Positions 1 through 64,000 of a DNA stretch of 64,000 nucleotides are shown here, piece by piece (the stretch's first letter is position 1; every line of letters starts with the position of its first letter). Origin of the DNA: Butyrivibrio fibrisolvens 16/4 (GTDB taxonomy: Bacteria > Bacillota > Clostridia > Lachnospirales > Lachnospiraceae). Location of the stretch: the NCBI GenBank assembly GCA_000209815.1, contig FP929036.1, forward strand, positions 2,741,380 through 2,805,379, read 5' to 3'. Made by a program: the position numbers and the translations under genes. The notes under the pieces are model-generated. The model was not told the origin of the DNA. It did not search any database and saw nothing but the letters and a program-made list of their open reading frames with translations.

Positions 1-6
1 GGGCAT
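1..6 (-). CDS. Start codon of a gene running off the left edge
   Basis: On the minus strand an ATG sits at positions 6-4, preceded by a strong ribosome site (AAGGGGGAG) about five bases upstream and by a good promoter at 52-80. Only two codons are inside the window, so nothing can be said about the product. It would be the next transcription unit downstream of the helicase gene and shares an operator motif with it. Confidence 0.4.
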
Positions 7-80
7 TGTAACTCCCCCTTTTATAAGTGTTGTGCGACATTTCTAATCATAATTATAATATTGTTGCACAACAGTTACAA
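7..80 (-). promoter_or_regulatory. Promoter with operator dyads for the gene at the left edge
   Basis: Reading the minus strand, -35 TTGTAA (75-80), a 17-base spacer and -10 TATAAT (52-57) form a near-consensus sigma-A promoter. The spacer holds the dyad TGTTGTGCAACA (62-73). A second, slightly degenerate copy (TGTCGCACAACA, about 28-39) lies just downstream of the predicted start of transcription. The two copies can also pair with each other as a hairpin. The -35 box overlaps the helicase stop codon. Promoter and dyads are seen; control by a repressor is inference. Confidence 0.55.
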
Positions 81-1925
81 TAGTTTCAATTCTTTGATGA
101 ATGCTGAGGGTTTATCCTTGTATTTGAACACTGTCAAATTGTCCTTTGCCCTGGTAATTCCTACATAGAATATTCGTCGCTCTTCCTCGTAGTCTTTCTT
201 TTCCTGGGCAGTGGCTTTTTCCACATTTCTAACAACCTTATTTGGAAATACGCCATTTATCGAATCAATCAGATATACTGAATCGTACTCTAGTCCCTTG
301 CTGGAATGAATTGTAGAAAGGATTATTGAGCCTGATTCTGCTGGTTCTTTCTCTAATAATATCTGTCGTAGATCAGTCAGCCTGTTAAGAAATCCCGGTA
401 TATCCTTTTCTTTCTTTGCCAACATTTTCAGTATGAAAATCTTGTTAGCATCAATATTATTGTTGGCCAAATATTCTCCATATCCCATATAATTTTCTAT
501 TCTGTTTATAGCCTTATATGGGCTTTCATTTGCCATATTCTTAAAGTGGGTTCTAAGACTGCGACAATTCCCCAGCACATATGGGTTAAGCTTTACCATT
601 TCCGCCGCGTCTAATATTCCAGTATGATGTATCTCTGCCTCCATGCACATTTCATTTGCCGCACTCTTGCTGATGTATGACTGCAGCTTGAAATATATCT
701 TCATAAAGATTTCTTCATCCATAGGAACATAGGCAAATCTAAGGATATTTACAATATCAAGAACTACTCTGTTGCTGAAGAATGTCATATCCATATTTTT
801 GATATTGTAAGGGATTCTATCTCTCTCCAGGATGTCAACAAGAGGTATGATGCTCTCATTATCTCTGTACAATACCGCGGTTCTTCCTATATGATTCTTA
901 GCTACTTCCTTAAGATAGTTGTATTGCTTGTCACGTTCTATGTTTAAAATATTAATATCACTCTGGTCTGATTTAATAGGGCAAATATGCTTTTTATGCC
1001 TGTCTTTATTATGCTGTATAAAACTATCGGCTGCCTTCACTATGTTTCCATTTGAACGATAATTCTTGTCCATAACAAGCACCTTGGCCCCTGTGTGCTC
1101 TTTCTCAAAGTTCAAAAGAGCATCTGGATATGCTGCTCTAAATCCATAAATACTTTGATCCTCATCTCCTACCATAAACAGGTTTCCTTTTGTTCCTGCT
1201 AATAAGGATATAATCATATGCTGGATTTTTGATGTATCCTGGGCTTCATCCACGCAGATATATTGATACTTATCCTGAAAGGCTTTGAGCACTATCTGAG
1301 AACCTTTTAAAATCTTATATGCATAAACCATCTGGTCATCATAATCCATAAGACTATTACTTTTCAGATAGTCATTATATTTTTCATAGATTTTCAAAAG
1401 CTCAATGTCATTTTCTTTTCCAAGCTTTTTAATTTCATCCGATTTCAGACACATATTTTTGCAATATGTAATCAATGTTCTGATGGTCTTTATATCGCTT
1501 TCAGTTGGATAATCTCTCATTACCTGCAAATATATATTTGAGATTACCTTTGCAATATCCTTATCATCACTGCATAGCTCAAAAGCCTTCTTGCCTATCA
1601 TTTTTCCATAGTAAGCAATTACCTTTGCACATATACCGTTGATGGTTCTAAATTCCATGCTTTCTGCCAGCTCTTCGCCAAACAGTTTTCTAAATCTAGC
1701 TGCCATATCTTTTGTGGCAGCTACTGTATATGTAAGAGTCAAAATATTCTCTGGTTTTATATCCTTTGTGAGCAGCATATAACCCAGTCTATTTACAAGA
1801 ACTGTGGTCTTTCCACTTCCCGGAACCGCCAAAACCAGCACTGGCCCATCTATGGATTTAACTGCCTCTAATTGTTGTTCGTTTAGCTTATTGCCATATT
1901 TCTCTATGAAGTCTTTTTCTGTCAT
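75..1925 (-). CDS. UvrD/Rep-family superfamily 1 DNA helicase
   Basis: ATP-dependent 3'-5' DNA helicase of the UvrD/PcrA/Rep family, expected to act in the cytoplasm in DNA repair or in clearing replication blocks. Visible motifs in order: Q motif LNEQQLEAV (about residue 14), Walker A PGSGKTT (about 35-41), the TLTYT segment, Walker B VDEAQDTS, motif III GDEDQSIYGFRAA, motif V STIHSSKGLEYDSVYLID and motif VI RRIFYVGITRAKDNL. At 616 residues it is shorter than PcrA (about 740) and ends soon after motif VI, so it lacks the usual C-terminal tail. It stands alone on the minus strand between two copies of an operator-like dyad. The frame is intact. The start is the ATG at 1925; its ribosome site is weak. 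Confidence 0.9.
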   Translation of the reverse strand: MTEKDFIEKYGNKLNEQQLEAVKSIDGPVLVLAVPGSGKTTVLVNRLGYMLLTKDIKPENILTLTYTVAATKDMAARFRKLFGEELAESMEFRTINGICAKVIAYYGKMIGKKAFELCSDDKDIAKVISNIYLQVMRDYPTESDIKTIRTLITYCKNMCLKSDEIKKLGKENDIELLKIYEKYNDYLKSNSLMDYDDQMVYAYKILKGSQIVLKAFQDKYQYICVDEAQDTSKIQHMIISLLAGTKGNLFMVGDEDQSIYGFRAAYPDALLNFEKEHTGAKVLVMDKNYRSNGNIVKAADSFIQHNKDRHKKHICPIKSDQSDINILNIERDKQYNYLKEVAKNHIGRTAVLYRDNESIIPLVDILERDRIPYNIKNMDMTFFSNRVVLDIVNILRFAYVPMDEEIFMKIYFKLQSYISKSAANEMCMEAEIHHTGILDAAEMVKLNPYVLGNCRSLRTHFKNMANESPYKAINRIENYMGYGEYLANNNIDANKIFILKMLAKKEKDIPGFLNRLTDLRQILLEKEPAESGSIILSTIHSSKGLEYDSVYLIDSINGVFPNKVVRNVEKATAQEKKDYEEERRIFYVGITRAKDNLTVFKYKDKPSAFIKELKLL

Positions 1926-1957
1926 TAATAACCCTAACTACTATATTTTCAATATTT

Positions 1958-2013
1958 GTAAGTGTTGTTCTATATTTTTTACAGTATAAATGAACCTGTT
2001 GCACAACACTTAC
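1958..2013 (-). promoter_or_regulatory. Inverted repeat / operator upstream of the helicase gene
   Basis: GTAAGTGTTGT at 1958-1968 is an exact inverted copy of ACAACACTTAC at 2003-2013. The right-hand copy extends to the dyad TGTTGCACAACA (1997-2008), the same 12-mer found before the next gene at 62-73. A TATACT-like -10 lies between the arms. Probably an operator region for the helicase gene; the regulator is unknown. Confidence 0.45.
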
Positions 2014-2015
2014 GA

Positions 2016-2282
2016 TTATAACAGGCCTTTGCTGTATGCAAACCATCCTATTACAATATGCGCTATTAAAATAGCTGGCATTCCAATTACAAAATACCAA
2101 TGCTTTGTTTTGTGACGGAATAAATACATACCAAGAAATGTACCAATACTTCCACCTAATGCACTTACTAAGAAAAGAGTCTTTTCTGGAATTCTCCATT
2201 CGTGTCTAATTGCCTTTTTCTTATCAAGCCCCATTACTGCAAGCCCCAGTGCATTCATAATAACTAAATAATTAATAATCAT
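2016..2282 (-). CDS. DUF1294 small membrane protein
   Basis: Small integral membrane protein of the DUF1294 family, function unknown. The N-terminal MNALG..VMGLDKKKA block, RIPEKTLFLVSALGGSIGT and the FRHKTKHWYF segment are the family signature. I place the start at the ATG at 2282 (MIINYLV), giving 88 residues, because GGGAGAG lies eight bases upstream; an in-frame ATG at 2342 lacks such a site. Three hydrophobic stretches (about residues 3-18, 37-55 and 65-83) suggest three membrane spans. It precedes the helicase gene on the same strand, but the operator repeat in between argues for separate control. Confidence 0.8.
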   Translation of the reverse strand: MIINYLVIMNALGLAVMGLDKKKAIRHEWRIPEKTLFLVSALGGSIGTFLGMYLFRHKTKHWYFVIGMPAILIAHIVIGWFAYSKGLL

Positions 2283-2432
2283 TTTTCTTACTCTCCCATT
2301 AAAAAAGCTACCTAAAAATATATCATTTTTAGAGAGCATCAAAAATAGTTTTTTGTTATTTATATTTTTCAGTGGCTGAGGTTATAGTTTTCAATTCTTT
2401 TTGCAACTATAGAATATAAAACCTTCACAAAT

Positions 2433-2464
2433 AAAAAAGCACTACTATCATGAATAGTAATGCT
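2433..2464 (-). terminator. Intrinsic terminator of the AbrB-PIN operon
   Basis: On the minus strand an 11-bp stem (AGCATTACTAT / ATAGTAGTGCT, one G-U pair) is followed by six T. It lies 14 bases beyond the toxin stop codon. A near-identical element recurs at 6124-6154. Confidence 0.8.
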
Positions 2465-2477
2465 CTATTATATCAAT

Positions 2478-2879
2478 TTACATTTCCAAAAAAGTAGCTA
2501 CGTTTATAATTCTTGGATCTTCAACCGCTGCTTCTAAAAAATCCTTATCGCCTGTCAAGAATAAGTCCGCATGCGCATTTAGTGCTGCTCTAAGTATTGG
2601 TCTATCCTTAACATCTCGTATTTTTAATTCTGCTGCATTCATTTTTTTTGGAGTTTTGACAACTTTTATCGACTGTAAAGCAACATACAAAAACGCCTCT
2701 AGTTCCACTAATCTATCTGGAAATTTTTCTTGAAACTTTCTATGAAGTTCATCAACAACATAGTCACAAGTTATAGGTTGATATGGATAAGTTAGTGCCT
2801 TTCTCAATGCCTGAGCTACTTTCCCATTAGGAAATAACGCTGCTGAAATAAAAATGTTTGTATCGATCATCACTCTCAC
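2478..2879 (-). CDS. PIN-domain toxin (VapC-like ribonuclease)
   Basis: Predicted PIN-fold ribonuclease, toxin half of a type II toxin-antitoxin pair. The 133-residue protein has the acidic PIN residues: D6 in MIDTNIFISA, the E of DYVVDELH near residue 43, D in KIRDVKDRPIL near 90, and TGDKDFLEA near 110. It belongs to the group annotated as putative toxin component, PIN family. The start is a GTG that overlaps the antitoxin stop codon as GTGA, so translation is probably coupled. RNA substrate and actual toxicity are inference from the family. Confidence 0.85.
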   Translation of the reverse strand: MRVMIDTNIFISAALFPNGKVAQALRKALTYPYQPITCDYVVDELHRKFQEKFPDRLVELEAFLYVALQSIKVVKTPKKMNAAELKIRDVKDRPILRAALNAHADLFLTGDKDFLEAAVEDPRIINVATFLEM

Positions 2880-3151
2880 TCAGCATTTTCCTCCCTGCGT
2901 GATGCAGTAATCCAGTTTGCAACATCGTCCTCAGATAATAATCCCGCCTTTGAAGCTTCACCCTTCATTTGCTCTTGGAACCTTTTTAACGCATATACGG
3001 CAGAATTAACAACTTTAACTTCATTTCCTTCAACTATAAATGTCACCCTATCTCCAGTCTCAATACCCAACGCTGCTCTTACATTCTTAGGTATAGTGAC
3101 CTGCCCTTTCGACATCACCTTTGCGTCATTTACAAATAATGTGCTTGCCAT
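2876..3151 (-). CDS. AbrB/MazE-type antitoxin (SpoVT-AbrB domain)
   Basis: DNA-binding antitoxin partner of the adjacent PIN toxin. The N-terminal swapped-hairpin AbrB domain is clear: AKVMSKGQVTIPKNVRAAL then GIETGDRVTFIVEGNEVKVV (about residues 9-48). The C-terminal half (about 55-91) is acidic and helical, the usual toxin-binding tail. A GGAGGTG ribosome site precedes the ATG at 3151. Promoter and an inverted-repeat operator lie immediately upstream, which fits the usual autoregulation of such operons. Intact and compact; the pair looks functional. Confidence 0.88.
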   Translation of the reverse strand: MASTLFVNDAKVMSKGQVTIPKNVRAALGIETGDRVTFIVEGNEVKVVNSAVYALKRFQEQMKGEASKAGLLSEDDVANWITASRREENAE

Positions 3152-3167
3152 ATTAACACCTCCTTCA

Positions 3168-3218
3168 AAAGTAGGGAATTCCTACTTTTATTATAACTTG
3201 ATATTAGGTTACTTACAA
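3168..3218 (-). promoter_or_regulatory. Promoter and palindromic operator of the antitoxin-toxin operon
   Basis: On the minus strand: -35 TTGTAA (3213-3218), 17-base spacer, -10 TATAAT (3190-3195), then the inverted repeat AAAGTAGG-5-CCTACTTT (3168-3188) covering the likely start of transcription. The position fits repression by the antitoxin or antitoxin-toxin complex; that role is inference. Confidence 0.7.
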
Positions 3219-3219
3219 T

Positions 3220-3402
3220 CTATTTTTTTAATAGCTTTATCTGCTCTAATGCTACTTTCTGCAATTCAGGTGACTGTTCTTCCATTATCTACACCACCTG
3301 ATTAATAGTTTCAGCTAATTGCTCCTGTGTCATATTGTTTTGCTTTCTTAAGGCTTTAATTCTATCTCCAAATGTCTGTGTATTCAAATATTCCTGTAGC
3401 AT
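3220..3402 (-). pseudogene. Remnant of an XRE-family helix-turn-helix regulator
   Basis: Reading leftward from 3402, the frame gives FGDRIKALRKQ then NNMTQEQLAETIN, the first half of an XRE helix-turn-helix domain, and then hits a TAG at 3289-3291. The same frame resumes with MEEQSPELQKVALEQIKLL and stops at 3220-3222, which reads like the C-terminus of such regulators. The recognition helix and everything after it are missing, so this looks like an internal deletion rather than a one-base error. Confidence 0.55.
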
Positions 3403-3520
3403 GGAATACTTTATTTTTATCTACATATATTAATTTTCCTTGAGTCATTATGTGAAGCTCCTTATTCATTCTGTTAATAGTCTTCAATGATATTATATGA
3501 AAAAACCTTAATACCTTCAT
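3362..3520 (-). CDS. Short unrecognised ORF overlapping the regulator remnant
   Basis: A 52-residue frame (start MKVLRFFHIISLK, later KLIYVDKNKVFHATG) overlaps the XRE remnant out of frame. An inner ATG (MNKELHIM) is also possible, but I see no clear ribosome site. I do not recognise the protein. It may be residue of a decayed gene. Low confidence. Confidence 0.2.
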   Translation of the reverse strand: MKVLRFFHIISLKTINRMNKELHIMTQGKLIYVDKNKVFHATGIFEYTDIWR

Positions 3521-3578
3521 TGAATCTGTGGTATAAGAACATATAATGCTAATTTGCTCTATCCTATTTAACTACTTT

Positions 3579-4238
3579 TTATACCACTTCTTTGATAATA
3601 TTATAAATTTCTCTTCCACTATCTCTTCCAAATACATGCATAGAATCTGAATACATTTTCTTCTTCTGAACTTTATCATGTATAGATACAAACGATATAA
3701 TTTCATCTACAAGATTTTCATAATCTGTATCATTAAAAGCATACTTTATTTTTTTGCAGATTCTCTCTTTTTCCTGATATTTTGCAAACTCTTCTTCTAT
3801 GTTTAATAATGCCATTTTTGAATCTACAGTTGCTTTCCGCTCACTATCATCTGGGTCATTCATAACAGAAATAGCAGCTTCAATTGTTGGTGCTTTAACA
3901 ATAATCATGCCATCTGACTTATATTTTATGTTTACAAAATCCACAACTGCCTTAAAGCCTTTGTCGTTACTAATAATGGCAATATGTCTTTCTCCTTGTT
4001 CTGCTAAAATCCCTGCCTGAACAGATATATAAAAATCTAATGCATTCTTTCCAGGTGCTTGTAATTTATATGTCCTCCATTTGCAGCCACTTTGCTCAAT
4101 TAAGGTTACGTCACCCTTTCTAATACTCTTACACGCGGCAGAATAAAATATTATCAATGTGTCCTTATCATTCACATACTCTAACCCTTTGAGTCCATTA
4201 TGATTTGTTACATTTTCATAATCTACTAATATAGTCAT
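3579..4238 (-). CDS. NYN/PIN-like domain nuclease
   Basis: A 219-residue protein with a PIN-like (NYN-type) fold. It begins MTILVDYENVTNHNGL, the DYEN signature of this group, followed by DTLIIFYSAACKS, then KNALDFYISVQAGILAE and IISNDKGFKAVVDF, which supply the conserved acidic residues of the metal site. The C-terminal part (about 130-219) is charged, helical and unassigned. AGGAGG lies seven bases before the ATG at 4238. It sits alone beside a toxin-antitoxin pair and gene remnants, a typical accessory setting for such RNases. Substrate unknown; a defence or RNA-processing role is inference. Confidence 0.7.
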   Translation of the reverse strand: MTILVDYENVTNHNGLKGLEYVNDKDTLIIFYSAACKSIRKGDVTLIEQSGCKWRTYKLQAPGKNALDFYISVQAGILAEQGERHIAIISNDKGFKAVVDFVNIKYKSDGMIIVKAPTIEAAISVMNDPDDSERKATVDSKMALLNIEEEFAKYQEKERICKKIKYAFNDTDYENLVDEIISFVSIHDKVQKKKMYSDSMHVFGRDSGREIYNIIKEVV

Positions 4239-4345
4239 TTCATCCTCCTAGATAACATAGCTTGTCCACGCTTACTATTTTGAAGGATGTATATGTCCAT
4301 ATATAACGACTGCTACATCATTTAAAATCATTTTTTTACCATTTC

Positions 4346-4371
4346 AAAAAAAGACGGGCGTCCTGCCCGTC
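4346..4371 (-). terminator. Intrinsic terminator after capA
   Basis: On the minus strand GACGGGC-5-GCCCGTC is followed by seven T, 30 bases past the capA-like stop codon. Confidence 0.9.
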
Positions 4372-4400
4372 AATCTAAAATAATATTAGCCAAAATAGCT

Positions 4401-5513
4401 TTATTGAGTTCTTAAAATCCCATTATCATCGATTTCCACATTAACAGATATATTTTCTAGCCTGTCATACAACTCCCGCTGCTTTTCTTTATCGTCAACA
4501 TATACTGTCCTGCAGTTCGTTTGCAATGCAGGTGTAATTATCACATCCATGTTATCTTCATTACCATCCCCATAGCAATGCAGGGTTACAAGCATTGAAT
4601 CTAGAGTCTTTTCGTTGAACCAATAGTTTCCAAGACTATAGACAATAGGTACATCCTTATAATATTCAAAGCCTTGAAGGCAATGGGTATGCGCGCCGAT
4701 TATTGCATCTGCACCTGCATCTATGTATTCGTGGGCCGTTTGAGGTTGAACAGTTTCTAACTCTGTAGAATATTCTGTGCCCCAATGAGGCAATGCCACC
4801 ACAATATCAGCATTTGCATCTGCTTCTTTAATTTCTTCATCAAAAAGAGTTGTATCATAACACCTAAGTATGCCTGGCTCTGTATCGGTTGCCTGGGGTG
4901 TCATCTTATTTTTCTCTGCCCTTGAAGCTGCTACAAAGGCTATAGTCTTGCCCTGTATCTCCATATAAACAGGTTCACTGGCTTCTTTTATGTTATGACC
5001 GGCGCCCACATAAGGTATTTTAGCTTTGTCTAGTGTGTCCATAGTATCAAGAAAAGCTTCTGCCCCGTAATCATATACATGATTATTTGCAAGACCAACT
5101 ATATCTACTCCAAGCTCTTTCAAGTTCTCCACCCTATATGGATTTGCCCTGAATGTATAGGTTTTTCCTGGCAATGGTTCTCCACGGTCACTGTAGGTGA
5201 ACTCGTTATTTATCCACATTATATCTGCCTGCTGCATGGTGTTTATCAACTCTGGTGAGATACAATCTTTTATCCCGTTTTCGCAGGCATTAAGGTACTG
5301 TGTTGTAGTCCAATTTTCATCAAAATTGATATCACCAGCAAAACACAAGGTGAAATCATAGGCGCCACTATCTTCAACTACAGCTTCTTCCACCTGTGCC
5401 TTAGGAACATCTTCATGTTTGGGTAACTGTGTTTCTTCTACTGATGATTCTTTTATACCGCAGGCTTGAATTGTAATACACGCCAGTATAAGAATAGTTA
5501 GTTTCTTTTTCAT
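4401..5513 (-). CDS. CapA-family lipoprotein (poly-gamma-glutamate capsule-type metallophosphatase fold)
   Basis: Secreted lipoprotein of the CapA/PgsA family, calcineurin-like metallophosphatase fold, associated with capsule or exopolysaccharide export in other bacteria. An N-terminal MKKKLTILIL signal ends in a lipobox (TIQAC), so it should be anchored outside the membrane. Family motifs: CFAGDINFDE, WINNEFTYSDRG, GLANNHVYDYG, VALPHWGTEYS and GAHTHCLQGFE with IVYSLGNYWF. I choose the ATG at 5513 (MKKKL, 370 residues) because AAAGG lies about 12 bases upstream, whereas it abuts the in-frame ATG at 5525. No capsule genes are adjacent, so the substrate is open. A structured leader (5544-5583) precedes it. 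Confidence 0.85.
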   Translation of the reverse strand: MKKKLTILILACITIQACGIKESSVEETQLPKHEDVPKAQVEEAVVEDSGAYDFTLCFAGDINFDENWTTTQYLNACENGIKDCISPELINTMQQADIMWINNEFTYSDRGEPLPGKTYTFRANPYRVENLKELGVDIVGLANNHVYDYGAEAFLDTMDTLDKAKIPYVGAGHNIKEASEPVYMEIQGKTIAFVAASRAEKNKMTPQATDTEPGILRCYDTTLFDEEIKEADANADIVVALPHWGTEYSTELETVQPQTAHEYIDAGADAIIGAHTHCLQGFEYYKDVPIVYSLGNYWFNEKTLDSMLVTLHCYGDGNEDNMDVIITPALQTNCRTVYVDDKEKQRELYDRLENISVNVEIDDNGILRTQ

Positions 5514-5543
5514 AGTGTTATTCATCCTTTATATAAAAGAAAA

Positions 5544-5583
5544 GGACTCTGGGCCCTCCGCTATCCAGCAGTGGGTCGAGTCC
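5544..5583 (-). promoter_or_regulatory. Structured leader hairpin before capA
   Basis: A GC-rich 40-base segment in an AT-rich intergenic region is closed by GGACTC / GAGTCC with further pairing inside (CCC / GGG), followed on the minus strand by TTTTC and, about 20 bases later, the capA ribosome site. It could be an attenuator, the terminator of an upstream transcript, or a small riboswitch-like leader. I could not match it to a known class. Confidence 0.35.
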
Positions 5584-5752
5584 GTTCTTGCTATTATATT
5601 ACCATTATAAATTTATATTTCAATAGTTTTGCCTATTTATATATTGTACATGTCATTCAATAGTATTTTGTCCAAATGTGTAAAAAAAGTGAGATTTGGA
5701 CAAATCAACTCACAGATGATTTTATATTATATGCGAAAGTTATGCAAAACCA

Positions 5753-6001
5753 TTAATGAAACAGCATTCGATTGCTCTGAAAAGATATTTCTCTTTTTAT
5801 CCAACGTTCATTTACTTTTTCCCGTCCTTCAAAAATATATATTTTTCTAACATCAAACCTTCTTCCGCAATTATTTACACCAATCCTTGTGTTTAACCTC
5901 TCAATGATTCCTGTAAATCTCAAAAAGTTATTACAAATATAATCCACTCTCTTCTCTGGTGTTAACCCAGCTTATTTTTCTAATGCATTAGCCTCACCCA
6001 T
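5753..6001 (-). pseudogene. Unrecognised gene with an in-frame stop codon
   Basis: From the ATG at 6001 (GGGAGGA seven bases upstream) the frame reads nine codons, meets TAA, and then stays open for about 72 codons in the same frame to 5753, with a GTG at 5947 as a possible restart. Encoded segments include LTPEKRVDYICNNF and VNERWIKREISF. No family is recognised. Because the frame is the same on both sides, this is a nonsense change, not an indel like those seen elsewhere in the window. Confidence 0.35.
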
Positions 6002-6123
6002 ACTCTTATTCCTCCCATTGAATCTCATGTATGTCTTTGGCAAACCGGTTTGTCCTCTTGACTTCTTTATAATACCCAGTAATACCTTGTGTTTCGATAT
6101 ATGAACCGACAACCTTTATAAAT

Positions 6124-6154
6124 AAAAAAGCACTACTATCACAATAGCAATGCT
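6124..6154 (-). terminator. Second copy of the terminator-like repeat
   Basis: AGCATTGCTAT-4-ATAGTAGTGCT on the minus strand followed by six T. It matches the element at 2433-2464 at most positions, including flanking AACCTT and AAATAAAAAAGC. No intact gene lies directly upstream that it would serve. Confidence 0.6.
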
Positions 6155-6321
6155 TTTAATATTCTAGAAAACAAATATATATCTATAATAGAAAATTCTA
6201 GAAATACCGTTTCTCAAATCTCAAAAATGTTGATTTTTAGGCAATTCTCACATCAAATATTCTAGTCGTGATTTCCTGACGATGAGCTTCGTAAAAGATT
6301 TTCTTTTTGTAAATGACAAAT

Positions 6322-6358
6322 AAAAAGACACCATTTGGATTTCTCCAAATAGTGTCTT
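6322..6358 (-). terminator. Terminator of the rpsF-ssb-rpsR operon
   Basis: On the minus strand AAGACACTATTTGG-6-CCAAATGGTGTCTT with a T-rich tail, 25 bases beyond the rpsR stop. Confidence 0.9.
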
Positions 6359-6382
6359 GAAATGTCATATACCTGAAACTGA

Positions 6383-6637
6383 TTACTCAGCTACGTATGG
6401 CATAAGTGCAACGTGACGAGCACGCTTGATAGCTACTGTAAGAGCTCTCTGGTGCTTAGCACATGTGCCTGTGATACGACGTGGAAGAATCTTTCCACGC
6501 TCAGAAATGTACTTCTTAAGCTTTGCTGTGTCCTTGTAATCGATAACGTTATCTTTTCCACAGAAAACACAGACTTTCTTTCTTCTATGCATTGGTCTTC
6601 TTCTCTGCTGACCATCGCCTGTCTTATTAAAAGCCAT
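6383..6637 (-). CDS. rpsR: 30S ribosomal protein S18
   Basis: Ribosomal protein S18, 84 residues, which pairs with S6 on the platform of the 30S subunit. The N-terminal [41 protein letters not shown] and [20 protein letters not shown] blocks are diagnostic. The CVFC pair and later CAKH make this the zinc-ligand (C+) form. It is last in rpsF-ssb-rpsR, 46 bases after ssb, with a good AGGAGG ribosome site. Confidence 0.97.
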
Positions 6638-6683
6638 GATTTAACCTCCTATTGATGTTAGCCAAGGCTTTCGTTGCCTTGAC

Positions 6684-7121
6684 TTAGTTGAACGGTAATT
6701 CCTCGTCAATTCCATCAGGGATATTCATGAAGCCGTCGCCTGCGTCAGAGCTTGGTGCGAAATTTGCGCCACCGTCAAAGCTGCTTCCGCCGCCCTGAGA
6801 ATTCTTGCTCTCAGCGAACTCGACATTCTCGCAAACTACATCGGTAGTATAAACCTTCTGACCTTCCTTGTTTGTGTAAGAGCCAGTCTGAATACGACCC
6901 TCTACAACGAACTTTGTGCCCTTACGAGCATACTTTTCAAGGAATTCTGCTGTCTTTCCGAAAGCAACACAGTTAATAAAATCAGCTGTCTGCTCATCGT
7001 TATCTCTCTTGTATCTACGATCAACTGCAAGAGAAAATCTTGCAACAGCGCTGTTGTTAGTACCACCGTAACGAACTTCTGGGTCTCTTGTGAGACGTCC
7101 CATAAGAATAACTTTATTCAT
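6684..7121 (-). CDS. ssb: Single-stranded DNA-binding protein
   Basis: SSB, which coats single-stranded DNA during replication and repair and recruits partners through its tail. The OB fold covers about residues 1-105 (MNKVILMGRLTRDPEVRY, FSLAVDRRYKR, DFINCVAFGKTAEFLEKYARKG, VEGRIQTGSYTNKEGQKVYT). A Gly/Ser-rich linker leads to an acidic tip ending DEELPFN. The usual tip ends in Pro-Phe; here an extra Asn follows. The gene lies between rpsF and rpsR, the classic order. 145 residues, frame intact. Confidence 0.96.
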   Translation of the reverse strand: MNKVILMGRLTRDPEVRYGGTNNSAVARFSLAVDRRYKRDNDEQTADFINCVAFGKTAEFLEKYARKGTKFVVEGRIQTGSYTNKEGQKVYTTDVVCENVEFAESKNSQGGGSSFDGGANFAPSSDAGDGFMNIPDGIDEELPFN

Positions 7122-7150
7122 AATTAATTATTTCTCCTTGTCTTATACTA

Positions 7151-7441
7151 TTAAGCCTCGTCAGCTCTAACGCATAAGAATCGAAGTACGTTGTCCATGA
7201 TACGAATATTCTCTTCGATCTGAGCAGGTACGCCTGGCTCAGCATCAAAATGAATGAAGTAATAGAAACCTTCGTTCATCTTCTGAATTTCGTAAGCAAG
7301 TCTCTTCTTGCCCCAATCATCGACGTCTGTGATCTGTCCACCAAAGCGAGTGATGTACTCCTTTGCCTTTTCAACTGTGGCAGTTCTTGCATCGTCTTCG
7401 ATCTTCGCATTAACAACGAGTGCTAATTCATACTTGTTCAT
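7151..7441 (-). CDS. rpsF: 30S ribosomal protein S6
   Basis: Ribosomal protein S6, 96 residues, partner of S18 in the 30S platform. It begins MNKYELALVVNAKIED, and the WGKKRLAYEIQKMNEGFYYF block is diagnostic of the family. First gene of the rpsF-ssb-rpsR operon, with AAGGAGG before the ATG. The operon is driven by the promoter at 7527-7555 and has a leader of about 75 bases that can fold. Confidence 0.97.
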   Translation of the reverse strand: MNKYELALVVNAKIEDDARTATVEKAKEYITRFGGQITDVDDWGKKRLAYEIQKMNEGFYYFIHFDAEPGVPAQIEENIRIMDNVLRFLCVRADEA

Positions 7442-7454
7442 GCTTTTCTACCTC

Positions 7455-7500
7455 CTTTTGGTCTATAGGCCAAGCTACATTGATATAGCCTAGCAAGGAT
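7455..7500 (-). promoter_or_regulatory. Foldable leader of the rpsF operon
   Basis: On the minus strand the leader contains CTAGGC-12-GCTTGG and, nearer the ribosome site, the near-palindrome TTGGCCTATAGACCAA. In many bacteria this leader is bound by S6-S18 for feedback control. I do not see the conserved CCG signature of that motif, so the assignment is open. Confidence 0.3.
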
Positions 7501-7526
7501 ATAAATGTTTTATACCACGAATTAAG

Positions 7527-7555
7527 ATATTAACATGTAAGAAGGTATTTTTCAA
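7527..7555 (-). promoter_or_regulatory. Promoter of rpsF-ssb-rpsR
   Basis: On the minus strand, -35 TTGAAA (7550-7555), a 17-base spacer and -10 TAATAT (7527-7532), close to the sigma-A consensus, about 85 bases before the rpsF start. Confidence 0.65.
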
Positions 7556-7589
7556 GGCTTTTCACGTTTTCTTTTGTATTTTTACGTAT

Positions 7590-8357
7590 TTATAAGGTAA
7601 TTCCCTGAAGCTTTGCAAGTTCAGTAAACACCTCTCCAATTCTGTCTTTTATTATCAGTGTGTTTTCTGATTCTCTAAATGCCAACTCACTCTGATTAAT
7701 AATAACAATGTATTTACCATTGAAGTAATTAACAAATGATGCTGCTGGATAGACAGTAAGTGATGTACCGCCAATTATCATCATATCTGCTGTTCCAATG
7801 GCTCTCATTGCTCCATTTACCTGATCCTCTGGCAATCCTTCCTCGTAAAGAGTGATATCTGCTCGCACAACGCCACCGCAGTAATCACAGGTTGGGATTG
7901 GATCTGTAGAATCAAAGATAAAATCAACTGGATAGCTTGTTCCACACTTCATGCAGTAATTGCGTAACGCACTTCCGTGGATTTCATATACCTTCTTACT
8001 TCCAGCTTTCTGATGCAGACCATCAATATTCTGGGTAACTATACCATTCAGCTTTCCCATTTCTTCCAGCTTCGCCAAATACTTGTGAGCATTATTAGGC
8101 TGGATATTTCTAGTATCCATCTTTTGTCTGTGAAACTCAAAATATACCTTTGGCTCGTGCATAAGGCAGCTATGACTAAGCAGATATTCAGGCTGATACA
8201 TATCAAACCTGACGTCGTGCTGATTATATAGACCGTCTTTGCTACGGAAATCTGGAATACCACTTTCGGTACTGACACCTGCACCACCAAAGAATACTAT
8301 CTTTGAGGATTCATCTATCATTTCCTTTAGCCTCTGGATATTCTCCATATTAACCAA
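7590..8357 (-). CDS. cobB: NAD-dependent protein deacylase (sirtuin)
   Basis: Sir2-family enzyme that removes acyl groups from lysines using NAD+. Motifs in order: GGAGVSTESGIPDFRS (about residues 24-39, NAD binding), TQNIDGLHQKAG (catalytic His), a zinc site CMKC with CDYC, and GGTSLTVYPAASF. 255 residues is normal for bacterial sirtuins. The start is probably the TTG at 8357 (GGGGG seven bases upstream); the ATG three codons later lies rather far from that site. Monocistronic, followed by the rpsF promoter region. Confidence 0.92.
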   Translation of the reverse strand: MVNMENIQRLKEMIDESSKIVFFGGAGVSTESGIPDFRSKDGLYNQHDVRFDMYQPEYLLSHSCLMHEPKVYFEFHRQKMDTRNIQPNNAHKYLAKLEEMGKLNGIVTQNIDGLHQKAGSKKVYEIHGSALRNYCMKCGTSYPVDFIFDSTDPIPTCDYCGGVVRADITLYEEGLPEDQVNGAMRAIGTADMMIIGGTSLTVYPAASFVNYFNGKYIVIINQSELAFRESENTLIIKDRIGEVFTELAKLQGITL

Positions 8358-8405
8358 AACAATTCCCCCTTCCTTCTCTATTTAAAATCTCATATTTAAC
8401 CACCA

Positions 8406-8864
8406 TTAAAATGGCAGATAAAAAACGATTATTGCACAAACTAAACCTACTAGTATTCCTGCAACTAATTCTGGTAATGTATGACCTACCTTTTCCTTGA
8501 ATCGAATGATATCAAGGGGTTGCTTGCCCTCTTCCTCTCGCTCTTCATTTAGATTATTAAGAGCCTTACCGTGACGAGAAGTTTCATAGCGTACTCCTCT
8601 CGAATCATACAGAGTAATAAATCCTACAAAAAATGTTAATGCAAATTCAAATGAACCACCGCCATAAATAATTCCTGTAATTATTATAAGCGCTGATACA
8701 AGTGCTGCTAGTGAACTAGGCATTCCTGTCTTAGCATATATATTTTCTTTGTTGAACCCATATTTACATACATCTACAAGCATCTTTATCAGCTGTGCCA
8801 CGATCCATGCCACAGTAGGTGCAACAAAGATTTTATTTGTAATCAACTCTACGAAAAAACCCAT
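8406..8864 (-). CDS. DUF212 divergent PAP2-family membrane protein
   Basis: 152-residue membrane protein of the DUF212 group, distantly related to PAP2/haloperoxidase-type acid phosphatases. Visible: PTVAWIVAQLIKMLVD, a GMPSSLAALVSAL block in a hydrophobic stretch, YDSRGVRYETSRHGKALNNL, and KVGHTLPELVAGILVG. The SRHGKALN and GHT.PE segments carry the conserved polar residues. About four membrane spans are likely. Enzymatic activity is unproven for the family. It lies just downstream of rsmI on the same strand. Confidence 0.82.
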   Translation of the reverse strand: MGFFVELITNKIFVAPTVAWIVAQLIKMLVDVCKYGFNKENIYAKTGMPSSLAALVSALIIITGIIYGGGSFEFALTFFVGFITLYDSRGVRYETSRHGKALNNLNEEREEEGKQPLDIIRFKEKVGHTLPELVAGILVGLVCAIIVFYLPF

Positions 8865-8881
8865 ACCTTATTCTCCTATAA

Positions 8882-9723
8882 CTAATCCAACAATGCGTTA
8901 TAAATATCTCTTTTGCTAACTCCTCGGTCCTTTGCTACTGCCTTCATAGCTTCTTTTTATCCATTCCCTGAGCAAGATACATATCCATATGCTCCTGAAT
9001 GGACATTTCCTCAAAGGCAGCTCTAGCTTCTTCTATAACCTCGGCCTTGGATTTTCCAGCTAAAACAAGAACATATTCTCCTCTTGGTTCTTTAGTCTCA
9101 TATGATTTAAGCGCGCCCCCAAGTGTAGTTTTCTCCTTTTCCTCGTGCTTTTTAGTAAGCTCACGGCAAAGAGTGATTCCTCTATCCTCTCCAAGAACTT
9201 CTGTCAGTTCCTTTAAGGTTCCAATCAAATGATGTGGTGCCTCATAAACGATAATTGTTCTTGTCTCATTTTTCATTTCATCAAGGACTCTTCTTCGCTC
9301 TTTTTTATCCTTTGGAAGAAATGCCTCGAAGGCAAATCGTCTACATGCCTGCCCCGACATAGTAACAGCTGTGATACAAGCAGCCGGTCCGGGTACGGAA
9401 GTAACTTCTATTCCTTCCTCGTAGCACATAGCCACTAGCTCCTCGCCTGGATCTGATATTCCTGGTGTACCTGCATCTGTAACTACTGCAATATTCTGAC
9501 CTTCCTTAAGCTTTGCTATCAGCGTACGAGCCTTATCAACCTTATTAAACTCGTGGTAACTTGTCATTGGAGTTTCTATCTCAAAATGATTTAAAAGCTT
9601 TATTGAGTTTCTTGTATCCTCTGCCGCAATCAAATCCACTTCCTTTAGGATTCGCACTGCGCGAAAGGTCATATCCTCCAAATTACCTATTGGGGTTGCC
9701 ACTAAATATAATGTTCCGCTCAT
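8882..9723 (-). CDS. rsmI: 16S rRNA (cytidine-1402-2'-O)-methyltransferase, frame broken near the 3' end
   Basis: RsmI methylates the 2'-O of C1402 in 16S rRNA using SAM. The tetrapyrrole-methylase fold is plain: GTLYLVATPIGNLEDMTFRA, LIAAEDTRNS, VVTDAGTPGISDPGEELV and VPGPAACITAVTMSG. The frame ends early (MDKKKL) at a run of five T at 8954-8958. Adding one base restores MDKKEAMKAVAKDRGVSKRD and a normal end at 8882 (about 280 residues). Start ATG at 9723 directly follows trmN6. Probably one of many homopolymer errors in this record. Confidence 0.93.
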
Positions 9724-10476
9724 TTACACCTCATTCATTATCATTCCATATATATCGTAAATTTCTTTTGTGTACTGGCCTGGAGCATCGTACACAATAA
9801 GAGGAGGCTCCACTGTAAGCTGTGGTCCGCCGCCTTTGACGCCTTCTATCAAAACCATATTTGGCTCCTTATCCACGAATGGATACACAAGCCTCATTCT
9901 TTTTGGCTCTAGCTTATACTTACGCATCAATATAATTATTTCTACCAATCTAAATGGACGATGCACAAAATAACATCTTCCCATTTGTTTTAGCACTGCT
10001 GATGTCTCTCGAATTACATCTTCCAAGGAACAAAGCAGCTCGTGTCTAGCTATTGCCTTAGCGTCGTTTGGATTTTTTAGTCCATGGTGATTTGTCATAT
10101 ATGGAGGATTGCTGGTTACTACATTCATCGAGCCCTTACCAAAAATCTGGGCTGCCTCCTTTATATCACCTTCTATTATATCAATTTTATCTTCCAATCC
10201 ATTCAATAAAACGGACCTGTTTGCCATTTCTGCACTTTCCGGCTGTATTTCAAGGCCAGTAAAATGCGCTCCACCAGTTTTTGCCTCTAAAAGAATAGGA
10301 AGTATACCTGTCCCGGTTCCTAAATCCAAAGCAACCTCGCCTTCCTTTACCTTAGCAAATGATGATAGCAAGACAGCATCCATGCCAAAACAAAATTTGT
10401 CAGGATGCTGAATAATTTTATATCCGTTTATTTGAAGATCATCCACTCGCTCATCATCGCGAACAAGATTTTCCAT
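9724..10476 (-). CDS. trmN6: tRNA1(Val) (adenine-37-N6)-methyltransferase
   Basis: Rossmann-fold SAM methyltransferase of the TrmN6/YabB family, expected to modify A37 of tRNA-Val. The SAM motif ALDLGTGTGILPILLEAK (about residues 48-65) and the catalytic NPPYMTNHHG are clear. 250 residues, intact. It overlaps ricT by one base and abuts rsmI, in the same order as the Bacillus yabB-yabC region; the small yazA gene usually found between them is absent. Confidence 0.9.
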   Translation of the reverse strand: MENLVRDDERVDDLQINGYKIIQHPDKFCFGMDAVLLSSFAKVKEGEVALDLGTGTGILPILLEAKTGGAHFTGLEIQPESAEMANRSVLLNGLEDKIDIIEGDIKEAAQIFGKGSMNVVTSNPPYMTNHHGLKNPNDAKAIARHELLCSLEDVIRETSAVLKQMGRCYFVHRPFRLVEIIILMRKYKLEPKRMRLVYPFVDKEPNMVLIEGVKGGGPQLTVEPPLIVYDAPGQYTKEIYDIYGMIMNEV

Positions 10477-11353
10477 TAATTCTTATCCTCCAGGTCGGCA
10501 AGCTCCTTCGCTTCTTCCTTTGATACCTGAACCTTGCGTTTTCTAGGCTTGAACTTAAGCTGGTCTGTAGGGTAATCCTTTACCTCCTTAAGATCTCCAT
10601 CCTCAAAAAGAACGCGAACAGTCTGACGAAGTACATTGACCGACTGAACTGTACCCTTGAATCCATCAGGTGTTGTAACTACATCATTGATTCCTGGAAG
10701 ACGGCTGTTCAAATACTCGTATGTTTCCTGCTCATTTTTCAGGCAACACATAAGTCTTCCGCAAAGTCCTGAAATCTTAGTAGGATTGAGAGAAAGATTC
10801 TGCTCCTTAGCCATCTTGATAGATACTGGTACAAAATCTGCCAGATAGCTCTTACAGCAAAGCTCTCTTCCGCAGATACCAATGCCTCCCATAAGCTTTG
10901 TCTCGTCTCTTACACCAATCTGTCTAAGCTCGATTCGTGTATGGAATACTGCTGCAAGATCCTTTACAAGCTCTCGGAAATCGATACGTCCATCTGCTGT
11001 AAAATAGAAAATAAGCTTGTTGTTATCGAAAGTATACTCAGCGCCTACAAGCTTCATTTCAAGCTCACGCTTTGTAATCTTCTCTTCGCAAATCTTCAAG
11101 GCTTCCTTCTCTTTTCAAGATTCTTAACAGCCTTCTTTTTGTCCTCCTCGGTAGCCTTTCTCATAATCTTTTTGATAGGACCTGGAACCTCGTCATCTGA
11201 AATCTCCTTGTCCACTAAAAGGACTGTTCCGATTTCTACACCACGTACTGTCTCTACAATAACCTGGTCCTCTCTCTTAAGCTCCACTCCGTCTGGATCA
11301 AAATAATATACTTTTCCGCCGCCTCTAAAGCGAACGCCTATAACCTTTATCAT
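10476..11353 (-). CDS. ricT: RicT/YaaT PSP1-domain protein, frame broken once
   Basis: RicT (YaaT) belongs to the RicAFT complex that influences RNase Y-dependent mRNA maturation, sporulation and competence in Bacillus. The N-terminal part (MIKVIGVRFRGGGKVYYFD, IVETVRGVEIGTV) and the cysteine-rich core (GICGRELCCKSYLADF, SGLCGRLMCC), which binds an Fe-S cluster in the Bacillus complex, are both present. The frame breaks at a run of four T at 11112-11115; one extra base joins the halves as LEKEKEALKICEEK, giving about 290 residues. C-terminal tail basic. It follows holB with a short overlap. Confidence 0.92.
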
Positions 11354-12386
11354 CTGGTATTCTCCTTAATAGATTCTATAAGAAGCATAATGGTCAATTC
11401 GAAATTGACATTAGCATTTAGTCTGGCTCTTGTGTCTGTAATTGCATCTACTATGTTGTTCAAGCCAAGGTATGAACAGTTCTGCGCCTGTTCCTGTATA
11501 TCATATGAATTCTCCGTAAATAAAAGGAGATTATCATTCAATGTCGCTTTATATAATAGCACATCTCTGAACCAAAGGGTGATTAAATCTAGCATTTGTT
11601 CTACAAAACTCTGAAATTTATCGCTGTCATCCCCAGCCTTTTTATCACTGTCGTTGGCTTCCTTGATAGCTTTTACCTCGTCTGCTATCTGGTTTTCTTC
11701 CATTCTACTAGCTCGTTTACACAAAGATACAACCTTATCTTTCACTTCATTGAAGCTGGAATCTGTAGCCAAAGCTATGGCTTTTCCAATGTTTCCCTGA
11801 GCAAAAGTAGCCACCATCTGAGACTGGTAATCTACTATTTCGTACTTTGTCTGCAAAATCTTTTTATGCTTTCTGTATCGATGGATTTCATTTGAATGAG
11901 AACGCATCTTGAGAGAATGGTCTGAAGAAATGCATTATGATTTGCCGTAAGCAGGATGATGATTGCATACTCAGGTGGCTCTTCTATCGTCTTAAGGATT
12001 GCATTTTGAGCCTGTGGATTCATCCTCTCTGCTTCTTCAACAATATAAATTTTATATTTATTACTGTATGGCTTAATGCCTACATCATTTACAATCTGCT
12101 CTCTTACTACATCTACGCCAAGGTTAGATTTTCCTTCCTCGCGACGTACATAAATGATGTCTGGATTGTTGTGACTAAGAGCCTGCTTGCAGGAATGACA
12201 TTCCCTACAGGCATCATCCCCTGGATTTTCGCATTGCATCATAGTAGCAAAAGCTTCTGCAAGCATCATCTTTCCAGAGCCTTTTTCTCCACTGAAAATA
12301 TAGGCGTGGCTATGATTTCCTGTCTTTATTGCATTTTTAAGGAGGTTTTTGGCATCCTCCTGACCTATAATTTCACTAAAGCTCAT
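11350..12386 (-). CDS. holB: DNA polymerase III delta' subunit, frame broken once
   Basis: Clamp-loader delta' subunit. N-terminal AAA+ part: FSEIIGQEDAKNLL, GEKGSGKMMLAEA (Walker A), zinc cysteines in CRECHSC, IYIVEEAERM and NAILKTIEEPP with LSRCVLIQMK. The frame is lost at 11855-11865 (A4/T5 runs); one added base restores RFLQTKYEIVDYQSQM and the C-terminal collar domain to 11350. I favour the ATG at 12386 (MSFSEIIG); a TTG two codons earlier is closer to GGGAG. Neighbours yaaR and ricT match the Bacillus cluster. Confidence 0.93.
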
Positions 12387-12418
12387 TAACAATTATTCTC
12401 CCAATTTATTAAGCACGT

Positions 12419-12859
12419 TTACGTGATGATATCAAGTAGTAAGCCTCTGATTTCATCAACTCTATTTAAAATATCTATGTGTTCTCTTTCATCTTGAACA
12501 AGTGCTGATGCCAGCTCATCCATTTTTTCATCAACCAGTTTTATCATTCCATAAACTCTGTGTCTGCCTCTACGATCAAGGAAATTCTCTCTGGAAAATT
12601 TGTGAGAACGATTTACAACCTCATTTAAAAAGTCCTTTACCAGACCTCTATAACGCTTCATATCTCTGATGTCCATATGCTCAGACAAAAGTTTGCCTTG
12701 AGTTGCTATATCATTCATCAGATTAGTTAGCTTTTCCTGAAGATCTGCATCATCAATAGCTGCAGCCAAAGTGAATTTAAAAGTATCATCCACAGGGGCT
12801 GTAGTTTTTGCTGCCTCAGTAGGTTGTACCTGACTTACATCGCTTACTCTAATATCCAT
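12419..12859 (-). CDS. yaaR: YaaR-family protein (DUF327)
   Basis: 146-residue soluble protein of the YaaR/DUF327 family, function unknown, nearly always found next to holB in Firmicutes. The conserved parts are DFKFTL-like [10 protein letters not shown], the long central helix with [20 protein letters not shown] and [22 protein letters not shown], and the C-terminal [17 protein letters not shown]. Largely helical. Frame intact. It lies between the kinase-like gene and holB. Confidence 0.88.
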
Positions 12860-12899
12860 TGAAACACCTCATCCAACGCTGGCGCGGTCACCCGAAGGT

Positions 12900-13488
12900 T
12901 TAATTTTCGTTTATGAATGCTGCTATGTTATCGCTGGTAATTACACTGTCTTCGTTGTTATTGAATATGTTCTTGATTCCTGCAGCCTTCAGATTCTCCT
13001 CTGAAAAATCCTGCTGGTCTGCCAAAAATCTTCTACACATTTCCTCATATTTTGGATGTTCCTGACTACGCTCACGCTCTAATGCACGGCTTAGTCTGAT
13101 TCCATCATCCACCTCTATATATATCGGCAAAACTTTATCTGCTCCGTAGTAATCACGAATCTTTATAAAGCTTTCCACAGTGCCAATCATTAAGTAATCA
13201 TTATTATTTAAATCCAGATTTCCATCATCTACTGTAAAGTAAAACCAAGGGCCATGTACTGTATCGTATTTACGAATTTCAATTACTTTCCCCTCAGCTA
13301 ATAGCCTGTCTTTTTCTTGGATTGAAACAAAGTTGTATTCCTCACCTGGCTTTTCGTGGCTTCTCTGAGGTCTTGTTGTGTAAGAAACGATTCGATTTAC
13401 ATCAACATCCTTCCTCTGGAGCAAAATCTTAAAAATTGTGTCCTTCCCTGATGAGCTTTTGCCCATAATGCAAAAAAATCCTACCCAT
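12900..13488 (-). CDS. Guanylate-kinase-like P-loop protein, frame broken at the N-terminus
   Basis: P-loop nucleotide kinase related to GMP kinase. The P-loop MGKSSSGKDTIFK, SYTTRPQRSHEKPGEEYNFVS and YDTVHGPWFYF parallel the GMP-binding region of Gmk. The strong ribosome site (AGAGGA) lies before an ATG at 13488; from there the frame fails at a run of seven A (13472-13478), and one base fewer gives MGRIFCIMGKSSSGKD. This is the one place where a base seems gained rather than lost. It occupies the slot held by tmk in the Bacillus cluster. Substrate (GMP versus another nucleotide) is not certain. Confidence 0.8.
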
Positions 13489-13535
13489 TACTATCCTCTT
13501 CTTTTATTTATATTTTAAGTATAATTCACTGCTGT

Positions 13536-14905
13536 TTAATTGACAACGAAGATGGTCTTATTATCTATACCTGTTACGTGAAGCCCTTTGGCCATAGCCT
13601 CATTTATTATTTCAATAGCTTCTTCTGTTATTTCCTCACCTGGCACTATTATTGGTGCTCCTGGAGGATACAGACATACCATGGTAGATGAAACTTTTCC
13701 CTTGCAATCTGTTAATGAGATTTGGGTTTCTTCTCCTGCCTTAGCTTCGAATATATTCATCCTCTTTTTATAACTTAGATTAAGATTTGGTACTCTTATC
13801 TTTCCTTTTTCTACGGTAGCATCTATTTCTAATAATGCTTTTTTAATCGCTGAAATCCCTCTTTAGTATCAGAAATACTTGTCATAGCCAGCACATATGC
13901 AAAACTTGATAACTCAGTTTCAAGCATATATTTTTCTCTAAGAATCCTAGCTAGTTCAACACCTGTAATATTCGTATTTTCTGTAGATATTACAATCTTC
14001 CCAGGGTCCTTTTTATCCCTCTCATCACATATTACTTGAAGATGCTTTAATTCTCCACATATACTGTAAAAATCTTTGAGGTTGTCCACATATTCACTAA
14101 ATAATTCACTGCTATCCTCTAGAATATCCAGGCACTGACTTATTGAGTTCATCAGCACATATGAAGGTGAACTGGTTTCGAAGATATCAAGAGCTGCCTG
14201 TATTCTTCCTCTATCTATCCTTTCACCTGATATATGCATAGCAGCGCACTGAGTCAGCGCTGGCAAGGTCTTATGTAAACTTTGAATTGTAATATCTGCT
14301 ATTCCAACAGCTGAGCCTGTAAATTCAGGATTAAATCCCAGATGAGCACCGTGTGCCTGATCCACTATCAAAATGATATTTTGTAAGTGACAATAATCAG
14401 CAATCTCTTTGATTGGCGCATGATACCCTTCATATGTCGGGCTTGTTATAACCACTGACTTTACCCTTTTATCCATTGCTTGTACTTTTTCTACAGCTTC
14501 TTTTATTTCATTTAGGGTAACAGCCTTAAATATTCCATTATCTAATATTTTTGGCTCTACATAATCTACTTCCAAATGTCTCAGCATCACTGCATTATAA
14601 ACGCTTTTATGGGAGTTTCTTTGGATGATTACAGAATCGCCCTCATTACAACTGGCATAAACTGCAGATAGATTCCCTACCGTAGATCCACCTACAAGTA
14701 TATGGCTCTCGTCTGCTCCAAAGATTCCTGCCATACGATTTTGTTCTTCGGCAATAATTCCTGTAGCATCGTGTAAATCGTCTACCCCTTCAACCTCTGT
14801 CATGTCAATCTTGTAAACGCCATCTAGCTGACGCTTGTGACCTGGCATATGGAAAGGGTACATATTTGATTTTGAATAGTCTTCTAAAGTCTTTTTTATA
14901 CTCAT
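13536..14905 (-). CDS. Orn/Lys/Arg decarboxylase family protein, frame broken once
   Basis: PLP-dependent fold-type I decarboxylase of the short YaaO/SpeA type (arginine or lysine decarboxylation). N-terminal YPFHMPGHKRQ, the GGSTVGNLSAVYA loop, SPTYEGYHAPIKEIA, DQAHGAHLGF and the PLP lysine in IQSLHKTLPALTQ are seen. The frame fails at a run of six T (13839-13844); one more base restores RLKKALLEIDA and the C-terminal domain that ends KGLHVTGIDNKTIFVVN (about 456 residues). First gene of the cluster running to rsmI, as yaaO is in Bacillus. Substrate preference is not readable from the sequence. Confidence 0.9.
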
Positions 14906-15007
14906 ATTCTTTCAATAACTTTTATTTTCTGTGGAAAATATATATGATATATATTAAAGTTATATTCCAATTATTTTTATTTTGATGGACATTAATCAGG
15001 AGGCAAC

Positions 15008-15625
15008 ATGACCAGAACTTTAGTTATTCTCTGCGGTGGCGACAGCTCTCGCATGGGTACCAAAAAAGCTCTTTTACCATTTGAAGATAAAACTATGGTT
15101 GAATATATCTATGATAAATTTAGCCCTTATTTTGATAAAGTCTATCTTTCTGTAAATGAACGCGGGGATTTAGCTCACCTTGGTCTTGATGCTCAAGAGA
15201 TTCCTGATATTTCCAGAAATGCTGGCCCATATGGTGCTATTCTTTCCAGTCTTACTATGATTTCTGGAGACAGAGCATTCTTTATGTCAGTGGATACACC
15301 ATTTATGGATCCTAGAATTGCTGTTTATCTCTATGATCAGTCATATAATTACGATATCACCACATACAAATTCAGCAATGATAACCTTGATACAATCTGT
15401 GGTGTATACAACAAACGTTGTATTGGTCCACTTTTCAAAAGCCATTTCTTTAAGAAATTTTCACCTGAATATATTCTTGAGAAATGCTATACCCAGGTAA
15501 TTGACCCAGCTATTATCAATGATCTTTCAACAGTTTCTGTTGACCAGCAGTTCTACAAAGTTAATGACCGTAACTCGTACTACTACGCTGTATTCTCTAT
15601 ACTTAAACATAACTTTGTTTGCTAA
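15008..15625 (+). CDS. MobA-like nucleotidyltransferase
   Basis: GT-A fold NTP transferase resembling molybdenum cofactor guanylyltransferase MobA. It begins TRTLVILCGGDSSRMGTKKALLPFEDKTMVEY without gaps in the nucleotide-binding loop (LCGG..SRMG..KALL), followed by NAGPYGAILSSL and SVDTPFMDPR (metal-binding Asp). 205 residues. RBS AGGAGG six bases before the ATG. It is divergent from the decarboxylase and convergent with the AbiE-like pair. No molybdopterin genes are nearby, so another sugar or cofactor nucleotide is possible. Confidence 0.75.
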   Translation: MTRTLVILCGGDSSRMGTKKALLPFEDKTMVEYIYDKFSPYFDKVYLSVNERGDLAHLGLDAQEIPDISRNAGPYGAILSSLTMISGDRAFFMSVDTPFMDPRIAVYLYDQSYNYDITTYKFSNDNLDTICGVYNKRCIGPLFKSHFFKKFSPEYILEKCYTQVIDPAIINDLSTVSVDQQFYKVNDRNSYYYAVFSILKHNFVC

Positions 15626-15724
15626 TCAAGGAAACGTTTTAACTGTGGCATCCAATCTCCAAGGAATACCATATTTGCTTTCATAGCATCCCATATAGGT
15701 CCCAGGAAATTCATAAGACAATTA

Positions 15725-16474
15725 TTAACGTCCGACCAGCTTGGTTCGGACTTCTTTTTGTCGTAATTCTACTTTCCACTTCTTTTTCATATATGTATAA
15801 TCACTATATGATTTCAACATATTTATTCGAGAATCATCGATTATAATCTTTTTTTCATCAAGAATTTTTGTTAATCTATCCTTCACCTTTCTTCCATTTA
15901 CTGGATAGGAGGTAAGAATCTCGTAAGCTACGTAATAATGATCCATATCATTTATTAGTTCTAGCTTTTCAATTATTTCCACAAGATGTTTTACTAACTC
16001 TTCTTCCTTTGGGTTTGTAAGAACATCTACAGTTCTATTTTCATAGGCTGTAAGCTTTAGATGAAGCTTTTCTGGTTCTTGAGCTGCTATATGTTTGCGA
16101 AAATATATATTAAGTGGAATATACATTTCATCCACTGTAATCTGTAGCTTGATGCCTGCTTCATCCACACTTCCATTCACAATAAATGCTTCTAATGCTG
16201 CCTTCGCCATAATTTCCTTCAATATATCACGCATATAAAGCACTGCCATTTTCTCATCTAAGTCTCTTACATACTCGTAATATATATTGGAAATACACAA
16301 GTCTTTATAAACCTCAGGAGTGAATTCGTTTCCATTGCAAAGATATAGCTCATTACAATATTTTCCCTCAGCTAATAGCTCAATTATTATCTCTGCTACC
16401 GCTGCGCTAAGAAGATTCTTAAATGGAATATTCAGTTGTTCCGATTTTTCTTTTATCTGTAGACGATTAATCAT
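15725..16474 (-). CDS. AbiEii-like toxin homologue (divergent nucleotidyltransferase)
   Basis: 249-residue protein in the position of the AbiEii nucleotidyltransferase toxin. The N-terminal layout (IKEKSEQLNIPFKNLLSAAV, then a long helix) resembles the DUF1814 family, but the usual GGT active-site loop reads LCNGNEF and the following acidic motif may be the DLD of YVRDLDEKM. The C-terminal half is helical and basic (KKWKVELRQKEVRTKL). The ATG at 16474 overlaps the antitoxin stop as TAATG, so the genes are coupled. Assignment rests on gene pairing and weak similarity; catalytic competence is doubtful. Confidence 0.5.
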   Translation of the reverse strand: MINRLQIKEKSEQLNIPFKNLLSAAVAEIIIELLAEGKYCNELYLCNGNEFTPEVYKDLCISNIYYEYVRDLDEKMAVLYMRDILKEIMAKAALEAFIVNGSVDEAGIKLQITVDEMYIPLNIYFRKHIAAQEPEKLHLKLTAYENRTVDVLTNPKEEELVKHLVEIIEKLELINDMDHYYVAYEILTSYPVNGRKVKDRLTKILDEKKIIIDDSRINMLKSYSDYTYMKKKWKVELRQKEVRTKLVGR

Positions 16475-17106
16475 TACAACCACACACCTATCATCGACTG
16501 TACTTTCTTTAGAACCTTTCGTTCCTTGGCAAACTCCATTAGTTTTGCCACATCTTTATCTTCATCCATAATGTATGCCCATACGCCCTTTTTGAAATCT
16601 TCTCTATCAACTTTTTCCTGATATTTTAGAAAGTCACAGATTAGACGCTCTTTTGTGTAAATCTTCATTTTTCCACCAGCAAAATCAGTTTCTGTCACTC
16701 CAAGCTCCATTACTTCTGGCTCAGTATAATATGGGTCTACAATAGGATAGTCTATATTGAATCTTGATTTACTTGTGTTTTTATTAATAGCTATACTCCA
16801 TTTATATGGCCTATCCTTTAAATAACCATAAACGTATAGTGCTGTTTCCATAGTAAGGATTCCATCCTGTCCAAACAGTTTATAAATCCACTGATCCTCC
16901 GTGCATTCAAAATACTTTGTTGTATAATATCCGTTTTTAACTCTAATGAGATAGCCTTCCTCCACAAAAGAAAGTACTCTTCGATAATCAACTCCTAGTG
17001 CTTCTATCTCACTGGTTTTCACCAGCCCACTATTTTGCTCTACTAAGTCATTAATCTGCTCTAACTGATATTGTTTCTTTTCATCACGTGATAATAGCAT
17101 TTCCAT
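16474..17106 (-). CDS. AbiEi-like antitoxin/transcriptional regulator
   Basis: 210-residue protein of the type IV antitoxin AbiEi kind. An N-terminal winged helix is visible (LVKTSEIEALGVDYRRVLSFVEEGYLIR then KNGYYT), followed by the AbiEi C-terminal region (LTMETALYVYGYLKDRPYKW, VTETDFAGGKMKIYTKERLICDFL, DREDFKKGVWAYI). In known systems the winged helix autorepresses the operon. I choose the ATG at 17106 because AGAGGAG precedes it by nine bases; an upstream in-frame ATG at 17175 has no ribosome site. TAATG coupling to the toxin-like gene. Confidence 0.75.
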   Translation of the reverse strand: MEMLLSRDEKKQYQLEQINDLVEQNSGLVKTSEIEALGVDYRRVLSFVEEGYLIRVKNGYYTTKYFECTEDQWIYKLFGQDGILTMETALYVYGYLKDRPYKWSIAINKNTSKSRFNIDYPIVDPYYTEPEVMELGVTETDFAGGKMKIYTKERLICDFLKYQEKVDREDFKKGVWAYIMDEDKDVAKLMEFAKERKVLKKVQSMIGVWL

Positions 17107-17300
17107 TTTTTCCACTCCTCTCTTCTCTGCGAGGTAATTATTATTAATTATCCCATTCTTAAAAATAACTGTCAAACATTGAAAAATCGCTATTTCTACA
17201 TTGTTTCTAATTTTTATATTGTCAGATATGTCTTTTATAAAACCAATAATTGTCTTATAATATTAGTAGTACTATAAATGGTGTCTTTTAAGGGGGAATT

Positions 17301-17811
17301 ATGTCTGAAGAAAAGATTACTCTTAGAAAAAATCCATCTCGTAAGGAATGTGAAAAAGTTATTAAAAAATACTTATGACTGAAGTTCTTGAGCGCGGTAC
17401 TAATGAGCACTTTAAAACTGCTGCGGATTTTATGGGATATTTTCAATCCTTGTATCCTGCCAGTGATAGTCTTACCAAACAGGTCCAACGAGCTGTGAAG
17501 GCACTTGGTATGCCAAAGGATGAAAAAGGCTATTTCATCATCAATAAAACTGAGGATCAATTAAACCAGGATAAAGAAATAGCTTTCCTTCTCAAAAAAC
17601 AAAGGCTGAGCTTTTACCTGTTGGTGAATATGAAACCCTTTTTCTCAAAGCTGACGGCCAATACAAGGATTATCTATATCAGCTACTTTCCGAATCTGAT
17701 ACCTTTGCTGATAAGGTTATTACCATGATTAACTCTTCTAACGGCATTATATTGTTTACAAACAATGCACATCAATTAGAAATGCTAGTAAATAGTCTGA
17801 TAAATAGATGA
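17301..17811 (+). CDS. ArgR-like winged-helix protein, frame broken twice
   Basis: After adding one A at each of two A6 runs (17364-17369 and 17594-17599) a single frame of about 170 residues runs from the ATG at 17301 (AGGGGG nine bases upstream) to 17811. It starts MSEEKITLRKNPS, has a helical N-terminal segment with QVQRAVKALGMPKDEKGYFI, which resembles the wing of arginine repressor, and ends GIILFTNNAHQLEMLVNSLI, like the oligomerisation domain tip. The match to ArgR is weak and made by eye. It is divergent from the AbiE-like operon. Confidence 0.5.
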
Positions 17812-17856
17812 TTTGTTTCTTTAGTTAAAATAATATTTTTACAGTCTATATAATTT

Positions 17857-17893
17857 AAAAACGACAGCTATTATGATTTTAGCTGTCGTTTAT
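17857..17893. terminator. Bidirectional terminator
   Basis: AAACGACAGCT-10-AGCTGTCGTTT, with A and T runs on either side, lies between convergent genes: the ArgR-like gene and the carboxypeptidase. Confidence 0.88.
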
Positions 17894-17939
17894 TGTTCTT
17901 CTTGTCGTTGTAGTCTTAATACAAGACATTTATTGTCGT

Positions 17940-19331
17940 TTATTTGCGTCTTCTTCGCTTTTTTCCATTATCTCTAATGATTGTCATATTAGTTTTGGTA
18001 GGTTTTGTATGTCTACTTCTAAATCTATGTCTGAATAAAAGAATCTCACTAGATTTACTTCTAATAAACAATACTAATGCCACGAAGGCTATTACGCAAA
18101 GAATTATTAATCCTATTTTTGGATAATCAACTTGAATATATTCTTTTCCACTACCACCCTGCTCTGTTGGTATGTTGTCAAATGGATAACTCTTTATTTC
18201 TGCATTTGTAAATACCAGATTTGCCTGGCCTACTGCTCTGTCAGCGTATGTATATTTTAACTGGCCAACCACTGACTTGTTGTTTTTATCACTATATGGA
18301 ACAACCTCTGATACAACGTCTAAAACACTGGCTGTCTTAGGGATTACTATCATTCCCTTTTTATCAATTTTTATCAGATCACTATTTTCGCTTAATATTC
18401 CTGTGATATTTGTATCTTCTTCAGATATTGATGCAAAATCTGCTACTGAATAGGTACTAAAATTATCAAAGCAGTACTCAAACAAGTTTGTGCTATCAGG
18501 ATACTGTTCTCCAACTGTATCCTTCATTACTACACAAATTAATGTCATTCCATCTTTCTTTGCATAAGTAACAAGTGTTGCTCCTGCAACTGCTGTATAT
18601 CCAGTTTTTCCGCCAAGACAATAATCATATATATATTTGTTTGATTTATAGTAATGAAGCATCTGATGATGATTATTTAGCGGTGTTGGATCAGCGTGCT
18701 TATTTGTAGGTGGAATTGTGTAGTTCTTTGTTCCAACAATCTCTGCAAACTTTGGAATTGCAAATGCTGCTCTTGAAATGAGAGCCATATCATGGGCTGT
18801 TGTGTAGTGTTCCTCATCCGGCAAACCATTTGTGTTATTAAAATGAGTATTTGTACATCCTAGTTCTTTGGCCTTTTCATTCATCATCTTTACAAATGAT
18901 GGAATATCTCCAGCCACGTGCTCACCTAATGCGTAGGCACATTCATTTGCCGACTCTAGCATCATACCGTATAGAGTCTGCTCAACTGTCATTTCCTCAT
19001 TTACGTCTCTGGCTATACTAGAAGAACCAAGCTCTGTTCCATATACTGCTTCTGCAGAAAACTTAACTGTCTCGTCTAGCTTACACTTTTCAAGTACTAT
19101 TAAAGCTGTCATTATCTTTGTGATGCTGGCTGGATAATGAACCTCATCTATATTCTTTGAATATAAAATTGTTCCTGTTTCCTGCTCCATTATTATGGCT
19201 GATTCTGCAGTTACATCTACTCCGCTAGGCCAATAATCTGCAGCCTTTACATCCCTATAATTAAATAAAAATAACCCGTTTATTAATAATACAAACGCTA
19301 ATAATTTACTTATAAATCTTTTTAAACTCAT
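17940..19331 (-). CDS. dacA: D-alanyl-D-alanine carboxypeptidase (PBP5/DacA type)
   Basis: Low-molecular-weight penicillin-binding protein that trims the terminal D-Ala of peptidoglycan stem peptides. A signal peptide (MSLKRFISKLLAFVLLINGLFLF, cleavage near VKA) precedes the catalytic domain with SITK (Ser69-Lys72), SAN near residue 127 and KTG in LGGKTGYTAVAGAT. A beta-rich C-terminal domain follows, then a membrane span (IGLIILCVIAFVALVLFI) and a basic cytoplasmic tail ending KKRRRRK. So it is membrane-anchored with the catalytic part outside. 463 residues, intact; single gene. Confidence 0.93.
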   Translation of the reverse strand: MSLKRFISKLLAFVLLINGLFLFNYRDVKAADYWPSGVDVTAESAIIMEQETGTILYSKNIDEVHYPASITKIMTALIVLEKCKLDETVKFSAEAVYGTELGSSSIARDVNEEMTVEQTLYGMMLESANECAYALGEHVAGDIPSFVKMMNEKAKELGCTNTHFNNTNGLPDEEHYTTAHDMALISRAAFAIPKFAEIVGTKNYTIPPTNKHADPTPLNNHHQMLHYYKSNKYIYDYCLGGKTGYTAVAGATLVTYAKKDGMTLICVVMKDTVGEQYPDSTNLFEYCFDNFSTYSVADFASISEEDTNITGILSENSDLIKIDKKGMIVIPKTASVLDVVSEVVPYSDKNNKSVVGQLKYTYADRAVGQANLVFTNAEIKSYPFDNIPTEQGGSGKEYIQVDYPKIGLIILCVIAFVALVLFIRSKSSEILLFRHRFRSRHTKPTKTNMTIIRDNGKKRRRRK

Positions 19332-19468
19332 ATCTTTTATGACGCCCCTATTTCTTGTCTCTATTTTTCATAATTAAGATTATAATTAAAATATCTTTCT
19401 TTAGCTACTTTTTTATATATTTATTATGATATAATCAAGTTCATTCATTTATTTGTTCGGAGGTTTCA

Positions 19469-20113
19469 ATGAGATTAAGAAATATCCCTGGAGCTGATGA
19501 AGTGGTTGCAAACAGTCCTTATTGTATTGCAAACCCTACCAAGCTCAAAGGTTCATTTAAAAAAGAAGTTTTTAATAATGATAATCCGCTCTATATAGAG
19601 ATTGGAATGGGCAAAGGACAGTTTATCACAACCCTTGCCAAGCAGAATCCAAATATTAACTATATTGGTATCGAAAGATACACTAGTGTTTTGCTTAGAG
19701 CAATTCAAAAAGTTCAAGAAGAAGACATACCTAATCTTCGCTTCATCTGTTTTGATGCAGCCGAGATTCTTGATATTTTTAGCTGCTACGAGGTAGATAG
19801 AATTTATCTTAACTTTAGTGATCCTTGGCCAAAGGATAGACACAGCAAACGTAGACTTACATCTTCTACTTTCTTAAACCGTTACAATGCTATACTTGCA
19901 AAGGATGGTCATATTGAATTTAAAACTGATAACAGGGGTCTTTTTGATTTCTCTGTTGAAGAAATCGATAATCATCCTCTTTGGAAATTAGATGCCATCA
20001 CTTATGACTTACATAATGATTCCACAATGAACGAGGGTAACGTGATGACTGAATATGAAGAAAAGTTTTCTAGTCAGGGAAATCCTATTTTCAAATTAGT
20101 GGCTAGTCGATAA
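19469..20113 (+). CDS. trmB: tRNA (guanine-46-N7)-methyltransferase
   Basis: TrmB makes m7G46 in tRNA variable loops. RNIPGADEVVANSPYCIANP at the N-terminus, the SAM motif YIEIGMGKGQFITTLA, NYIGIERYTSVLLRAIQK, and LNFSDPWPKDRHSKRRLTS are diagnostic. The C-terminal NVMTEYEEKFSSQGNPIFKL supplies the tRNA-contacting segment. 214 residues, intact, GGAGG six bases before the ATG. Opposite in strand to its neighbours, followed by its own terminator. Confidence 0.95.
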   Translation: MRLRNIPGADEVVANSPYCIANPTKLKGSFKKEVFNNDNPLYIEIGMGKGQFITTLAKQNPNINYIGIERYTSVLLRAIQKVQEEDIPNLRFICFDAAEILDIFSCYEVDRIYLNFSDPWPKDRHSKRRLTSSTFLNRYNAILAKDGHIEFKTDNRGLFDFSVEEIDNHPLWKLDAITYDLHNDSTMNEGNVMTEYEEKFSSQGNPIFKLVASR

Positions 20114-20118
20114 TAAAT

Positions 20119-20147
20119 TAAGACTTACATTTTTTGTAAGTCTTTTT
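20119..20147 (+). terminator. Terminator of trmB
   Basis: AAGACTTAC-6-GTAAGTCTT followed by a T-rich tail directly after the trmB stop codon. Confidence 0.9.
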
Positions 20148-20162
20148 CTTGGTTATATATAC

Positions 20163-20191
20163 AAAAAAACCACCGAGTAAATACTCGATGG
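20163..20191 (-). terminator. Terminator of tRNA-Lys
   Basis: On the minus strand CCATCGAGT-4-ACTCGGTGG (one wobble pair) followed by seven T, eight bases beyond the tRNA end. Confidence 0.85.
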
Positions 20192-20198
20192 TCTGTAG

Positions 20199-20271
20199 TG
20201 CGCGACCAGGGGTTCGAACCCTGGACACCCTGATTAAGAGTCAGGTGCTCTGCCAGCTGAGCTAGTCGCGC
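20199..20271 (-). tRNA. tRNA-Lys (CTT)
   Basis: Cloverleaf on the minus strand: acceptor GCGCGAC / GTCGCGC, D arm with AGCTCAGCTGG, anticodon stem CCTGA / TCAGG with loop CTCTTAA (anticodon CTT), and T arm CCAGGGTTCGAACCCTGG. Discriminator A; CCA is not encoded. 73 bases, with its own terminator. Confidence 0.96.
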
Positions 20272-20449
20272 TTGTTATTTACTTTATTGCCTCAGCAACG
20301 AAAATAAGTATATAGCCTTTTACATATTTTTGCAAGTACTTTTTTAATTTTTTCTATTTTTTCATATTTTCAGTTTAGACTTCTTAAGGAGTTTTCTGAA
20401 TTGTATCTCCCCTTGTTTATCCAGCTTGTTATTCTTTAGATAATATAAC

Positions 20450-20478
20450 AATACCTGCCTCGTTATGAGACAGGTATT
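20450..20478 (-). terminator. Terminator of the FliY-like operon
   Basis: On the minus strand AATACCTGTCTC-5-GAGGCAGGTATT (one wobble) followed by a moderately T-rich tail, 15 bases beyond the membrane-protein stop codon. Confidence 0.75.
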
Positions 20479-20492
20479 ACTTATTAACCTTA

Positions 20493-22048
20493 TTATATGT
20501 TTGCAAAAAGTTTTTCTATTTCTTCTGCACTCATTACTCTATTTGGATCTGTTAAGTCTACTCCAACATCTGGAATTACTATTTCTTCTGCTTTATCTTC
20601 TGCTTGAGGTTCAGGCTCTGGTTCTGGAGCAGCTTCTGGTTCTTCTTCAGCAGGACCACCAACTTCTTCAAGCAACGCATCCAAATCCACACCATCTGCA
20701 GATTCTGTAGACTCTAACACTATTTCTTCTGCTGGTGCTCCCTCCGGCTCGGCCTCTAGTACTATCTCTTCTGCTGGCGCTTCCTCCGGTTCGGCCTCTA
20801 GTACTATCTCTTCTGCTGGCGCTTCCTCCGGCTCGGCCTCTAGTACTATCTCTTCTGCTGGCTCTTCCTCTGGCTCTGCCTCTAGTACTATCTCCTCCGC
20901 TGGCGCTTCCTCTGGCTGGGCTTCCATTGCTATTTCCTCTGCCACTGGTTCTTCAGCAGGCATTTCTAAACTAATTTCTTCTTCAGCAGGAGCTTCTTCT
21001 ACAGGTTCTTCTATACCTACTTCTTCCTCAGCTACTACTTCTTCAGTTGGTTCCTCTAAGCTGATTTCTTCTACTACTTCTTCTACTGGAGGTTCCAGTG
21101 AAATCTCTTCTTCAGCGGCCGGTTCCTCTACTGGCATATCTAAGTCTATACCAAGGTCTTCTACTGGTTCTGATTCATCTGCTACCGCTTCTTCTTCTAC
21201 CGGCATATCTAAATCAATACCAATATCTTCAACTGATTCTTCTACCAATGGCTCCTCTGCTAATGGTTCTTCTTCCACTGGAATATCAAGATCAATTCCT
21301 AAATCCTCAACCGACTCTTCTGCTACTGGCATTTCCTCTTCTGGTTCCGGCATTGATGGCTCAGGCATAGGCGGCTGTTCCATTGTTTGCATTGCCGGCA
21401 TAACTGGTGGAGCCATCTGAAATGGCTGTGCCATAACAGGAATTCCATTTTGAATTTTACCTTCTATATTAGAAATCTGATTTGTTAACTGAGATATCTT
21501 TTGTTGAATGTCAAAATTAGCTTCCTTAAGCATCGCTTGCTGTTTTTCAATTATCTGAGAATTATTTGATTCAATCTTTTCTCTAATTGTAAACAGCTGA
21601 TTAATAAGCTCATCATTTGAATTCATCAAAGCATCTGTATTTTCCTTGCTTCGAGAAATGGTTACTTTCGCTACGGCTTTTTGAGCATTGATAATATCTT
21701 CAGCTGGTAATGAGCTGTTCTGTTCAATATTTCTTAAACGCTCATCCATTTCATCAAAACTCTTTTTATGACGAGATAAGAAGCTTTTTGCGCATTATAT
21801 ATTTCTTCATATTTTTGTGCTTCCATATCCTTACTTTTCAAAGACATATCTAGGATTGCACTTATAAGGAAAAATAGCGCAACAATCATAAGCAGTATGC
21901 CTACCGCCATAAACATAAAATTACTGGCGAAATTAATCATGATATACAGTTCCATCACAATTAATACTGCTACTGCAATTCCCGACAGAATAACCTGGAT
22001 TTTATCCTTCGCTATCTCTCTTTGAAGTTTCTTATTATTCTCGTCCAT
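20493..22048 (-). CDS. Membrane-anchored acidic repeat protein with a FliM-like C-terminal peptide, frame broken once
   Basis: One gene of about 518 residues once a base is added to the T5 run at 21763-21767 (joining VIKKSFDEMDERLRN). N-terminus: two membrane spans (about residues 17-40 and 45-68). Then a coiled coil (ISRSKENTDALMNSNDEL to about 200), a Pro/Met-rich hinge, and a very acidic Glu/Pro region with three copies of VEDLGIDLDMPVEE and five copies of EAEPEEAPAEEIVL. It ends DPNRVMSAEEIEKLFANI, resembling the LSQEEIDALL peptide by which FliM binds CheY-P. It follows the CheC/FliY-like phosphatase gene by eight bases. I recognise no family; a scaffold role for chemotaxis signalling is inference. 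Confidence 0.7.
20713..20922 (-). repeat. Five tandem 42-base repeats in the acidic domain
   Basis: Five adjacent 42-bp units (starting at 20713, 20755, 20797, 20839, 20881) encode the 14-residue block EAEPEEAPAEEIVL with small changes. They are nearly identical at the DNA level, so copy number may vary by slippage or collapse in assembly. Confidence 0.9.
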
Positions 22049-22056
22049 TGTACCCC

Positions 22057-22668
22057 CTAGCTTTCATCCTTTTTATCAAATAGATGTACCATGTCCAATG
22101 CAAAAGAAATAGGATACAGCTGTACCATAACAGAATCTACTACTGTACCAATTTTTAAATTAAATGTTATCTTTACAAAATCTATTTCTGGCGACTCAAA
22201 TAATCTTTCAAAGATTTTTACACTTTCAACATCGATGTTATCTGTTTTTGGTGGAGAAATATCTACTACTCTATTTAATAGCTGAGACATAGATGACGCA
22301 GCACTACCCATCATCTGGTTCATAGCCTCTGATACTGCAGATAACTGGATTTCTCCTATTTCATCTGGACCTGCAACACCTGGTCCACCCATCATCAAAT
22401 CAGCTATTATTTTTACATCATTTTCTTTTAAAATTAAAACATTACTACCTGATAATCCTTTTACATAATTTATATGAACCAACACACAAACATTGTGATA
22501 GTCATCCAAAGATTCGCTTTTTCTGATTAATTCGATTTTTGGTGTTGTAATATCTACTTTTAAGTTATTTAATAATGCACTAAGTGATGTAGCAGATGAC
22601 CCCATGCTAATATTTGCAATTTCCCCAAGAGTATCCTGCTGTTCCTTAGTTAAAGTAACCTCTGCCAT
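22057..22668 (-). CDS. CheC/FliY-like CheY-P phosphatase without a SpoA domain
   Basis: 203-residue protein matching the phosphatase part of FliY, which dephosphorylates CheY-P. Two active-site copies of the S/D-x3-E-x2-N pattern are present: DTLGEIAN (N-terminal) and SAVSEAMN (C-terminal), each followed by the expected Pro (ITTP, ISPP); the first spacing is one residue longer than consensus. Whole FliY proteins continue into a FliN-like SpoA domain that docks in the flagellar switch; this one stops after DMVHLFDKKDES. AGGAGGG before the ATG. First gene of a two-gene operon with the membrane-anchored acidic protein. No flagellar genes are nearby. Confidence 0.82.
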   Translation of the reverse strand: MAEVTLTKEQQDTLGEIANISMGSSATSLSALLNNLKVDITTPKIELIRKSESLDDYHNVCVLVHINYVKGLSGSNVLILKENDVKIIADLMMGGPGVAGPDEIGEIQLSAVSEAMNQMMGSAASSMSQLLNRVVDISPPKTDNIDVESVKIFERLFESPEIDFVKITFNLKIGTVVDSVMVQLYPISFALDMVHLFDKKDES

Positions 22669-22880
22669 ATATTGCCGCCCTCCTAATTTTTATTTTCCCC
22701 CTTTACAAAAACATATAGTTCAGTATTCTAATTTTGATTATACAATATTTAAATATTTTAGACTACTTATCACCTTTAACAATTGTATGACAATATTGCG
22801 AAATATCTGTGGATAAACTGTTATTATTTTCAGATAAATACTGCCGATTTTATTGATAATCTACCTGTTATTTTTCGCAT

Positions 22881-22901
22881 AAAAAAGAGCCTTATGGCTC
22901 T
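22881..22901 (-). terminator. Terminator of tRNA-Arg
   Basis: On the minus strand AGAGCC-4-GGCTCT followed by six T, immediately beyond the tRNA 3' end. Confidence 0.88.
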
Positions 22902-22906
22902 AAAAA

Positions 22907-22980
22907 TGTTCGAGATGGGATTCGAACCCACGACCTTCCGCTTAGGAGGCGGACGCTCTATCCAGCTGAGCTACTCAAAC
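22907..22980 (-). tRNA. tRNA-Arg (CCT)
   Basis: Cloverleaf on the minus strand: acceptor GTTTGAG / CTCGAAC (one wobble), D arm AGCTCAGCTGG, anticodon stem TCCGC / GCGGA with loop CTCCTAA (anticodon CCT), T arm GTGGGTTCGAATCCCAT. Discriminator A; CCA not encoded. 74 bases. Confidence 0.95.
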
Positions 22981-23091
22981 ATACCGATGTAAATTCACAA
23001 CTATTAGATTTTAATCCACTAGATGAGAAAAATCAAGGTTACAATGTAGTAGCAAAAGCTACTACATTGTAGTATTTTTATAGCTCATATA

Positions 23092-23963
23092 CTAATCAAA
23101 TAATACTGTTCCCTGTAACCAAATAATTCCTTTGAATCTTCTGCCAACTGTAGGCTCACCAAATAAATCCTTTTTATTTATGCAAACCTCTAATATTACG
23201 TCATTACTTTCAACTGTCATCAGACATAGCTCTTCCATTGTAAGATGATTTACCACATATCTTACATCAAGAATATCACCTAAAATCTCGTATTTATCAT
23301 TTTCTATACCGTAAGGCATGAAGAAAGTTGTAACTACACTAAAAATGTCCTCTCTAGTTACACGACGAGAAATTTTTTGATATAAATCAATCTCATCCAT
23401 TGTAAGACTTTCTAATGCTTCTTCATTTCCCTCTCTGGCCTGCTCTACTAAGCTTATACGCTTTTGATTATTCATTTTTTCCTTAATACGACTTTTCTCA
23501 TTATCATATACAGGTAAAATGATTTTTCCATCTGTAGAAAGGGCTGCTAATCTGATATCTCTATTTGAAGATTTTCCATCTATAATATTTTTCTAAGAAA
23601 CTCACCCATGTTCTGCAACTGAAAAATAAGATTAACTCCTAACCTTATTTCATCGCACATAACATGATAATTATCTTTATCAGTCTGCTTTATTACTTCC
23701 ACATCATTATTAATGGAAATCTTTTGACCGTAAAATGTAGGATAATAATAATCTAATATGAATTCATCATTTTCATTATAGACACCTCTAAGTACAAGAC
23801 CTACATTATCACAAACATTATATCTTAGCTCAACAAATTGATTACCCTCTAAATCAATTGCTGATTCCTGGTATTCAGGTCTCAACATAATTTCTTTGAG
23901 TAATTCTTCAAGTGCATCTTTATTCAGTTTGCTAAAACCAATTGCTGGCATATATTTATGCAT
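23092..23963 (-). CDS. DUF3881 family protein, frame broken once
   Basis: Protein of the DUF3881 family, known almost only from Lachnospiraceae, function unknown. It begins MHKYMPAIGFSKLNKDALEELL. The frame is lost at the T5 run 23586-23590; one extra base joins FLRKNIIDGKSSNRDIRLAAL and continues through EKMNNQKRISLVEQAREGNEEALESL to FKGIIWLQGTVLFD, giving about 290 residues. Soluble, no signal peptide or membrane segment. The start overlaps the DUF4446 stop by one base, so the two are coupled with parB upstream. Confidence 0.78.
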
Positions 23964-24457
23964 TAATTACCACCTAAAGCTTGTTCTAAAGCCTGCTCTT
24001 CTTCTTCAGCAAGCTGGATTATAGAATTTCCATCTATAATTTCCTTAACATAAGTATAACATCCTTCACGAGAATGCATAGCATTAATTATGAATCCTGA
24101 ATTCTTTTCATTTAACATACAAAGAGAAAAACTAAGTTTTCCTCCCATCTCATTAAATGCATCATATTTAACAAGTCCAATCTTCTGGAAACATCCCTGC
24201 ATATTTTTAAAGATTGTATCAATATTTCTTTCGTTGCTGGCATTTGCTTCTATAAGCTCATCAACCTGCTCTAATCTATAAACTAATGTGTCCTCTAAAG
24301 ATCTAGCTGTACTTCCTTGCATGAAGATTTTGTATCTCTTTTTAAGTTTTGCCATCTGTACGATGAAAACTATTAAAAGAATCATCATAATTAGAACTAG
24401 TGCTGCAAGTCCTATTACCACGTAGTCTGAACTAAATCCTAAATATTGCTCTATCAT
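23963..24457 (-). CDS. DUF4446 membrane protein
   Basis: 164-residue protein of the DUF4446 family, commonly next to parA-parB in clostridia. One N-terminal membrane span (VVIGLAALVLIMMILLIVFIV, about residues 13-33) is followed by a basic stop (KLKKRYK), a coiled coil, and a soluble domain with VKYDAFNEMGGKLSFSLCML and NGFIINAMHSREGCYTYVKE-type segments that mark the family. Function unknown. It lies 35 bases downstream of parB and overlaps the DUF3881 gene. Confidence 0.85.
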   Translation of the reverse strand: MIEQYLGFSSDYVVIGLAALVLIMMILLIVFIVQMAKLKKRYKIFMQGSTARSLEDTLVYRLEQVDELIEANASNERNIDTIFKNMQGCFQKIGLVKYDAFNEMGGKLSFSLCMLNEKNSGFIINAMHSREGCYTYVKEIIDGNSIIQLAEEEEQALEQALGGN

Positions 24458-24491
24458 TTATGCTCCTTATATTGTTCTATCGAACATATGT

Positions 24492-25383
24492 TTATTTTAT
24501 ACTTTCTAGCAAATCTACTATTCTATTTAACTCATCCTGAGAATAGTACTCAATCTCTAATCTTCCTGTCTTATTATCCTTGGCATTAATATAAACCTTT
24601 GTACCAAGTACACCTTTAAGCTTTTCCTGTGTCTGCTCATATACAGCCACAAGCTGTGGATCAATCTCAGCAGACTTTCCTTTTTATCTGCATTCTTATC
24701 GTTGATTAACTTCTTTACTTCACGCTCTACATCACGAACAGACATCTTCTGATCAAATGCACGCTCAGCAAATTCATACTGCTTGTCTGGATCTGCAATA
24801 GCAAGCATAGCTCTAGCATGACCAGTAGTAAGTTTGTCATCGACAATCATTTCCTGGACACGCTTATCAAGCTTAAGTAATCTAAGAGCATTTGTAATAG
24901 TAGTTCTACTCTTAGACACCCTTTCAGCTACCTCATCCTGTTTTAATTTAAACTCATCGATAAGTCTAGCAAATGCTAAAGCCTCTTCGATTGGGTTTAA
25001 CTGTTCACGCTGAATATTATCGATAAGTGAAATCTCAACAAACTCCTGCTCGCTGAGTTTCATGATGATTACAGGAACTTCTTTAAAACCAGCAAGTCTT
25101 GCTGCTCTCCATCTACGCTCACCACCGATAATCTCATAATATTTTCCACGGTCCTGAACGATTAATGGATTGATAATTCCATGTATCTTTATATTCTCTG
25201 CTAATTCCTGTAGCTTATCTTCGTCAAAGTTTTTCTAGGCTGAAGCTTATTAGGCTCAACCTTATTAATATCTACATTGACAGGAGCACCATGCTGCTCA
25301 GGATTAACAGCAACAATTCCCTCTTCTTTCTTTACAATAAGAGAATCTAATCCCTTACCAAGACCTCCCTTTTTAGTAGCCAT
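24492..25383 (-). CDS. parB: Chromosome partitioning protein ParB (Spo0J), frame broken twice
   Basis: ParB binds parS, spreads as a CTP-dependent clamp and loads SMC. N-terminus KKGGLGKGLDSLI contacts ParA. Two T5 runs (25230-25234 and 24681-24685) break the frame; adding a base at each restores LQPRKNFDEDKLQEL, the GERRWRAARLAG CTP/spreading motif, the helix-turn-helix (LKQDEVAERVSKSRTTITNAL) and the C-terminal dimer region ending DELNRIVDLLESIK at 24492. About 297 residues. It follows parA with a two-base gap. Two parS sites lie upstream. Confidence 0.94.
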
Positions 25384-25385
25384 AA

Positions 25386-26156
25386 TTAGATATCCTTTCT
25401 CCCGATTATTTCTTTTGCAAGATTACGATAGCTCTCTGCACCTGTAGACTTAGAATCATATAAATTAATTGGAAGTCCATGTGATGGAGCCTCTGCAAGT
25501 CTAACATTTCTAGGAATAATAGTCTGATATACTGTTGCATTAAGATTATTCTTTACAGTATCAACTACATCAGAAGAAAGATTTGTTCTAGCATCATACA
25601 TTGTAAATACAACACCATCAATCTTAAGCTTAGAGTTAAGTCTTTCCTGAACAAGATCAATAGTATGAATCAGCTGACTAATTCCTTCCAAAGCATAGTA
25701 CTCACACTGAATAGGAACAAGTACAGAATCAGCTGTAGTCATAGCATTGATTGTAAGCATATTAAGTGAAGGAGGACAATCTATAATTACATAATCAAAA
25801 TCATCCTTTACATAATCAACAGCGTTTCTAAGGATATATTCCTTTTCATTGATTCCAAGAAGCTCAATTTCGGCACCTGCTAAATCAACATTTGATGGAA
25901 TAATTGTAAGATTAGGTATATTTTCTACCTTATACATACATTCCTTAATGCTGCACTGATCTAAAACTAAATCATAAACAGTATTCTCACATTCTTCCTT
26001 ATCTAAACCGAGACCACTTGTAGCATTTCCCTGTGGATCAGTATCGATAACAAGAACTTTCTTTCCAGCCTCTGCTAAGCAAGCTGATAGATTAATGCTA
26101 GTAGTAGTTTTACCAACGCCACCCTTCTGGTTGGCAATTGCAATTACTCTCTTCAT
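25386..26156 (-). CDS. parA: Chromosome partitioning ATPase ParA (Soj)
   Basis: Deviant Walker ATPase that works with ParB in origin segregation and, in Bacillus, regulates DnaA. KRVIAIANQKGGVGKTTTS carries the deviant Walker A (KGGVGKTT); VIDTDPQGNATSGLG, DDFDYVIIDCPPSLN and RLAEAPSHGLPINLYD are the remaining signature motifs. 256 residues, intact. First gene of parA-parB, with two parS sites 158-275 bases upstream. Confidence 0.96.
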   Translation of the reverse strand: MKRVIAIANQKGGVGKTTTSINLSACLAEAGKKVLVIDTDPQGNATSGLGLDKEECENTVYDLVLDQCSIKECMYKVENIPNLTIIPSNVDLAGAEIELLGINEKEYILRNAVDYVKDDFDYVIIDCPPSLNMLTINAMTTADSVLVPIQCEYYALEGISQLIHTIDLVQERLNSKLKIDGVVFTMYDARTNLSSDVVDTVKNNLNATVYQTIIPRNVRLAEAPSHGLPINLYDSKSTGAESYRNLAKEIIGRKDI

Positions 26157-26313
26157 TTATTGTCTCCCTCTTTTCTTTTTCTAGTACCATATTATTGTTA
26201 ACTCTTAAAATTATATCATTCTGACTTTCTCAATTCTACCAAGAAAATCTGTGCGAGTTAGTGTTTTTATTTGTTATTTTACTATATATTGTTGCCTAAT
26301 ATTACTTTTAAAA

Positions 26314-26329
26314 TGTTTCACGTGAAACA
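26314..26329. promoter_or_regulatory. parS site 1
   Basis: TGTTTCACGTGAAACA, the perfect 16-bp parS palindrome bound by ParB, in the intergenic region upstream of parA. Confidence 0.96.
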
Positions 26330-26391
26330 TTTTTAGATTAAAATAGCAATATATAGGAGTTGATTTAAAAATCCATGTACTATATTTTGTG

Positions 26392-26964
26392 TTAAATAGC
26401 ATGATTCACGCAAAATGTTTCACGTGAAACATATCTAAATCTAGTTTGTAAAACATTATATAGTAGAAATAATTTTTCTAATTCCATCTGAGCACGGTAA
26501 GGATCTAATAAAATTAGATCTTTTATATTAGATAAGCTGCCAATCAAATCAGAATTTGGAATATCCAATTGATTATCAGAAGTATTTTCAAAACCATGTT
26601 CTACTATTGGTTCTTCAATTACTTTTTCTTCTACAACAGGTTTATTTTCATTAACACAATTAGCAAGTAAAGTATTTATTTCTGTTAATCTGCTATCGTA
26701 AAACTTCATTTTTTGAGATTTCTTATCTTTCTCATTATTAAGTTCTACAAGGTACTCTCTTATTTCAGCAGCTTTTTCATTATTTTTTGCATTTAAGTCT
26801 CTAGGAGTAAACTCCTTAAAATAAGATTCATTAGATTCTTCAAGAAGATTAAGGAATTTATTTTCTTCCTTTATCTTAGTTTCTAATAAATCCATATCCT
26901 CTTTTAATTGAATTTTATTGGAAATTAGTTCTTCCTGATATTTTTTTAGGAAGTCTTTAACCAT
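26392..26964 (-). CDS. Unrecognised coiled-coil protein carrying a parS site in its 3' end
   Basis: 190 residues, not recognised. Residues about 5-115 are highly charged and predicted coiled coil (KKYQEELISNKIQLKEDMD, VELNNEKDKKSQKMKF); then an acidic linker (PVVEEKVIEEPIVEHG) and a helical C-terminal segment (IKDLILLDPYRAQMELEKL). No signal or membrane segment. GGGGGAA precedes the ATG at 26964. The last codons run through parS site 2, so part of the C-terminus (VSRET) is dictated by that site. It lies between rsmG and parA; function unknown. Confidence 0.6.
   Translation of the reverse strand: MVKDFLKKYQEELISNKIQLKEDMDLLETKIKEENKFLNLLEESNESYFKEFTPRDLNAKNNEKAAEIREYLVELNNEKDKKSQKMKFYDSRLTEINTLLANCVNENKPVVEEKVIEEPIVEHGFENTSDNQLDIPNSDLIGSLSNIKDLILLDPYRAQMELEKLFLLYNVLQTRFRYVSRETFCVNHAI
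26416..26431. promoter_or_regulatory. parS site 2, inside a coding sequence
   Basis: A second perfect TGTTTCACGTGAAACA, 102 bp from the first, within the 3' end of the coiled-coil gene. Confidence 0.96.
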
Positions 26965-27027
26965 ATATATTCCCCCGTAAATAAAACATTCTACTTTAAA
27001 GGACTACTACTAGGAGTTCCTGCTTTT

Positions 27028-27708
27028 CTAGGATACGCCTTTGGAGTATTTTTTCTTTTTTATAATAAGAAAAGATCTGCTAATATCTGTATCTGGTAGA
27101 GAAAAATAAACTGATTTACTTAAGTTACCACCAAGCTTTTTAATCGCTCCACCTGATTCTTCTATTTCAGATTGTATATCACCAGACTTATAACTAATAA
27201 AGTATCCGCCTATATTAACGAGTGGTAAACAATACTCTGATAAAGTAGAAATATTAGCTACAGCTCTAGATACAACTAAATCAAAATTTTCTCTATATAA
27301 TTTATTACGTCCTGCTTCTTCTGCTCTGGCATGTATTAAAGTGACATTATTAAGACCTAAAGCATCTACTACCTCTTGTAAAAACTTAATACGTTTATTA
27401 AGAGAATCAATTAATGTAAATTGTAATGAAGGAAATGCAATAGCCATAGGTATACCTGGAAAACCAGCTCCAGTTCCTAAATCACAAACTGTTTTAACTG
27501 AATCAGGTAGTACTGTACATATTGATAAACTATCTGCAAAATGTTTTATGATAACTTCATCAAACTCAGTAATAGCAGTAAGGTTCATTACCTTATTCTT
27601 TTCTACTAATAATTCGTAAAATAAATCTAACTGTGAAATCTGCTTCTCTATTAATGCAAAATTCCAGCTTGATAAAGTATTAATTAAATATGAATAATCT
27701 CTACTCAT
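27028..27708 (-). CDS. rsmG: 16S rRNA (guanine-527-N7)-methyltransferase
   Basis: RsmG (GidB) makes m7G527 in 16S rRNA; loss gives low-level streptomycin resistance in other bacteria. LLVEKNKVMNLTAITEFDEVIIKHFADSL, the SAM motif VCDLGTGAGFPGIPMAI, TLIDSLNKRIKFLQEV and RAVANISTLSEYCLPLV are family signatures. 226 residues, intact. Follows mnmG on the minus strand, as in most Firmicutes. Confidence 0.95.
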   Translation of the reverse strand: MSRDYSYLINTLSSWNFALIEKQISQLDLFYELLVEKNKVMNLTAITEFDEVIIKHFADSLSICTVLPDSVKTVCDLGTGAGFPGIPMAIAFPSLQFTLIDSLNKRIKFLQEVVDALGLNNVTLIHARAEEAGRNKLYRENFDLVVSRAVANISTLSEYCLPLVNIGGYFISYKSGDIQSEIEESGGAIKKLGGNLSKSVYFSLPDTDISRSFLIIKKKKYSKGVS

Positions 27709-27761
27709 AAATCTCCTTAAAAAAATGATTGATTAGAGGGTATATAGAAGTACCCTTAAAA

Positions 27762-29638
27762 CTAACCTTTAAAAGTTTCAAGATACACTAAAAGTACAGA
27801 AATATCTGCTGGACTGACACCAGATATACGAGAAGCCTGTCCTATGTTCGCTGGACGTAATTTTGTAAGCTTCTGTCTTGCTTCTATACGTAAACTAGAA
27901 ACATCCTCATAATTTATATTTTGTGGTATAATTTTAGATTCTAATTTTTAAACTGTTTAACCTGTTTTTCCTGTCTGGTAAGATAGCCTTCATACTTGAT
28001 ATAAATATTAACTTCTTCTCTTACCTCTTCAGATAGTTCTGGTCTATCTGGATCAATTGGAGCAAGCTTATCATAATCAAGTTCTGGACGTCTAATTAAA
28101 TCAACTAGCTTTATACCATTAGATAAAGGAATACTTCCATAAGATTCAAGAAGAGCTTGAACTTCTTTTCGAGCACCAATATTAATTTCTTTTACTCTAG
28201 CAACTTCTTCTTCTATTTGACGTTCCTTTTCTACAACATGATCATACCTTTCTTTAGATAAGAGACCTACCTCGTATCCAATTTTAGAGAGGCGTAAATC
28301 TGCATTATCCTGTCTAAGTAAAAGCCTATACTCTGCACGAGATGTCATCATACGATATGGTTCTTTTGTTTCCTTTGTAACAAGATCATCAATAAGAACT
28401 CCAATATAAGAATTACTTCTATCAAGAATCATTGGATTCTTTTCAAGAACTTTAAGTGCAGCATTTATACCAGCAACCAATCCTTGAGCAGCTGCTTCTT
28501 CATAACCACTACTACCATTAAACTGACCTGCAGCAAAAAGACCATTAATATCTTTAAATTCCAAACTAGCCTTAAGCTGAGTAGCATTAATACAATCATA
28601 TTCGATGGCATAAGCATTACGAACAATCTTACAATTTTCTAGACCTGGAACTGTTCTATACATTGCGTATTGTACATCTTCTGGCATTGAAGAACTCATA
28701 CCACCAATATACATTTCATTAGTGTTAAGTCCCTCTGGTTCTACAAAAAGCTGATGACGATTTTTATCTGAAAATCTAACAACCTTATCTTCTATACTAG
28801 GACAATATCTTGGACCAGTACCTTCGATTACACCTGAATACATTGGTGAACGATCAAGATTTGCTCTAATAATTTCATGTGTTTTTTCATTTGTATATGT
28901 AAGATAACAAGGAACCTGCTCGATTTGAACATCCTCTCTTTTTGTACTAAATGAAAAAGGAACAACTGGATTGTCACCAAGTTGAATTTCCATCTTAGAA
29001 TAATCAATAGAATTACTATCAATTCTTGCCGGAGTACCAGTTTTAAAGCGGTTCATATCTACATTATTAGCGAGTAATGAATCGGTTAAGTAATTAGCAG
29101 CCTTTAATCCATTAGGACCATTATGTTCAATTACGTCACCATATAAACATCTAGCTCTAAGGTAAGTACCGGTACAAATAATAGCAGCCTTACAATGATA
29201 TGTTGCTCCAGAAAGTGTCTTTACTCCACATACTTTATTATTTTCAATAATAAGTTCAGTTACCTCTGCCTGACGAAGAGTAAGATTTTCAGTATCTTGC
29301 ATTGTCTTTCTCATTCTCTGAGAATAAGCTGCTTTATCTGCCTGAGCTCTAAGAGAATGTACAGCAGGTCCCTTTGAACTATTAAGCATCTTGGACTGAA
29401 TAAAAGTATGATCAATATTAATACCCATCTGTCCACCAAGAGCATCCAGTTCGCGAACTAAATGACCTTTAGAACTTCCGCCAATATTTGGATTACATGG
29501 CATCATAGCAACTGAATCCATACTAATAGTAAAACAAATTGTATTAAGACCCATACGAGCAGAAGCCAAAGCAGCTTCACATCCAGCATGGCCGGCACCA
29601 ATGACTACAACATCATAGGTTTCTTCAACGTTACTCAT
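27762..29638 (-). CDS. mnmG: tRNA U34 carboxymethylaminomethyl synthesis protein MnmG, frame broken once
   Basis: FAD protein that with MnmE installs (carboxymethyl)aminomethyl on U34 of several tRNAs. FAD motif [21 protein letters not shown] at the N-terminus, then [44 protein letters not shown] and [17 protein letters not shown]. The frame stops early at the T5 run 27945-27949; one extra base restores [17 protein letters not shown] and the C-terminal [19 protein letters not shown] to 27762 (about 625 residues). Downstream of mnmE. Confidence 0.95.
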
Positions 29639-29674
29639 TTATAAACTCCTTAAAACACAAATTCAAAAATTGAA

Positions 29675-31041
29675 TTATTTTCCCATACAAAATGTAGAAA
29701 AAATCTTATTAGCTAAATCATCATCGATAGTTTCACCTGTAATCTCACCAAGATAGTTATAAGCATCCATTAAATCAATTGAGAAGAAATCCTCTGGCAT
29801 CATATTATCGATACTATTTAATACATTTACCAAACTATTCTTTGCATTGGTAAGACAACCTGCCTGTCTTGAGTTTGTAATATATAAAGTATCATCAGAT
29901 TTAACCTGACCTTTAAAAACATATCTGTTATTTTGGATTCCAAAGCTTTTAATCCATCTAAGCTAACAGATGAGAATGAAATAACAGGTTTATTGTATTT
30001 TTTGTATATTTCTTCCTCGCTAATTTTTGATACGAGGTCAGATTTATTAAGTAATATTATTACTTTTTTATCCATAATCTTATCAATAATGAAATGATCA
30101 TTTTCATCTAATGGTCTAGAAGAATCAATTACAAATAAAATTAAATCGGCATCATCAATAGAATCAAGTGCCTTATCTACACCAATCTTTTCAACAATAT
30201 CATCAGTTTCTCTAATACCTGCAGTATCTATAATATTGAGAGAAACACCATTAATAGTAATCTGCTCTTCTAAGGTGTCTCTAGTTGTACCAGGAATATC
30301 TGTAACTATTGCTCTTTCTCTTCTACTTAGTGTATTAAGTAATGATGATTTTCCAGCATTAGGTTTACCCAAAATAAGAGTATTAATACCCTCTTTTAAA
30401 ATATGACCGGAATTAAATGAATCAATTAAATCATCTACTCTTGAAATCATATCTGAAACTTTATTCTTTAATTCAACTGGATAATCAGTTAAATCATAAT
30501 GTTCTGGATCATCAAGTGCTGACTCTATATATGCAGTTTCATAAAGAATCTTATCTCTTAAATCTACAATAATTTTATTTAAAGAACCTGAAAGCTGTTT
30601 GATAGAATTTTTCATAGCAAGTTCTGAATTTGATGAAATTAAATCCATAACAGATTCAGCTTCAGATAAATCTATTCTTCCATTTAAAAAGCTCTCTTTG
30701 TAAATTCACCAGGTTCAGCAATTCTAGCTCCTGCTTCTATTAATAGAGAAAGTACTTTTTAAGGATAAGAACACCACCATGGCAATCTATCTCAATAGTG
30801 TCTTCAGTGGTATAACTTCTAGGAGCCTTCATAAGCATTATTAATACTTCATCAATAACTTCATTATTAGAAACAATATGTCCGTATTGAATAGTATGAG
30901 TATCACAATCTGCTAATTTGTTTTTCCACGAAAAATAGAATCAACTATTGAAATTGATTCTTCACCACTAACACGGATAATTCCAATGCCAGAACTATTC
31001 ATCGATGTAGCAATAGCACAAATAGTATCAGTTTGATGCAT
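29675..31041 (-). CDS. mnmE: tRNA modification GTPase MnmE, frame broken four times
   Basis: GTPase partner of MnmG. Start ATG at 31041 with GGAGG upstream; N-terminal domain TICAIATSMNSSGIGIIRVSG, then GHIVSNNEVIDEVLIMLM and GEFTKRAFLNGRIDLSEAE; GTPase motifs GKPNAGKSSLLN, DIPGTTRD, DTAGIRE and NKSDL. Breaks lie at runs of five: 30921-30925, 30756-30760, 30686-30690 and 29916-29920; each is cured by one added base. The C-terminus ends FCMGK, the Cys being the conserved FC(I/M)GK catalytic-end motif. About 456 residues. Four independent losses in one essential-type gene argue for sequencing error. Confidence 0.94.
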
Positions 31042-31100
31042 TACGACCTCCATATTATTTATCTTATAGAATCTAAAAGTTTTTAAACTCTATAAAACAA

Positions 31101-31134
31101 ACAACAAGGGTTAGCCTAATTATAAGACTAACCC
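31101..31134 (-). terminator. Terminator between khpB and mnmE
   Basis: On the minus strand GGGTTAG-13-CTAACCC followed by a T-rich stretch, 15 bases beyond the khpB stop codon. Confidence 0.8.
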
Positions 31135-31148
31135 TAAAAATCAAAAGA

Positions 31149-31778
31149 TTATTTCTTAAGAGTAATAACAACGTAGCGATATGGCTCTTCACCCTCTGAA
31201 TGAGTAGATACATTATTATCATTCTGAAGTGCAGAATGAATAATTCTTCTCTCATAAGGATTCATAGCTTCAAGAGTAACTGCTTTCTTAGTTCTCTTAA
31301 CTTTGCTAGCCATATTCTTAGCAAGATTTTCTAAAGTCTCTTTTCTACGACGTCTGTAATCCTCTGTGTCGATTTTAACTCTTGTATAATTTTCTGATGA
31401 ACGATTAACTGCTAAGTTTGTAAGATACTGTAAAGAATCAAGTGTCTGTCCACGCTTACCAATTAATACTCCCATCTCAGGACCAGCTAAATCAATTAAA
31501 AGTGTGTTATCACTTTCATTAAGCTCCATTGAAATATTAACTTCAAGCTGCATAGCCTCAAATACACCATCAAGAAATTCCTTTGCAACCTGCTTTGGAT
31601 CTTCCTCAGTAGAAATAACTACCTTGATGATTGCATCCTTAGAACCAATTCCAAGGAATCCTGAACTTCCTTCTTCAACAACTTCGTATTTAATCTCGCT
31701 AGAAGTAATTCCTAATGAAACTGTTGCATTTGTAAGAGCATCATCAACAGTCTTACCAGTAAACTCTTTAAATTCCAT
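31149..31778 (-). CDS. khpB: RNA-binding protein KhpB (Jag/EloR)
   Basis: KhpB/Jag, an RNA-binding protein that with KhpA influences cell elongation and division genes. Domains in order: Jag-N (FKEFTGKTVDDALTNATVSLG with EEGSSGFLGIGSKDAIIKV, about residues 3-52), KH (GPEMGVLIGKRGQTLDSLQYL, about 100-120) and R3H (MNPYERRIIHSALQ, about 172-186). 209 residues, intact. Placed downstream of yidC, the conserved position. Confidence 0.94.
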   Translation of the reverse strand: MEFKEFTGKTVDDALTNATVSLGITSSEIKYEVVEEGSSGFLGIGSKDAIIKVVISTEEDPKQVAKEFLDGVFEAMQLEVNISMELNESDNTLLIDLAGPEMGVLIGKRGQTLDSLQYLTNLAVNRSSENYTRVKIDTEDYRRRRKETLENLAKNMASKVKRTKKAVTLEAMNPYERRIIHSALQNDNNVSTHSEGEEPYRYVVITLKK

Positions 31779-31792
31779 TATTAAGTTCCCCC

Positions 31793-33066
31793 TTATTTAT
31801 TATTCATTTCGTTAAATTCTTTAACAAGGTTTGCTTTTGATGCAAGCGAACCATTAGAAGCCTTTGCTCTAAATTCATCAGCCTTCTTAAGAGCATCAGC
31901 ATCTTCCTTAAGAATATTAGCCTTTTCAGCCATAGTAGAAGTCTTTGTATTCATACGTGCAGCCTCATAAATCTGAGCCTGTCGAATGCCGCGCTTTTCA
32001 GCCTTAGCAGCAGCTTTTTCTTTGTTCTTTTCAATAATACTTTCGAGATCAATCTTCTCAAAGTGCTTATTTAAAAATACCATCTGAATACTTCTGACAA
32101 TAGCACCAGCAATCCAGTAAATACCAAGACCTACAGGAACTGTGAAAGCAATGAATAATGACATAAGTGGCATCATAAGATTCATTGTCTTCATCTGCTG
32201 AGCCATCTGCTCAGACTGACCTTCTGTAGAAGTAGGAGTAAGTTTTATATTTAACATCTGAGATAAATATGAAACTACTGGAATTAATAAAGCACAAATA
32301 ATAATACCAAAATTCTTTGAATCAGAAGTCCAAGCACTCTTTATAAGATTAACAGGAGTCTCTGAAATATTCAGAACAAATAAATAATTAACCTTATCAA
32401 GAGCTGCATGAGTATTATTAATTAAATCAGTTAAACCAGAAAAGCTAGATGAAAGTGCATCCCATCCAGACTGTGGTAACTTATATAAAACATCAATAAT
32501 AGAATCAGAAATAACAGAAGCCTCTGCACCTGAAAATGTAGGTTTAAGAGTCTTGATTCCAGATTCATCAAAAACAGCCTGCATAGTTTTTGCAAAACCA
32601 TCAGTTGCAACAATACCATTAACTAATTCAGTAAAAATATTTTTTACAGAAGAAATATATGCAGGTACATTATAGAAAACTCTATAAAGAGCAAAAAGAA
32701 TAGGCATCTGAATTAACATATAAATACAGCTACCAGTAGGTGAAATACCATATTTATCATAAAGTGCAGTAGTCTCATTTTGCTGAGCCTGCATAGAAGC
32801 CTGATCCTTTTTCCTTTGTATTTATCCTGAATAGCCTTCATCTCAGGCTGCATCTTACGTGTAAGTACAGCAAACTTCTGCTGTTTATATGTAAGAGGGA
32901 ACATACAAAGATAAATAAAGAATGTAAATACAATAATAGTAACAGCTATATTCTCTACGCCAACCTTAGCAAGGAGAATATAAATCTTGTCCATAAACCA
33001 ACCAAGAACCTTTGCGATAGGTCCTAAGATTGAACCGTCATAAGCGGTTAAAAAAAGTTCGCTCAA
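31793..33066 (-). CDS. yidC: Membrane protein insertase YidC, frame broken once
   Basis: YidC/OxaA insertase for small and multispan membrane proteins. The start is probably TTG at 33066, seven bases after GGAGG, giving LSELFLTAYDGSILGPIAK. Conserved membrane segments include IAVTIIVFTFFIYLCMFPL, TGSCIYMLIQMPILFALY and GLGIYWIAGAIVRSIQMVFLN. The T5 run at 32808-32812 breaks the frame; one base more gives KGKKDQASMQAQQNE. A charged cytoplasmic tail (KAAAKAEKRGIRQAQ) follows. About 424 residues. Confidence 0.94.
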
Positions 33067-33082
33067 TGTAAAACCTCCAGTT

Positions 33083-33295
33083 TTATGGAACTGGATCATA
33101 TCCACCATGAGAAAAAGGATTACAACGAACAATACGCCATAAGGCTAAACTACCGCCTTTAATTGCACCATACTTTTGGACAGCCTGGAGGCCATAATTA
33201 GAACAAGTAGGACAATATGGACATTTAGTAGATTTCATTGGAGATATATATTTTTGGTAAAACTTGATTAAAAATATAAAAATTCTCTTCAACAT
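33083..33295 (-). CDS. yidD: Membrane protein insertion efficiency factor YidD
   Basis: 70-residue YidD, thought to help YidC-dependent insertion. [32 protein letters not shown] with [25 protein letters not shown] contains the fixed Cys residues and the GG.DPVP end of the family. Intact. Between rnpA and yidC as usual. Confidence 0.95.
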
Positions 33296-33328
33296 ACTTA
33301 TTCAACACAATGGAAATGATAATTCCAA

Positions 33329-33666
33329 TTATTTTCGAGTTACTTTATGAAGATTTGCAAGATGAAGCAAAGATTTTTGTATCTCATCGAAATTAGCAGA
33401 AGCTGCGGCTTCTCTTACAACGACTACAATGTCCAAACCACTATTGAACATCTCTTCATTTAGTCTATAACTTTCTCTTATCAGTCTCGTCAAATGATGC
33501 CTAACTACCGAATTTCCAACCTTTTTACTAACAGAAATTCCAATACGATTTCGATCTGTATTATTATGGTAGATATACATAACAAGCTGTCTATTAGCTT
33601 TTGACACACCTCTTCTATATACCTGAGTGAAGTCTTTGTTCTTTTTAATGATTCACTAAATTCCAT
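33329..33666 (-). CDS. rnpA: Ribonuclease P protein component, frame broken near the start
   Basis: Protein subunit of RNase P, which matures tRNA 5' ends. From the ATG at 33666 the frame fails at a T5 run (33642-33646); one base more yields MEFSESLKKNKDFTQVYRRG, then VMYIYHNNTDRNRIGISVSKKVGNSVVRHHLTRLIRESYR, the RNR-type RNA-binding signature. 112 residues when repaired. Lies between rpmH and yidD. Confidence 0.95.
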
Positions 33667-33693
33667 AACAAAAATTTTCCTTTAAATAGAAAG

Positions 33694-33714
33694 AAAGACC
33701 ACATGGTCTGTGGC
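33694..33714 (-). terminator. Weak hairpin between rpmH and rnpA
   Basis: On the minus strand GGCCAC-7-GTGGTC followed by TTTCTTTC, just after the rpmH stop. It could be a partial terminator or processing site that lowers rnpA relative to rpmH. Confidence 0.45.
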
Positions 33715-33849
33715 CTAAGCTGATAATTTCTTTCTTCCTTTAGCACGTCTAGCTGCAAGAACCTTACGTCCGCCTGCTGTGCTCATTCTAGATCTAAATC
33801 CATGAACTTTGGATCTCTGTCTCTTTTTTGGTTGATATGTCATCTTCAT
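33715..33849 (-). CDS. rpmH: 50S ribosomal protein L34
   Basis: Ribosomal protein L34, 44 residues: [18 protein letters not shown] then [20 protein letters not shown] and a basic end. GGAGGTGG lies nine bases before the first ATG at 33849; a second ATG two codons on is possible. First gene left of oriC, reading away from it, with rnpA, yidD and yidC following in conserved order. Confidence 0.97.
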
Positions 33850-34322
33850 AATATATCCACCTCCTCTTTATGAGAAAACATCAGTTGAAATTATAAAGGG
33901 AAAAGCCTATAAAGTCAATAAAAAACAACTATTTAAATATATTATTCATTGTGGATAACTCAAAAACACAATATCTTTAAGCAAACAAATAATAAAAATA
34001 CTAAATATTGTGGTAAATCATATAAAAAATTTAAATCTTATCTACACCCTGTGGAAAACTTTGTGGATAAGTGGTTATTAAAGTAATTTTATCCACAATT
34101 GAAACTTAAAATTCAGTAAAATTCAATAAAAGAACTGTTGAAAACTAAAATCGACATCTGTGGATAAAATTTGACAGGCTAAATATAGGCTCAAATTTCA
34201 AAAATAAGGCTCTTTTTTTCTTAAACAATCCCCTACACCATTATACTAGTAAATATTGCTAAAATGCCTTATTTAGTTTAGAATATAAAATAGTTTAAAA
34301 TTGTGGATAAAAGGGAATTTAT
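33850..34322. other. oriC: Origin of replication oriC (rpmH-dnaA intergenic)
   Basis: AT-rich, 473 bases without a gene, between divergent rpmH and dnaA. Five perfect DnaA boxes: TGTGGATAA at 33950-33958, 34062-34070, 34159-34167 and 34302-34310, and TTATCCACA at 34089-34097; TGTGGAAAA near 34050 is a weaker match. Gene orientation flips here, which supports initiation at this place. A second, weaker cluster lies after dnaA. Confidence 0.92.
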
Positions 34323-35704
34323 ATGGAAGAAATTGTTAAGAAATGGGAAGAGATTCTTTCCTATTTAAAAATGAATATGCTATCACGGATGTTTCTTATG
34401 ATTCTTGGATTAAACCTCTGGAATTATTTCAAATAGATGATAACAAATTATATCTTACTTATAGCGGTGATCAAAACACAATGACACTTAGCTATGTTAC
34501 CAGAAAATATGCAATGCCTCTTAAAGTAACAATTGCAGAAATTACTGGAATCCAATTCGACGAAATCTTAGTTATCTCTCAAGAAAATGCAAATCAAATT
34601 AAAAAGAAAAAATATAGGACATATTAATATAGAAGAAGCTCCATCATTTACTGAAAAGAAAATAGGAAATTCTACTATCAATCCTAAATTTACTTTTGAT
34701 AACTTTGTCGTTGGTAGAAATAATAGATTTGCTCAAACTGCTGCCCTTGCAGTAGCAGAATCACCTGGTGAATTTTATAATCCCCTCTATATTTATGGAG
34801 GACCTGGACTTGGTAAAACTCACTTAATGCAAGCTATTGGAAATTACATTGAAAATCAAAATCCAAATACACATATTTTATATGTAACTTCAGAAGAGTT
34901 TACTAATGAAGTAATTGAAAATCTTAGAACCAACAATAATGCATCAGCAATGCAGAGATTTAGAGATAAATATAGAACAGTCGATGTTCTTATGGTTGAT
35001 GATATTCAGTTCATCATTGGTAAAGAATCAACACAGGAAGAATTTTTCCATACTTTTAATGCTCTTCATGCAATGGGTAAACAGATTGTTATTTCATCTG
35101 ATAAACCACCAAAGGATATGGAAACTTTAGATGACCGTTTCAAATCAAGATTCGATATGGGTCTAATGGCTGATATTGGATACCCTGATTATGAAACCCG
35201 AATGGCCATCTTAAATAAAAAGATTGAAGAAAAAACTTTAATCTTGATGAATCTATTAGAAAATATATCGCTGAAAATATTCAATCTAACATTAGAGAAA
35301 TAGAAGGTGCTTTAAATAAACTTATAGCATTTTCTAGACTTGAAAAGATTGATATTACAATGGAGATTGCTGAAAGAGAATTACAAAATTTTATTTCTCC
35401 AAATGTTTCAAGGGAAATTACACCACAGCTTATTATAGAAGTAGTATCAGAACATTTTAATCTTACAGTTGATCAAATGGCTTCAAAAAATAGATCAAGT
35501 AATGTTGCCAGACCTAGACAGATAGCCATGTATTTATGTAATACAATGACTGATTCTTCACTACAGGCAATTGGCCTTCTACTAGGTGGTAGAGATCATT
35601 CAACAATTATTCACGGAGCTAATAAAATCGGTGAAGAAATTGAAAAGGATGATAATACAAGAAGTCTTGTAGAAACAATTAAGAAAAAGATTAATCCAAA
35701 TTAA
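34323..35704 (+). CDS. dnaA: Replication initiator DnaA, frame broken at three places
   Basis: DnaA opens oriC and loads the helicase. Start ATG at 34323 (AAAGGG upstream): [19 protein letters not shown] after adding one A at 34367-34371. Then [19 protein letters not shown], Walker [14 protein letters not shown], Walker [12 protein letters not shown], box VII region, and the C-terminal DNA-binding [15 protein letters not shown]. Further breaks at 34601-34612 (two bases needed) and 35230-35235 (A6, one base). About 460 residues when repaired. Followed by dnaN. Confidence 0.96.
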
Positions 35705-35976
35705 TGTGGAAAACTTGTTAATAACATTATGGATAATATGTTAACAGTATGTTGAACAATCTACTTTTTGGTAGATATTTAAAAATTTAGACAATTTTTA
35801 TTCACAAATTATCCATACATTATCAATATTAAATTCACAAATTTTTAAAAGTTATTAGATTAGGTTTTACGTGTAAATACTGGTGTTTCACAGTTATATA
35901 CAAATCCACAACCTATAATAAGAGTACTAAGAAAATATATTTTATTTATTTTATTTTTTTGAAAGGGAGAATACCA
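35705..35976. other. dnaA-dnaN intergenic region, second part of a bipartite origin
   Basis: Very AT-rich. Two near-consensus DnaA boxes, TATGGATAA at 35728-35736 and TTATCCATA at 35809-35817, a short hairpin ATCTAC-6-GTAGAT near 35760-35776, and a T/A-only stretch at 35938-35960 just before the dnaN ribosome site. In Bacillus the unwinding element lies in this interval; the same is plausible here. Confidence 0.55.
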
Positions 35977-37091
35977 ATGAAAATCACTTGCCAAAAAGCA
36001 GACCTTGTTAAAGGTGTAAATATTGTATCAAAAGCAGTTCCAACCAGAACAACAATGGCAATACTAGAATGTATTCTTATTGATGCTTCTGCTGGAGAAA
36101 TTAAATTAACTGCTAACGATATGGAAATAGGAATTGAAACTATCGTTAATGGAAATATTTTAGAAAGAGGAATTATAGCTCTTGATGCTAAAAAGTTTTC
36201 AGAAATAGTTAGAAAGCTTCCTGATAATGAAGTTACTATAGAAACAGATTCTACTTATAAAACATCTATCACATGTGAAAAGGCTAAGTTTGATATTATT
36301 GGAAAGTCTGGAGAAGATTTTTCTTATCTTCCTAATATTCAAAGAAATCAGCCTATCGTTATATCTCAGCTTACACTTAGAGATATTATTAGACAGACAA
36401 TATTCTCTGTAGCTGATAATGAAAATAATAAAATGATGACAGGTGAGCTTATTGAAATCAAAGATAATAAGCTTAAGGTAGTTGCACTTGATGGACATAG
36501 AGTTTCAATTAGAAATGTAGAGCTCAAGAATCCAGCAGAAGATGTTAAGGTTGTAGTTCCAAAGAAGACACTTAATGAGATTATTAAGATTGTTGATGGT
36601 GGTATTGATGATGAAGTAAATATCTTTGTTACTGATAATCACATCATTTTTGAATTTGATCAAACAACAGTTGTTTCTAGAATCATTGAAGGTGAATACT
36701 TTAAAATTGAGCAGATGCTTTCAGCTGATTATGAAACAAAAATTAAAATTAATAAAAGAGAATTCTTTGATTGTATTGATAGAGCTACAATCCTTGTTTA
36801 TGAAGGCGATAAAAACCTATCATTGTTAGTGCTGCAGGATCTACAATGTCACTTTCTATCTCATCTCACATTGGTTCTATGAATGAGGATATTGATATTG
36901 TTAAAGAGGGTAAAGATATCATGATTGGATTTAATCCAAAATTTGTTATGGATGCCCTTAAAGTAATTGATGATGAAGAAATTAATCTTTACATGCTTAA
37001 TGCAAAGAGTCCTTGTTTCATAAAGGATGATGAAGGTTCATTTATTTATATTGTCCTTCCTGTAAACTTTAATAATCCAGGAGCAAATTAA
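35977..37091 (+). CDS. dnaN: DNA polymerase III beta sliding clamp, frame broken once
   Basis: Sliding clamp that tethers DNA polymerase III. MKITCQKADLVKGVNIVSKAV, ILIDASAGEIKLTANDMEIGIET, KKFSEIVRKLPDNEVTIE and GHRVSIRNVEL mark the three-domain clamp. I start at the ATG at 35977 (AAAGGGAG upstream), not the in-frame ATG at 35959. The A5 run 36811-36815 breaks the frame; one base more gives EGDKKPIIVSAAGSTMSLS and continues to VLPVNFNNPGAN. About 372 residues. Stop overlaps the next start as TAATG. Confidence 0.96.
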
Positions 37092-37295
37092 TGGAAAAGA
37101 TTCAAATTAGAGACGAATTTATCAAATTAGGTCAGCTTCTTAAGCTTGCCAATCTCGTAGAGTCTGGAGCTATGGCAAAAGAAGTTATTGAAGATGGTCT
37201 TGTGAAAGTAGGTGGCGAGGTTGAAACTCGTCGTGGAAAAAAGATTTACCCAGGTGATATTGTTGAATTTAATGGAGAAAGCGTAACAGTTACTA

Positions 37296-37306
<11 letters not shown>
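37091..37306 (+). CDS. yaaA: S4-domain RNA-binding protein YaaA
   Basis: 71-residue S4 RNA-binding protein of the YaaA/RlbA group found between dnaN and recF in Firmicutes. EFIKLGQLLKLANLVESGAMAKEVI then GLVKVGGEVETRRGKKIYPGDIV is a complete S4 fold. Coupled to dnaN by TAATG and overlapping recF by 11 bases. Probable ribosome or RNA-related role. Confidence 0.92.
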
Positions 37307-40316
<3,010 letters not shown>

Positions 40317-40333
40317 TTTTTAAAATAAAAATC

Positions 40334-40346
40334 GGGGCTTCGCCCC
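40334..40346. other. Small GC hairpin between gyrB and gyrA
   Basis: GGGGC-TTC-GCCCC lies between gyrB and gyrA, followed by A rather than T on the coding strand, so it is not a terminator for gyrB. It may be an mRNA processing or stability element. Confidence 0.5.
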
Positions 40347-40371
40347 AAAAAGCAAAAGATAAAGGAAAAAT

Positions 40372-42906
40372 ATGGACGACAAAATTTTTGATAACATTCA
40401 TGATGTTGATCTAAAAGAAACAATGGAAACCTCATACATCGATTATGCCATGAGCGTTATTGCCTCACGTGCCCTTCCAGATGTTAGAGATGGTTTAAAG
40501 CCAGTTCAGCGTAGAGTTCTCTTCTCTATGATTGAGCTTAATAATGGTCCTGACAAGCCACACAGAAAATGTGCACGTATTGTCGGTGATACAATGGGTA
40601 AATATCATCCTCATGGTGATAGCTCAATCTATGGGGCTCTTGTAAATATGGCTCAGGAGTGGAACACTCGTTATCCACTTGTTGATGGTCATGGAAACTT
40701 TGGTTCAGAAGACGGTGATGGTGCCGCTGCTATGCGATACACAGAGGCTCGTCTTTCAAAGATTTCAATGACAATGTTTGGTATCAATTACAAGGATGAG
40801 AAGTTTACAACTGGTAAAGATATCGATATGGATGGCGTAGATTTTATGCCAAACTTTGATGAGACTGAAAAAGAACCTACAGTTCTTCCAGCTCGTTACC
40901 CTAACCTTCTTGTAAATGGTACAACAGGTATTGCTGTTGGTATGGCTACCAATATACCACCTCACAATCTTCGTGAGATTATTGGTGCAGTAAATAGAAT
41001 TATTGATAATCAGGTTGAAGAAGATAGAGAGACAGAAATCGACGAGCTTCTTGAAATTGTAAAAGGCCCAGATTTCCCTACAGGCGGTGTTATTCTTGGA
41101 AAGGCCGGAATCGAGGAAGCTTATCGTACTGGTCGTGCAAAAATTAGAGTGCGTGCAGTTTCTGAAATCGAGCCTATGGACAATGGTAAGAACAGAATTG
41201 TTGTAACTGAGCTTCCATACATGGTTAATAAAGCAAGACTTATCGAGAATATTGCTAAGCTTGTTAAAGATAAAAAGATTGATGGTATAACAGATCTTCG
41301 TGATGAGTCATCACGTGAAGGTATCAGAGTTTGTATAGAGCTTCGTCGCGATGTAAATCCAAATATCATTTTAAATCAGCTTTACAAGCATACTCAGCTT
41401 CAGGATACATTCGGTGTAATTATGCTTGCACTTGTGAATAATCAGCCAAAGATTCTTAATCTTAAGCAGATGCTTGTGCACTATCTTGATCATCAGAAGG
41501 ATGTTGTTACTCGTCGTACAAAGTACGAGCTCAATAAGGCTGAGGAGCGCGCACACATTTTAGAGGGATTGCTCATTGCCCTTGATAATATTGACGAAGT
41601 AATTCAAATTATCAGAAGTTCTGCTGATGTCAATTCTGCAAAAGCCACATTAATGGAGCGTTTTGGTCTTTCAGATGCTCAGGCACAGGCTATTGTAGAT
41701 ATGCGTCTTCGTGCTCTCACAGGTTTGGAGCGTGACAAGATTCAGAAGGAATATGATGATTTACAGATTTTAATCGGAAAATTGAAAGCAATCTTAGGAG
41801 ATGAGAAGATTCTTCTCGGAGTAATTAAAACAGAAATTACAGAAATCGCTGATAAGTATGGTGATGACAGACGTACATCAATCGGATTTGATGAGTTTGA
41901 TATCAGCATGGAGGATATGATTCCTGTTACAAATACAGTTGTTACATTTACAAAGCTTGGTTACATTAAGCGTATGAATGAGGACAACTTCAAGGCTCAG
42001 CACAGAGGCGGCAAGGGAATCAAGGGTATGGAGACAATCGACGACGATTATGTTACTGAAATGCTTATGATGTCTTCACATGATTATCTCCTATTCTTTA
42101 CAAATAAGGGACGTGTATACAGAATCAAGGCATACGAGATTCCAGAGTCTAGCCGTACAAGCCGAGGAATTGCAATTGTAAATATTCTTCAGCTTCAGCC
42201 AGATGAAAAGATAACAGCTATGATTCCTATTGAGGATTATCACGAAGATAAATACCTCTTTATGGCTACAGCTGATGGATTTGTTAAAAAGACAAAGATT
42301 ACTGAGTACGATAACATCAGAAAGAACGGTCTTACAGCAATTACACTTCGTGATGATGATACCCTCATCGAGGTTAAGCTTACAGACGGTGATGAAGATG
42401 TAATTATGGTTACAAAGTATGGTCAGGCAATTCGTTTCAGTGAGACTGAGGTTCGATCAACAGGCCGTGCAACAATGGGTGTTATTGGTATGAATCTCTC
42501 TGCAGATGATGAAATCATTGGAATGCAGCTTATCTCTCAGGGTGAGAGCCTTATGACTGTTTCAGAAAATGGTCTTGGTAAGTGTACACTTATGACAGAA
42601 TTTAACACTATCCACCGTGGTGGTAAGGGTGTTAAATGTTACAAGATTACTGAGAAGACAGGTAATCTTATTGGTGCTAAGGCAGTAGAAAAGGATGACG
42701 AGGTAATGCTTATAAATACAGCAGGTACAATCATCAGAATTGAGGTTGCTGGTACTACTCTTCTAAGCAGAATTACTTCTGGAGTAAAATTAATTGATCT
42801 AAAAGAAAATACTAAGTTAATTAGTATTGCAAAAGTTAGAAAAAGTGATACAATACTCGCAGAAGAGGTTGAAGAATTAAATGAAGGTTCAACAACCGAA
42901 GAATAA
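40372..42906 (+). CDS. gyrA: DNA gyrase subunit A
   Basis: Breakage-reunion subunit of gyrase. ETSYIDYAMSVIASRALPDVRDGLKPVQRRVL, HPHGDSSIYGALVNMAQEW (quinolone-determining region) and AAAMRYTEARLSKI with the catalytic Tyr; GRAKIRVRA; coiled-coil; then the C-terminal beta-pinwheel with the gyrase box QHRGGKGIKG. The QRDR reads Ser in HGDSSIYG, the usual susceptible-type residue. 844 residues, intact, in contrast to gyrB. Confidence 0.98.
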   Translation: MDDKIFDNIHDVDLKETMETSYIDYAMSVIASRALPDVRDGLKPVQRRVLFSMIELNNGPDKPHRKCARIVGDTMGKYHPHGDSSIYGALVNMAQEWNTRYPLVDGHGNFGSEDGDGAAAMRYTEARLSKISMTMFGINYKDEKFTTGKDIDMDGVDFMPNFDETEKEPTVLPARYPNLLVNGTTGIAVGMATNIPPHNLREIIGAVNRIIDNQVEEDRETEIDELLEIVKGPDFPTGGVILGKAGIEEAYRTGRAKIRVRAVSEIEPMDNGKNRIVVTELPYMVNKARLIENIAKLVKDKKIDGITDLRDESSREGIRVCIELRRDVNPNIILNQLYKHTQLQDTFGVIMLALVNNQPKILNLKQMLVHYLDHQKDVVTRRTKYELNKAEERAHILEGLLIALDNIDEVIQIIRSSADVNSAKATLMERFGLSDAQAQAIVDMRLRALTGLERDKIQKEYDDLQILIGKLKAILGDEKILLGVIKTEITEIADKYGDDRRTSIGFDEFDISMEDMIPVTNTVVTFTKLGYIKRMNEDNFKAQHRGGKGIKGMETIDDDYVTEMLMMSSHDYLLFFTNKGRVYRIKAYEIPESSRTSRGIAIVNILQLQPDEKITAMIPIEDYHEDKYLFMATADGFVKKTKITEYDNIRKNGLTAITLRDDDTLIEVKLTDGDEDVIMVTKYGQAIRFSETEVRSTGRATMGVIGMNLSADDEIIGMQLISQGESLMTVSENGLGKCTLMTEFNTIHRGGKGVKCYKITEKTGNLIGAKAVEKDDEVMLINTAGTIIRIEVAGTTLLSRITSGVKLIDLKENTKLISIAKVRKSDTILAEEVEELNEGSTTEE

Positions 42907-42922
42907 TTAACATAATAGCAAT

Positions 42923-42959
42923 GGGGCTGTTATTTATTTCAGATAGCAGTCCCTTTTTT
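42923..42959 (+). terminator. Terminator after gyrA
   Basis: GGGGCTG-17-CAGTCCC (one wobble) followed by six T, 17 bases past the gyrA stop. Confidence 0.85.
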
Positions 42960-43021
42960 GTTAAACTAATGCTTTAGTGATTTAAAGCGTGACTTATTTA
43001 AAGTATTAACAAGGTAGAATA

Positions 43022-43864
43022 ATGAAGAATTTACAGACAAATATCATACGAGACACAGTAAAAGAAATGTGCATACAGGCTAATCATTATCTTTCAGAAG
43101 ATATGAATTTAGCACTTAAGAATGCCGTTGATACTGAAAAATCAGAGCTTGGAAAGAAAATTTTAAACCAGCTTCAAGAAAATTTAGAGATAGCAGACAA
43201 AGAACAAATTCCAATTTGTCAGGATACTGGAATGGCAGTATTTTTCGTAGAAGTTGGTCAGGAAATTCACATTGAAGGCGGAAGTTTAACAGATGCTATA
43301 AATGAGGGAGTGCGACTTGGATATACAGAAGGGTACTTACGAAAATCAGTAGTAGGTGACCCAATTAAAAGAGTAAACACCGGAGACAATACACCGGCAA
43401 TTATTCATTACGATATAGTTTCTGGTGACAAGTTAAAAATTACTTTAGCTCCTAAGGGATTTGGTTCAGAAAATATGAGCCGAATATTTATGTTAAAGCC
43501 TGCTGATGGAATTGAAGGTGTAAGGGAAGCAATCCTAACAGCAGTAAAGGATGCAGGTCCAAATGCCTGTCCTCCTATGGTTGTGGGAGTAGGAATTGGT
43601 GGAACCTTTGAAAAATCAGCACTTATGGCAAAGCAGGCACTTACAAGAGAATTTTCAAAGCGTCCTGATATACCTTGGGTAAAGGAACTAGAGGATGAAA
43701 TGCTTGAAAAGATAAATAAGCTTGGCATTGGTCCAGGCGGACTTGGTGGTACTACTACTGCTCTTGCAGTAAATATTAATACATATGCAACCCATATTGC
43801 AGGATTGCCAGTTGCAATTAATATTTGCTGTCACGTAAATAGACATATAACGAGGGAATTATAA
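43022..43864 (+). CDS. fumA: Fumarate hydratase class I, alpha subunit
   Basis: Catalytic half of a two-subunit, 4Fe-4S fumarase (fumarate to malate). QIPICQDTGMAVFFVEVGQ, GDPIKRVNTGDNTPAIIHY, ITLAPKGFGSENMSR, GPNACPPMVVGVGIGGTFE and GPGGLGGTTTALAV are family signatures; cysteines in CQDTG, ACPP and the C-terminal CCHVNRH bind the cluster. 280 residues, intact. Stop and the beta start overlap. The tartrate dehydratase TtdAB family is similar, so substrate is assigned by frequency rather than proof. Confidence 0.9.
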   Translation: MKNLQTNIIRDTVKEMCIQANHYLSEDMNLALKNAVDTEKSELGKKILNQLQENLEIADKEQIPICQDTGMAVFFVEVGQEIHIEGGSLTDAINEGVRLGYTEGYLRKSVVGDPIKRVNTGDNTPAIIHYDIVSGDKLKITLAPKGFGSENMSRIFMLKPADGIEGVREAILTAVKDAGPNACPPMVVGVGIGGTFEKSALMAKQALTREFSKRPDIPWVKELEDEMLEKINKLGIGPGGLGGTTTALAVNINTYATHIAGLPVAINICCHVNRHITREL

Positions 43865-44415
43865 TGGAGCATAGGATTAATACACCAATAACATCAGAAA
43901 TTGCTACTTCACTTCATGCTGGAGAATATTGTTATATTTCGGGAACAATATATGTTGCAAGAGATGCAGCCCACGGACGCATGAATGAAGCTCTAAATAA
44001 GGGAGAAAAACTTCCAATACCAATAGAAAATTGCACAATTTATTATATGGGACCATCTCCTGCTAGACCAGGAAGACCAATTGGTTCCGCAGGTCCTACC
44101 ACTGCTAGTCGTATGGATAAATACGCTCCGAGATTATTAGACCTTGGAATGAAGGCAATGATAGGAAAAGGCAAAAGAACACCAGAGGTAATCGATGCCA
44201 TAGTTAGAAATAAAGGTGTTTATTTTGCAGCTGTTGGAGGCGCAGGTGCACTACTATCAAAATGTATAAAAAGTTCTGAGATAGTTTGCTACGATGACTT
44301 AGGTGCAGAAGCCATTAGAAAGCTATATGTAGAAGACTTTCCAGTAATTGTTGTTGTAGACAGTGAAGGAAATAATCTATACGAAACTGCTATCAAAGAA
44401 TTTAGTCAAATATAG
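43864..44415 (+). CDS. fumB: Fumarate hydratase class I, beta subunit
   Basis: Beta subunit partner of the preceding gene, 183 residues. TPITSEIATSLHAGEYCYISGTIYVARDAAHGRM, IYYMGPSPARPGRPIGSAGPTTASRMDKYAPRLL and MIGKGKRTPEVIDAI are the C-terminal domain signatures of class I fumarase. Intact; ATG overlaps the alpha stop. The oppB gene follows within 30 bases, though functional linkage is not evident. Confidence 0.92.
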   Translation: MEHRINTPITSEIATSLHAGEYCYISGTIYVARDAAHGRMNEALNKGEKLPIPIENCTIYYMGPSPARPGRPIGSAGPTTASRMDKYAPRLLDLGMKAMIGKGKRTPEVIDAIVRNKGVYFAAVGGAGALLSKCIKSSEIVCYDDLGAEAIRKLYVEDFPVIVVVDSEGNNLYETAIKEFSQI

Positions 44416-44443
44416 ATTAAAGAAAGAAAAGGAGTTTAATGAT

Positions 44444-45358
44444 TTGGCAAAGTATATCGCAAAAAGAATTTTGCTGGCTATAGTGTCCATTTGGATAATA
44501 ACAATGATTACTTTCTTCGCTATGAACGCTATTCCAGGCGGTCCTTTCAACAAAGAAAAGGCCACATCTCCAGCTGTTATTGCAACATTGGAGGCCAGAT
44601 ACAATCTGGATAAACCCGTTGGAGAGCAATATGTTCTCTACATGAAAAATTTGCTTCATGGGGATTGGGGAATCTCTTTACATTCAGGTCGTCCTATTTG
44701 GGCTGATATGATTTCAAAGTTTTCTGTATCTGCAAAACTTGGAGGAAGAGCAGCAATTGTAGCTATTATTATCGGAATCATTCTCGGTGCAATCGCAGCA
44801 TTGAATCGAAATAAATTACCTGATAGATTGATTATTTTCTTCACAACTTTAGGAACGGCAATGCCATCCTTCGTTCTTGCTACTCTTCTACTTTTAGTAT
44901 TTTGTGTAAGACTCGGATGGTTCCCTGTAGTTAGTTTAAGTTCAGAACCAAACTATACACTTCCAGTAATTGCACTTGCTGTATATCCTATGGCTTATAT
45001 TACTCGTCTTACAAAGACAAGTATGTTAGATGCTCTAAATCAAGATTACATCAGAACAGCCAGAGCAAAAGGTGTTTCAAAGGTAAAAGTAATTTTCTTA
45101 CATGCCCTTAGAAATGCACTTATTCCAGTAATCACTTATGTTGGACCAATGGTTGCATATATTTTAACTGGATCGATGGTTGTAGAGAACATTTTCACAA
45201 TCGGTGGACTTGGCTCAACATTTGTCACATCAATAACAAACAGAGACTATACAACAATCATGGCAGTAACAATATTCCTTGCAATTCTTATGGTAGTTGC
45301 AAACTTGCTAACTGACATTGTTTATAAATTTGTTGACCCTAGAATTAAGCTTGATTAG
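44444..45358 (+). CDS. oppB: Oligopeptide ABC transporter permease OppB
   Basis: First inner-membrane permease of an oligopeptide importer. I start at the TTG at 44444 (GGAG nine bases before), giving LAKYIAKRILLAIVSIWIITMITF, 304 residues, the usual OppB length; a longer frame from 44363 would overlap the fumarase gene. Six membrane spans, ALNRNKLPDRLIIF, and the EAA loop DYIRTARAKGVSKVKVIFLHALRNALIPV for contact with OppD/F. Followed by oppC after 14 bases. Confidence 0.93.
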   Translation: MAKYIAKRILLAIVSIWIITMITFFAMNAIPGGPFNKEKATSPAVIATLEARYNLDKPVGEQYVLYMKNLLHGDWGISLHSGRPIWADMISKFSVSAKLGGRAAIVAIIIGIILGAIAALNRNKLPDRLIIFFTTLGTAMPSFVLATLLLLVFCVRLGWFPVVSLSSEPNYTLPVIALAVYPMAYITRLTKTSMLDALNQDYIRTARAKGVSKVKVIFLHALRNALIPVITYVGPMVAYILTGSMVVENIFTIGGLGSTFVTSITNRDYTTIMAVTIFLAILMVVANLLTDIVYKFVDPRIKLD

Positions 45359-45372
45359 GAGGATATCAGAAA

Positions 45373-46455
45373 TTGGAAAATACAGAAATGAAGAAAAGCC
45401 TCCTGTCAGCACAGGTTGATCTTTCAAAATTCAGCTCAGCAAATTTTGAAAAGGCGACAGATGAGGAAAAACGTCAGCAGGACGTTATGGGTGAGTCTAC
45501 AACATTTTTCAAGGATGGTATGAGACGCCTTCGCAAGAATCCACTTGCTATGGGAAGTATCGTAGTACTTGCACTTATTATTTTAATAATTATCATTGCA
45601 CCACACATTGTACCTTACTCATACGACCAGATTATTTCAGTAAATGGAGTTCGAGATAAGGGTAGTGCCAACCTTGGATTCTTTATGTATTCAGATAGAG
45701 AACTCCAATATATGAGAGAAACAGGAGAGGATCTTTTCCCACATATTTTTGGAACAGATAGTTTAGGTAGAGACTACTTCATTCGTGTTATCTATGGAAC
45801 AAGAGTTAGTCTTTCTGTAGGTATCATTGCAGCAATCATGGTAGTACTTATCGGTATTATTTATGGTTCAATAGCTGGTTACTTTGGTGGAAAAGTTGAC
45901 CTTATTATGATGAGAATTGTTGATATCATATATTCTCTTCCTGATATGCTTATTATCATTTTGATTTCAGTTGTTCTTAAAGAAAATCTTGCAGGAAAAC
46001 TGGCTGGAACAGTCTTTTCAAAATTGGGAGCAAATATGATTTCAATGTTTATTGTATTTGGTCTTCTTTATTGGGTAAGTATGGCACGTCTTATCAGAGG
46101 CCAGATTCTTACAATTAAGAATAACGAATACGTACTTGCTGCAAGATGTATTGGTACATCAAACGGTAAAATTCTTAGAAAGCATATTTTACCTAACTGT
46201 TTATCAGTAATCATTATTACCACTGCCCTTCAGATTCCTAGTGCAATCTTTACAGAAAGCTACTTGGCATTCTTAGGACTTGGTGTTTCAGAACCACTTT
46301 CATCACTTGGTTCCTTAGCCAATGATGCAAGAGCCGGTATGCAGTCTTATCCAGCAAGACTTGTTATTCCAGCAGTTATTATTTGCTTAATAGTACTTGC
46401 ACTCAACCTTCTTGGTGATGGCCTTAGAGATGCATTTGATACAAAGCTTGATTAA
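45373..46455 (+). CDS. oppC: Oligopeptide ABC transporter permease OppC
   Basis: Second permease, 360 residues, TTG start at 45373 ten bases after GGAGG. After a cytoplasmic N-terminus (about 65 residues) come a membrane span (MGSIVVLALIILIIIIAPHIV), the family HIFGTDSLGRDYFIRVIYGTRVSL block, and the EAA loop NEYVLAARCIGTSNGKILRKHILPN. Intact. Same operon as oppB and oppDF. Confidence 0.94.
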   Translation: MENTEMKKSLLSAQVDLSKFSSANFEKATDEEKRQQDVMGESTTFFKDGMRRLRKNPLAMGSIVVLALIILIIIIAPHIVPYSYDQIISVNGVRDKGSANLGFFMYSDRELQYMRETGEDLFPHIFGTDSLGRDYFIRVIYGTRVSLSVGIIAAIMVVLIGIIYGSIAGYFGGKVDLIMMRIVDIIYSLPDMLIIILISVVLKENLAGKLAGTVFSKLGANMISMFIVFGLLYWVSMARLIRGQILTIKNNEYVLAARCIGTSNGKILRKHILPNCLSVIIITTALQIPSAIFTESYLAFLGLGVSEPLSSLGSLANDARAGMQSYPARLVIPAVIICLIVLALNLLGDGLRDAFDTKLD

Positions 46456-46469
46456 TTTAGGAGGATATT

Positions 46470-47468
46470 ATGGTAGATTCAAAATATGTACTTGAAGTAA
46501 AAGACCTCCATACAAGCTTTTTTACAGATGCAGGTGAGGTCAAAGCAGTAAACGGTATTACATTTAATCTTGAACCGGGAAAGACTCTTGGTATTGTTGG
46601 AGAATCAGGTTCAGGAAAATCAGTTACAGCATATTCAATAATGCAAATTCTTGCCCAGACAGGACGTATCACATCAGGTGAGGTTCTATACAAGGGTGAA
46701 GATATAACAAAATATTCTGAAAGAGAAATGCAAAAATTCAGAGGAAGTAAATGCTCTATTATTTTTCAGGATCCTATGACCAGCTTAAATCCAGTATTTA
46801 CTGTTGGTTATCAGCTTGAAGAAGCTATTAGACTTCATACAAACAAGTCAAAATCAGAAGCTAGGGAAAGAGCAATAGAACTTTTGAAGCTTGTTGGTGT
46901 AAATGACCCAGAAAAGAGACTTAAGCAGTATCCACACGAGCATTCAGGTGGTATGAGACAGCGTGACATGATTGCTATGGCCCTTGCATGTGAGCCAGAC
47001 ATTCTTATTGCTGATGAACCTACTACTGCCCTTGATGTTACTATCCAGGCTCAGATTCTTGAATTGATGCAGGATCTTCAGAAAAAGCTTGGAATGGCGA
47101 TTATTATGGTTACACATGACCTTGGTGTTATTGCATCAATGTGTGATGAAATTCTTGTAATGTATGGTGGACGTGTATGTGAGCGTGGTACAGCAGATGA
47201 TATTTTCTACTCTCCTGCCCACGAATATACAAAGGGACTTCTTCGTTCAATCCCACGTACAGACAATATGAACGAAAAATTAGTACCAATCGGTGGTACA
47301 CCAATCAATCTTCTTAATATGCCTGAGGGCTGTGCATTCTGTCCTCGTTGTGATGAGGCAATGAAAATTTGTCTTAAGGAAGTACCAGATGAGCTTAGAA
47401 TCAGTGATTCACACTTGGCTAGCTGCTGGATGAATGTAAAAAAATTATACGAAAGTAAGGAGGCATAA
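46470..47468 (+). CDS. oppD: Oligopeptide ABC transporter ATPase OppD
   Basis: Cytoplasmic ATPase, 332 residues: Walker A GESGSGKSVTAYS, signature HSGGMRQRDMIAMAL, Walker B ILIADEPTTALD, H-loop MVTHDLG. The C-terminal oligopeptide-specific extension has cysteines GCAFCPRCDEAMKIC, a site that holds an Fe-S cluster in some OppD proteins. Intact; GGAGG upstream. Confidence 0.95.
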   Translation: MVDSKYVLEVKDLHTSFFTDAGEVKAVNGITFNLEPGKTLGIVGESGSGKSVTAYSIMQILAQTGRITSGEVLYKGEDITKYSEREMQKFRGSKCSIIFQDPMTSLNPVFTVGYQLEEAIRLHTNKSKSEARERAIELLKLVGVNDPEKRLKQYPHEHSGGMRQRDMIAMALACEPDILIADEPTTALDVTIQAQILELMQDLQKKLGMAIIMVTHDLGVIASMCDEILVMYGGRVCERGTADDIFYSPAHEYTKGLLRSIPRTDNMNEKLVPIGGTPINLLNMPEGCAFCPRCDEAMKICLKEVPDELRISDSHLASCWMNVKKLYESKEA

Positions 47469-47470
47469 TA

Positions 47471-48451
47471 ATGAGTGAAGAAAAATACCTCCTTGAGGTT
47501 GAACATTTAAAGCAGTACTTCCCAATTAAGGAAGGTTTTAGAACAGTACCCCTTAAGGCGGTTGATGATATTTCATTTGCAATTAAACCAGGGGAAACAC
47601 TTGGACTAGTTGGGGAGTCAGGCTGTGGCAAGACCACAGTAGGACGTACACTTTTACGTTTATACCAGCCAACAGCTGGACGCATTGTCTTTGACGGAGA
47701 AGTTTTATTTGATAGCGAGAAAAAAATTGATGTAGATATGCATCCTTACCGTAAACAGATGCAGATGGTATTTCAGGATCCATACTCATCTCTTGATCCT
47801 CGTATGACAGTAGAGGACATTATCGGAGAGCCTCTAGATGTGCACAAGCTCTACTCTTCTAAGGGAGAGCGTCGTGACAAGATTCTTTCATTAATGGAAA
47901 CTGTAGGACTTAATGCAGAACATGCCATGCGTTATGCTCACGAATTCTCAGGCGGACAGCGTCAAAGAATCGGTATCGCCAGAGCTCTAGCAGTAGACCC
48001 TAAGTTTATCGTATGTGATGAGCCAGTATCAGCTCTTGATGTATCTATACAGGCACAGGTTGTAAATATGTTTGAGGAATTGCAGGAAAAGCTCGGAGTT
48101 GCATACCTCTTCATCGCTCACGACCTACTGGTTGTTCATCACATTTCTGACAGAATAGCTGTTATGTACTTAGGACATATGATGGAAATTGCGGATGCGG
48201 ATGACTTAAATAACAATCCTATTCATCCTTATACTCTCTCTCTTCTATCAGCTGTACCTATTCCAGACCCAAATATTGCTAGAAAGAGTCAGCGTATTAT
48301 CCTTGAGGGAGATGTTCCTAGTCCTCTAAAGATGCCTAGTGGATGTCCATTTAGAACCAGATGTAGATATGCTACAGAACAGTGTGCAAAGGAAATGCCA
48401 CCACTTACAGATAGAGGCAACAGACATTTTGTAGCTTGTTGGAACAAATAA
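47471..48451 (+). CDS. oppF: Oligopeptide ABC transporter ATPase OppF
   Basis: Second ATPase, 326 residues: Walker A GESGCGKTTVGRTLL, signature FSGGQRQRIGIARAL, Walker B FIVCDEPVSALD, H-loop FIAHDL. C-terminal extension with GCPFRTRCRYATEQCAKEMP. Two bases after oppD. A small AAGCT/AGCTT hairpin lies between this gene and oppA, possibly allowing different amounts of binding protein. Confidence 0.95.
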   Translation: MSEEKYLLEVEHLKQYFPIKEGFRTVPLKAVDDISFAIKPGETLGLVGESGCGKTTVGRTLLRLYQPTAGRIVFDGEVLFDSEKKIDVDMHPYRKQMQMVFQDPYSSLDPRMTVEDIIGEPLDVHKLYSSKGERRDKILSLMETVGLNAEHAMRYAHEFSGGQRQRIGIARALAVDPKFIVCDEPVSALDVSIQAQVVNMFEELQEKLGVAYLFIAHDLLVVHHISDRIAVMYLGHMMEIADADDLNNNPIHPYTLSLLSAVPIPDPNIARKSQRIILEGDVPSPLKMPSGCPFRTRCRYATEQCAKEMPPLTDRGNRHFVACWNK

Positions 48452-48530
48452 AATACACAATTGTCTATTAATATGGTTTTAAGCTTTCGAGCTTGAGATA
48501 ACATTTAAAAAAATAAAAGGAGAAAGAAGC

Positions 48531-50267
48531 ATGAAAAAGAAACTTATCGCAGTTTTACTCGTAGCTTCTATGGCAGCTAGTCTTGTAGCTTGTGGCAATA
48601 AGAATGCAGCTCCAAGTACAGAAAGCGGATCAGAAGCTGCCCCAGCAGAGGCTACAGCAGTAAACACAGACACAACAACACTTAGACTTAATCTTGCATC
48701 AGAGCCAGATTATCTCGATCCAGCACTTAACTCATCAGTTGATGGAGCTTGTCTTGCAGTTAACTCATTTGTAGGTCTTTACACATATGATGAGAACAAC
48801 AACTGTGTACCAGCTCTTGCAGATGGTGAGCCAGAGGTATCAGAGGACGGACTTACTTATACTATCAAGCTTATTGAGTCAAAGTGGTCTAACGGAGAGG
48901 CACTTACAGCTAACGATTTCGTATACAGCTGGAACCGTGCAGTAGCTGAGGAAACAGCAGCTGACTATGCTTATATGTTTGCTCCAATCGCTACAAATGG
49001 AGATGGCACACTTCAGATTGAGGCAACTGATGATTACACACTTACAGTAAAGCTTAATGCACCTTGTGCATACTTCTATGACCTTCTTGCTTTCCCAACA
49101 TTTATGCCTGTTTACCAGCCAGATGTTGAGGCAGCTAATCCAGACGGAACACAGCCAGGTGCTTGGGCACAGGAGCCAGGTTTCGTTTCAAACGGTGCAT
49201 TTACACTTAAAGAGTGGAAGCACAACGAGTCTATGGTATACGAGAAGAACCCTAACTTCTACAGAGCTGACGAAGTAAAGCTTGAGAAGCTTGAGTTTAT
49301 GCTTTCAGCAGATGATACAGCTATATATGCTGCTTACAATGCAGGAGATATCGATTTTGCTGACACAGTACCAAATGATGAGATTCAGTCACTTCTTAAT
49401 AGCCCAGAGTTCCACGTAATCGATACACTTGGAACATACTATGTTGGATTCAATGTAAATTCACCTTTATTCAAGAATCTTACTGCTGAGCAGGCTAACA
49501 AGATGAGAAAAGCACTTTCACTTCTTATCGATAGACAGTACATCGTTGATACTGTAGGTCAGACAGGACAGGTACCAGCTGATACATTCATTCCAGATGG
49601 AATGGCTGATGGTAACGGTGGCGTATTTGAAGCAGATGACTTTGGTTACTATGATGCTAAAGAAACAGGTGCAGGTAAGGTTGAAGAAGCAGTTAGTCTT
49701 CTTGAAGAGTGCGGTTATTCATTCGAATCTGATGGTAACGGCGGATATAAGATTAGCCCAGCTCTTGAAGTAACTTATATGACAAATCCTGGTACAGGTC
49801 ACGAGGCTATTGCAGCTTGCATCCAGCAGGATTGGGGCCTTGTAGGTATCGATGTTAAGATTGAAACAGAGGATTGGAATGTATTCCTTGAGGATAGAAA
49901 AGCAGGTAAGTTTGATGTAGCTCGTGAAGGATGGATTGCAGACTTTAACGATCCTATCAACATGCTTGAAATGTGGCTTTCAAACGGCGGAAATAACGAT
50001 ATGCAGTTAGGTAAGGACTCAAGCAACTCTTCTGCTCCTTCATGGAAGGAATATGACGAGCATATCCAGAAGATTTATGACACAACAGATTTCGCAGCTC
50101 GTGTAGACCTTATGCGTGAGGCTGAGGATATGCTTATGGAGACAAATGCAGTAGTACCTATCTACTACTACAATGATATCTATCTTCAGAAGACAAATGT
50201 AACAGGAATCTATACTTCACTTAATCAGAATAAGTACTTCATGTACGCTGAAAAGTCAGCTAATTAA
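48531..50267 (+). CDS. oppA: Oligopeptide-binding lipoprotein OppA
   Basis: Substrate-binding lipoprotein of the importer. MKKKLIAVLLVASMAASLVACGN has the signal peptide and lipobox (LVAC). Then LRLNLASEPDYLDPALNSS, LTANDFVYSWNRAV and VDTVGQTGQVPADTFIP, typical of family 5 binding proteins. 578 residues, intact. GGAGAAAG before the ATG. Codon choice is noticeably more GC-ending than in neighbours, consistent with high expression. Strong terminator follows. Confidence 0.95.
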   Translation: MKKKLIAVLLVASMAASLVACGNKNAAPSTESGSEAAPAEATAVNTDTTTLRLNLASEPDYLDPALNSSVDGACLAVNSFVGLYTYDENNNCVPALADGEPEVSEDGLTYTIKLIESKWSNGEALTANDFVYSWNRAVAEETAADYAYMFAPIATNGDGTLQIEATDDYTLTVKLNAPCAYFYDLLAFPTFMPVYQPDVEAANPDGTQPGAWAQEPGFVSNGAFTLKEWKHNESMVYEKNPNFYRADEVKLEKLEFMLSADDTAIYAAYNAGDIDFADTVPNDEIQSLLNSPEFHVIDTLGTYYVGFNVNSPLFKNLTAEQANKMRKALSLLIDRQYIVDTVGQTGQVPADTFIPDGMADGNGGVFEADDFGYYDAKETGAGKVEEAVSLLEECGYSFESDGNGGYKISPALEVTYMTNPGTGHEAIAACIQQDWGLVGIDVKIETEDWNVFLEDRKAGKFDVAREGWIADFNDPINMLEMWLSNGGNNDMQLGKDSSNSSAPSWKEYDEHIQKIYDTTDFAARVDLMREAEDMLMETNAVVPIYYYNDIYLQKTNVTGIYTSLNQNKYFMYAEKSAN

Positions 50268-50315
50268 CACTGATTTCACTAGTTTTTAAACTACTTAAAG
50301 GTTGAGAAAAAAACT

Positions 50316-50347
50316 TGGGGAAATCGAAAAGATTTCCCCATTTTTTT
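50316..50347 (+). terminator. Terminator of the opp operon
   Basis: TGGGGAAATC-5-GATTTCCCCA followed by seven T, about 50 bases after oppA. Confidence 0.93.
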
Positions 50348-50417
50348 GTTGACAATGGTGTATTACTCTAGTAGAATAACACTTGCGTCGAACAAAATAA
50401 GTAATTACCTACAACTT

Positions 50418-50505
50418 GGAGAAGTACTCAAGAGGCCGAAGAGGCGCCCCTGCTAAGGGTGTAGGTCGGGCAACCGGCGCGAGGGTTCAAATCCCTCCTT
50501 CTCCG
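50418..50505 (+). tRNA. tRNA-Ser (GCT)
   Basis: Acceptor GGAGAAG / CTTCTCC, D arm, anticodon loop with GCT (TGCTAAG), long class II variable arm (about GTAGGTCGGGCAACCGGCGC) and T arm GAGGGTTCAAATCCCTC. Discriminator G. 88 bases; CCA not encoded. Confidence 0.96.
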
Positions 50506-50524
50506 TTTTACTTGTTATAAATAT

Positions 50525-50595
50525 GGTGCCATAGCCAAGTGGTAAGGCAAAGGTCTGCAACACCTCTATCACCAGTTCAAATCTGGTTGGCACCT
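50525..50595 (+). tRNA. tRNA-Cys (GCA)
   Basis: Acceptor GGTGCCA / TGGCACC, short D arm, anticodon loop TCTGCAACA region with GCA, T arm ACCAGTTCAAATCTGGT. Discriminator T (U), the identity base for Cys. 71 bases, 19 bases after tRNA-Ser. Confidence 0.95.
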
Positions 50596-50600
50596 CTTTC

Positions 50601-50638
50601 AAATCCCTCGACCCTAGTAATGGGGGCGAGGGATTTTT
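50601..50638 (+). terminator. Terminator of the tRNA-Ser/tRNA-Cys unit
   Basis: AAATCCCTCG-16-CGAGGGATTT with a T run, directly after tRNA-Cys. Confidence 0.92.
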
Positions 50639-50688
50639 GTTTATAATTAAATATACTAACTATTGAAATAAAGTAAGGAGGAAATGCA

Positions 50689-51909
50689 ATGACAATTTAT
50701 GACGAGTTAGTGGCTCGTGGCCTGATTGCCCAGGTAACGAACGAAGAAGAAATCAAGAAATTAATTAACGAGGGCAAGGCAACTTTTTATATAGGCTTTG
50801 ATTGCACTGCAGACAGCCTTACAGCCGGTCACTTTATGGCTCTCACTCTTATGAAGAGACTTCAGATGGCTGGAAATAAGCCTATCGCCCTTATCGGTGG
50901 TGGTACTACTATGATTGGCGACCCTTCAGGTCGTACAGACATGAGAAAGATGCTTACTCGTGAAGATATTGATCACAACGCTGAGTGCTTCAAGCGTCAG
51001 ATGGAGCGTTTTATCGATTTCAGCGATGGAAAGGCACTTATGGTTAACAATGCTGATTGGCTTCTTGACCTTAACTATGTAGACCTTCTTCGCGAGGTTG
51101 GTGCTTGCTTCTCAGTTAACAACATGCTTCGTGCAGAGTGCTACAAGCAGCGTATGGAAAAGGGACTTTCATTCCTTGAGTTCAACTACATGATTATGCA
51201 GTCTTATGACTTCTATTACATGTTCCAGAAATACAACTGTAACCTTGAGTTTGGTGGTGATGATCAGTGGTCTAACATGCTTGGTGGTACAGAGCTTATT
51301 AGACGTAAGCTTGGTAAGGACGCTCACGCTATGACTATTACTCTTCTCACTGATTCACAGGGTAAGAAGATGGGTAAGACAGCTGGTAATGCAGTATGGC
51401 TTGATCCTAACAAGACAACACCATTCGAGTTCTATCAGTACTGGAGAAATGTTGGTGATGCAGATGTTCTTAAGTGCATCCGTATGCTTACATTCCTTCC
51501 TATCGAAGAAATCCAGAAGATGGACACCTGGGAAGGTGCACAGCTTAACGAAGCAAAAGATATCTTAGCTTATGAGCTTACACAGATGGTTCACGGTACA
51601 GAAGAGGCAGACAAGGCTCGCGAGGCTTCAAAGGCTCTTTTCGCTGGCGGAGCAAACTCAGAGAATATTCCAACTCACACACTTTCAGCAGATGATTTTA
51701 GAGATGGTAAGGTAGACATCCTTCAGATTCTTGTATCTGCTGGACTTTCAGCTAGCCGTGCAGAAGCTCGTCGTAATGTACAGCAGGGCGGTGTATCTGT
51801 AAACGGTGAAAAGGTAGTAGATCCATTTGCTGCATATGAAAAATCAGCATTTGCAGAAGAATTCCTTCTTAAGAAGGGTAAGAAATCATTCTGTAAAATT
51901 GAGGCTTAA
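50689..51909 (+). CDS. tyrS: Tyrosyl-tRNA synthetase
   Basis: Class I synthetase charging tRNA-Tyr. IGFDCTADSLTAGHFMALTLM has the HIGH-equivalent (AGHFM), then IGDPSGRTDMR, EFNYMIMQSYDFYYMF, FGGDDQWSNMLGG and the KMSKS-equivalent KKMGKT. A C-terminal S4 domain (ASRAEARRNVQQGGVSVNGEKV, about 360-385) binds tRNA. 406 residues, intact. AAGGAGG before the ATG. No T-box leader is seen. Confidence 0.97.
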   Translation: MTIYDELVARGLIAQVTNEEEIKKLINEGKATFYIGFDCTADSLTAGHFMALTLMKRLQMAGNKPIALIGGGTTMIGDPSGRTDMRKMLTREDIDHNAECFKRQMERFIDFSDGKALMVNNADWLLDLNYVDLLREVGACFSVNNMLRAECYKQRMEKGLSFLEFNYMIMQSYDFYYMFQKYNCNLEFGGDDQWSNMLGGTELIRRKLGKDAHAMTITLLTDSQGKKMGKTAGNAVWLDPNKTTPFEFYQYWRNVGDADVLKCIRMLTFLPIEEIQKMDTWEGAQLNEAKDILAYELTQMVHGTEEADKAREASKALFAGGANSENIPTHTLSADDFRDGKVDILQILVSAGLSASRAEARRNVQQGGVSVNGEKVVDPFAAYEKSAFAEEFLLKKGKKSFCKIEA

Positions 51910-51936
51910 TAAAAGCCTTCCACTTAGGTATATAGG

Positions 51937-51965
51937 GGTGCCAGGCTTTGCTTTGGCACCTTTTT
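51937..51965 (+). terminator. Terminator of tyrS
   Basis: GGTGCC-12-GGCACC followed by T5, 27 bases after the tyrS stop codon. Confidence 0.9.
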
Positions 51966-51989
51966 GTTTTTTGATAAGGAGTACAATTT

Positions 51990-52569
51990 ATGGATGCTAT
52001 AATCGATAGTTCACATATTTTTATTTTGATTGGGAATTAGATTTACTTCATTGGTTTCAGAGTATTCACAATCCTGTTTTAGATTTTATAGTACCTAAAA
52101 TCACATTTTTAGGTAATGCAGGATGGTTTTGGATAGTTGTTACTCTTTTACTTTTGATTTTACCATTCAATAGGAAAATGGGATTACAGGCTGCTATCTC
52201 ACTAATTTTAACAGTAATTATTTGTAATGTTATACTAAAGCCATCAATAATGAGATGCCGTCCTTGCTGGCTTGAGCAAGATGTACAGATGCTTGTAAAG
52301 ATACCTCATGATTTTTCTTTCCCATCAGGTCATTCAAATGCAAGCTTTGCCGTAGCCACAGCAATCTTCACTAGAAACAAAAAATTGGAATTCCTGCTTT
52401 AGTGCTTGCAGCAATGATTGCAGTCAGTAGATTATATCTGTTTGTGCACTGGCCAACTGATGTGCTTGCTGGAGTATTTATTGGTGTTTGTGGAGGTATC
52501 GGTAGTTATTTTCTTATTGATTATTTATATAAAAGATTTGGAAATAATATGAAGAAAAATTTGAAATGA
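51990..52569 (+). CDS. PAP2-family membrane phosphatase, frame broken twice
   Basis: Membrane phosphatase of the PAP2 superfamily, possibly an undecaprenyl- or phosphatidyl-type diphosphatase. Breaks at T5 52018-52022 and A6 52379-52384; with one base at each, MDAIIDSSHIFYFDWELDLLH runs into four hydrophobic stretches. PAP2 motifs: KPSIMRCRP (C1-like), FPSGHSNASF (catalytic-type PSGH) and SRLYLFVHWPTDVLAG (His of motif 3). About 193 residues when repaired. ATG at 51990 preceded by AAGGAG. Confidence 0.85.
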
Positions 52570-52599
52570 GCAATTAATAATAAAAAGCCTGGGTTGACT

Positions 52600-52754
52600 C
52601 ATCTTCTATTGTTTAGTATATTGTATACATCTTCGTGAGGGAGTAGCTAGCGCATTGATATGTGTTGTTTGTCAACAGACTCGGTGATAAACCTGGCAAA
52701 CATTAAATAGTGAGACTCACGTGTACGTTTTTTGCGTGCACGTGGGTCTTTTTT
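52600..52754 (+). promoter_or_regulatory. Manganese riboswitch (yybP-ykoY) with terminator
   Basis: Leader of mntP. The conserved GAGGGAGTAGC (52637-52647) and a downstream paired arm lie before a strong intrinsic terminator: AGACTCACGTGTACG-7-CGTGCACGTGGGTCT then six T (52713-52754). The position, core motif and a manganese exporter downstream fit the yybP-ykoY class, where Mn2+ favours read-through. The exact aptamer limits are approximate. Confidence 0.8.
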
Positions 52755-52785
52755 AATATTCTCACAAGTAGAAGGAGTTTAAAAA

Positions 52786-53376
52786 ATGAATATAGTAGAT
52801 ATTTTCTTGATTGGCGTAGGTCTTTCCATGGATGCGTTTGCTGTTGCTATTTGTAAAGGTTTGGCTATGCGAAAGGTCAATAAAAAGCAAATGTTAATTA
52901 TTGCTTTATTTTTCGGCGGTTTTCAAGCACTAATGCCGCTTCTGGGATGGGCAATAGGTACATCTTTTGCTAAGCTTATTGTAGATTATGATCACTGGAT
53001 TGCCTTTATTCTGCTCTTATATATTGGTGGCAAAATGATTATAGATGCTATCAAAGAATGGAAAGAGGTGGACAAAGTTGATGAGATGGATCCTCCTCTT
53101 GATTATAAAGAGATTACACTATTGGCAATAGCAACCAGTATTGATGCTCTTGCTTGTGGAGTAACATTTGCATTTGAGGAAAGTTTTAATATACTTCGTG
53201 CTATCTTAATCATAGGCTTAACTACATTCTTTATTTCTGCCTGCGGTGTTTATGTAGGTAATATATTTGGAGATAAATATAAAGCTAAGGCACAGCTTGT
53301 AGGTGGTATTATTCTTATTTATATTGGTATTAAGATTTTAATAGAGCATACAATGGGAATTACACTAGGTTTTTAG
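52786..53376 (+). CDS. mntP: Manganese efflux pump MntP
   Basis: MntP (YebN) exports Mn2+. Two DUF204 repeats are visible: IFLIGVGLSMDAFAVAICKGLAMR near the start and LLAIATSIDALACGVTFAF in the second half, each with the intramembrane Asp (SMDAF, SIDAL). Six membrane spans, 196 residues, intact. AAGGAG nine bases before the ATG. Controlled by the riboswitch directly upstream. The next gene follows after ten bases, so a cation exchanger may be co-regulated. Confidence 0.95.
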   Translation: MNIVDIFLIGVGLSMDAFAVAICKGLAMRKVNKKQMLIIALFFGGFQALMPLLGWAIGTSFAKLIVDYDHWIAFILLLYIGGKMIIDAIKEWKEVDKVDEMDPPLDYKEITLLAIATSIDALACGVTFAFEESFNILRAILIIGLTTFFISACGVYVGNIFGDKYKAKAQLVGGIILIYIGIKILIEHTMGITLGF

Positions 53377-53386
53377 GAGGTTTGTA

Positions 53387-54375
53387 ATGGAGGCATTTTT
53401 TCAAACAATACCTGGGGCATTAATACTTCTGGTAGTAGGATTTGTATTTTTGATTAAGGGGGCAGATTTTTTTGTAGAAGGGGCTTCTGCAGTAGCAAAA
53501 AAGCTTAAGGTACCATCACTTATAATTGGTATGACAATCGTAGCAATGGGCACCTCTCTTCCAGAGCTTTCAGTATCTGTTACAGCATCTATGGCAGGAA
53601 GTAATCAGCTTGCTATTGGAAATGTTGTAGGATCAAATATATTTAATCTTATGGTTGTTTTAGGTAGCTGCGCGTTGTTTTCTGTGCTTGAGGTTAGTGA
53701 TGACACAATAAAGAAGGATTTTCCATTTTCACTTTGTTGTGCAGTGGCGCTTTCAGCTATGGGAATAATTGGATTTGAAGTAGGTCATATTGATGGTGCT
53801 ATTCTTCTTGTAGCATTCATAATATTCCTTGTTTCTATGATTATGTCAGCTAAAATTTCACGTAAGGCTGCAGCAGCTGAGGCGGAAGAAGAGGTTGATG
53901 CAGAAATAGTTGATATTCCTACATGGTTGTGTATCGTATACATTGTTGGCGGTGCTGTTGCTATCAAATTTGGTGGTGATTGGGTTGTTAATTCATGTAC
54001 TACTCTCGCACTTAAATTTGGAATGTCAGAGACTTTAGTAGGACTTACAATTGTAGCTCTTGGAACATCACTTCCAGAGCTTGTTACATCAATTGTTGCA
54101 GCTAGAAAAATGAGCTTGATATGGCTATCGGAAATGTAGTTGGTTCTAATATTTTCAATATTTTATTGATTCTTGGTGCCGCTGCAGCTATTTCTCCAAT
54201 TACATTTATGGCAGTAAATGCAATCGATATCATGATTCTTGTTGGTTTTTCAGTATTGGTTTGGATTATGTGCTTCAAAAAGAAGAATCTTGGAAGAGTT
54301 GACGGAATAATTATGCTTCTTTGCTATGTGGCATATCTTGCATACATTATTGTTCGTGATGGAGGCATAGCATAA
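53387..54375 (+). CDS. Na+/Ca2+ exchanger family protein (YrbG-like), frame broken once
   Basis: CaCA-family cation/sodium antiporter with two inverted repeats. First alpha repeat MTIVAMGTSLPELSVSVTASM and GNVVGSNIFNLMVV; second LTIVALGTSLPELVTSIVAA and GNVVGSNIFNILLIL. About ten membrane spans. The A5 run 54106-54110 breaks the frame; one base more gives AARKNELDMAIGNVVGS. About 329 residues. GGAGG before the ATG, ten bases after mntP: probably read from the manganese riboswitch transcript, which makes a role in divalent ion export likely. Confidence 0.9.
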
Positions 54376-54465
54376 GCACCTGTGAATGGTGGTAAAAATA
54401 TGATTGTTATGTTAAAATCATAGCGTTTAAAGGGAATTTTATCGTTTTGAGAAGGGGGTTCTAAT

Positions 54466-54821
54466 ATGAGTTTTTTAGACGAGATATCAGATAGCATTGT
54501 CAATACAACCAAGGACCTTAGTAAGATGGCCCAAAACGCTGGAGATTTAACAAAGCTTCAGTATGATAAAAACTTAAAGAAAGCGAACTTTCCAAGCTTT
54601 ACGAGAAGTTGGGAAAGAAGTATTACGAAGAACATAAGGACGAGGATGATGAATGCATTAAAGAAATCACAGCCGCAGTTCTTAGAATAAAAGAAATCTC
54701 TGAAGATATAATGCAGAAAAAGGGTGGAAAAGCCTGCCCTAAATGTGGAGCTCTTGTAAAAGATGGCTCTAAATTCTGCAGTGCTTGCGGAGAAAAAATA
54801 GATGATATATTTGAAGAGTAG
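54466..54821 (+). CDS. Small protein with C-terminal zinc ribbon, frame broken once
   Basis: About 118 residues after adding one A at 54568-54572 (giving YDKKLKESELSKLYEKLGKK). The N-terminal half is an amphipathic helix (FLDEISDSIVNTTKDLSKMA) and coiled coil; the C-terminus is a zinc ribbon, ACPKCGALVKDGSKFCSACG. This plan is common in Lachnospiraceae small proteins of unknown function. AGAAGGGG before the ATG; metG follows after 12 bases. Confidence 0.7.
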
Positions 54822-54833
54822 GAGTTATTAGAA

Positions 54834-56807
54834 ATGGGCAACAAAGGTAATTATTACATTACAACAGCAATTGCTTACACATCAGGTAAGCCTCACATTG
54901 GTAATACATACGAGATCGTTCTTGCAGATAGCATCGCGCGTTTCCGTCGTCAGGAAGGATATGATGTGTTCTTCCAGACTGGTACTGATGAACATGGACA
55001 GAAAATTGAGCTTAAGGCTGCTGAGGCAGGCATTACTCCAAAGGAGTTTGTAGATAATGTTTCAGGTCAGGTTAAGTCTATTTGGGATTTAATGAATACA
55101 TCTTATGACAAATTCATCCGTACAACAGATGAGGATCACGAGAAGCAGGTTAAGAAGATTTTTAAGAAGCTCTATGATAAGGGCGATATTTATAAGAGCT
55201 CATACGAAGGTCTTTACTGCACTCCTTGCGAATCTTTCTGGACAGAGTCACAGCTTGTAGATGGCAAGTGCCCAGACTGCGGTCGTGAGGTTCAGCCAGC
55301 TAAGGAAGAAGCATACTTCTTCAAGATGAGCAAATATGCAGACAAGCTTATTGATTACATCAACACACACCCTGAATTCATTCAGCCTGTATCTAGAAAG
55401 AACGAAATGATGAATAATTTCCTTCTTCCAGGCCTTCAGGATCTTTGTGTTAGCCGTACATCATTTACATGGGGTATTCCAGTAGATTTTGATCCAAAGC
55501 ATGTTGTATATGTATGGCTTGATGCCCTTACAAACTATATTACAGGTATTGGTTATGAATGCGATGGTGAGTCTTCAGACCAGTTTAAGGCACTTTGGCC
55601 AGCAGACCTTCACCTTATTGGAAAGGATATCATTCGTTTCCATACAATTTATTGGCCAATTTTCTTAATGGCACTTGATCTTCCACTTCCAAAGCAGGTA
55701 TTTGGACATCCATGGCTTCTTACAAAGTCAGCAGATGGTGGCGACGACAAGATGTCAAAGTCAAAGGGAAATGTTATCTACGCAGATGAACTTGTAGATT
55801 TCTTCGGCGTAGACGCAGTAAGATATTTCGTACTTCACGAGATGCCATTTGAAAATGATGGTGCTATCTCTTGGCCACTTATGGTTGAGCGTGTAAACTC
55901 TGACCTTGCAAACACACTTGGAAACCTTGTTAATCGTACAATCTCTATGAGTAACAAGTATTTCGGTGGTGTTGTTGAGGATAAGGGTGTTGCAGAGGAA
56001 GTTGATGCAGATCTTAAGGCAGTATGTACAGGCACTGTTACTGCTGTTGAGAAAAAGATGGCAGACCTTCGTGTAGCAGATGCAATTACAGAAGTATTTA
56101 ATCTCTTTAAGAGATGCAATAAATATATCGACGAGACAATGCCTTGGGCACTTGCAAAGGATGAAGCAAAGAAAGATAGACTTGCAACAGTTCTTTACAA
56201 TCTCGTTGAAGGAATTTCAATCGGTGCTACTCTCCTAAAGGCATTTATGCCTGAGACATCTGAGAAGATTTTAGCTCAGATTGGTGCTGAGGAAATCCCA
56301 TATGATGAACTTGCTACATTTGGACATTACACAAATGGAAATAAGGTTACAGAGACACCAGAGATTCTCTTCGCTCGTCTTGATCTTGATGAGGTTATGG
56401 CTAAGGTTGCAGAGCTTCATCCAGCACAGCCAGAGGAAACAGCTGTTGATGATGAAGAAGGAATTGATATCGAGGCTAAGCCAGAAATCACTTTTGATGA
56501 TTTCATGAAGCTTCAGTTCCAGGTAGGTAAGATTGTAGCTTGTGAGGCTGTTAAGGGTTCAAAGAAGCTTCTTTGCTCACAGGTAAAGATTGGTTCACAG
56601 ACAAAGCAGATTGTTTCAGGAATTAGTAAGCACTACTCTCCTGAAGAAATGGTAGGCAAAAAGGTAATGGTTCTTGTAAACCTTAAGCCAGCTAAGCTTA
56701 CAGGTGTTCTTTCAGAAGGTATGCTTCTTTGCGCAGAGGATGCTGAGGGAAACCTTTCACTTATGACTCCAGAGCGCAACATGCCTAGTGGCGCAGAAAT
56801 CTGCTAG
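54834..56807 (+). CDS. metG: Methionyl-tRNA synthetase
   Basis: Class I synthetase for Met. YYITTAIAYTSGKPHIGNTYE (HIGH as HIGN), zinc site CTPCESFW with CPDCG, HVVYVWLDALTNYITG, and KMSKSKGNV. The C-terminal tRNA-binding OB domain is present (TFDDFMKLQFQVGKIVACEAV to LMTPERNMPSGAEIC, about 555-657). Intact. No T-box is seen upstream; the short gap suggests co-transcription with the zinc-ribbon gene. Confidence 0.97.
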   Translation: MGNKGNYYITTAIAYTSGKPHIGNTYEIVLADSIARFRRQEGYDVFFQTGTDEHGQKIELKAAEAGITPKEFVDNVSGQVKSIWDLMNTSYDKFIRTTDEDHEKQVKKIFKKLYDKGDIYKSSYEGLYCTPCESFWTESQLVDGKCPDCGREVQPAKEEAYFFKMSKYADKLIDYINTHPEFIQPVSRKNEMMNNFLLPGLQDLCVSRTSFTWGIPVDFDPKHVVYVWLDALTNYITGIGYECDGESSDQFKALWPADLHLIGKDIIRFHTIYWPIFLMALDLPLPKQVFGHPWLLTKSADGGDDKMSKSKGNVIYADELVDFFGVDAVRYFVLHEMPFENDGAISWPLMVERVNSDLANTLGNLVNRTISMSNKYFGGVVEDKGVAEEVDADLKAVCTGTVTAVEKKMADLRVADAITEVFNLFKRCNKYIDETMPWALAKDEAKKDRLATVLYNLVEGISIGATLLKAFMPETSEKILAQIGAEEIPYDELATFGHYTNGNKVTETPEILFARLDLDEVMAKVAELHPAQPEETAVDDEEGIDIEAKPEITFDDFMKLQFQVGKIVACEAVKGSKKLLCSQVKIGSQTKQIVSGISKHYSPEEMVGKKVMVLVNLKPAKLTGVLSEGMLLCAEDAEGNLSLMTPERNMPSGAEIC

Positions 56808-56857
56808 GTAGGATAATCTGCCGTAAATGGCGAAATAATCATAAGTATATTTAAATA

Positions 56858-56941
56858 GCCAGTAGTTGACAATCTCCAAGTGTTACTGAAAGGAACATTC
56901 AGTGACTGTAAGTAATACTTGGGATTGTAAACGTAACTGGC
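56858..56941 (+). ncRNA. Unassigned 84-nt long hairpin RNA before tatD
   Basis: Near-continuous helix: GCCAGT (56858-56863) with ACTGGC (56936-56941); GTT with AAC; ACAATC (56869-56874) with GATTGT (56923-56928); CCAAGTGTTACT (56876-56887) with AGTAATACTTGG (56911-56922, one G-U). Only a few bulges. The apical part can instead form ACTGAA-7-TTCAGT, competing with the upper stem. No T run follows, so it is not an ordinary terminator. It lies 22 bases before the tatD start. Function unknown: leader, processing site or small RNA. Confidence 0.55.
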
Positions 56942-56963
56942 GCACATTTAGATGAGGTTATTA

Positions 56964-57753
56964 ATGATTTTTGAGACACATGCTCATTATGATGATGAGA
57001 AGTTCGACGAGGATAGAGTCGAACTTCTTTCTCATTTATTGAAAGAAAATAATATTGGAAATATTGTAAACATTGGAGCTAGTTTTAGAGGATGCAAAGA
57101 TAGTCTTGCACTAGCGAACCAGTATGATAATGTCTATGCTGCTCTTGGAATACATCCTGAGGAAATGGACGATTTTTCTGAGAAAAATCTTAATTGGATC
57201 AAAGAAAATGCAGCTAATCCAAAGGTTGTGGCTATTGGAGAAATCGGTCTGGACTATTATTGGATAAAGGACGAGGAAGGTCGAGCAAAGCAGCGTGAAT
57301 GGTTTAAACGCCAGTTACAGCTTGCCAAAGAAGTGGATTTACCAGTTGTAATTCACTCTAGAGATGCTGCGGAAGATACTTTAAACACAATTGTTGAGTA
57401 TAATAAACAAAATAACAAAAAGGGAATAATCCATTGTTATTCATATTCTAAAGAGATAGCATTAGAGTATACTAAAATGGGATGGTACATTGGAGTAGGC
57501 GGTGTTGTTACATTTAAGAATTCCAAAAATTAGTTGAGACAGTTAAGGCTATTCCAATAGAAAACATAGTATTAGAAACTGATTGTCCATACATGGCCCC
57601 AGTTCCACATCGTGGGGAACGCAACTCTTCTATCTTCTTAAGTTATGTGGCTGAAAAATAGCTGAGCTTAAAGACCTGAGTGTTGCAGAGGTTGAGCGTA
57701 TCACATACGAAAACGCTCTTAAAATATATTCAAAAACAAAAAGGAACCTATAA
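56964..57753 (+). CDS. tatD: TatD-family metal-dependent DNase, frame broken twice
   Basis: TatD/YcfH-type hydrolase. IFETHAHYDDEKFDEDR has the metal HxH; then ALGIHPEEMDD, VAIGEIGLDYYW and VVIHSRDAAEDTLN; after repair ETDCPYMAPVPHRGERN carries the last metal Asp. Breaks at A5 57525-57529 and A5 57654-57658, each one base short. I start at the ATG at 56964 (GAGG six bases upstream). About 263 residues. The stop overlaps the rsmA start as TAATG. Confidence 0.9.
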
Positions 57754-58607
57754 TGGCATATTTAAGTAATCCAACCTATACAAAAGCAGTATTGGAAGCT
57801 CATGGCTTTTCTTTCCAGAAGAAATATGGTCAGAACTTTCTTATTGATGGAAATGTATTAGATAATATAATAGATGCAGCAGGCATTACAAAGGACGATT
57901 TTGTATTGGAAATTGGTCCTGGTATAGGCACCATGACTCAGCGTCTTTGCGAGGAGGCTAGAGAGGTTGTAGCTGTGGAGATAGATAAAACTCTTATTCC
58001 AATCCTTGACGATACCCTCTCCACCTACAAAAACTGGACTGTAATCAATCAAGATATTTTGAAGGTTGATATTAAGGCATTAGCTGATGAGAAAAACGGA
58101 GGAAAGCCCATTAAAGTAGTGGCTAATCTCCCATATTACATCACAACTCCTATTATTATGGGATTGTTTGAAAGCCACGTACCTCTAGAATCAATAACTA
58201 TTATGGTTCAAAAGGAAGTTGCTGACAGAATGCAGGAAGGACCTGGTTCAAAAGAATATGGTGCTCTCTCACTTGCTGTTCAGTACTATAGTAATCCTGA
58301 AATAGTATGTGAGGTTCCACCTAGCTGTTTCATGCCACAGCCTAAGGTAGCAAGTACTGTAATCACATTAAAGTGTCACGAAAAGCCACCTGTAGAATGT
58401 GACGAAAAGCTATTATTCCAGATAATCAGGGCCTCATTCAATCAGAGAAGAAAAACATTGCAAAACGGATTGGGAAACGGTTTACACTATTCTAAGGAAC
58501 AGATTGCAGAGGCTATTTCAAAAGCAGGATACAGTCCAACAATTAGAGGAGAAGCATTATCATTAGAAGAATTTGCAAAGCTTACTAACATTTTGAAGGA
58601 AATGTAA
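57753..58607 (+). CDS. rsmA: 16S rRNA (adenine-1518/1519-N6)-dimethyltransferase
   Basis: KsgA makes the two dimethyladenosines near the 3' end of 16S rRNA. KKYGQNFLIDGNVLDNII, SAM motif VLEIGPGIGTMTQRL, VVANLPYYITTPIIM (NLPY motif), MVQKEVADRM and ASFNQRRKTLQNGLG. 284 residues, intact. Follows tatD with a one-base overlap; the usual rnmV between them is absent here. Confidence 0.96.
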   Translation: MAYLSNPTYTKAVLEAHGFSFQKKYGQNFLIDGNVLDNIIDAAGITKDDFVLEIGPGIGTMTQRLCEEAREVVAVEIDKTLIPILDDTLSTYKNWTVINQDILKVDIKALADEKNGGKPIKVVANLPYYITTPIIMGLFESHVPLESITIMVQKEVADRMQEGPGSKEYGALSLAVQYYSNPEIVCEVPPSCFMPQPKVASTVITLKCHEKPPVECDEKLLFQIIRASFNQRRKTLQNGLGNGLHYSKEQIAEAISKAGYSPTIRGEALSLEEFAKLTNILKEM

Positions 58608-58631
58608 CAATATAATGGGGGGTTAGGGATT

Positions 58632-60242
58632 ATGGAAATCCTGACCTATAGTAGAGAAGTTCAACTTCTCATAGGGGAGATACAAGCAAACAGGGGCAAG
58701 AATCCTACAGCATTAATTTCTGCCTGCGACAAGCTTTTAGCTTATGGAAACAGTATGAAAGATAATGCTTTGGTGGGTTATGCCCTTTTTTCAAAGGGAG
58801 AAACATACTATCTCTTAAATGATGCAACAAATTTTTATGCTCAAATGATTGCCTCAATTCCACCAATGGAAGATGCTAAAGAGTGGTTTTATGTTGCTAT
58901 GGCAAATAATATGCTGGGGATAGCTTCTCTTAACAGAGGAAATGCGCCTGTAGCTATTGATTATTTTATTAAGGCAATAAGTATCTGCAAAGATAATTCA
59001 TTACCAGATATTGAGTGGATTATTCATTTAAATCTGGGATCTTTATATCTCAACATCGAGGAATATCACAAAGCTATTTCACACATAGAAATTGCATACA
59101 AATACATATTGGAACACGGGGAAATGAATAGCTATTTAGAAAGCATAACAGCTATTCTACTAGGCCTGGGAAGAGCTTATTTAAAATTAAATGAGCAAGC
59201 TAAATTCCTGGAAATAGAGAAAAAACTCAAAAGTGATTGTCTGCCTTATCTTCAGGAATTAGACAAAATAGTTATCTATTGTTATTTTGCCAGGGTTCAT
59301 AATGCTATAGGGGAAAATGATGCCAGAGATTATTGGATTTCTATGGTTAACCAGCTTACCAGTAAAAATATGCCAATTATGGATGTATTTGATGATTTCT
59401 ATGATTATTTGGACATGCTTTTATCTACGGAAAAATACGATGATTTTTTTAAATCCTATACAGTTTTGGATGAACTAACAAAGCATACACTTATAAAGAA
59501 TCTGGAACGAAAGCTTTTGACGCTTAAAATAAGGTATTACCGTAGGGTGGGACAGATAGAGGAATATAAAATAGCATCGGTGCTGTTTTTTGAGCTTTCA
59601 GAGTTTATGGAGCGTGAAAATAGATTGATGGTAAGTGACATGGTCGTAATGAAAAATTCGTATATGGAGCTTACACAAATCAATAAAAAAGTTGAAGAGG
59701 AGAATACATTTTTACAAAAACGTTCAGAGACAGACCCTTTAACAGGGATGTATAATAGATTGAAGTTAAATGAGTATAGTGAGGAATCCTTTGGGCGTGT
59801 AACAAAGAACAATAGCTCAATTGCGGTAGAGATATTAGACATAGACTATTTCAAGCAGTTTAATGATAACTATGGTCATCAGGCGGGAGATGATTGCATT
59901 AAATTTATTGCAAATATGATTACTAGTATTACAAGTAATGAAAATACCTTTGCTGCAAGATATGGCGGAGATGAATTTGTTGTTATATACGAAAATATGA
60001 CATTCGAAGAAGTCTCAGAAAAGGCAAAAGAACTTAGACAGAAGATTTTTGATGCTAATGTAGAGCACAAATTCTCATTGGTAGAGGATAGAGTTACAAT
60101 CTCACAAGGAATATGCTATGGCAGACCAAAAGTAAGCGATAGCTTTTTTGCGTATCTGCAGGGTGCAGATAAAATGCTATATGAAGTAAAGCAGCAGAGC
60201 AGAAATAATATAAAAATATGCAATGCTGAAGAATTAAATTAA
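58632..60242 (+). CDS. TPR-containing GGDEF diguanylate cyclase
   Basis: Soluble predicted diguanylate cyclase making cyclic di-GMP. N-terminal about 370 residues form TPR-like helical repeats (for example AMANNMLGIASLNRGNAPVAIDYFIKAI and LNLGSLYLNIEEYHKAISHIEIAYKY-type units); a coiled coil (LTQINKKVEEENTFLQKRSET) leads to the GGDEF domain: DPLTGMYNRLKL, DIDYFKQFNDNYGHQAGDD, and the catalytic RYGGDEFVVIYEN. The RxxD inhibitory site normally five residues before GGDEF is absent. 536 residues, intact. No membrane segment. Input for the TPR part is unknown. Confidence 0.9.
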   Translation: MEILTYSREVQLLIGEIQANRGKNPTALISACDKLLAYGNSMKDNALVGYALFSKGETYYLLNDATNFYAQMIASIPPMEDAKEWFYVAMANNMLGIASLNRGNAPVAIDYFIKAISICKDNSLPDIEWIIHLNLGSLYLNIEEYHKAISHIEIAYKYILEHGEMNSYLESITAILLGLGRAYLKLNEQAKFLEIEKKLKSDCLPYLQELDKIVIYCYFARVHNAIGENDARDYWISMVNQLTSKNMPIMDVFDDFYDYLDMLLSTEKYDDFFKSYTVLDELTKHTLIKNLERKLLTLKIRYYRRVGQIEEYKIASVLFFELSEFMERENRLMVSDMVVMKNSYMELTQINKKVEEENTFLQKRSETDPLTGMYNRLKLNEYSEESFGRVTKNNSSIAVEILDIDYFKQFNDNYGHQAGDDCIKFIANMITSITSNENTFAARYGGDEFVVIYENMTFEEVSEKAKELRQKIFDANVEHKFSLVEDRVTISQGICYGRPKVSDSFFAYLQGADKMLYEVKQQSRNNIKICNAEELN

Positions 60243-60253
60243 AGGGAATAGGT

Positions 60254-62469
60254 ATGAAAAACATAAGAAGAATATTTTTTGATGACATAATAAGTCTGTG
60301 TAAAAATTTCTTTGCACTGGTAATAGTAGTTGGAATATGTTTTCTTCCAGCATTGTATGCATGGTTTAATATATATTCTAACTGGGATCCTTACGGTAAT
60401 ACAGGTGCATTGAAGCTTGCAGCAGTATCCTTGGATAAGGGGTATACAGACGACGAGGGTAAATATCATAATCAAGGAGATACTATTATAGATAATCTAC
60501 ATGAAAACACCGCGGTTAATTGGCAGTTTGTAGATTCTTCAGACGAAGCTATAGAAGGTGTAAATAGTGGAGAGTATTATGCTGCAGTTGTTATTGATGA
60601 AGATTTTTCCTACAACATGTACAATGTTCTGACTGAAGATGTAGAACGTCCGACTCTTCATTTCTATGAAAATCAAAAGAAAAATCCAGTAGCAACAAAG
60701 ATATCAGATACAGTAGTTCAATCACTGCAGAATAATATCAACGTAGCTTTTACAGAAGTGGTTGTAAGTGAAGTTGTTTCAGGTGCAGGAAAGGTTTCGA
60801 AAGAAATCAAGGAAGATAACGATATCAACATAGCTGTAGATAGCCTTAGAGAATTAAGTGCAGATCTTACTGAACAGCAAATTACAATAAAGAAAATCAT
60901 AGAAAACGATGCAAAGCTACAAGAATCTCTTAAGGTGGCAAAGGCTGATGCAAATAATTTAAAAAACCAGGCTAGAAAAAGTGCTGATGCTGTAAAGAAT
61001 TCAGCAAAAACATCTAGCAATGCAGAAGTTACTCTTAATAGTTATTCAAATGATGTAAACGATATGCTTAAAGTGATGAATAGCACTTTGGCAGATATGG
61101 AAAATAAACTAAAAGCAGCAGAGGCTACTAATAATGTTGAAGAATTAACAACTAATCTTGCAGATATAGCAAAAGATGTTGGACAGTTAAAGGCTACATT
61201 AGATCAAATTAATCCAGAGACTATAGCTAAGAATGAGGCAAAGCAAGCCTACAATGACTATAGTGAGGAAATAAATGCACTAGAGAATATACTTAGAGCA
61301 AAAGGCTATGGCGATTATATTGATGCTGGTAAAAAGGCCTATGAAATCAAGAATGCCACAGATGATTTAATTCAGTGGGGCAAGGAAGAAATCATAAATA
61401 AAGGACCAGTCATTGCTACAGACATAGCAAAGAATAAGGAAGAAGATTTAAAGGCACAAGTATCTGAAATAAAAAACATACAGATAGTTTACAGTCAAAA
61501 TACAATAATGAGTTAGTTCCTAAGATTAATAAGAGTCTGGATAATCTTACAAGTGATTTAAATAGTACTAACAGTATGCTAAATTCGGTTGGAGACACAT
61601 TTGGCAACCTAATGATTATGTTTACTGCTATTGATAATACTGTAGATGCTGCAAATACAAGTCTTAACAAAACAAATGAGGCCATAGCCTATATAAATGG
61701 TCGTATCCTTGAGGTTATTGACCAGGTAGATAAAGTAGGTGATGGCGACAAAATACAGGTTATAGTTAATGCATTATCAGGTGATCCGGATGCATATGGC
61801 AAATTCTTCTCTACACCTGTTAACGTTGTAACAGAGGCTGTTTACCCTATTGAAAATTATGGCTCCGCTGTTGCGCCATTCTATTCAACGTTAGCATTTT
61901 GGGTTGGAGCATTAATTCTTACAGCAATCATTAAGGTTAAACCAGATAAGAGCAAATATCCAGATGCGTCCGCAGGACAATTATTCTTCGGAAGATATGT
62001 CCTTTATTGGATATTAGGACAATTCCAGGCGGTGATTATTGTGGTAGGAGACTTATTCCTGTTGCATATTCAGTGTGTACATCCTTGGTATTTCATGCTT
62101 GCAGGCTCAGTTATTGCAACTACATTTACACTATTTATCTATTCACTGGTTGTCACTTGGGGAGATGTAGGTAAAGCTTTATCTGTTGTAATCGTAGTTA
62201 TACAAATAGCAGGAAGTTCTGGAACTTATCCGATTGAGTTGTTACCAGATTTCTTTAAAAAGGTATACATATTCTTCCCATTCCCTTATGCAATCAACGC
62301 GATTAGAGAATGTTTATGTGGAATGTATGAATATGATTATTTGAAAAACTTCATCTGTCTTGGAATGTTTATGATTGTGGCTTTAATAATTGGATTACTT
62401 ATTCAGATTCCATTTGAAGACATTAATCACTATATGGAAGAAAGAATGGAAGACACAGAGATGATGTAG
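60254..62469 (+). CDS. YhgE/Pip-domain membrane protein, frame broken once
   Basis: Large YhgE/Pip-family protein with ABC-2-type C-terminal membrane region. N-terminal span and family block: FALVIVVGICFLPALYAWFN then YSNWDPYGNTGALKLAAVSLD. A long outer coiled region follows (about 200-430). The A6 run 61471-61476 breaks the frame; one base more gives SEIKKHTDSLQSKYNNEL. The C-terminal half has five to six membrane spans (FYSTLAFWVGALIL, IIVVGDLFLLHIQ) and FFPFPYAINAIRECLCG. About 739 residues. Function unknown; linked to phage infection (Pip) and type VII secretion-like export in relatives. Confidence 0.85.
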
Positions 62470-62486
62470 AATCCTTAGGAGGGAGT

Positions 62487-62995
62487 ATGAATCAAAAAGA
62501 AGAAATGTACGACAAATTTTTTGATATTCAAGAAAAAGTACATTTAGAAAATCAGAAAAAATACGAGTAGGCCTGAAGGTTAACATTTTTTTGCCTCTTG
62601 TGTTCTTGTTAATCAGTTTTATAAGTAATCGTTCAAAGTTAGTATTTTTATTGTTATGGATAATCTCGTTATTTGGGATTTCATTTTACCTTTTATATAT
62701 TGAATATATGGATTTCAAGCTGCAAGCTAGATTAAAGGAGTTTGGAATTATCGATGAGGACGAAAATAAAGCATTAATAGGAAACGAGGTTGTTCAGGGC
62801 CTTGATGATATCAATGCAGTCAGAAAAGAAGTTGTTCAAGATATCAAAGATAAGAAGAAAGAAATTAAAAAAGAGATAAGAAAAGAGAAGGAAGAGATAC
62901 GAAAGGAAAAGAAGGAATTACAGGAAGGGATAAAAAAGATATTCAAACCGTGGGAGATAAACTTAAGAAATGAAGAATATATTAAAGATAATTGA
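62487..62995 (+). CDS. Small membrane protein with charged coiled coil, frame broken once
   Basis: About 170 residues after one base is added at the A6 run 62556-62561 (giving ENQKKIRVGLKVNIFLPLVFL). Two membrane spans (IFLPLVFLLISFI, LVFLLLWIISLFGISFYLL) are followed by a cytoplasmic tail with a very highly charged Lys/Glu coiled coil (IKDKKKEIKKEIRKEKEEIR). No family recognised. AGGAGGG before the ATG. Sits between two YhgE/Pip genes and overlaps the second by 26 bases, so it is probably a partner. Confidence 0.65.
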
Positions 62996-64000
62996 ATCAG
63001 ACATAAAAAGATTATCTACTAATGTAGTAGCTATGGTAGTGATAATCGGTTTGACTGTAATCCCCTGTTTGTATGCATGGTTCAATATTCTATCCAATTG
63101 GGATCCATATGGTCCAGATGCTACAAAGAATCTTCAGGTAGCTGTAGTATCTTCAGACCAGGGAATTCTAATTGGTAGTGCAGAGATTAATGTAGGAAAT
63201 ATTATAATCAGTCGATTACAGGCAAACGATACAATTGGATGGGTATTTACGGATAATGCCGAGGAAGCGGTAGCAGGCGTTTATTCTGGTGATTATTATG
63301 CTGCTCTTGTTATTGATGAGCAATTTAGCGCAGATATGATAAGCTTTCTAGGTGGAGATATCGAAAATCCAAAGATAACCTACTACGAAAATGAAAAGAA
63401 GAATGCTATTGCCCCAAAGATTACTGGTAAGGTAAAGACCACTATTGAAAGAGAAGTAGATCACGCATTTGTAGGAACTGTAGCTGAGGTATTATTAAAG
63501 GCTGGAGAGTATTTCTCTACACTTGATGAACAGGGTAATATCACAGGTAAGGGAATAGCTAAGCTGGAAAGACTTGATTCGGATTTAAATGGAATAATAG
63601 TAATATTGGATTCATATATTGCTCTTGTTGATTCCACAAAAGAAGTTACTGATGCAGGAAAATCAGCTGTTGATGCAGCAAAATCAATCACAAAAACTGC
63701 GGAAGTAATGGTTCAATCTGCAGAGAATGAGAATCCATCAGTAAAGCAAAAAGTACAAAATGCAAAGAATAAAACCGATGAAGCAGTAAATGCTATTAAT
63801 AAGGATTTGGCAGGCTTTGATTCAAATCTAAGTGCTATTAATAAAGCTCTTTCAGACTATAAAATAGGTGGACCAGCAGTTGGACCTACAGTTCTAAATA
63901 TATATAACGCTGCAAATACAGTTTGGAGTGGTACGGATGGTAACAATGGACTATATGCAATGATAATAAAGTATAGTCAGTTTGTTCCAGAAAAGTATGT
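62970..64000 (+). CDS. Second YhgE/Pip-domain protein (partial, runs off the window)
   Basis: Open from the ATG at 62970 to the last base, 343 codons. MKNILKIIESDIKRLSTNVV, a membrane span, then IPCLYAWFNILSNWDPYGPD parallel the first YhgE gene closely, as does YSGDYYAALVIDEQFS and the coiled outer segment (SVKQKVQNAKNKTDEAVNA). The C-terminal membrane domain must lie beyond 64000. No frameshift within the visible part. Paralogous to the gene at 60254-62469. Confidence 0.88.
   Translation, partial: MKNILKIIESDIKRLSTNVVAMVVIIGLTVIPCLYAWFNILSNWDPYGPDATKNLQVAVVSSDQGILIGSAEINVGNIIISRLQANDTIGWVFTDNAEEAVAGVYSGDYYAALVIDEQFSADMISFLGGDIENPKITYYENEKKNAIAPKITGKVKTTIEREVDHAFVGTVAEVLLKAGEYFSTLDEQGNITGKGIAKLERLDSDLNGIIVILDSYIALVDSTKEVTDAGKSAVDAAKSITKTAEVMVQSAENENPSVKQKVQNAKNKTDEAVNAINKDLAGFDSNLSAINKALSDYKIGGPAVGPTVLNIYNAANTVWSGTDGNNGLYAMIIKYSQFVPEKY

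Follow-up and report, generated by a model that had tools for sequence, protein, structure and literature searches.

In chemotaxis models, the motor (FliM/FliY) and the phosphatases are the main partners of phosphorylated CheY (CheY-P). CheZ of E. coli is a phosphatase whose action is helped by a flexible arm carrying a CheY-binding peptide; it is one soluble protein without a membrane anchor, and its catalytic fold is unrelated to that of the phosphatase studied here. ChePep is an acidic, repetitive protein with an N-terminal receiver domain, and the polar landmark HubP/FimV carries LysM and FimV domains. FliM and FliY carry the EIDALL element, the established docking helix for CheY-P, and the groove of CheY-P that receives it is formed by helices alpha4 and alpha5 (PMC9126983). 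In Campylobacterota, CheO contacts chemotaxis and switch proteins, according to PMC9665402.

The locus studied here lies in the window, by which we mean the whole 64,000-nucleotide stretch of DNA that was analyzed, and it consists of two genes on the minus strand. Gene 1 (22057-22668), assigned from its ORF and its profile matches, encodes a CheC-family (FliY-type) phosphatase of 203 aa. Gene 2 (20493-22048), delimited by ORFs, tblastn, and relatives, is separated from it by 8 bases (22049-22056) and encodes a membrane-anchored protein whose C-terminal end is a FliM-type peptide. Gene 1 shares 53% identity with the CheC domain of the FliY encoded in the same genome, has both active sites, and passes the NCBIfam cut-off for FliY, and the gene 2 peptide resembles the N-terminal LSQDEINALL of FliY. 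However, gene 1 has neither the N-terminal peptide nor the SpoA domain of FliY and lies outside both the flagellar operon and the main FliY group, and the peptide is found instead at the C-terminus of a separate membrane protein, gene 2. Gene 1 resembles CheC in consisting of one CheC domain of ~200 aa that carries two active sites and in lacking a domain for docking in the switch, but it is just 27% identical to the genome's own CheC and is closer to FliY. The gene 2 peptide shares with the N-terminal peptide of FliM (EIDALL motif; PMC9126983) a Hydrophobic-Ser-x-x-E-I-x-x-L-L/F helix borne on the tip of a flexible tether, whereas that of gene 2 is C-terminal, follows DPN(K/R), is often present in multiple copies, and is carried by a membrane scaffold rather than a switch protein. 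A further parallel, drawn from descriptions of the proteins, is with ChePep and CheO of Campylobacterota, additional chemotaxis proteins that are confined to one lineage and change motor switching (PMC9665402); gene 2 differs from them by its membrane hairpin and its peptides of the FliM type. Pfam scans detected no ChePep-type receiver domain in gene 2 or the gene-2-type relatives L093 and L210, and no LysM or FimV domain in gene 2 or the gene-2-type relatives scanned.

Gene 1 and the FliY of the same genome

Gene 1 matches the Pfam CheC family at 104.6 bits and the NCBIfam FliY family at 238 bits (cut-off 218), and the latter match covers positions 31-223 of the 376 profile positions, the CheC part. 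No SpoA (FliMN_C) domain is matched by Pfam in gene 1 or in either of the two gene 2 ORFs; the whole genome has two SpoA matches, both at 1.93 Mb. The two D/S-x3-E-x2-N active sites of gene 1 are both intact, so that Pfam, NCBIfam, and the motif together bear out the preliminary description, which had ascribed to gene 1 both FliY/CheC active sites and no SpoA domain. The protein starts with MAEVTLTKEQQDTLGEIANIS and shows no N-terminal CheY-binding peptide of the EIDALL type. Among solved structures, the nearest to it in sequence is 4hyn, whose deposited name is CheC / FliN fusion protein. Gene 1 is predicted to be a CheY-P phosphatase of the CheC/FliY type.

We compared the conservation of gene 1 with that of the CheC domain of FliY. 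The orthologue set of gene 1 comprises 28 loci, of which one (L030) was missed by the search pattern. The DEN/SEN active sites are retained in all 27 orthologues measured and in 21/21 FliY CheC domains. The mean pairwise identity is 0.921 for gene 1 (27 sequences) and 0.889 for the FliY CheC domain (21 sequences), and the median dN/dS values are 0.039 and 0.049, respectively, with synonymous sites near saturation. By these measures, the constraint on gene 1 is no looser than that on the CheC domain of FliY.

The preliminary description regarded the two genes as a split FliY. The genome, which is a single 3.16-Mb contig, has a complete SpoA-bearing FliY elsewhere, encoded by a 403-aa ORF with the N-terminal peptide LSQDEINALL. 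FliM and CheC are also present, and gene 1 is thus a third CheC-family protein. By eye, a cheD-like ORF was named beside the CheC of this genome and a CheY-like ORF beside its FliY. We placed 44 CheC domains (17 standalone and 27 from FliY) in a maximum-likelihood tree. In it, 24 of the 27 FliYs fall into one group (support 98/98) that includes the FliY of this genome and excludes gene 1, and the branch between the gene 1 side and the FliY side has a support of 98/93. The gene 1 side holds the gene 1 orthologues (90/98) and a second standalone group formed by L101 and L263-L268 (95/88). The other three FliYs (L197-L199) cluster with L059, are long-branched, and lie on the gene 1 side of the midpoint, and the standalone L058 and L269 stand next to the FliY group; L059, L268, L269, and L032 have long branches and are unsurely placed. 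Another standalone relative, in the genome G540, is 43% identical to gene 1, has a long branch, and lies beside a cheY-like ORF. The intact FliY and the position of gene 1 outside the main FliY group rule out a split FliY in the literal sense, and by its place in the tree gene 1 looks like an old standalone paralogue rather than the product of a fresh split.

Architecture of gene 2 and its C-terminal peptide

In the assembly, gene 2 is represented by two overlapping ORFs of the minus strand (21734-22048 and 20493-21749). Searching the window by tblastn with an intact relative shows that the frame shifts near 21,761-21,767, and the ORFs and tblastn together place a probable sequence error at 21734-21770. 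In relatives, gene 2 is a single frame of 435-594 aa; it is complete at 24/26 same-genus loci, the other two being cut by contig ends. A programmed frameshift or a pseudogene was considered as well. However, among 10 neighboring proteins searched by tblastn, parB (twice), DUF3881, and rsmG also shift frame, all within ~5.4 kb, and the N-terminus and body of the genome's own FliM are in different frames. Because parB, DUF3881, and rsmG are broken in the same stretch, the frame change of gene 2 is likely a sequence error rather than decay, and programmed frameshifting is the less favored reading.

The protein has a membrane hairpin of two predicted transmembrane helices (21848-21997), drawn from the sequence and from an AlphaFold2 model of the intact relative L069, with the topology predicted. 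Two alignments place the best-conserved helix segment of the part predicted to be cytoplasmic, SLPAEDIINAQKAVAKVTISRSKENTDALMNSNDELINQ, at 21597-21713. A Glu/Pro-rich disordered linker (20577-21452) follows, which varies in length and sequence and has low pLDDT in the L069 model, and the C-terminal peptide IPDVGVDLTDPNRVMSAEEIEKLFANI, with the core MSAEEIEKLF, occupies 20496-20576; the terminus of gene 2 in the window reads MSAEEIEKLFANI. The L069 model has helices at residues 2-39, 44-112, and 116-202 and a terminal helix at 475-484, and its pLDDT is below 50 at residues 203-425 and 432-463; the pTM is 0.29, and the linker keeps the confidence of the model as a whole low. The two membrane helices, the acidic linker, and the FliM-like terminus first described for gene 2 are thus all found, together with a long helix, but the single open frame is not, as the assembly holds two ORFs.

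The last 27 residues of gene 2 contain 20 invariant columns among 25 aligned sequences, in contrast to the variable linker. The peptide has the consensus DPN(K/R)-x-(M/L)(S/T)-(P/A)-(D/E)-(D/E)-I-x-x-(L/M)-(F/L/I), and the alignments, the profile, and the model agree on a helical core of the form Hydrophobic-S-x-x-E-I-x-x-L-L/F. We scanned a profile built solely from gene 2 peptides over 28,674 ten-residue stretches of 125 ORFs, taken from the window and from 30 kb of the genome's flagellar and chemotaxis region. Leaving gene 2 aside, the highest score (14.9; the next, 10.8) belongs to the N-terminus of the FliY of the same genome. At seven loci bearing FliM/FliY, a FliY peptide ranks first in 7/7 and the FliM peptide is in the top five in 6/7, with the FliM N-terminal peptide scoring clearly below that of FliY. 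These results lend good support to the FliM-like C-terminal peptide originally proposed. Copies are also present in the linkers of some FliYs, with three of the SNKMMSQEEIEALLAG type in L197, one LSPEEIAALVAG in L198, and weaker ones in L199. Judged by sequence, much the same peptide as that of gene 2 is therefore located inside a known CheY-P receptor. A profile search of the PDB with the peptide returned no FliM or FliY chain and no CheY complex among its matches, which were unrelated chains headed by a designed repeat. We infer that the gene 2 peptide is of the FliM/FliY type, and it is predicted to bind CheY-P.

Genomic context and pairing of the two genes

The gene 2 N-terminal profile identifies 56 loci in named genomes (L067-L122). 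Of 61 loci processed, two (L134 and L135) have no gene 2 match and three (L130, L132, and L133) fall outside the L067-L122 counts. The family extends across the Lachnospiraceae and has a common plan: behind a membrane hairpin comes a coiled coil, in which AQKAVAKVTISRSKENTDALMNSND is strongly conserved, and then a long linker rich in Glu/Pro/Ala that leads to the terminal peptide. The peptide is found at every complete C-terminus, 22/22 in the genus set (L067-L091; 25 loci, three cut by contig ends) and 24/24 in the distant set (L092-L122; 31 loci, with six cut and L116, whose tail is out of frame, left out). In one distant locus (L122), the N-terminal part is absent in its frame. By a loose pattern, the 24 distant proteins carry one to six copies of the peptide, one of them C-terminal; in Pseudobutyrivibrio, a single copy is present in 21 of 22 proteins and three copies in the other (L091).

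Upstream of the pair on the minus strand are DUF3881, DUF4446, parB, and parA (23092-26156), the DUFs assigned by Pfam and parA and parB named by eye. The neighbor clusters of parA, parB (both by eye), DUF4446, and DUF3881 are each found at 40-41 of the 56 gene 2 loci, and in Pseudobutyrivibrio gene 1 stands between DUF3881 and gene 2. The neighbor lists come from a greedy ORF picker that may skip a true gene when a longer ORF overlaps it in antisense, as happened to gene 1 of L101. The pair does lie far from the flagellar operon, as first described, and the context proves to be a conserved parA-parB-DUF4446-DUF3881 locus.

This conserved position (40-41/56 loci) would also fit a HubP/PopZ-like polar or envelope landmark, in which the peptides of gene 2 recruit a partner other than CheY and gene 1 is an incidental co-operonic phosphatase. 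The membrane hairpin, the long helix, and the long acidic disordered linker suit such a protein, and several peptide copies would suit a multivalent hub. We nevertheless consider a landmark unlikely, in view of the specific resemblance of the peptide to the CheY-binding element of FliM/FliY, its presence inside some FliYs, and the other array proteins described below, which adjoin cheV and not parAB. Candidate recruits of a landmark would be a switch component, CheV, or a protein for partition or flagellar placement.

Gene 2 follows gene 1 at all 28 genus loci examined (the locus of the window and 27 others). Besides the genome studied, 27 of 28 same-genus genomes have gene 1, at 71-98% identity, and the remaining one (G027) is 77% complete and has no CheC-family match whatever. 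The Pseudobutyrivibrio loci L067-L091 agree on the pairing, being largely the same genomes as the 28 and hence non-independent. The two genes are probably made from one operon in Pseudobutyrivibrio. In another lineage (L101), the order is reversed: gene 2 comes first, and a standalone gene follows it at a distance of 31 bases, in a different neighborhood. This is the one case in which gene 1 adjoins gene 2 among the 31 loci outside the core genus set, a count in which L108 offers just 45 upstream bases and six loci break off within gene 2. At L092, a locus labeled Pseudobutyrivibrio, there is no gene 1 at the gene 2 locus, and the similarity is 54%. Because gene 1 lies beside gene 2 at 1/31 distant loci, gene 2 probably works without gene 1 in most hosts.

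Across 80 FliM-positive genomes, standalone relatives of at least 55% identity are found in 4/46 array-positive and 1/34 array-negative genomes, and in 5/46 and 3/34, respectively, if weaker standalone relatives are included. Standalone phosphatases are rare, and across the family they are not clearly linked to arrays. A weak scan for a sigma-28-like promoter upstream of gene 1 gave no site better than those of shuffled sequence, either in the window or at the 20 loci, of 25, that the start-finding pattern matched; the scan had little power, as the genome's own flagellar stretches gave one good site. The check on conserved pairing is thus answered positively within the genus (28/28 loci) and by the reversed pair of L101, and negatively at the 30 of 31 distant loci where gene 1 does not adjoin. 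The preliminary description had named two findings that would together speak against it, a FliY elsewhere in the genome and a lack of conserved pairing; a FliY is present, but the pairing is conserved.

The same 30/31 distant loci count in favor of two separate genes, with gene 1 an ordinary additional CheC-like phosphatase, free in the cytosol, gene 2 a CheY-P buffer or adaptor with no link to gene 1, and their adjacency a matter of co-expression only. Standalone relatives of gene 1 located elsewhere, one of them beside a cheY-like ORF, point the same way. The fixed adjacency across the genus and its recurrence in reversed order in L101 argue against this reading, and we regard separate functions as improbable.

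Association with motility and proposed role

The association with motility was assessed in one draw of 250 Lachnospiraceae genomes, each at least 90% complete. FliM is present in 124/250 genomes at E<=0.001, and in 122 it scores above the family's cut-off. The gene 2 N-terminal profile matches 32 genomes, all FliM-positive (32/32; Fisher p 1.8e-11, inflated by genome relatedness), and the peptide profile at E<=1e-4 matches 43 genomes, again all FliM-positive (43/43; Fisher p 9.3e-16, likewise inflated by relatedness). Weaker peptide matches (E 1e-4 to 0.01) are not enriched, with 9/13 FliM-positive (p 0.17); three of the 13 (G358, G400, and G466) are FliY linkers, and the four FliM-negative ones, in ORFs of 632-673 aa, look like chance. 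Since 81 of the 124 FliM-positive genomes have no strong peptide match, flagella do not in general require the array. In an order-wide draw, the peptide is found at E<=1e-4 in 25/294 genomes, all 25 of them in the same family.

The co-occurrence of all 43 strong-peptide genomes with FliM also bears on whether the acidic arm is instead structural, in a wall-facing or surface protein, and resembles FliM by convergence without binding CheY. The peptide is short, and Glu/Pro-rich low-complexity arms are found in many surface proteins. However, no surface-anchoring domain was detected in the Pfam scans, and Lys-containing hairpin ends suggest that the arm is cytoplasmic; taken with the FliM co-occurrence, these observations leave a surface protein very unlikely.

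On balance, we favor the reading that gene 2 tethers a docking arm for CheY-P to the membrane and, in Pseudobutyrivibrio, has gene 1 as a phosphatase of its own. The two-helix membrane hairpin and the coiled coil would keep the long disordered linker on the cytoplasmic side, and the amphipathic peptide at its end (hydrophobic-Ser-x-(D/E)-E-I-x-x-L-F) would bind the FliM-binding groove of CheY-P. Gene 1 would act as a free CheY-P phosphatase that has neither the peptide with which FliY catches CheY-P nor the SpoA domain with which it docks in the switch. In Pseudobutyrivibrio, the two proteins may cooperate, so that CheY-P caught at the membrane would be dephosphorylated away from the motor, forming a membrane-bound sink that terminates the signal. 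The phosphate sink or membrane/polar tether for CheY suggested at the outset is a plausible description. In other motile Lachnospiraceae, the multi-copy arrays might act mainly as a multivalent buffer of CheY-P or of the receiver domain of CheV.

More broadly, motile Lachnospiraceae may possess a class of chemotaxis components in which FliM/FliY-type CheY-P-binding peptides are arrayed, often multivalently, on membrane-anchored scaffolds of at least two kinds, one at the parAB locus and one beside cheV. These components would buffer or terminate the CheY-P signal off the motor; the one in Pseudobutyrivibrio would have captured its own phosphatase. We advance this proposal tentatively, at slightly less than even probability. 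Among the matches listed from the open PMC literature, titles and abstract openings describe no such arrays, and relative to that literature the class would be new. If the proposal is true, an off-motor scaffold with 1-13 docking peptides would act as a competing sink, setting the threshold for switching and its timing, and would hint at the way in which gut and rumen Lachnospiraceae adjust their motility.

The second scaffold was recognized among 20 chosen loci, eight of which hold a second array type. The presence of the peptide in different proteins of FliM-positive genomes, one of them beside cheV, is the best evidence that its ligand is a chemotaxis component, and the FliM co-occurrence and the cheV link of the second array protein support a putative role in chemotaxis. 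In L209, there is a 460-aa ORF with four peptide copies and no Pfam match above the cut-off. In other genera, the arrays are located in a different protein that is unmatched by the gene 2 N-terminal profile, with 13 copies by the loose pattern in L202. A cheV gene lies nearby at six of the eight loci, the other two being cut short, and the CheV of L200 comprises a CheW-like and a receiver domain. The order cheV-(other ORF)-array-hisH, with hisH named by eye, is found at five of these six loci, and in the sixth (L201) the stretch ends at the array.

Motifs in the linker of the membrane-anchored protein

The Glu/Pro-rich linkers of Pseudobutyrivibrio gene 2 proteins contain recurring DLG(I/L)DLD motifs, for example within window positions 20577-21452. 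These linkers also carry a DLDALLEEVGG element some 55-65 residues ahead of the C-terminus, and in the predicted structure of an intact gene 2 relative (L069) this element forms a short helix. The DLG(I/L)DLD motifs and the DLDALLEEVGG element are possibly degenerate docking elements.

CheY-binding-type peptides in other proteins

A second array protein, unlike gene 2, was observed at L200, L201, L203, L204, L205, and L208, and also at L202 and L216. It carries repeated DPNKxLSADEIAALFA-type peptides, a C-terminal domain, and Lys-rich stretches; cheV lies close by, and hisH/hisF (named by eye) usually follow the array gene. The C-terminal end of a 460-aa ORF (L209:2174-3553, plus strand) carries four copies of the DPNHVMTAEEIEALFA type, and a Pfam scan of this ORF gave no match above the cut-off. 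The CheC-SpoA linker of some FliY proteins holds additional CheY-binding-type peptides (L197:1795-3276, L198:916-2343, and L199:740-2152, all minus strand).

Surroundings of the gene pair and reading-frame changes

Genes for tRNA-Lys (20198-20271) and tRNA-Arg (22906-22981) flank the gene pair on its two sides. The gene that precedes parA (26392-26964; neighbour cluster 5) is conserved, has no known function and is present in 35 of the 56 gene 2-family loci. Compared with a close relative, window positions 23092-25383 show one frame shift in the DUF3881 gene and two in parB, and the reading frame of rsmG (near 27,050) likewise shifts. In the genome's own flagellar stretch (L061 about 5049-5130, genome near 1.93 Mb), the FliM N-terminus, which includes the LSQNEIDNLL peptide, is out of frame with the remainder, probably reflecting another sequence error.
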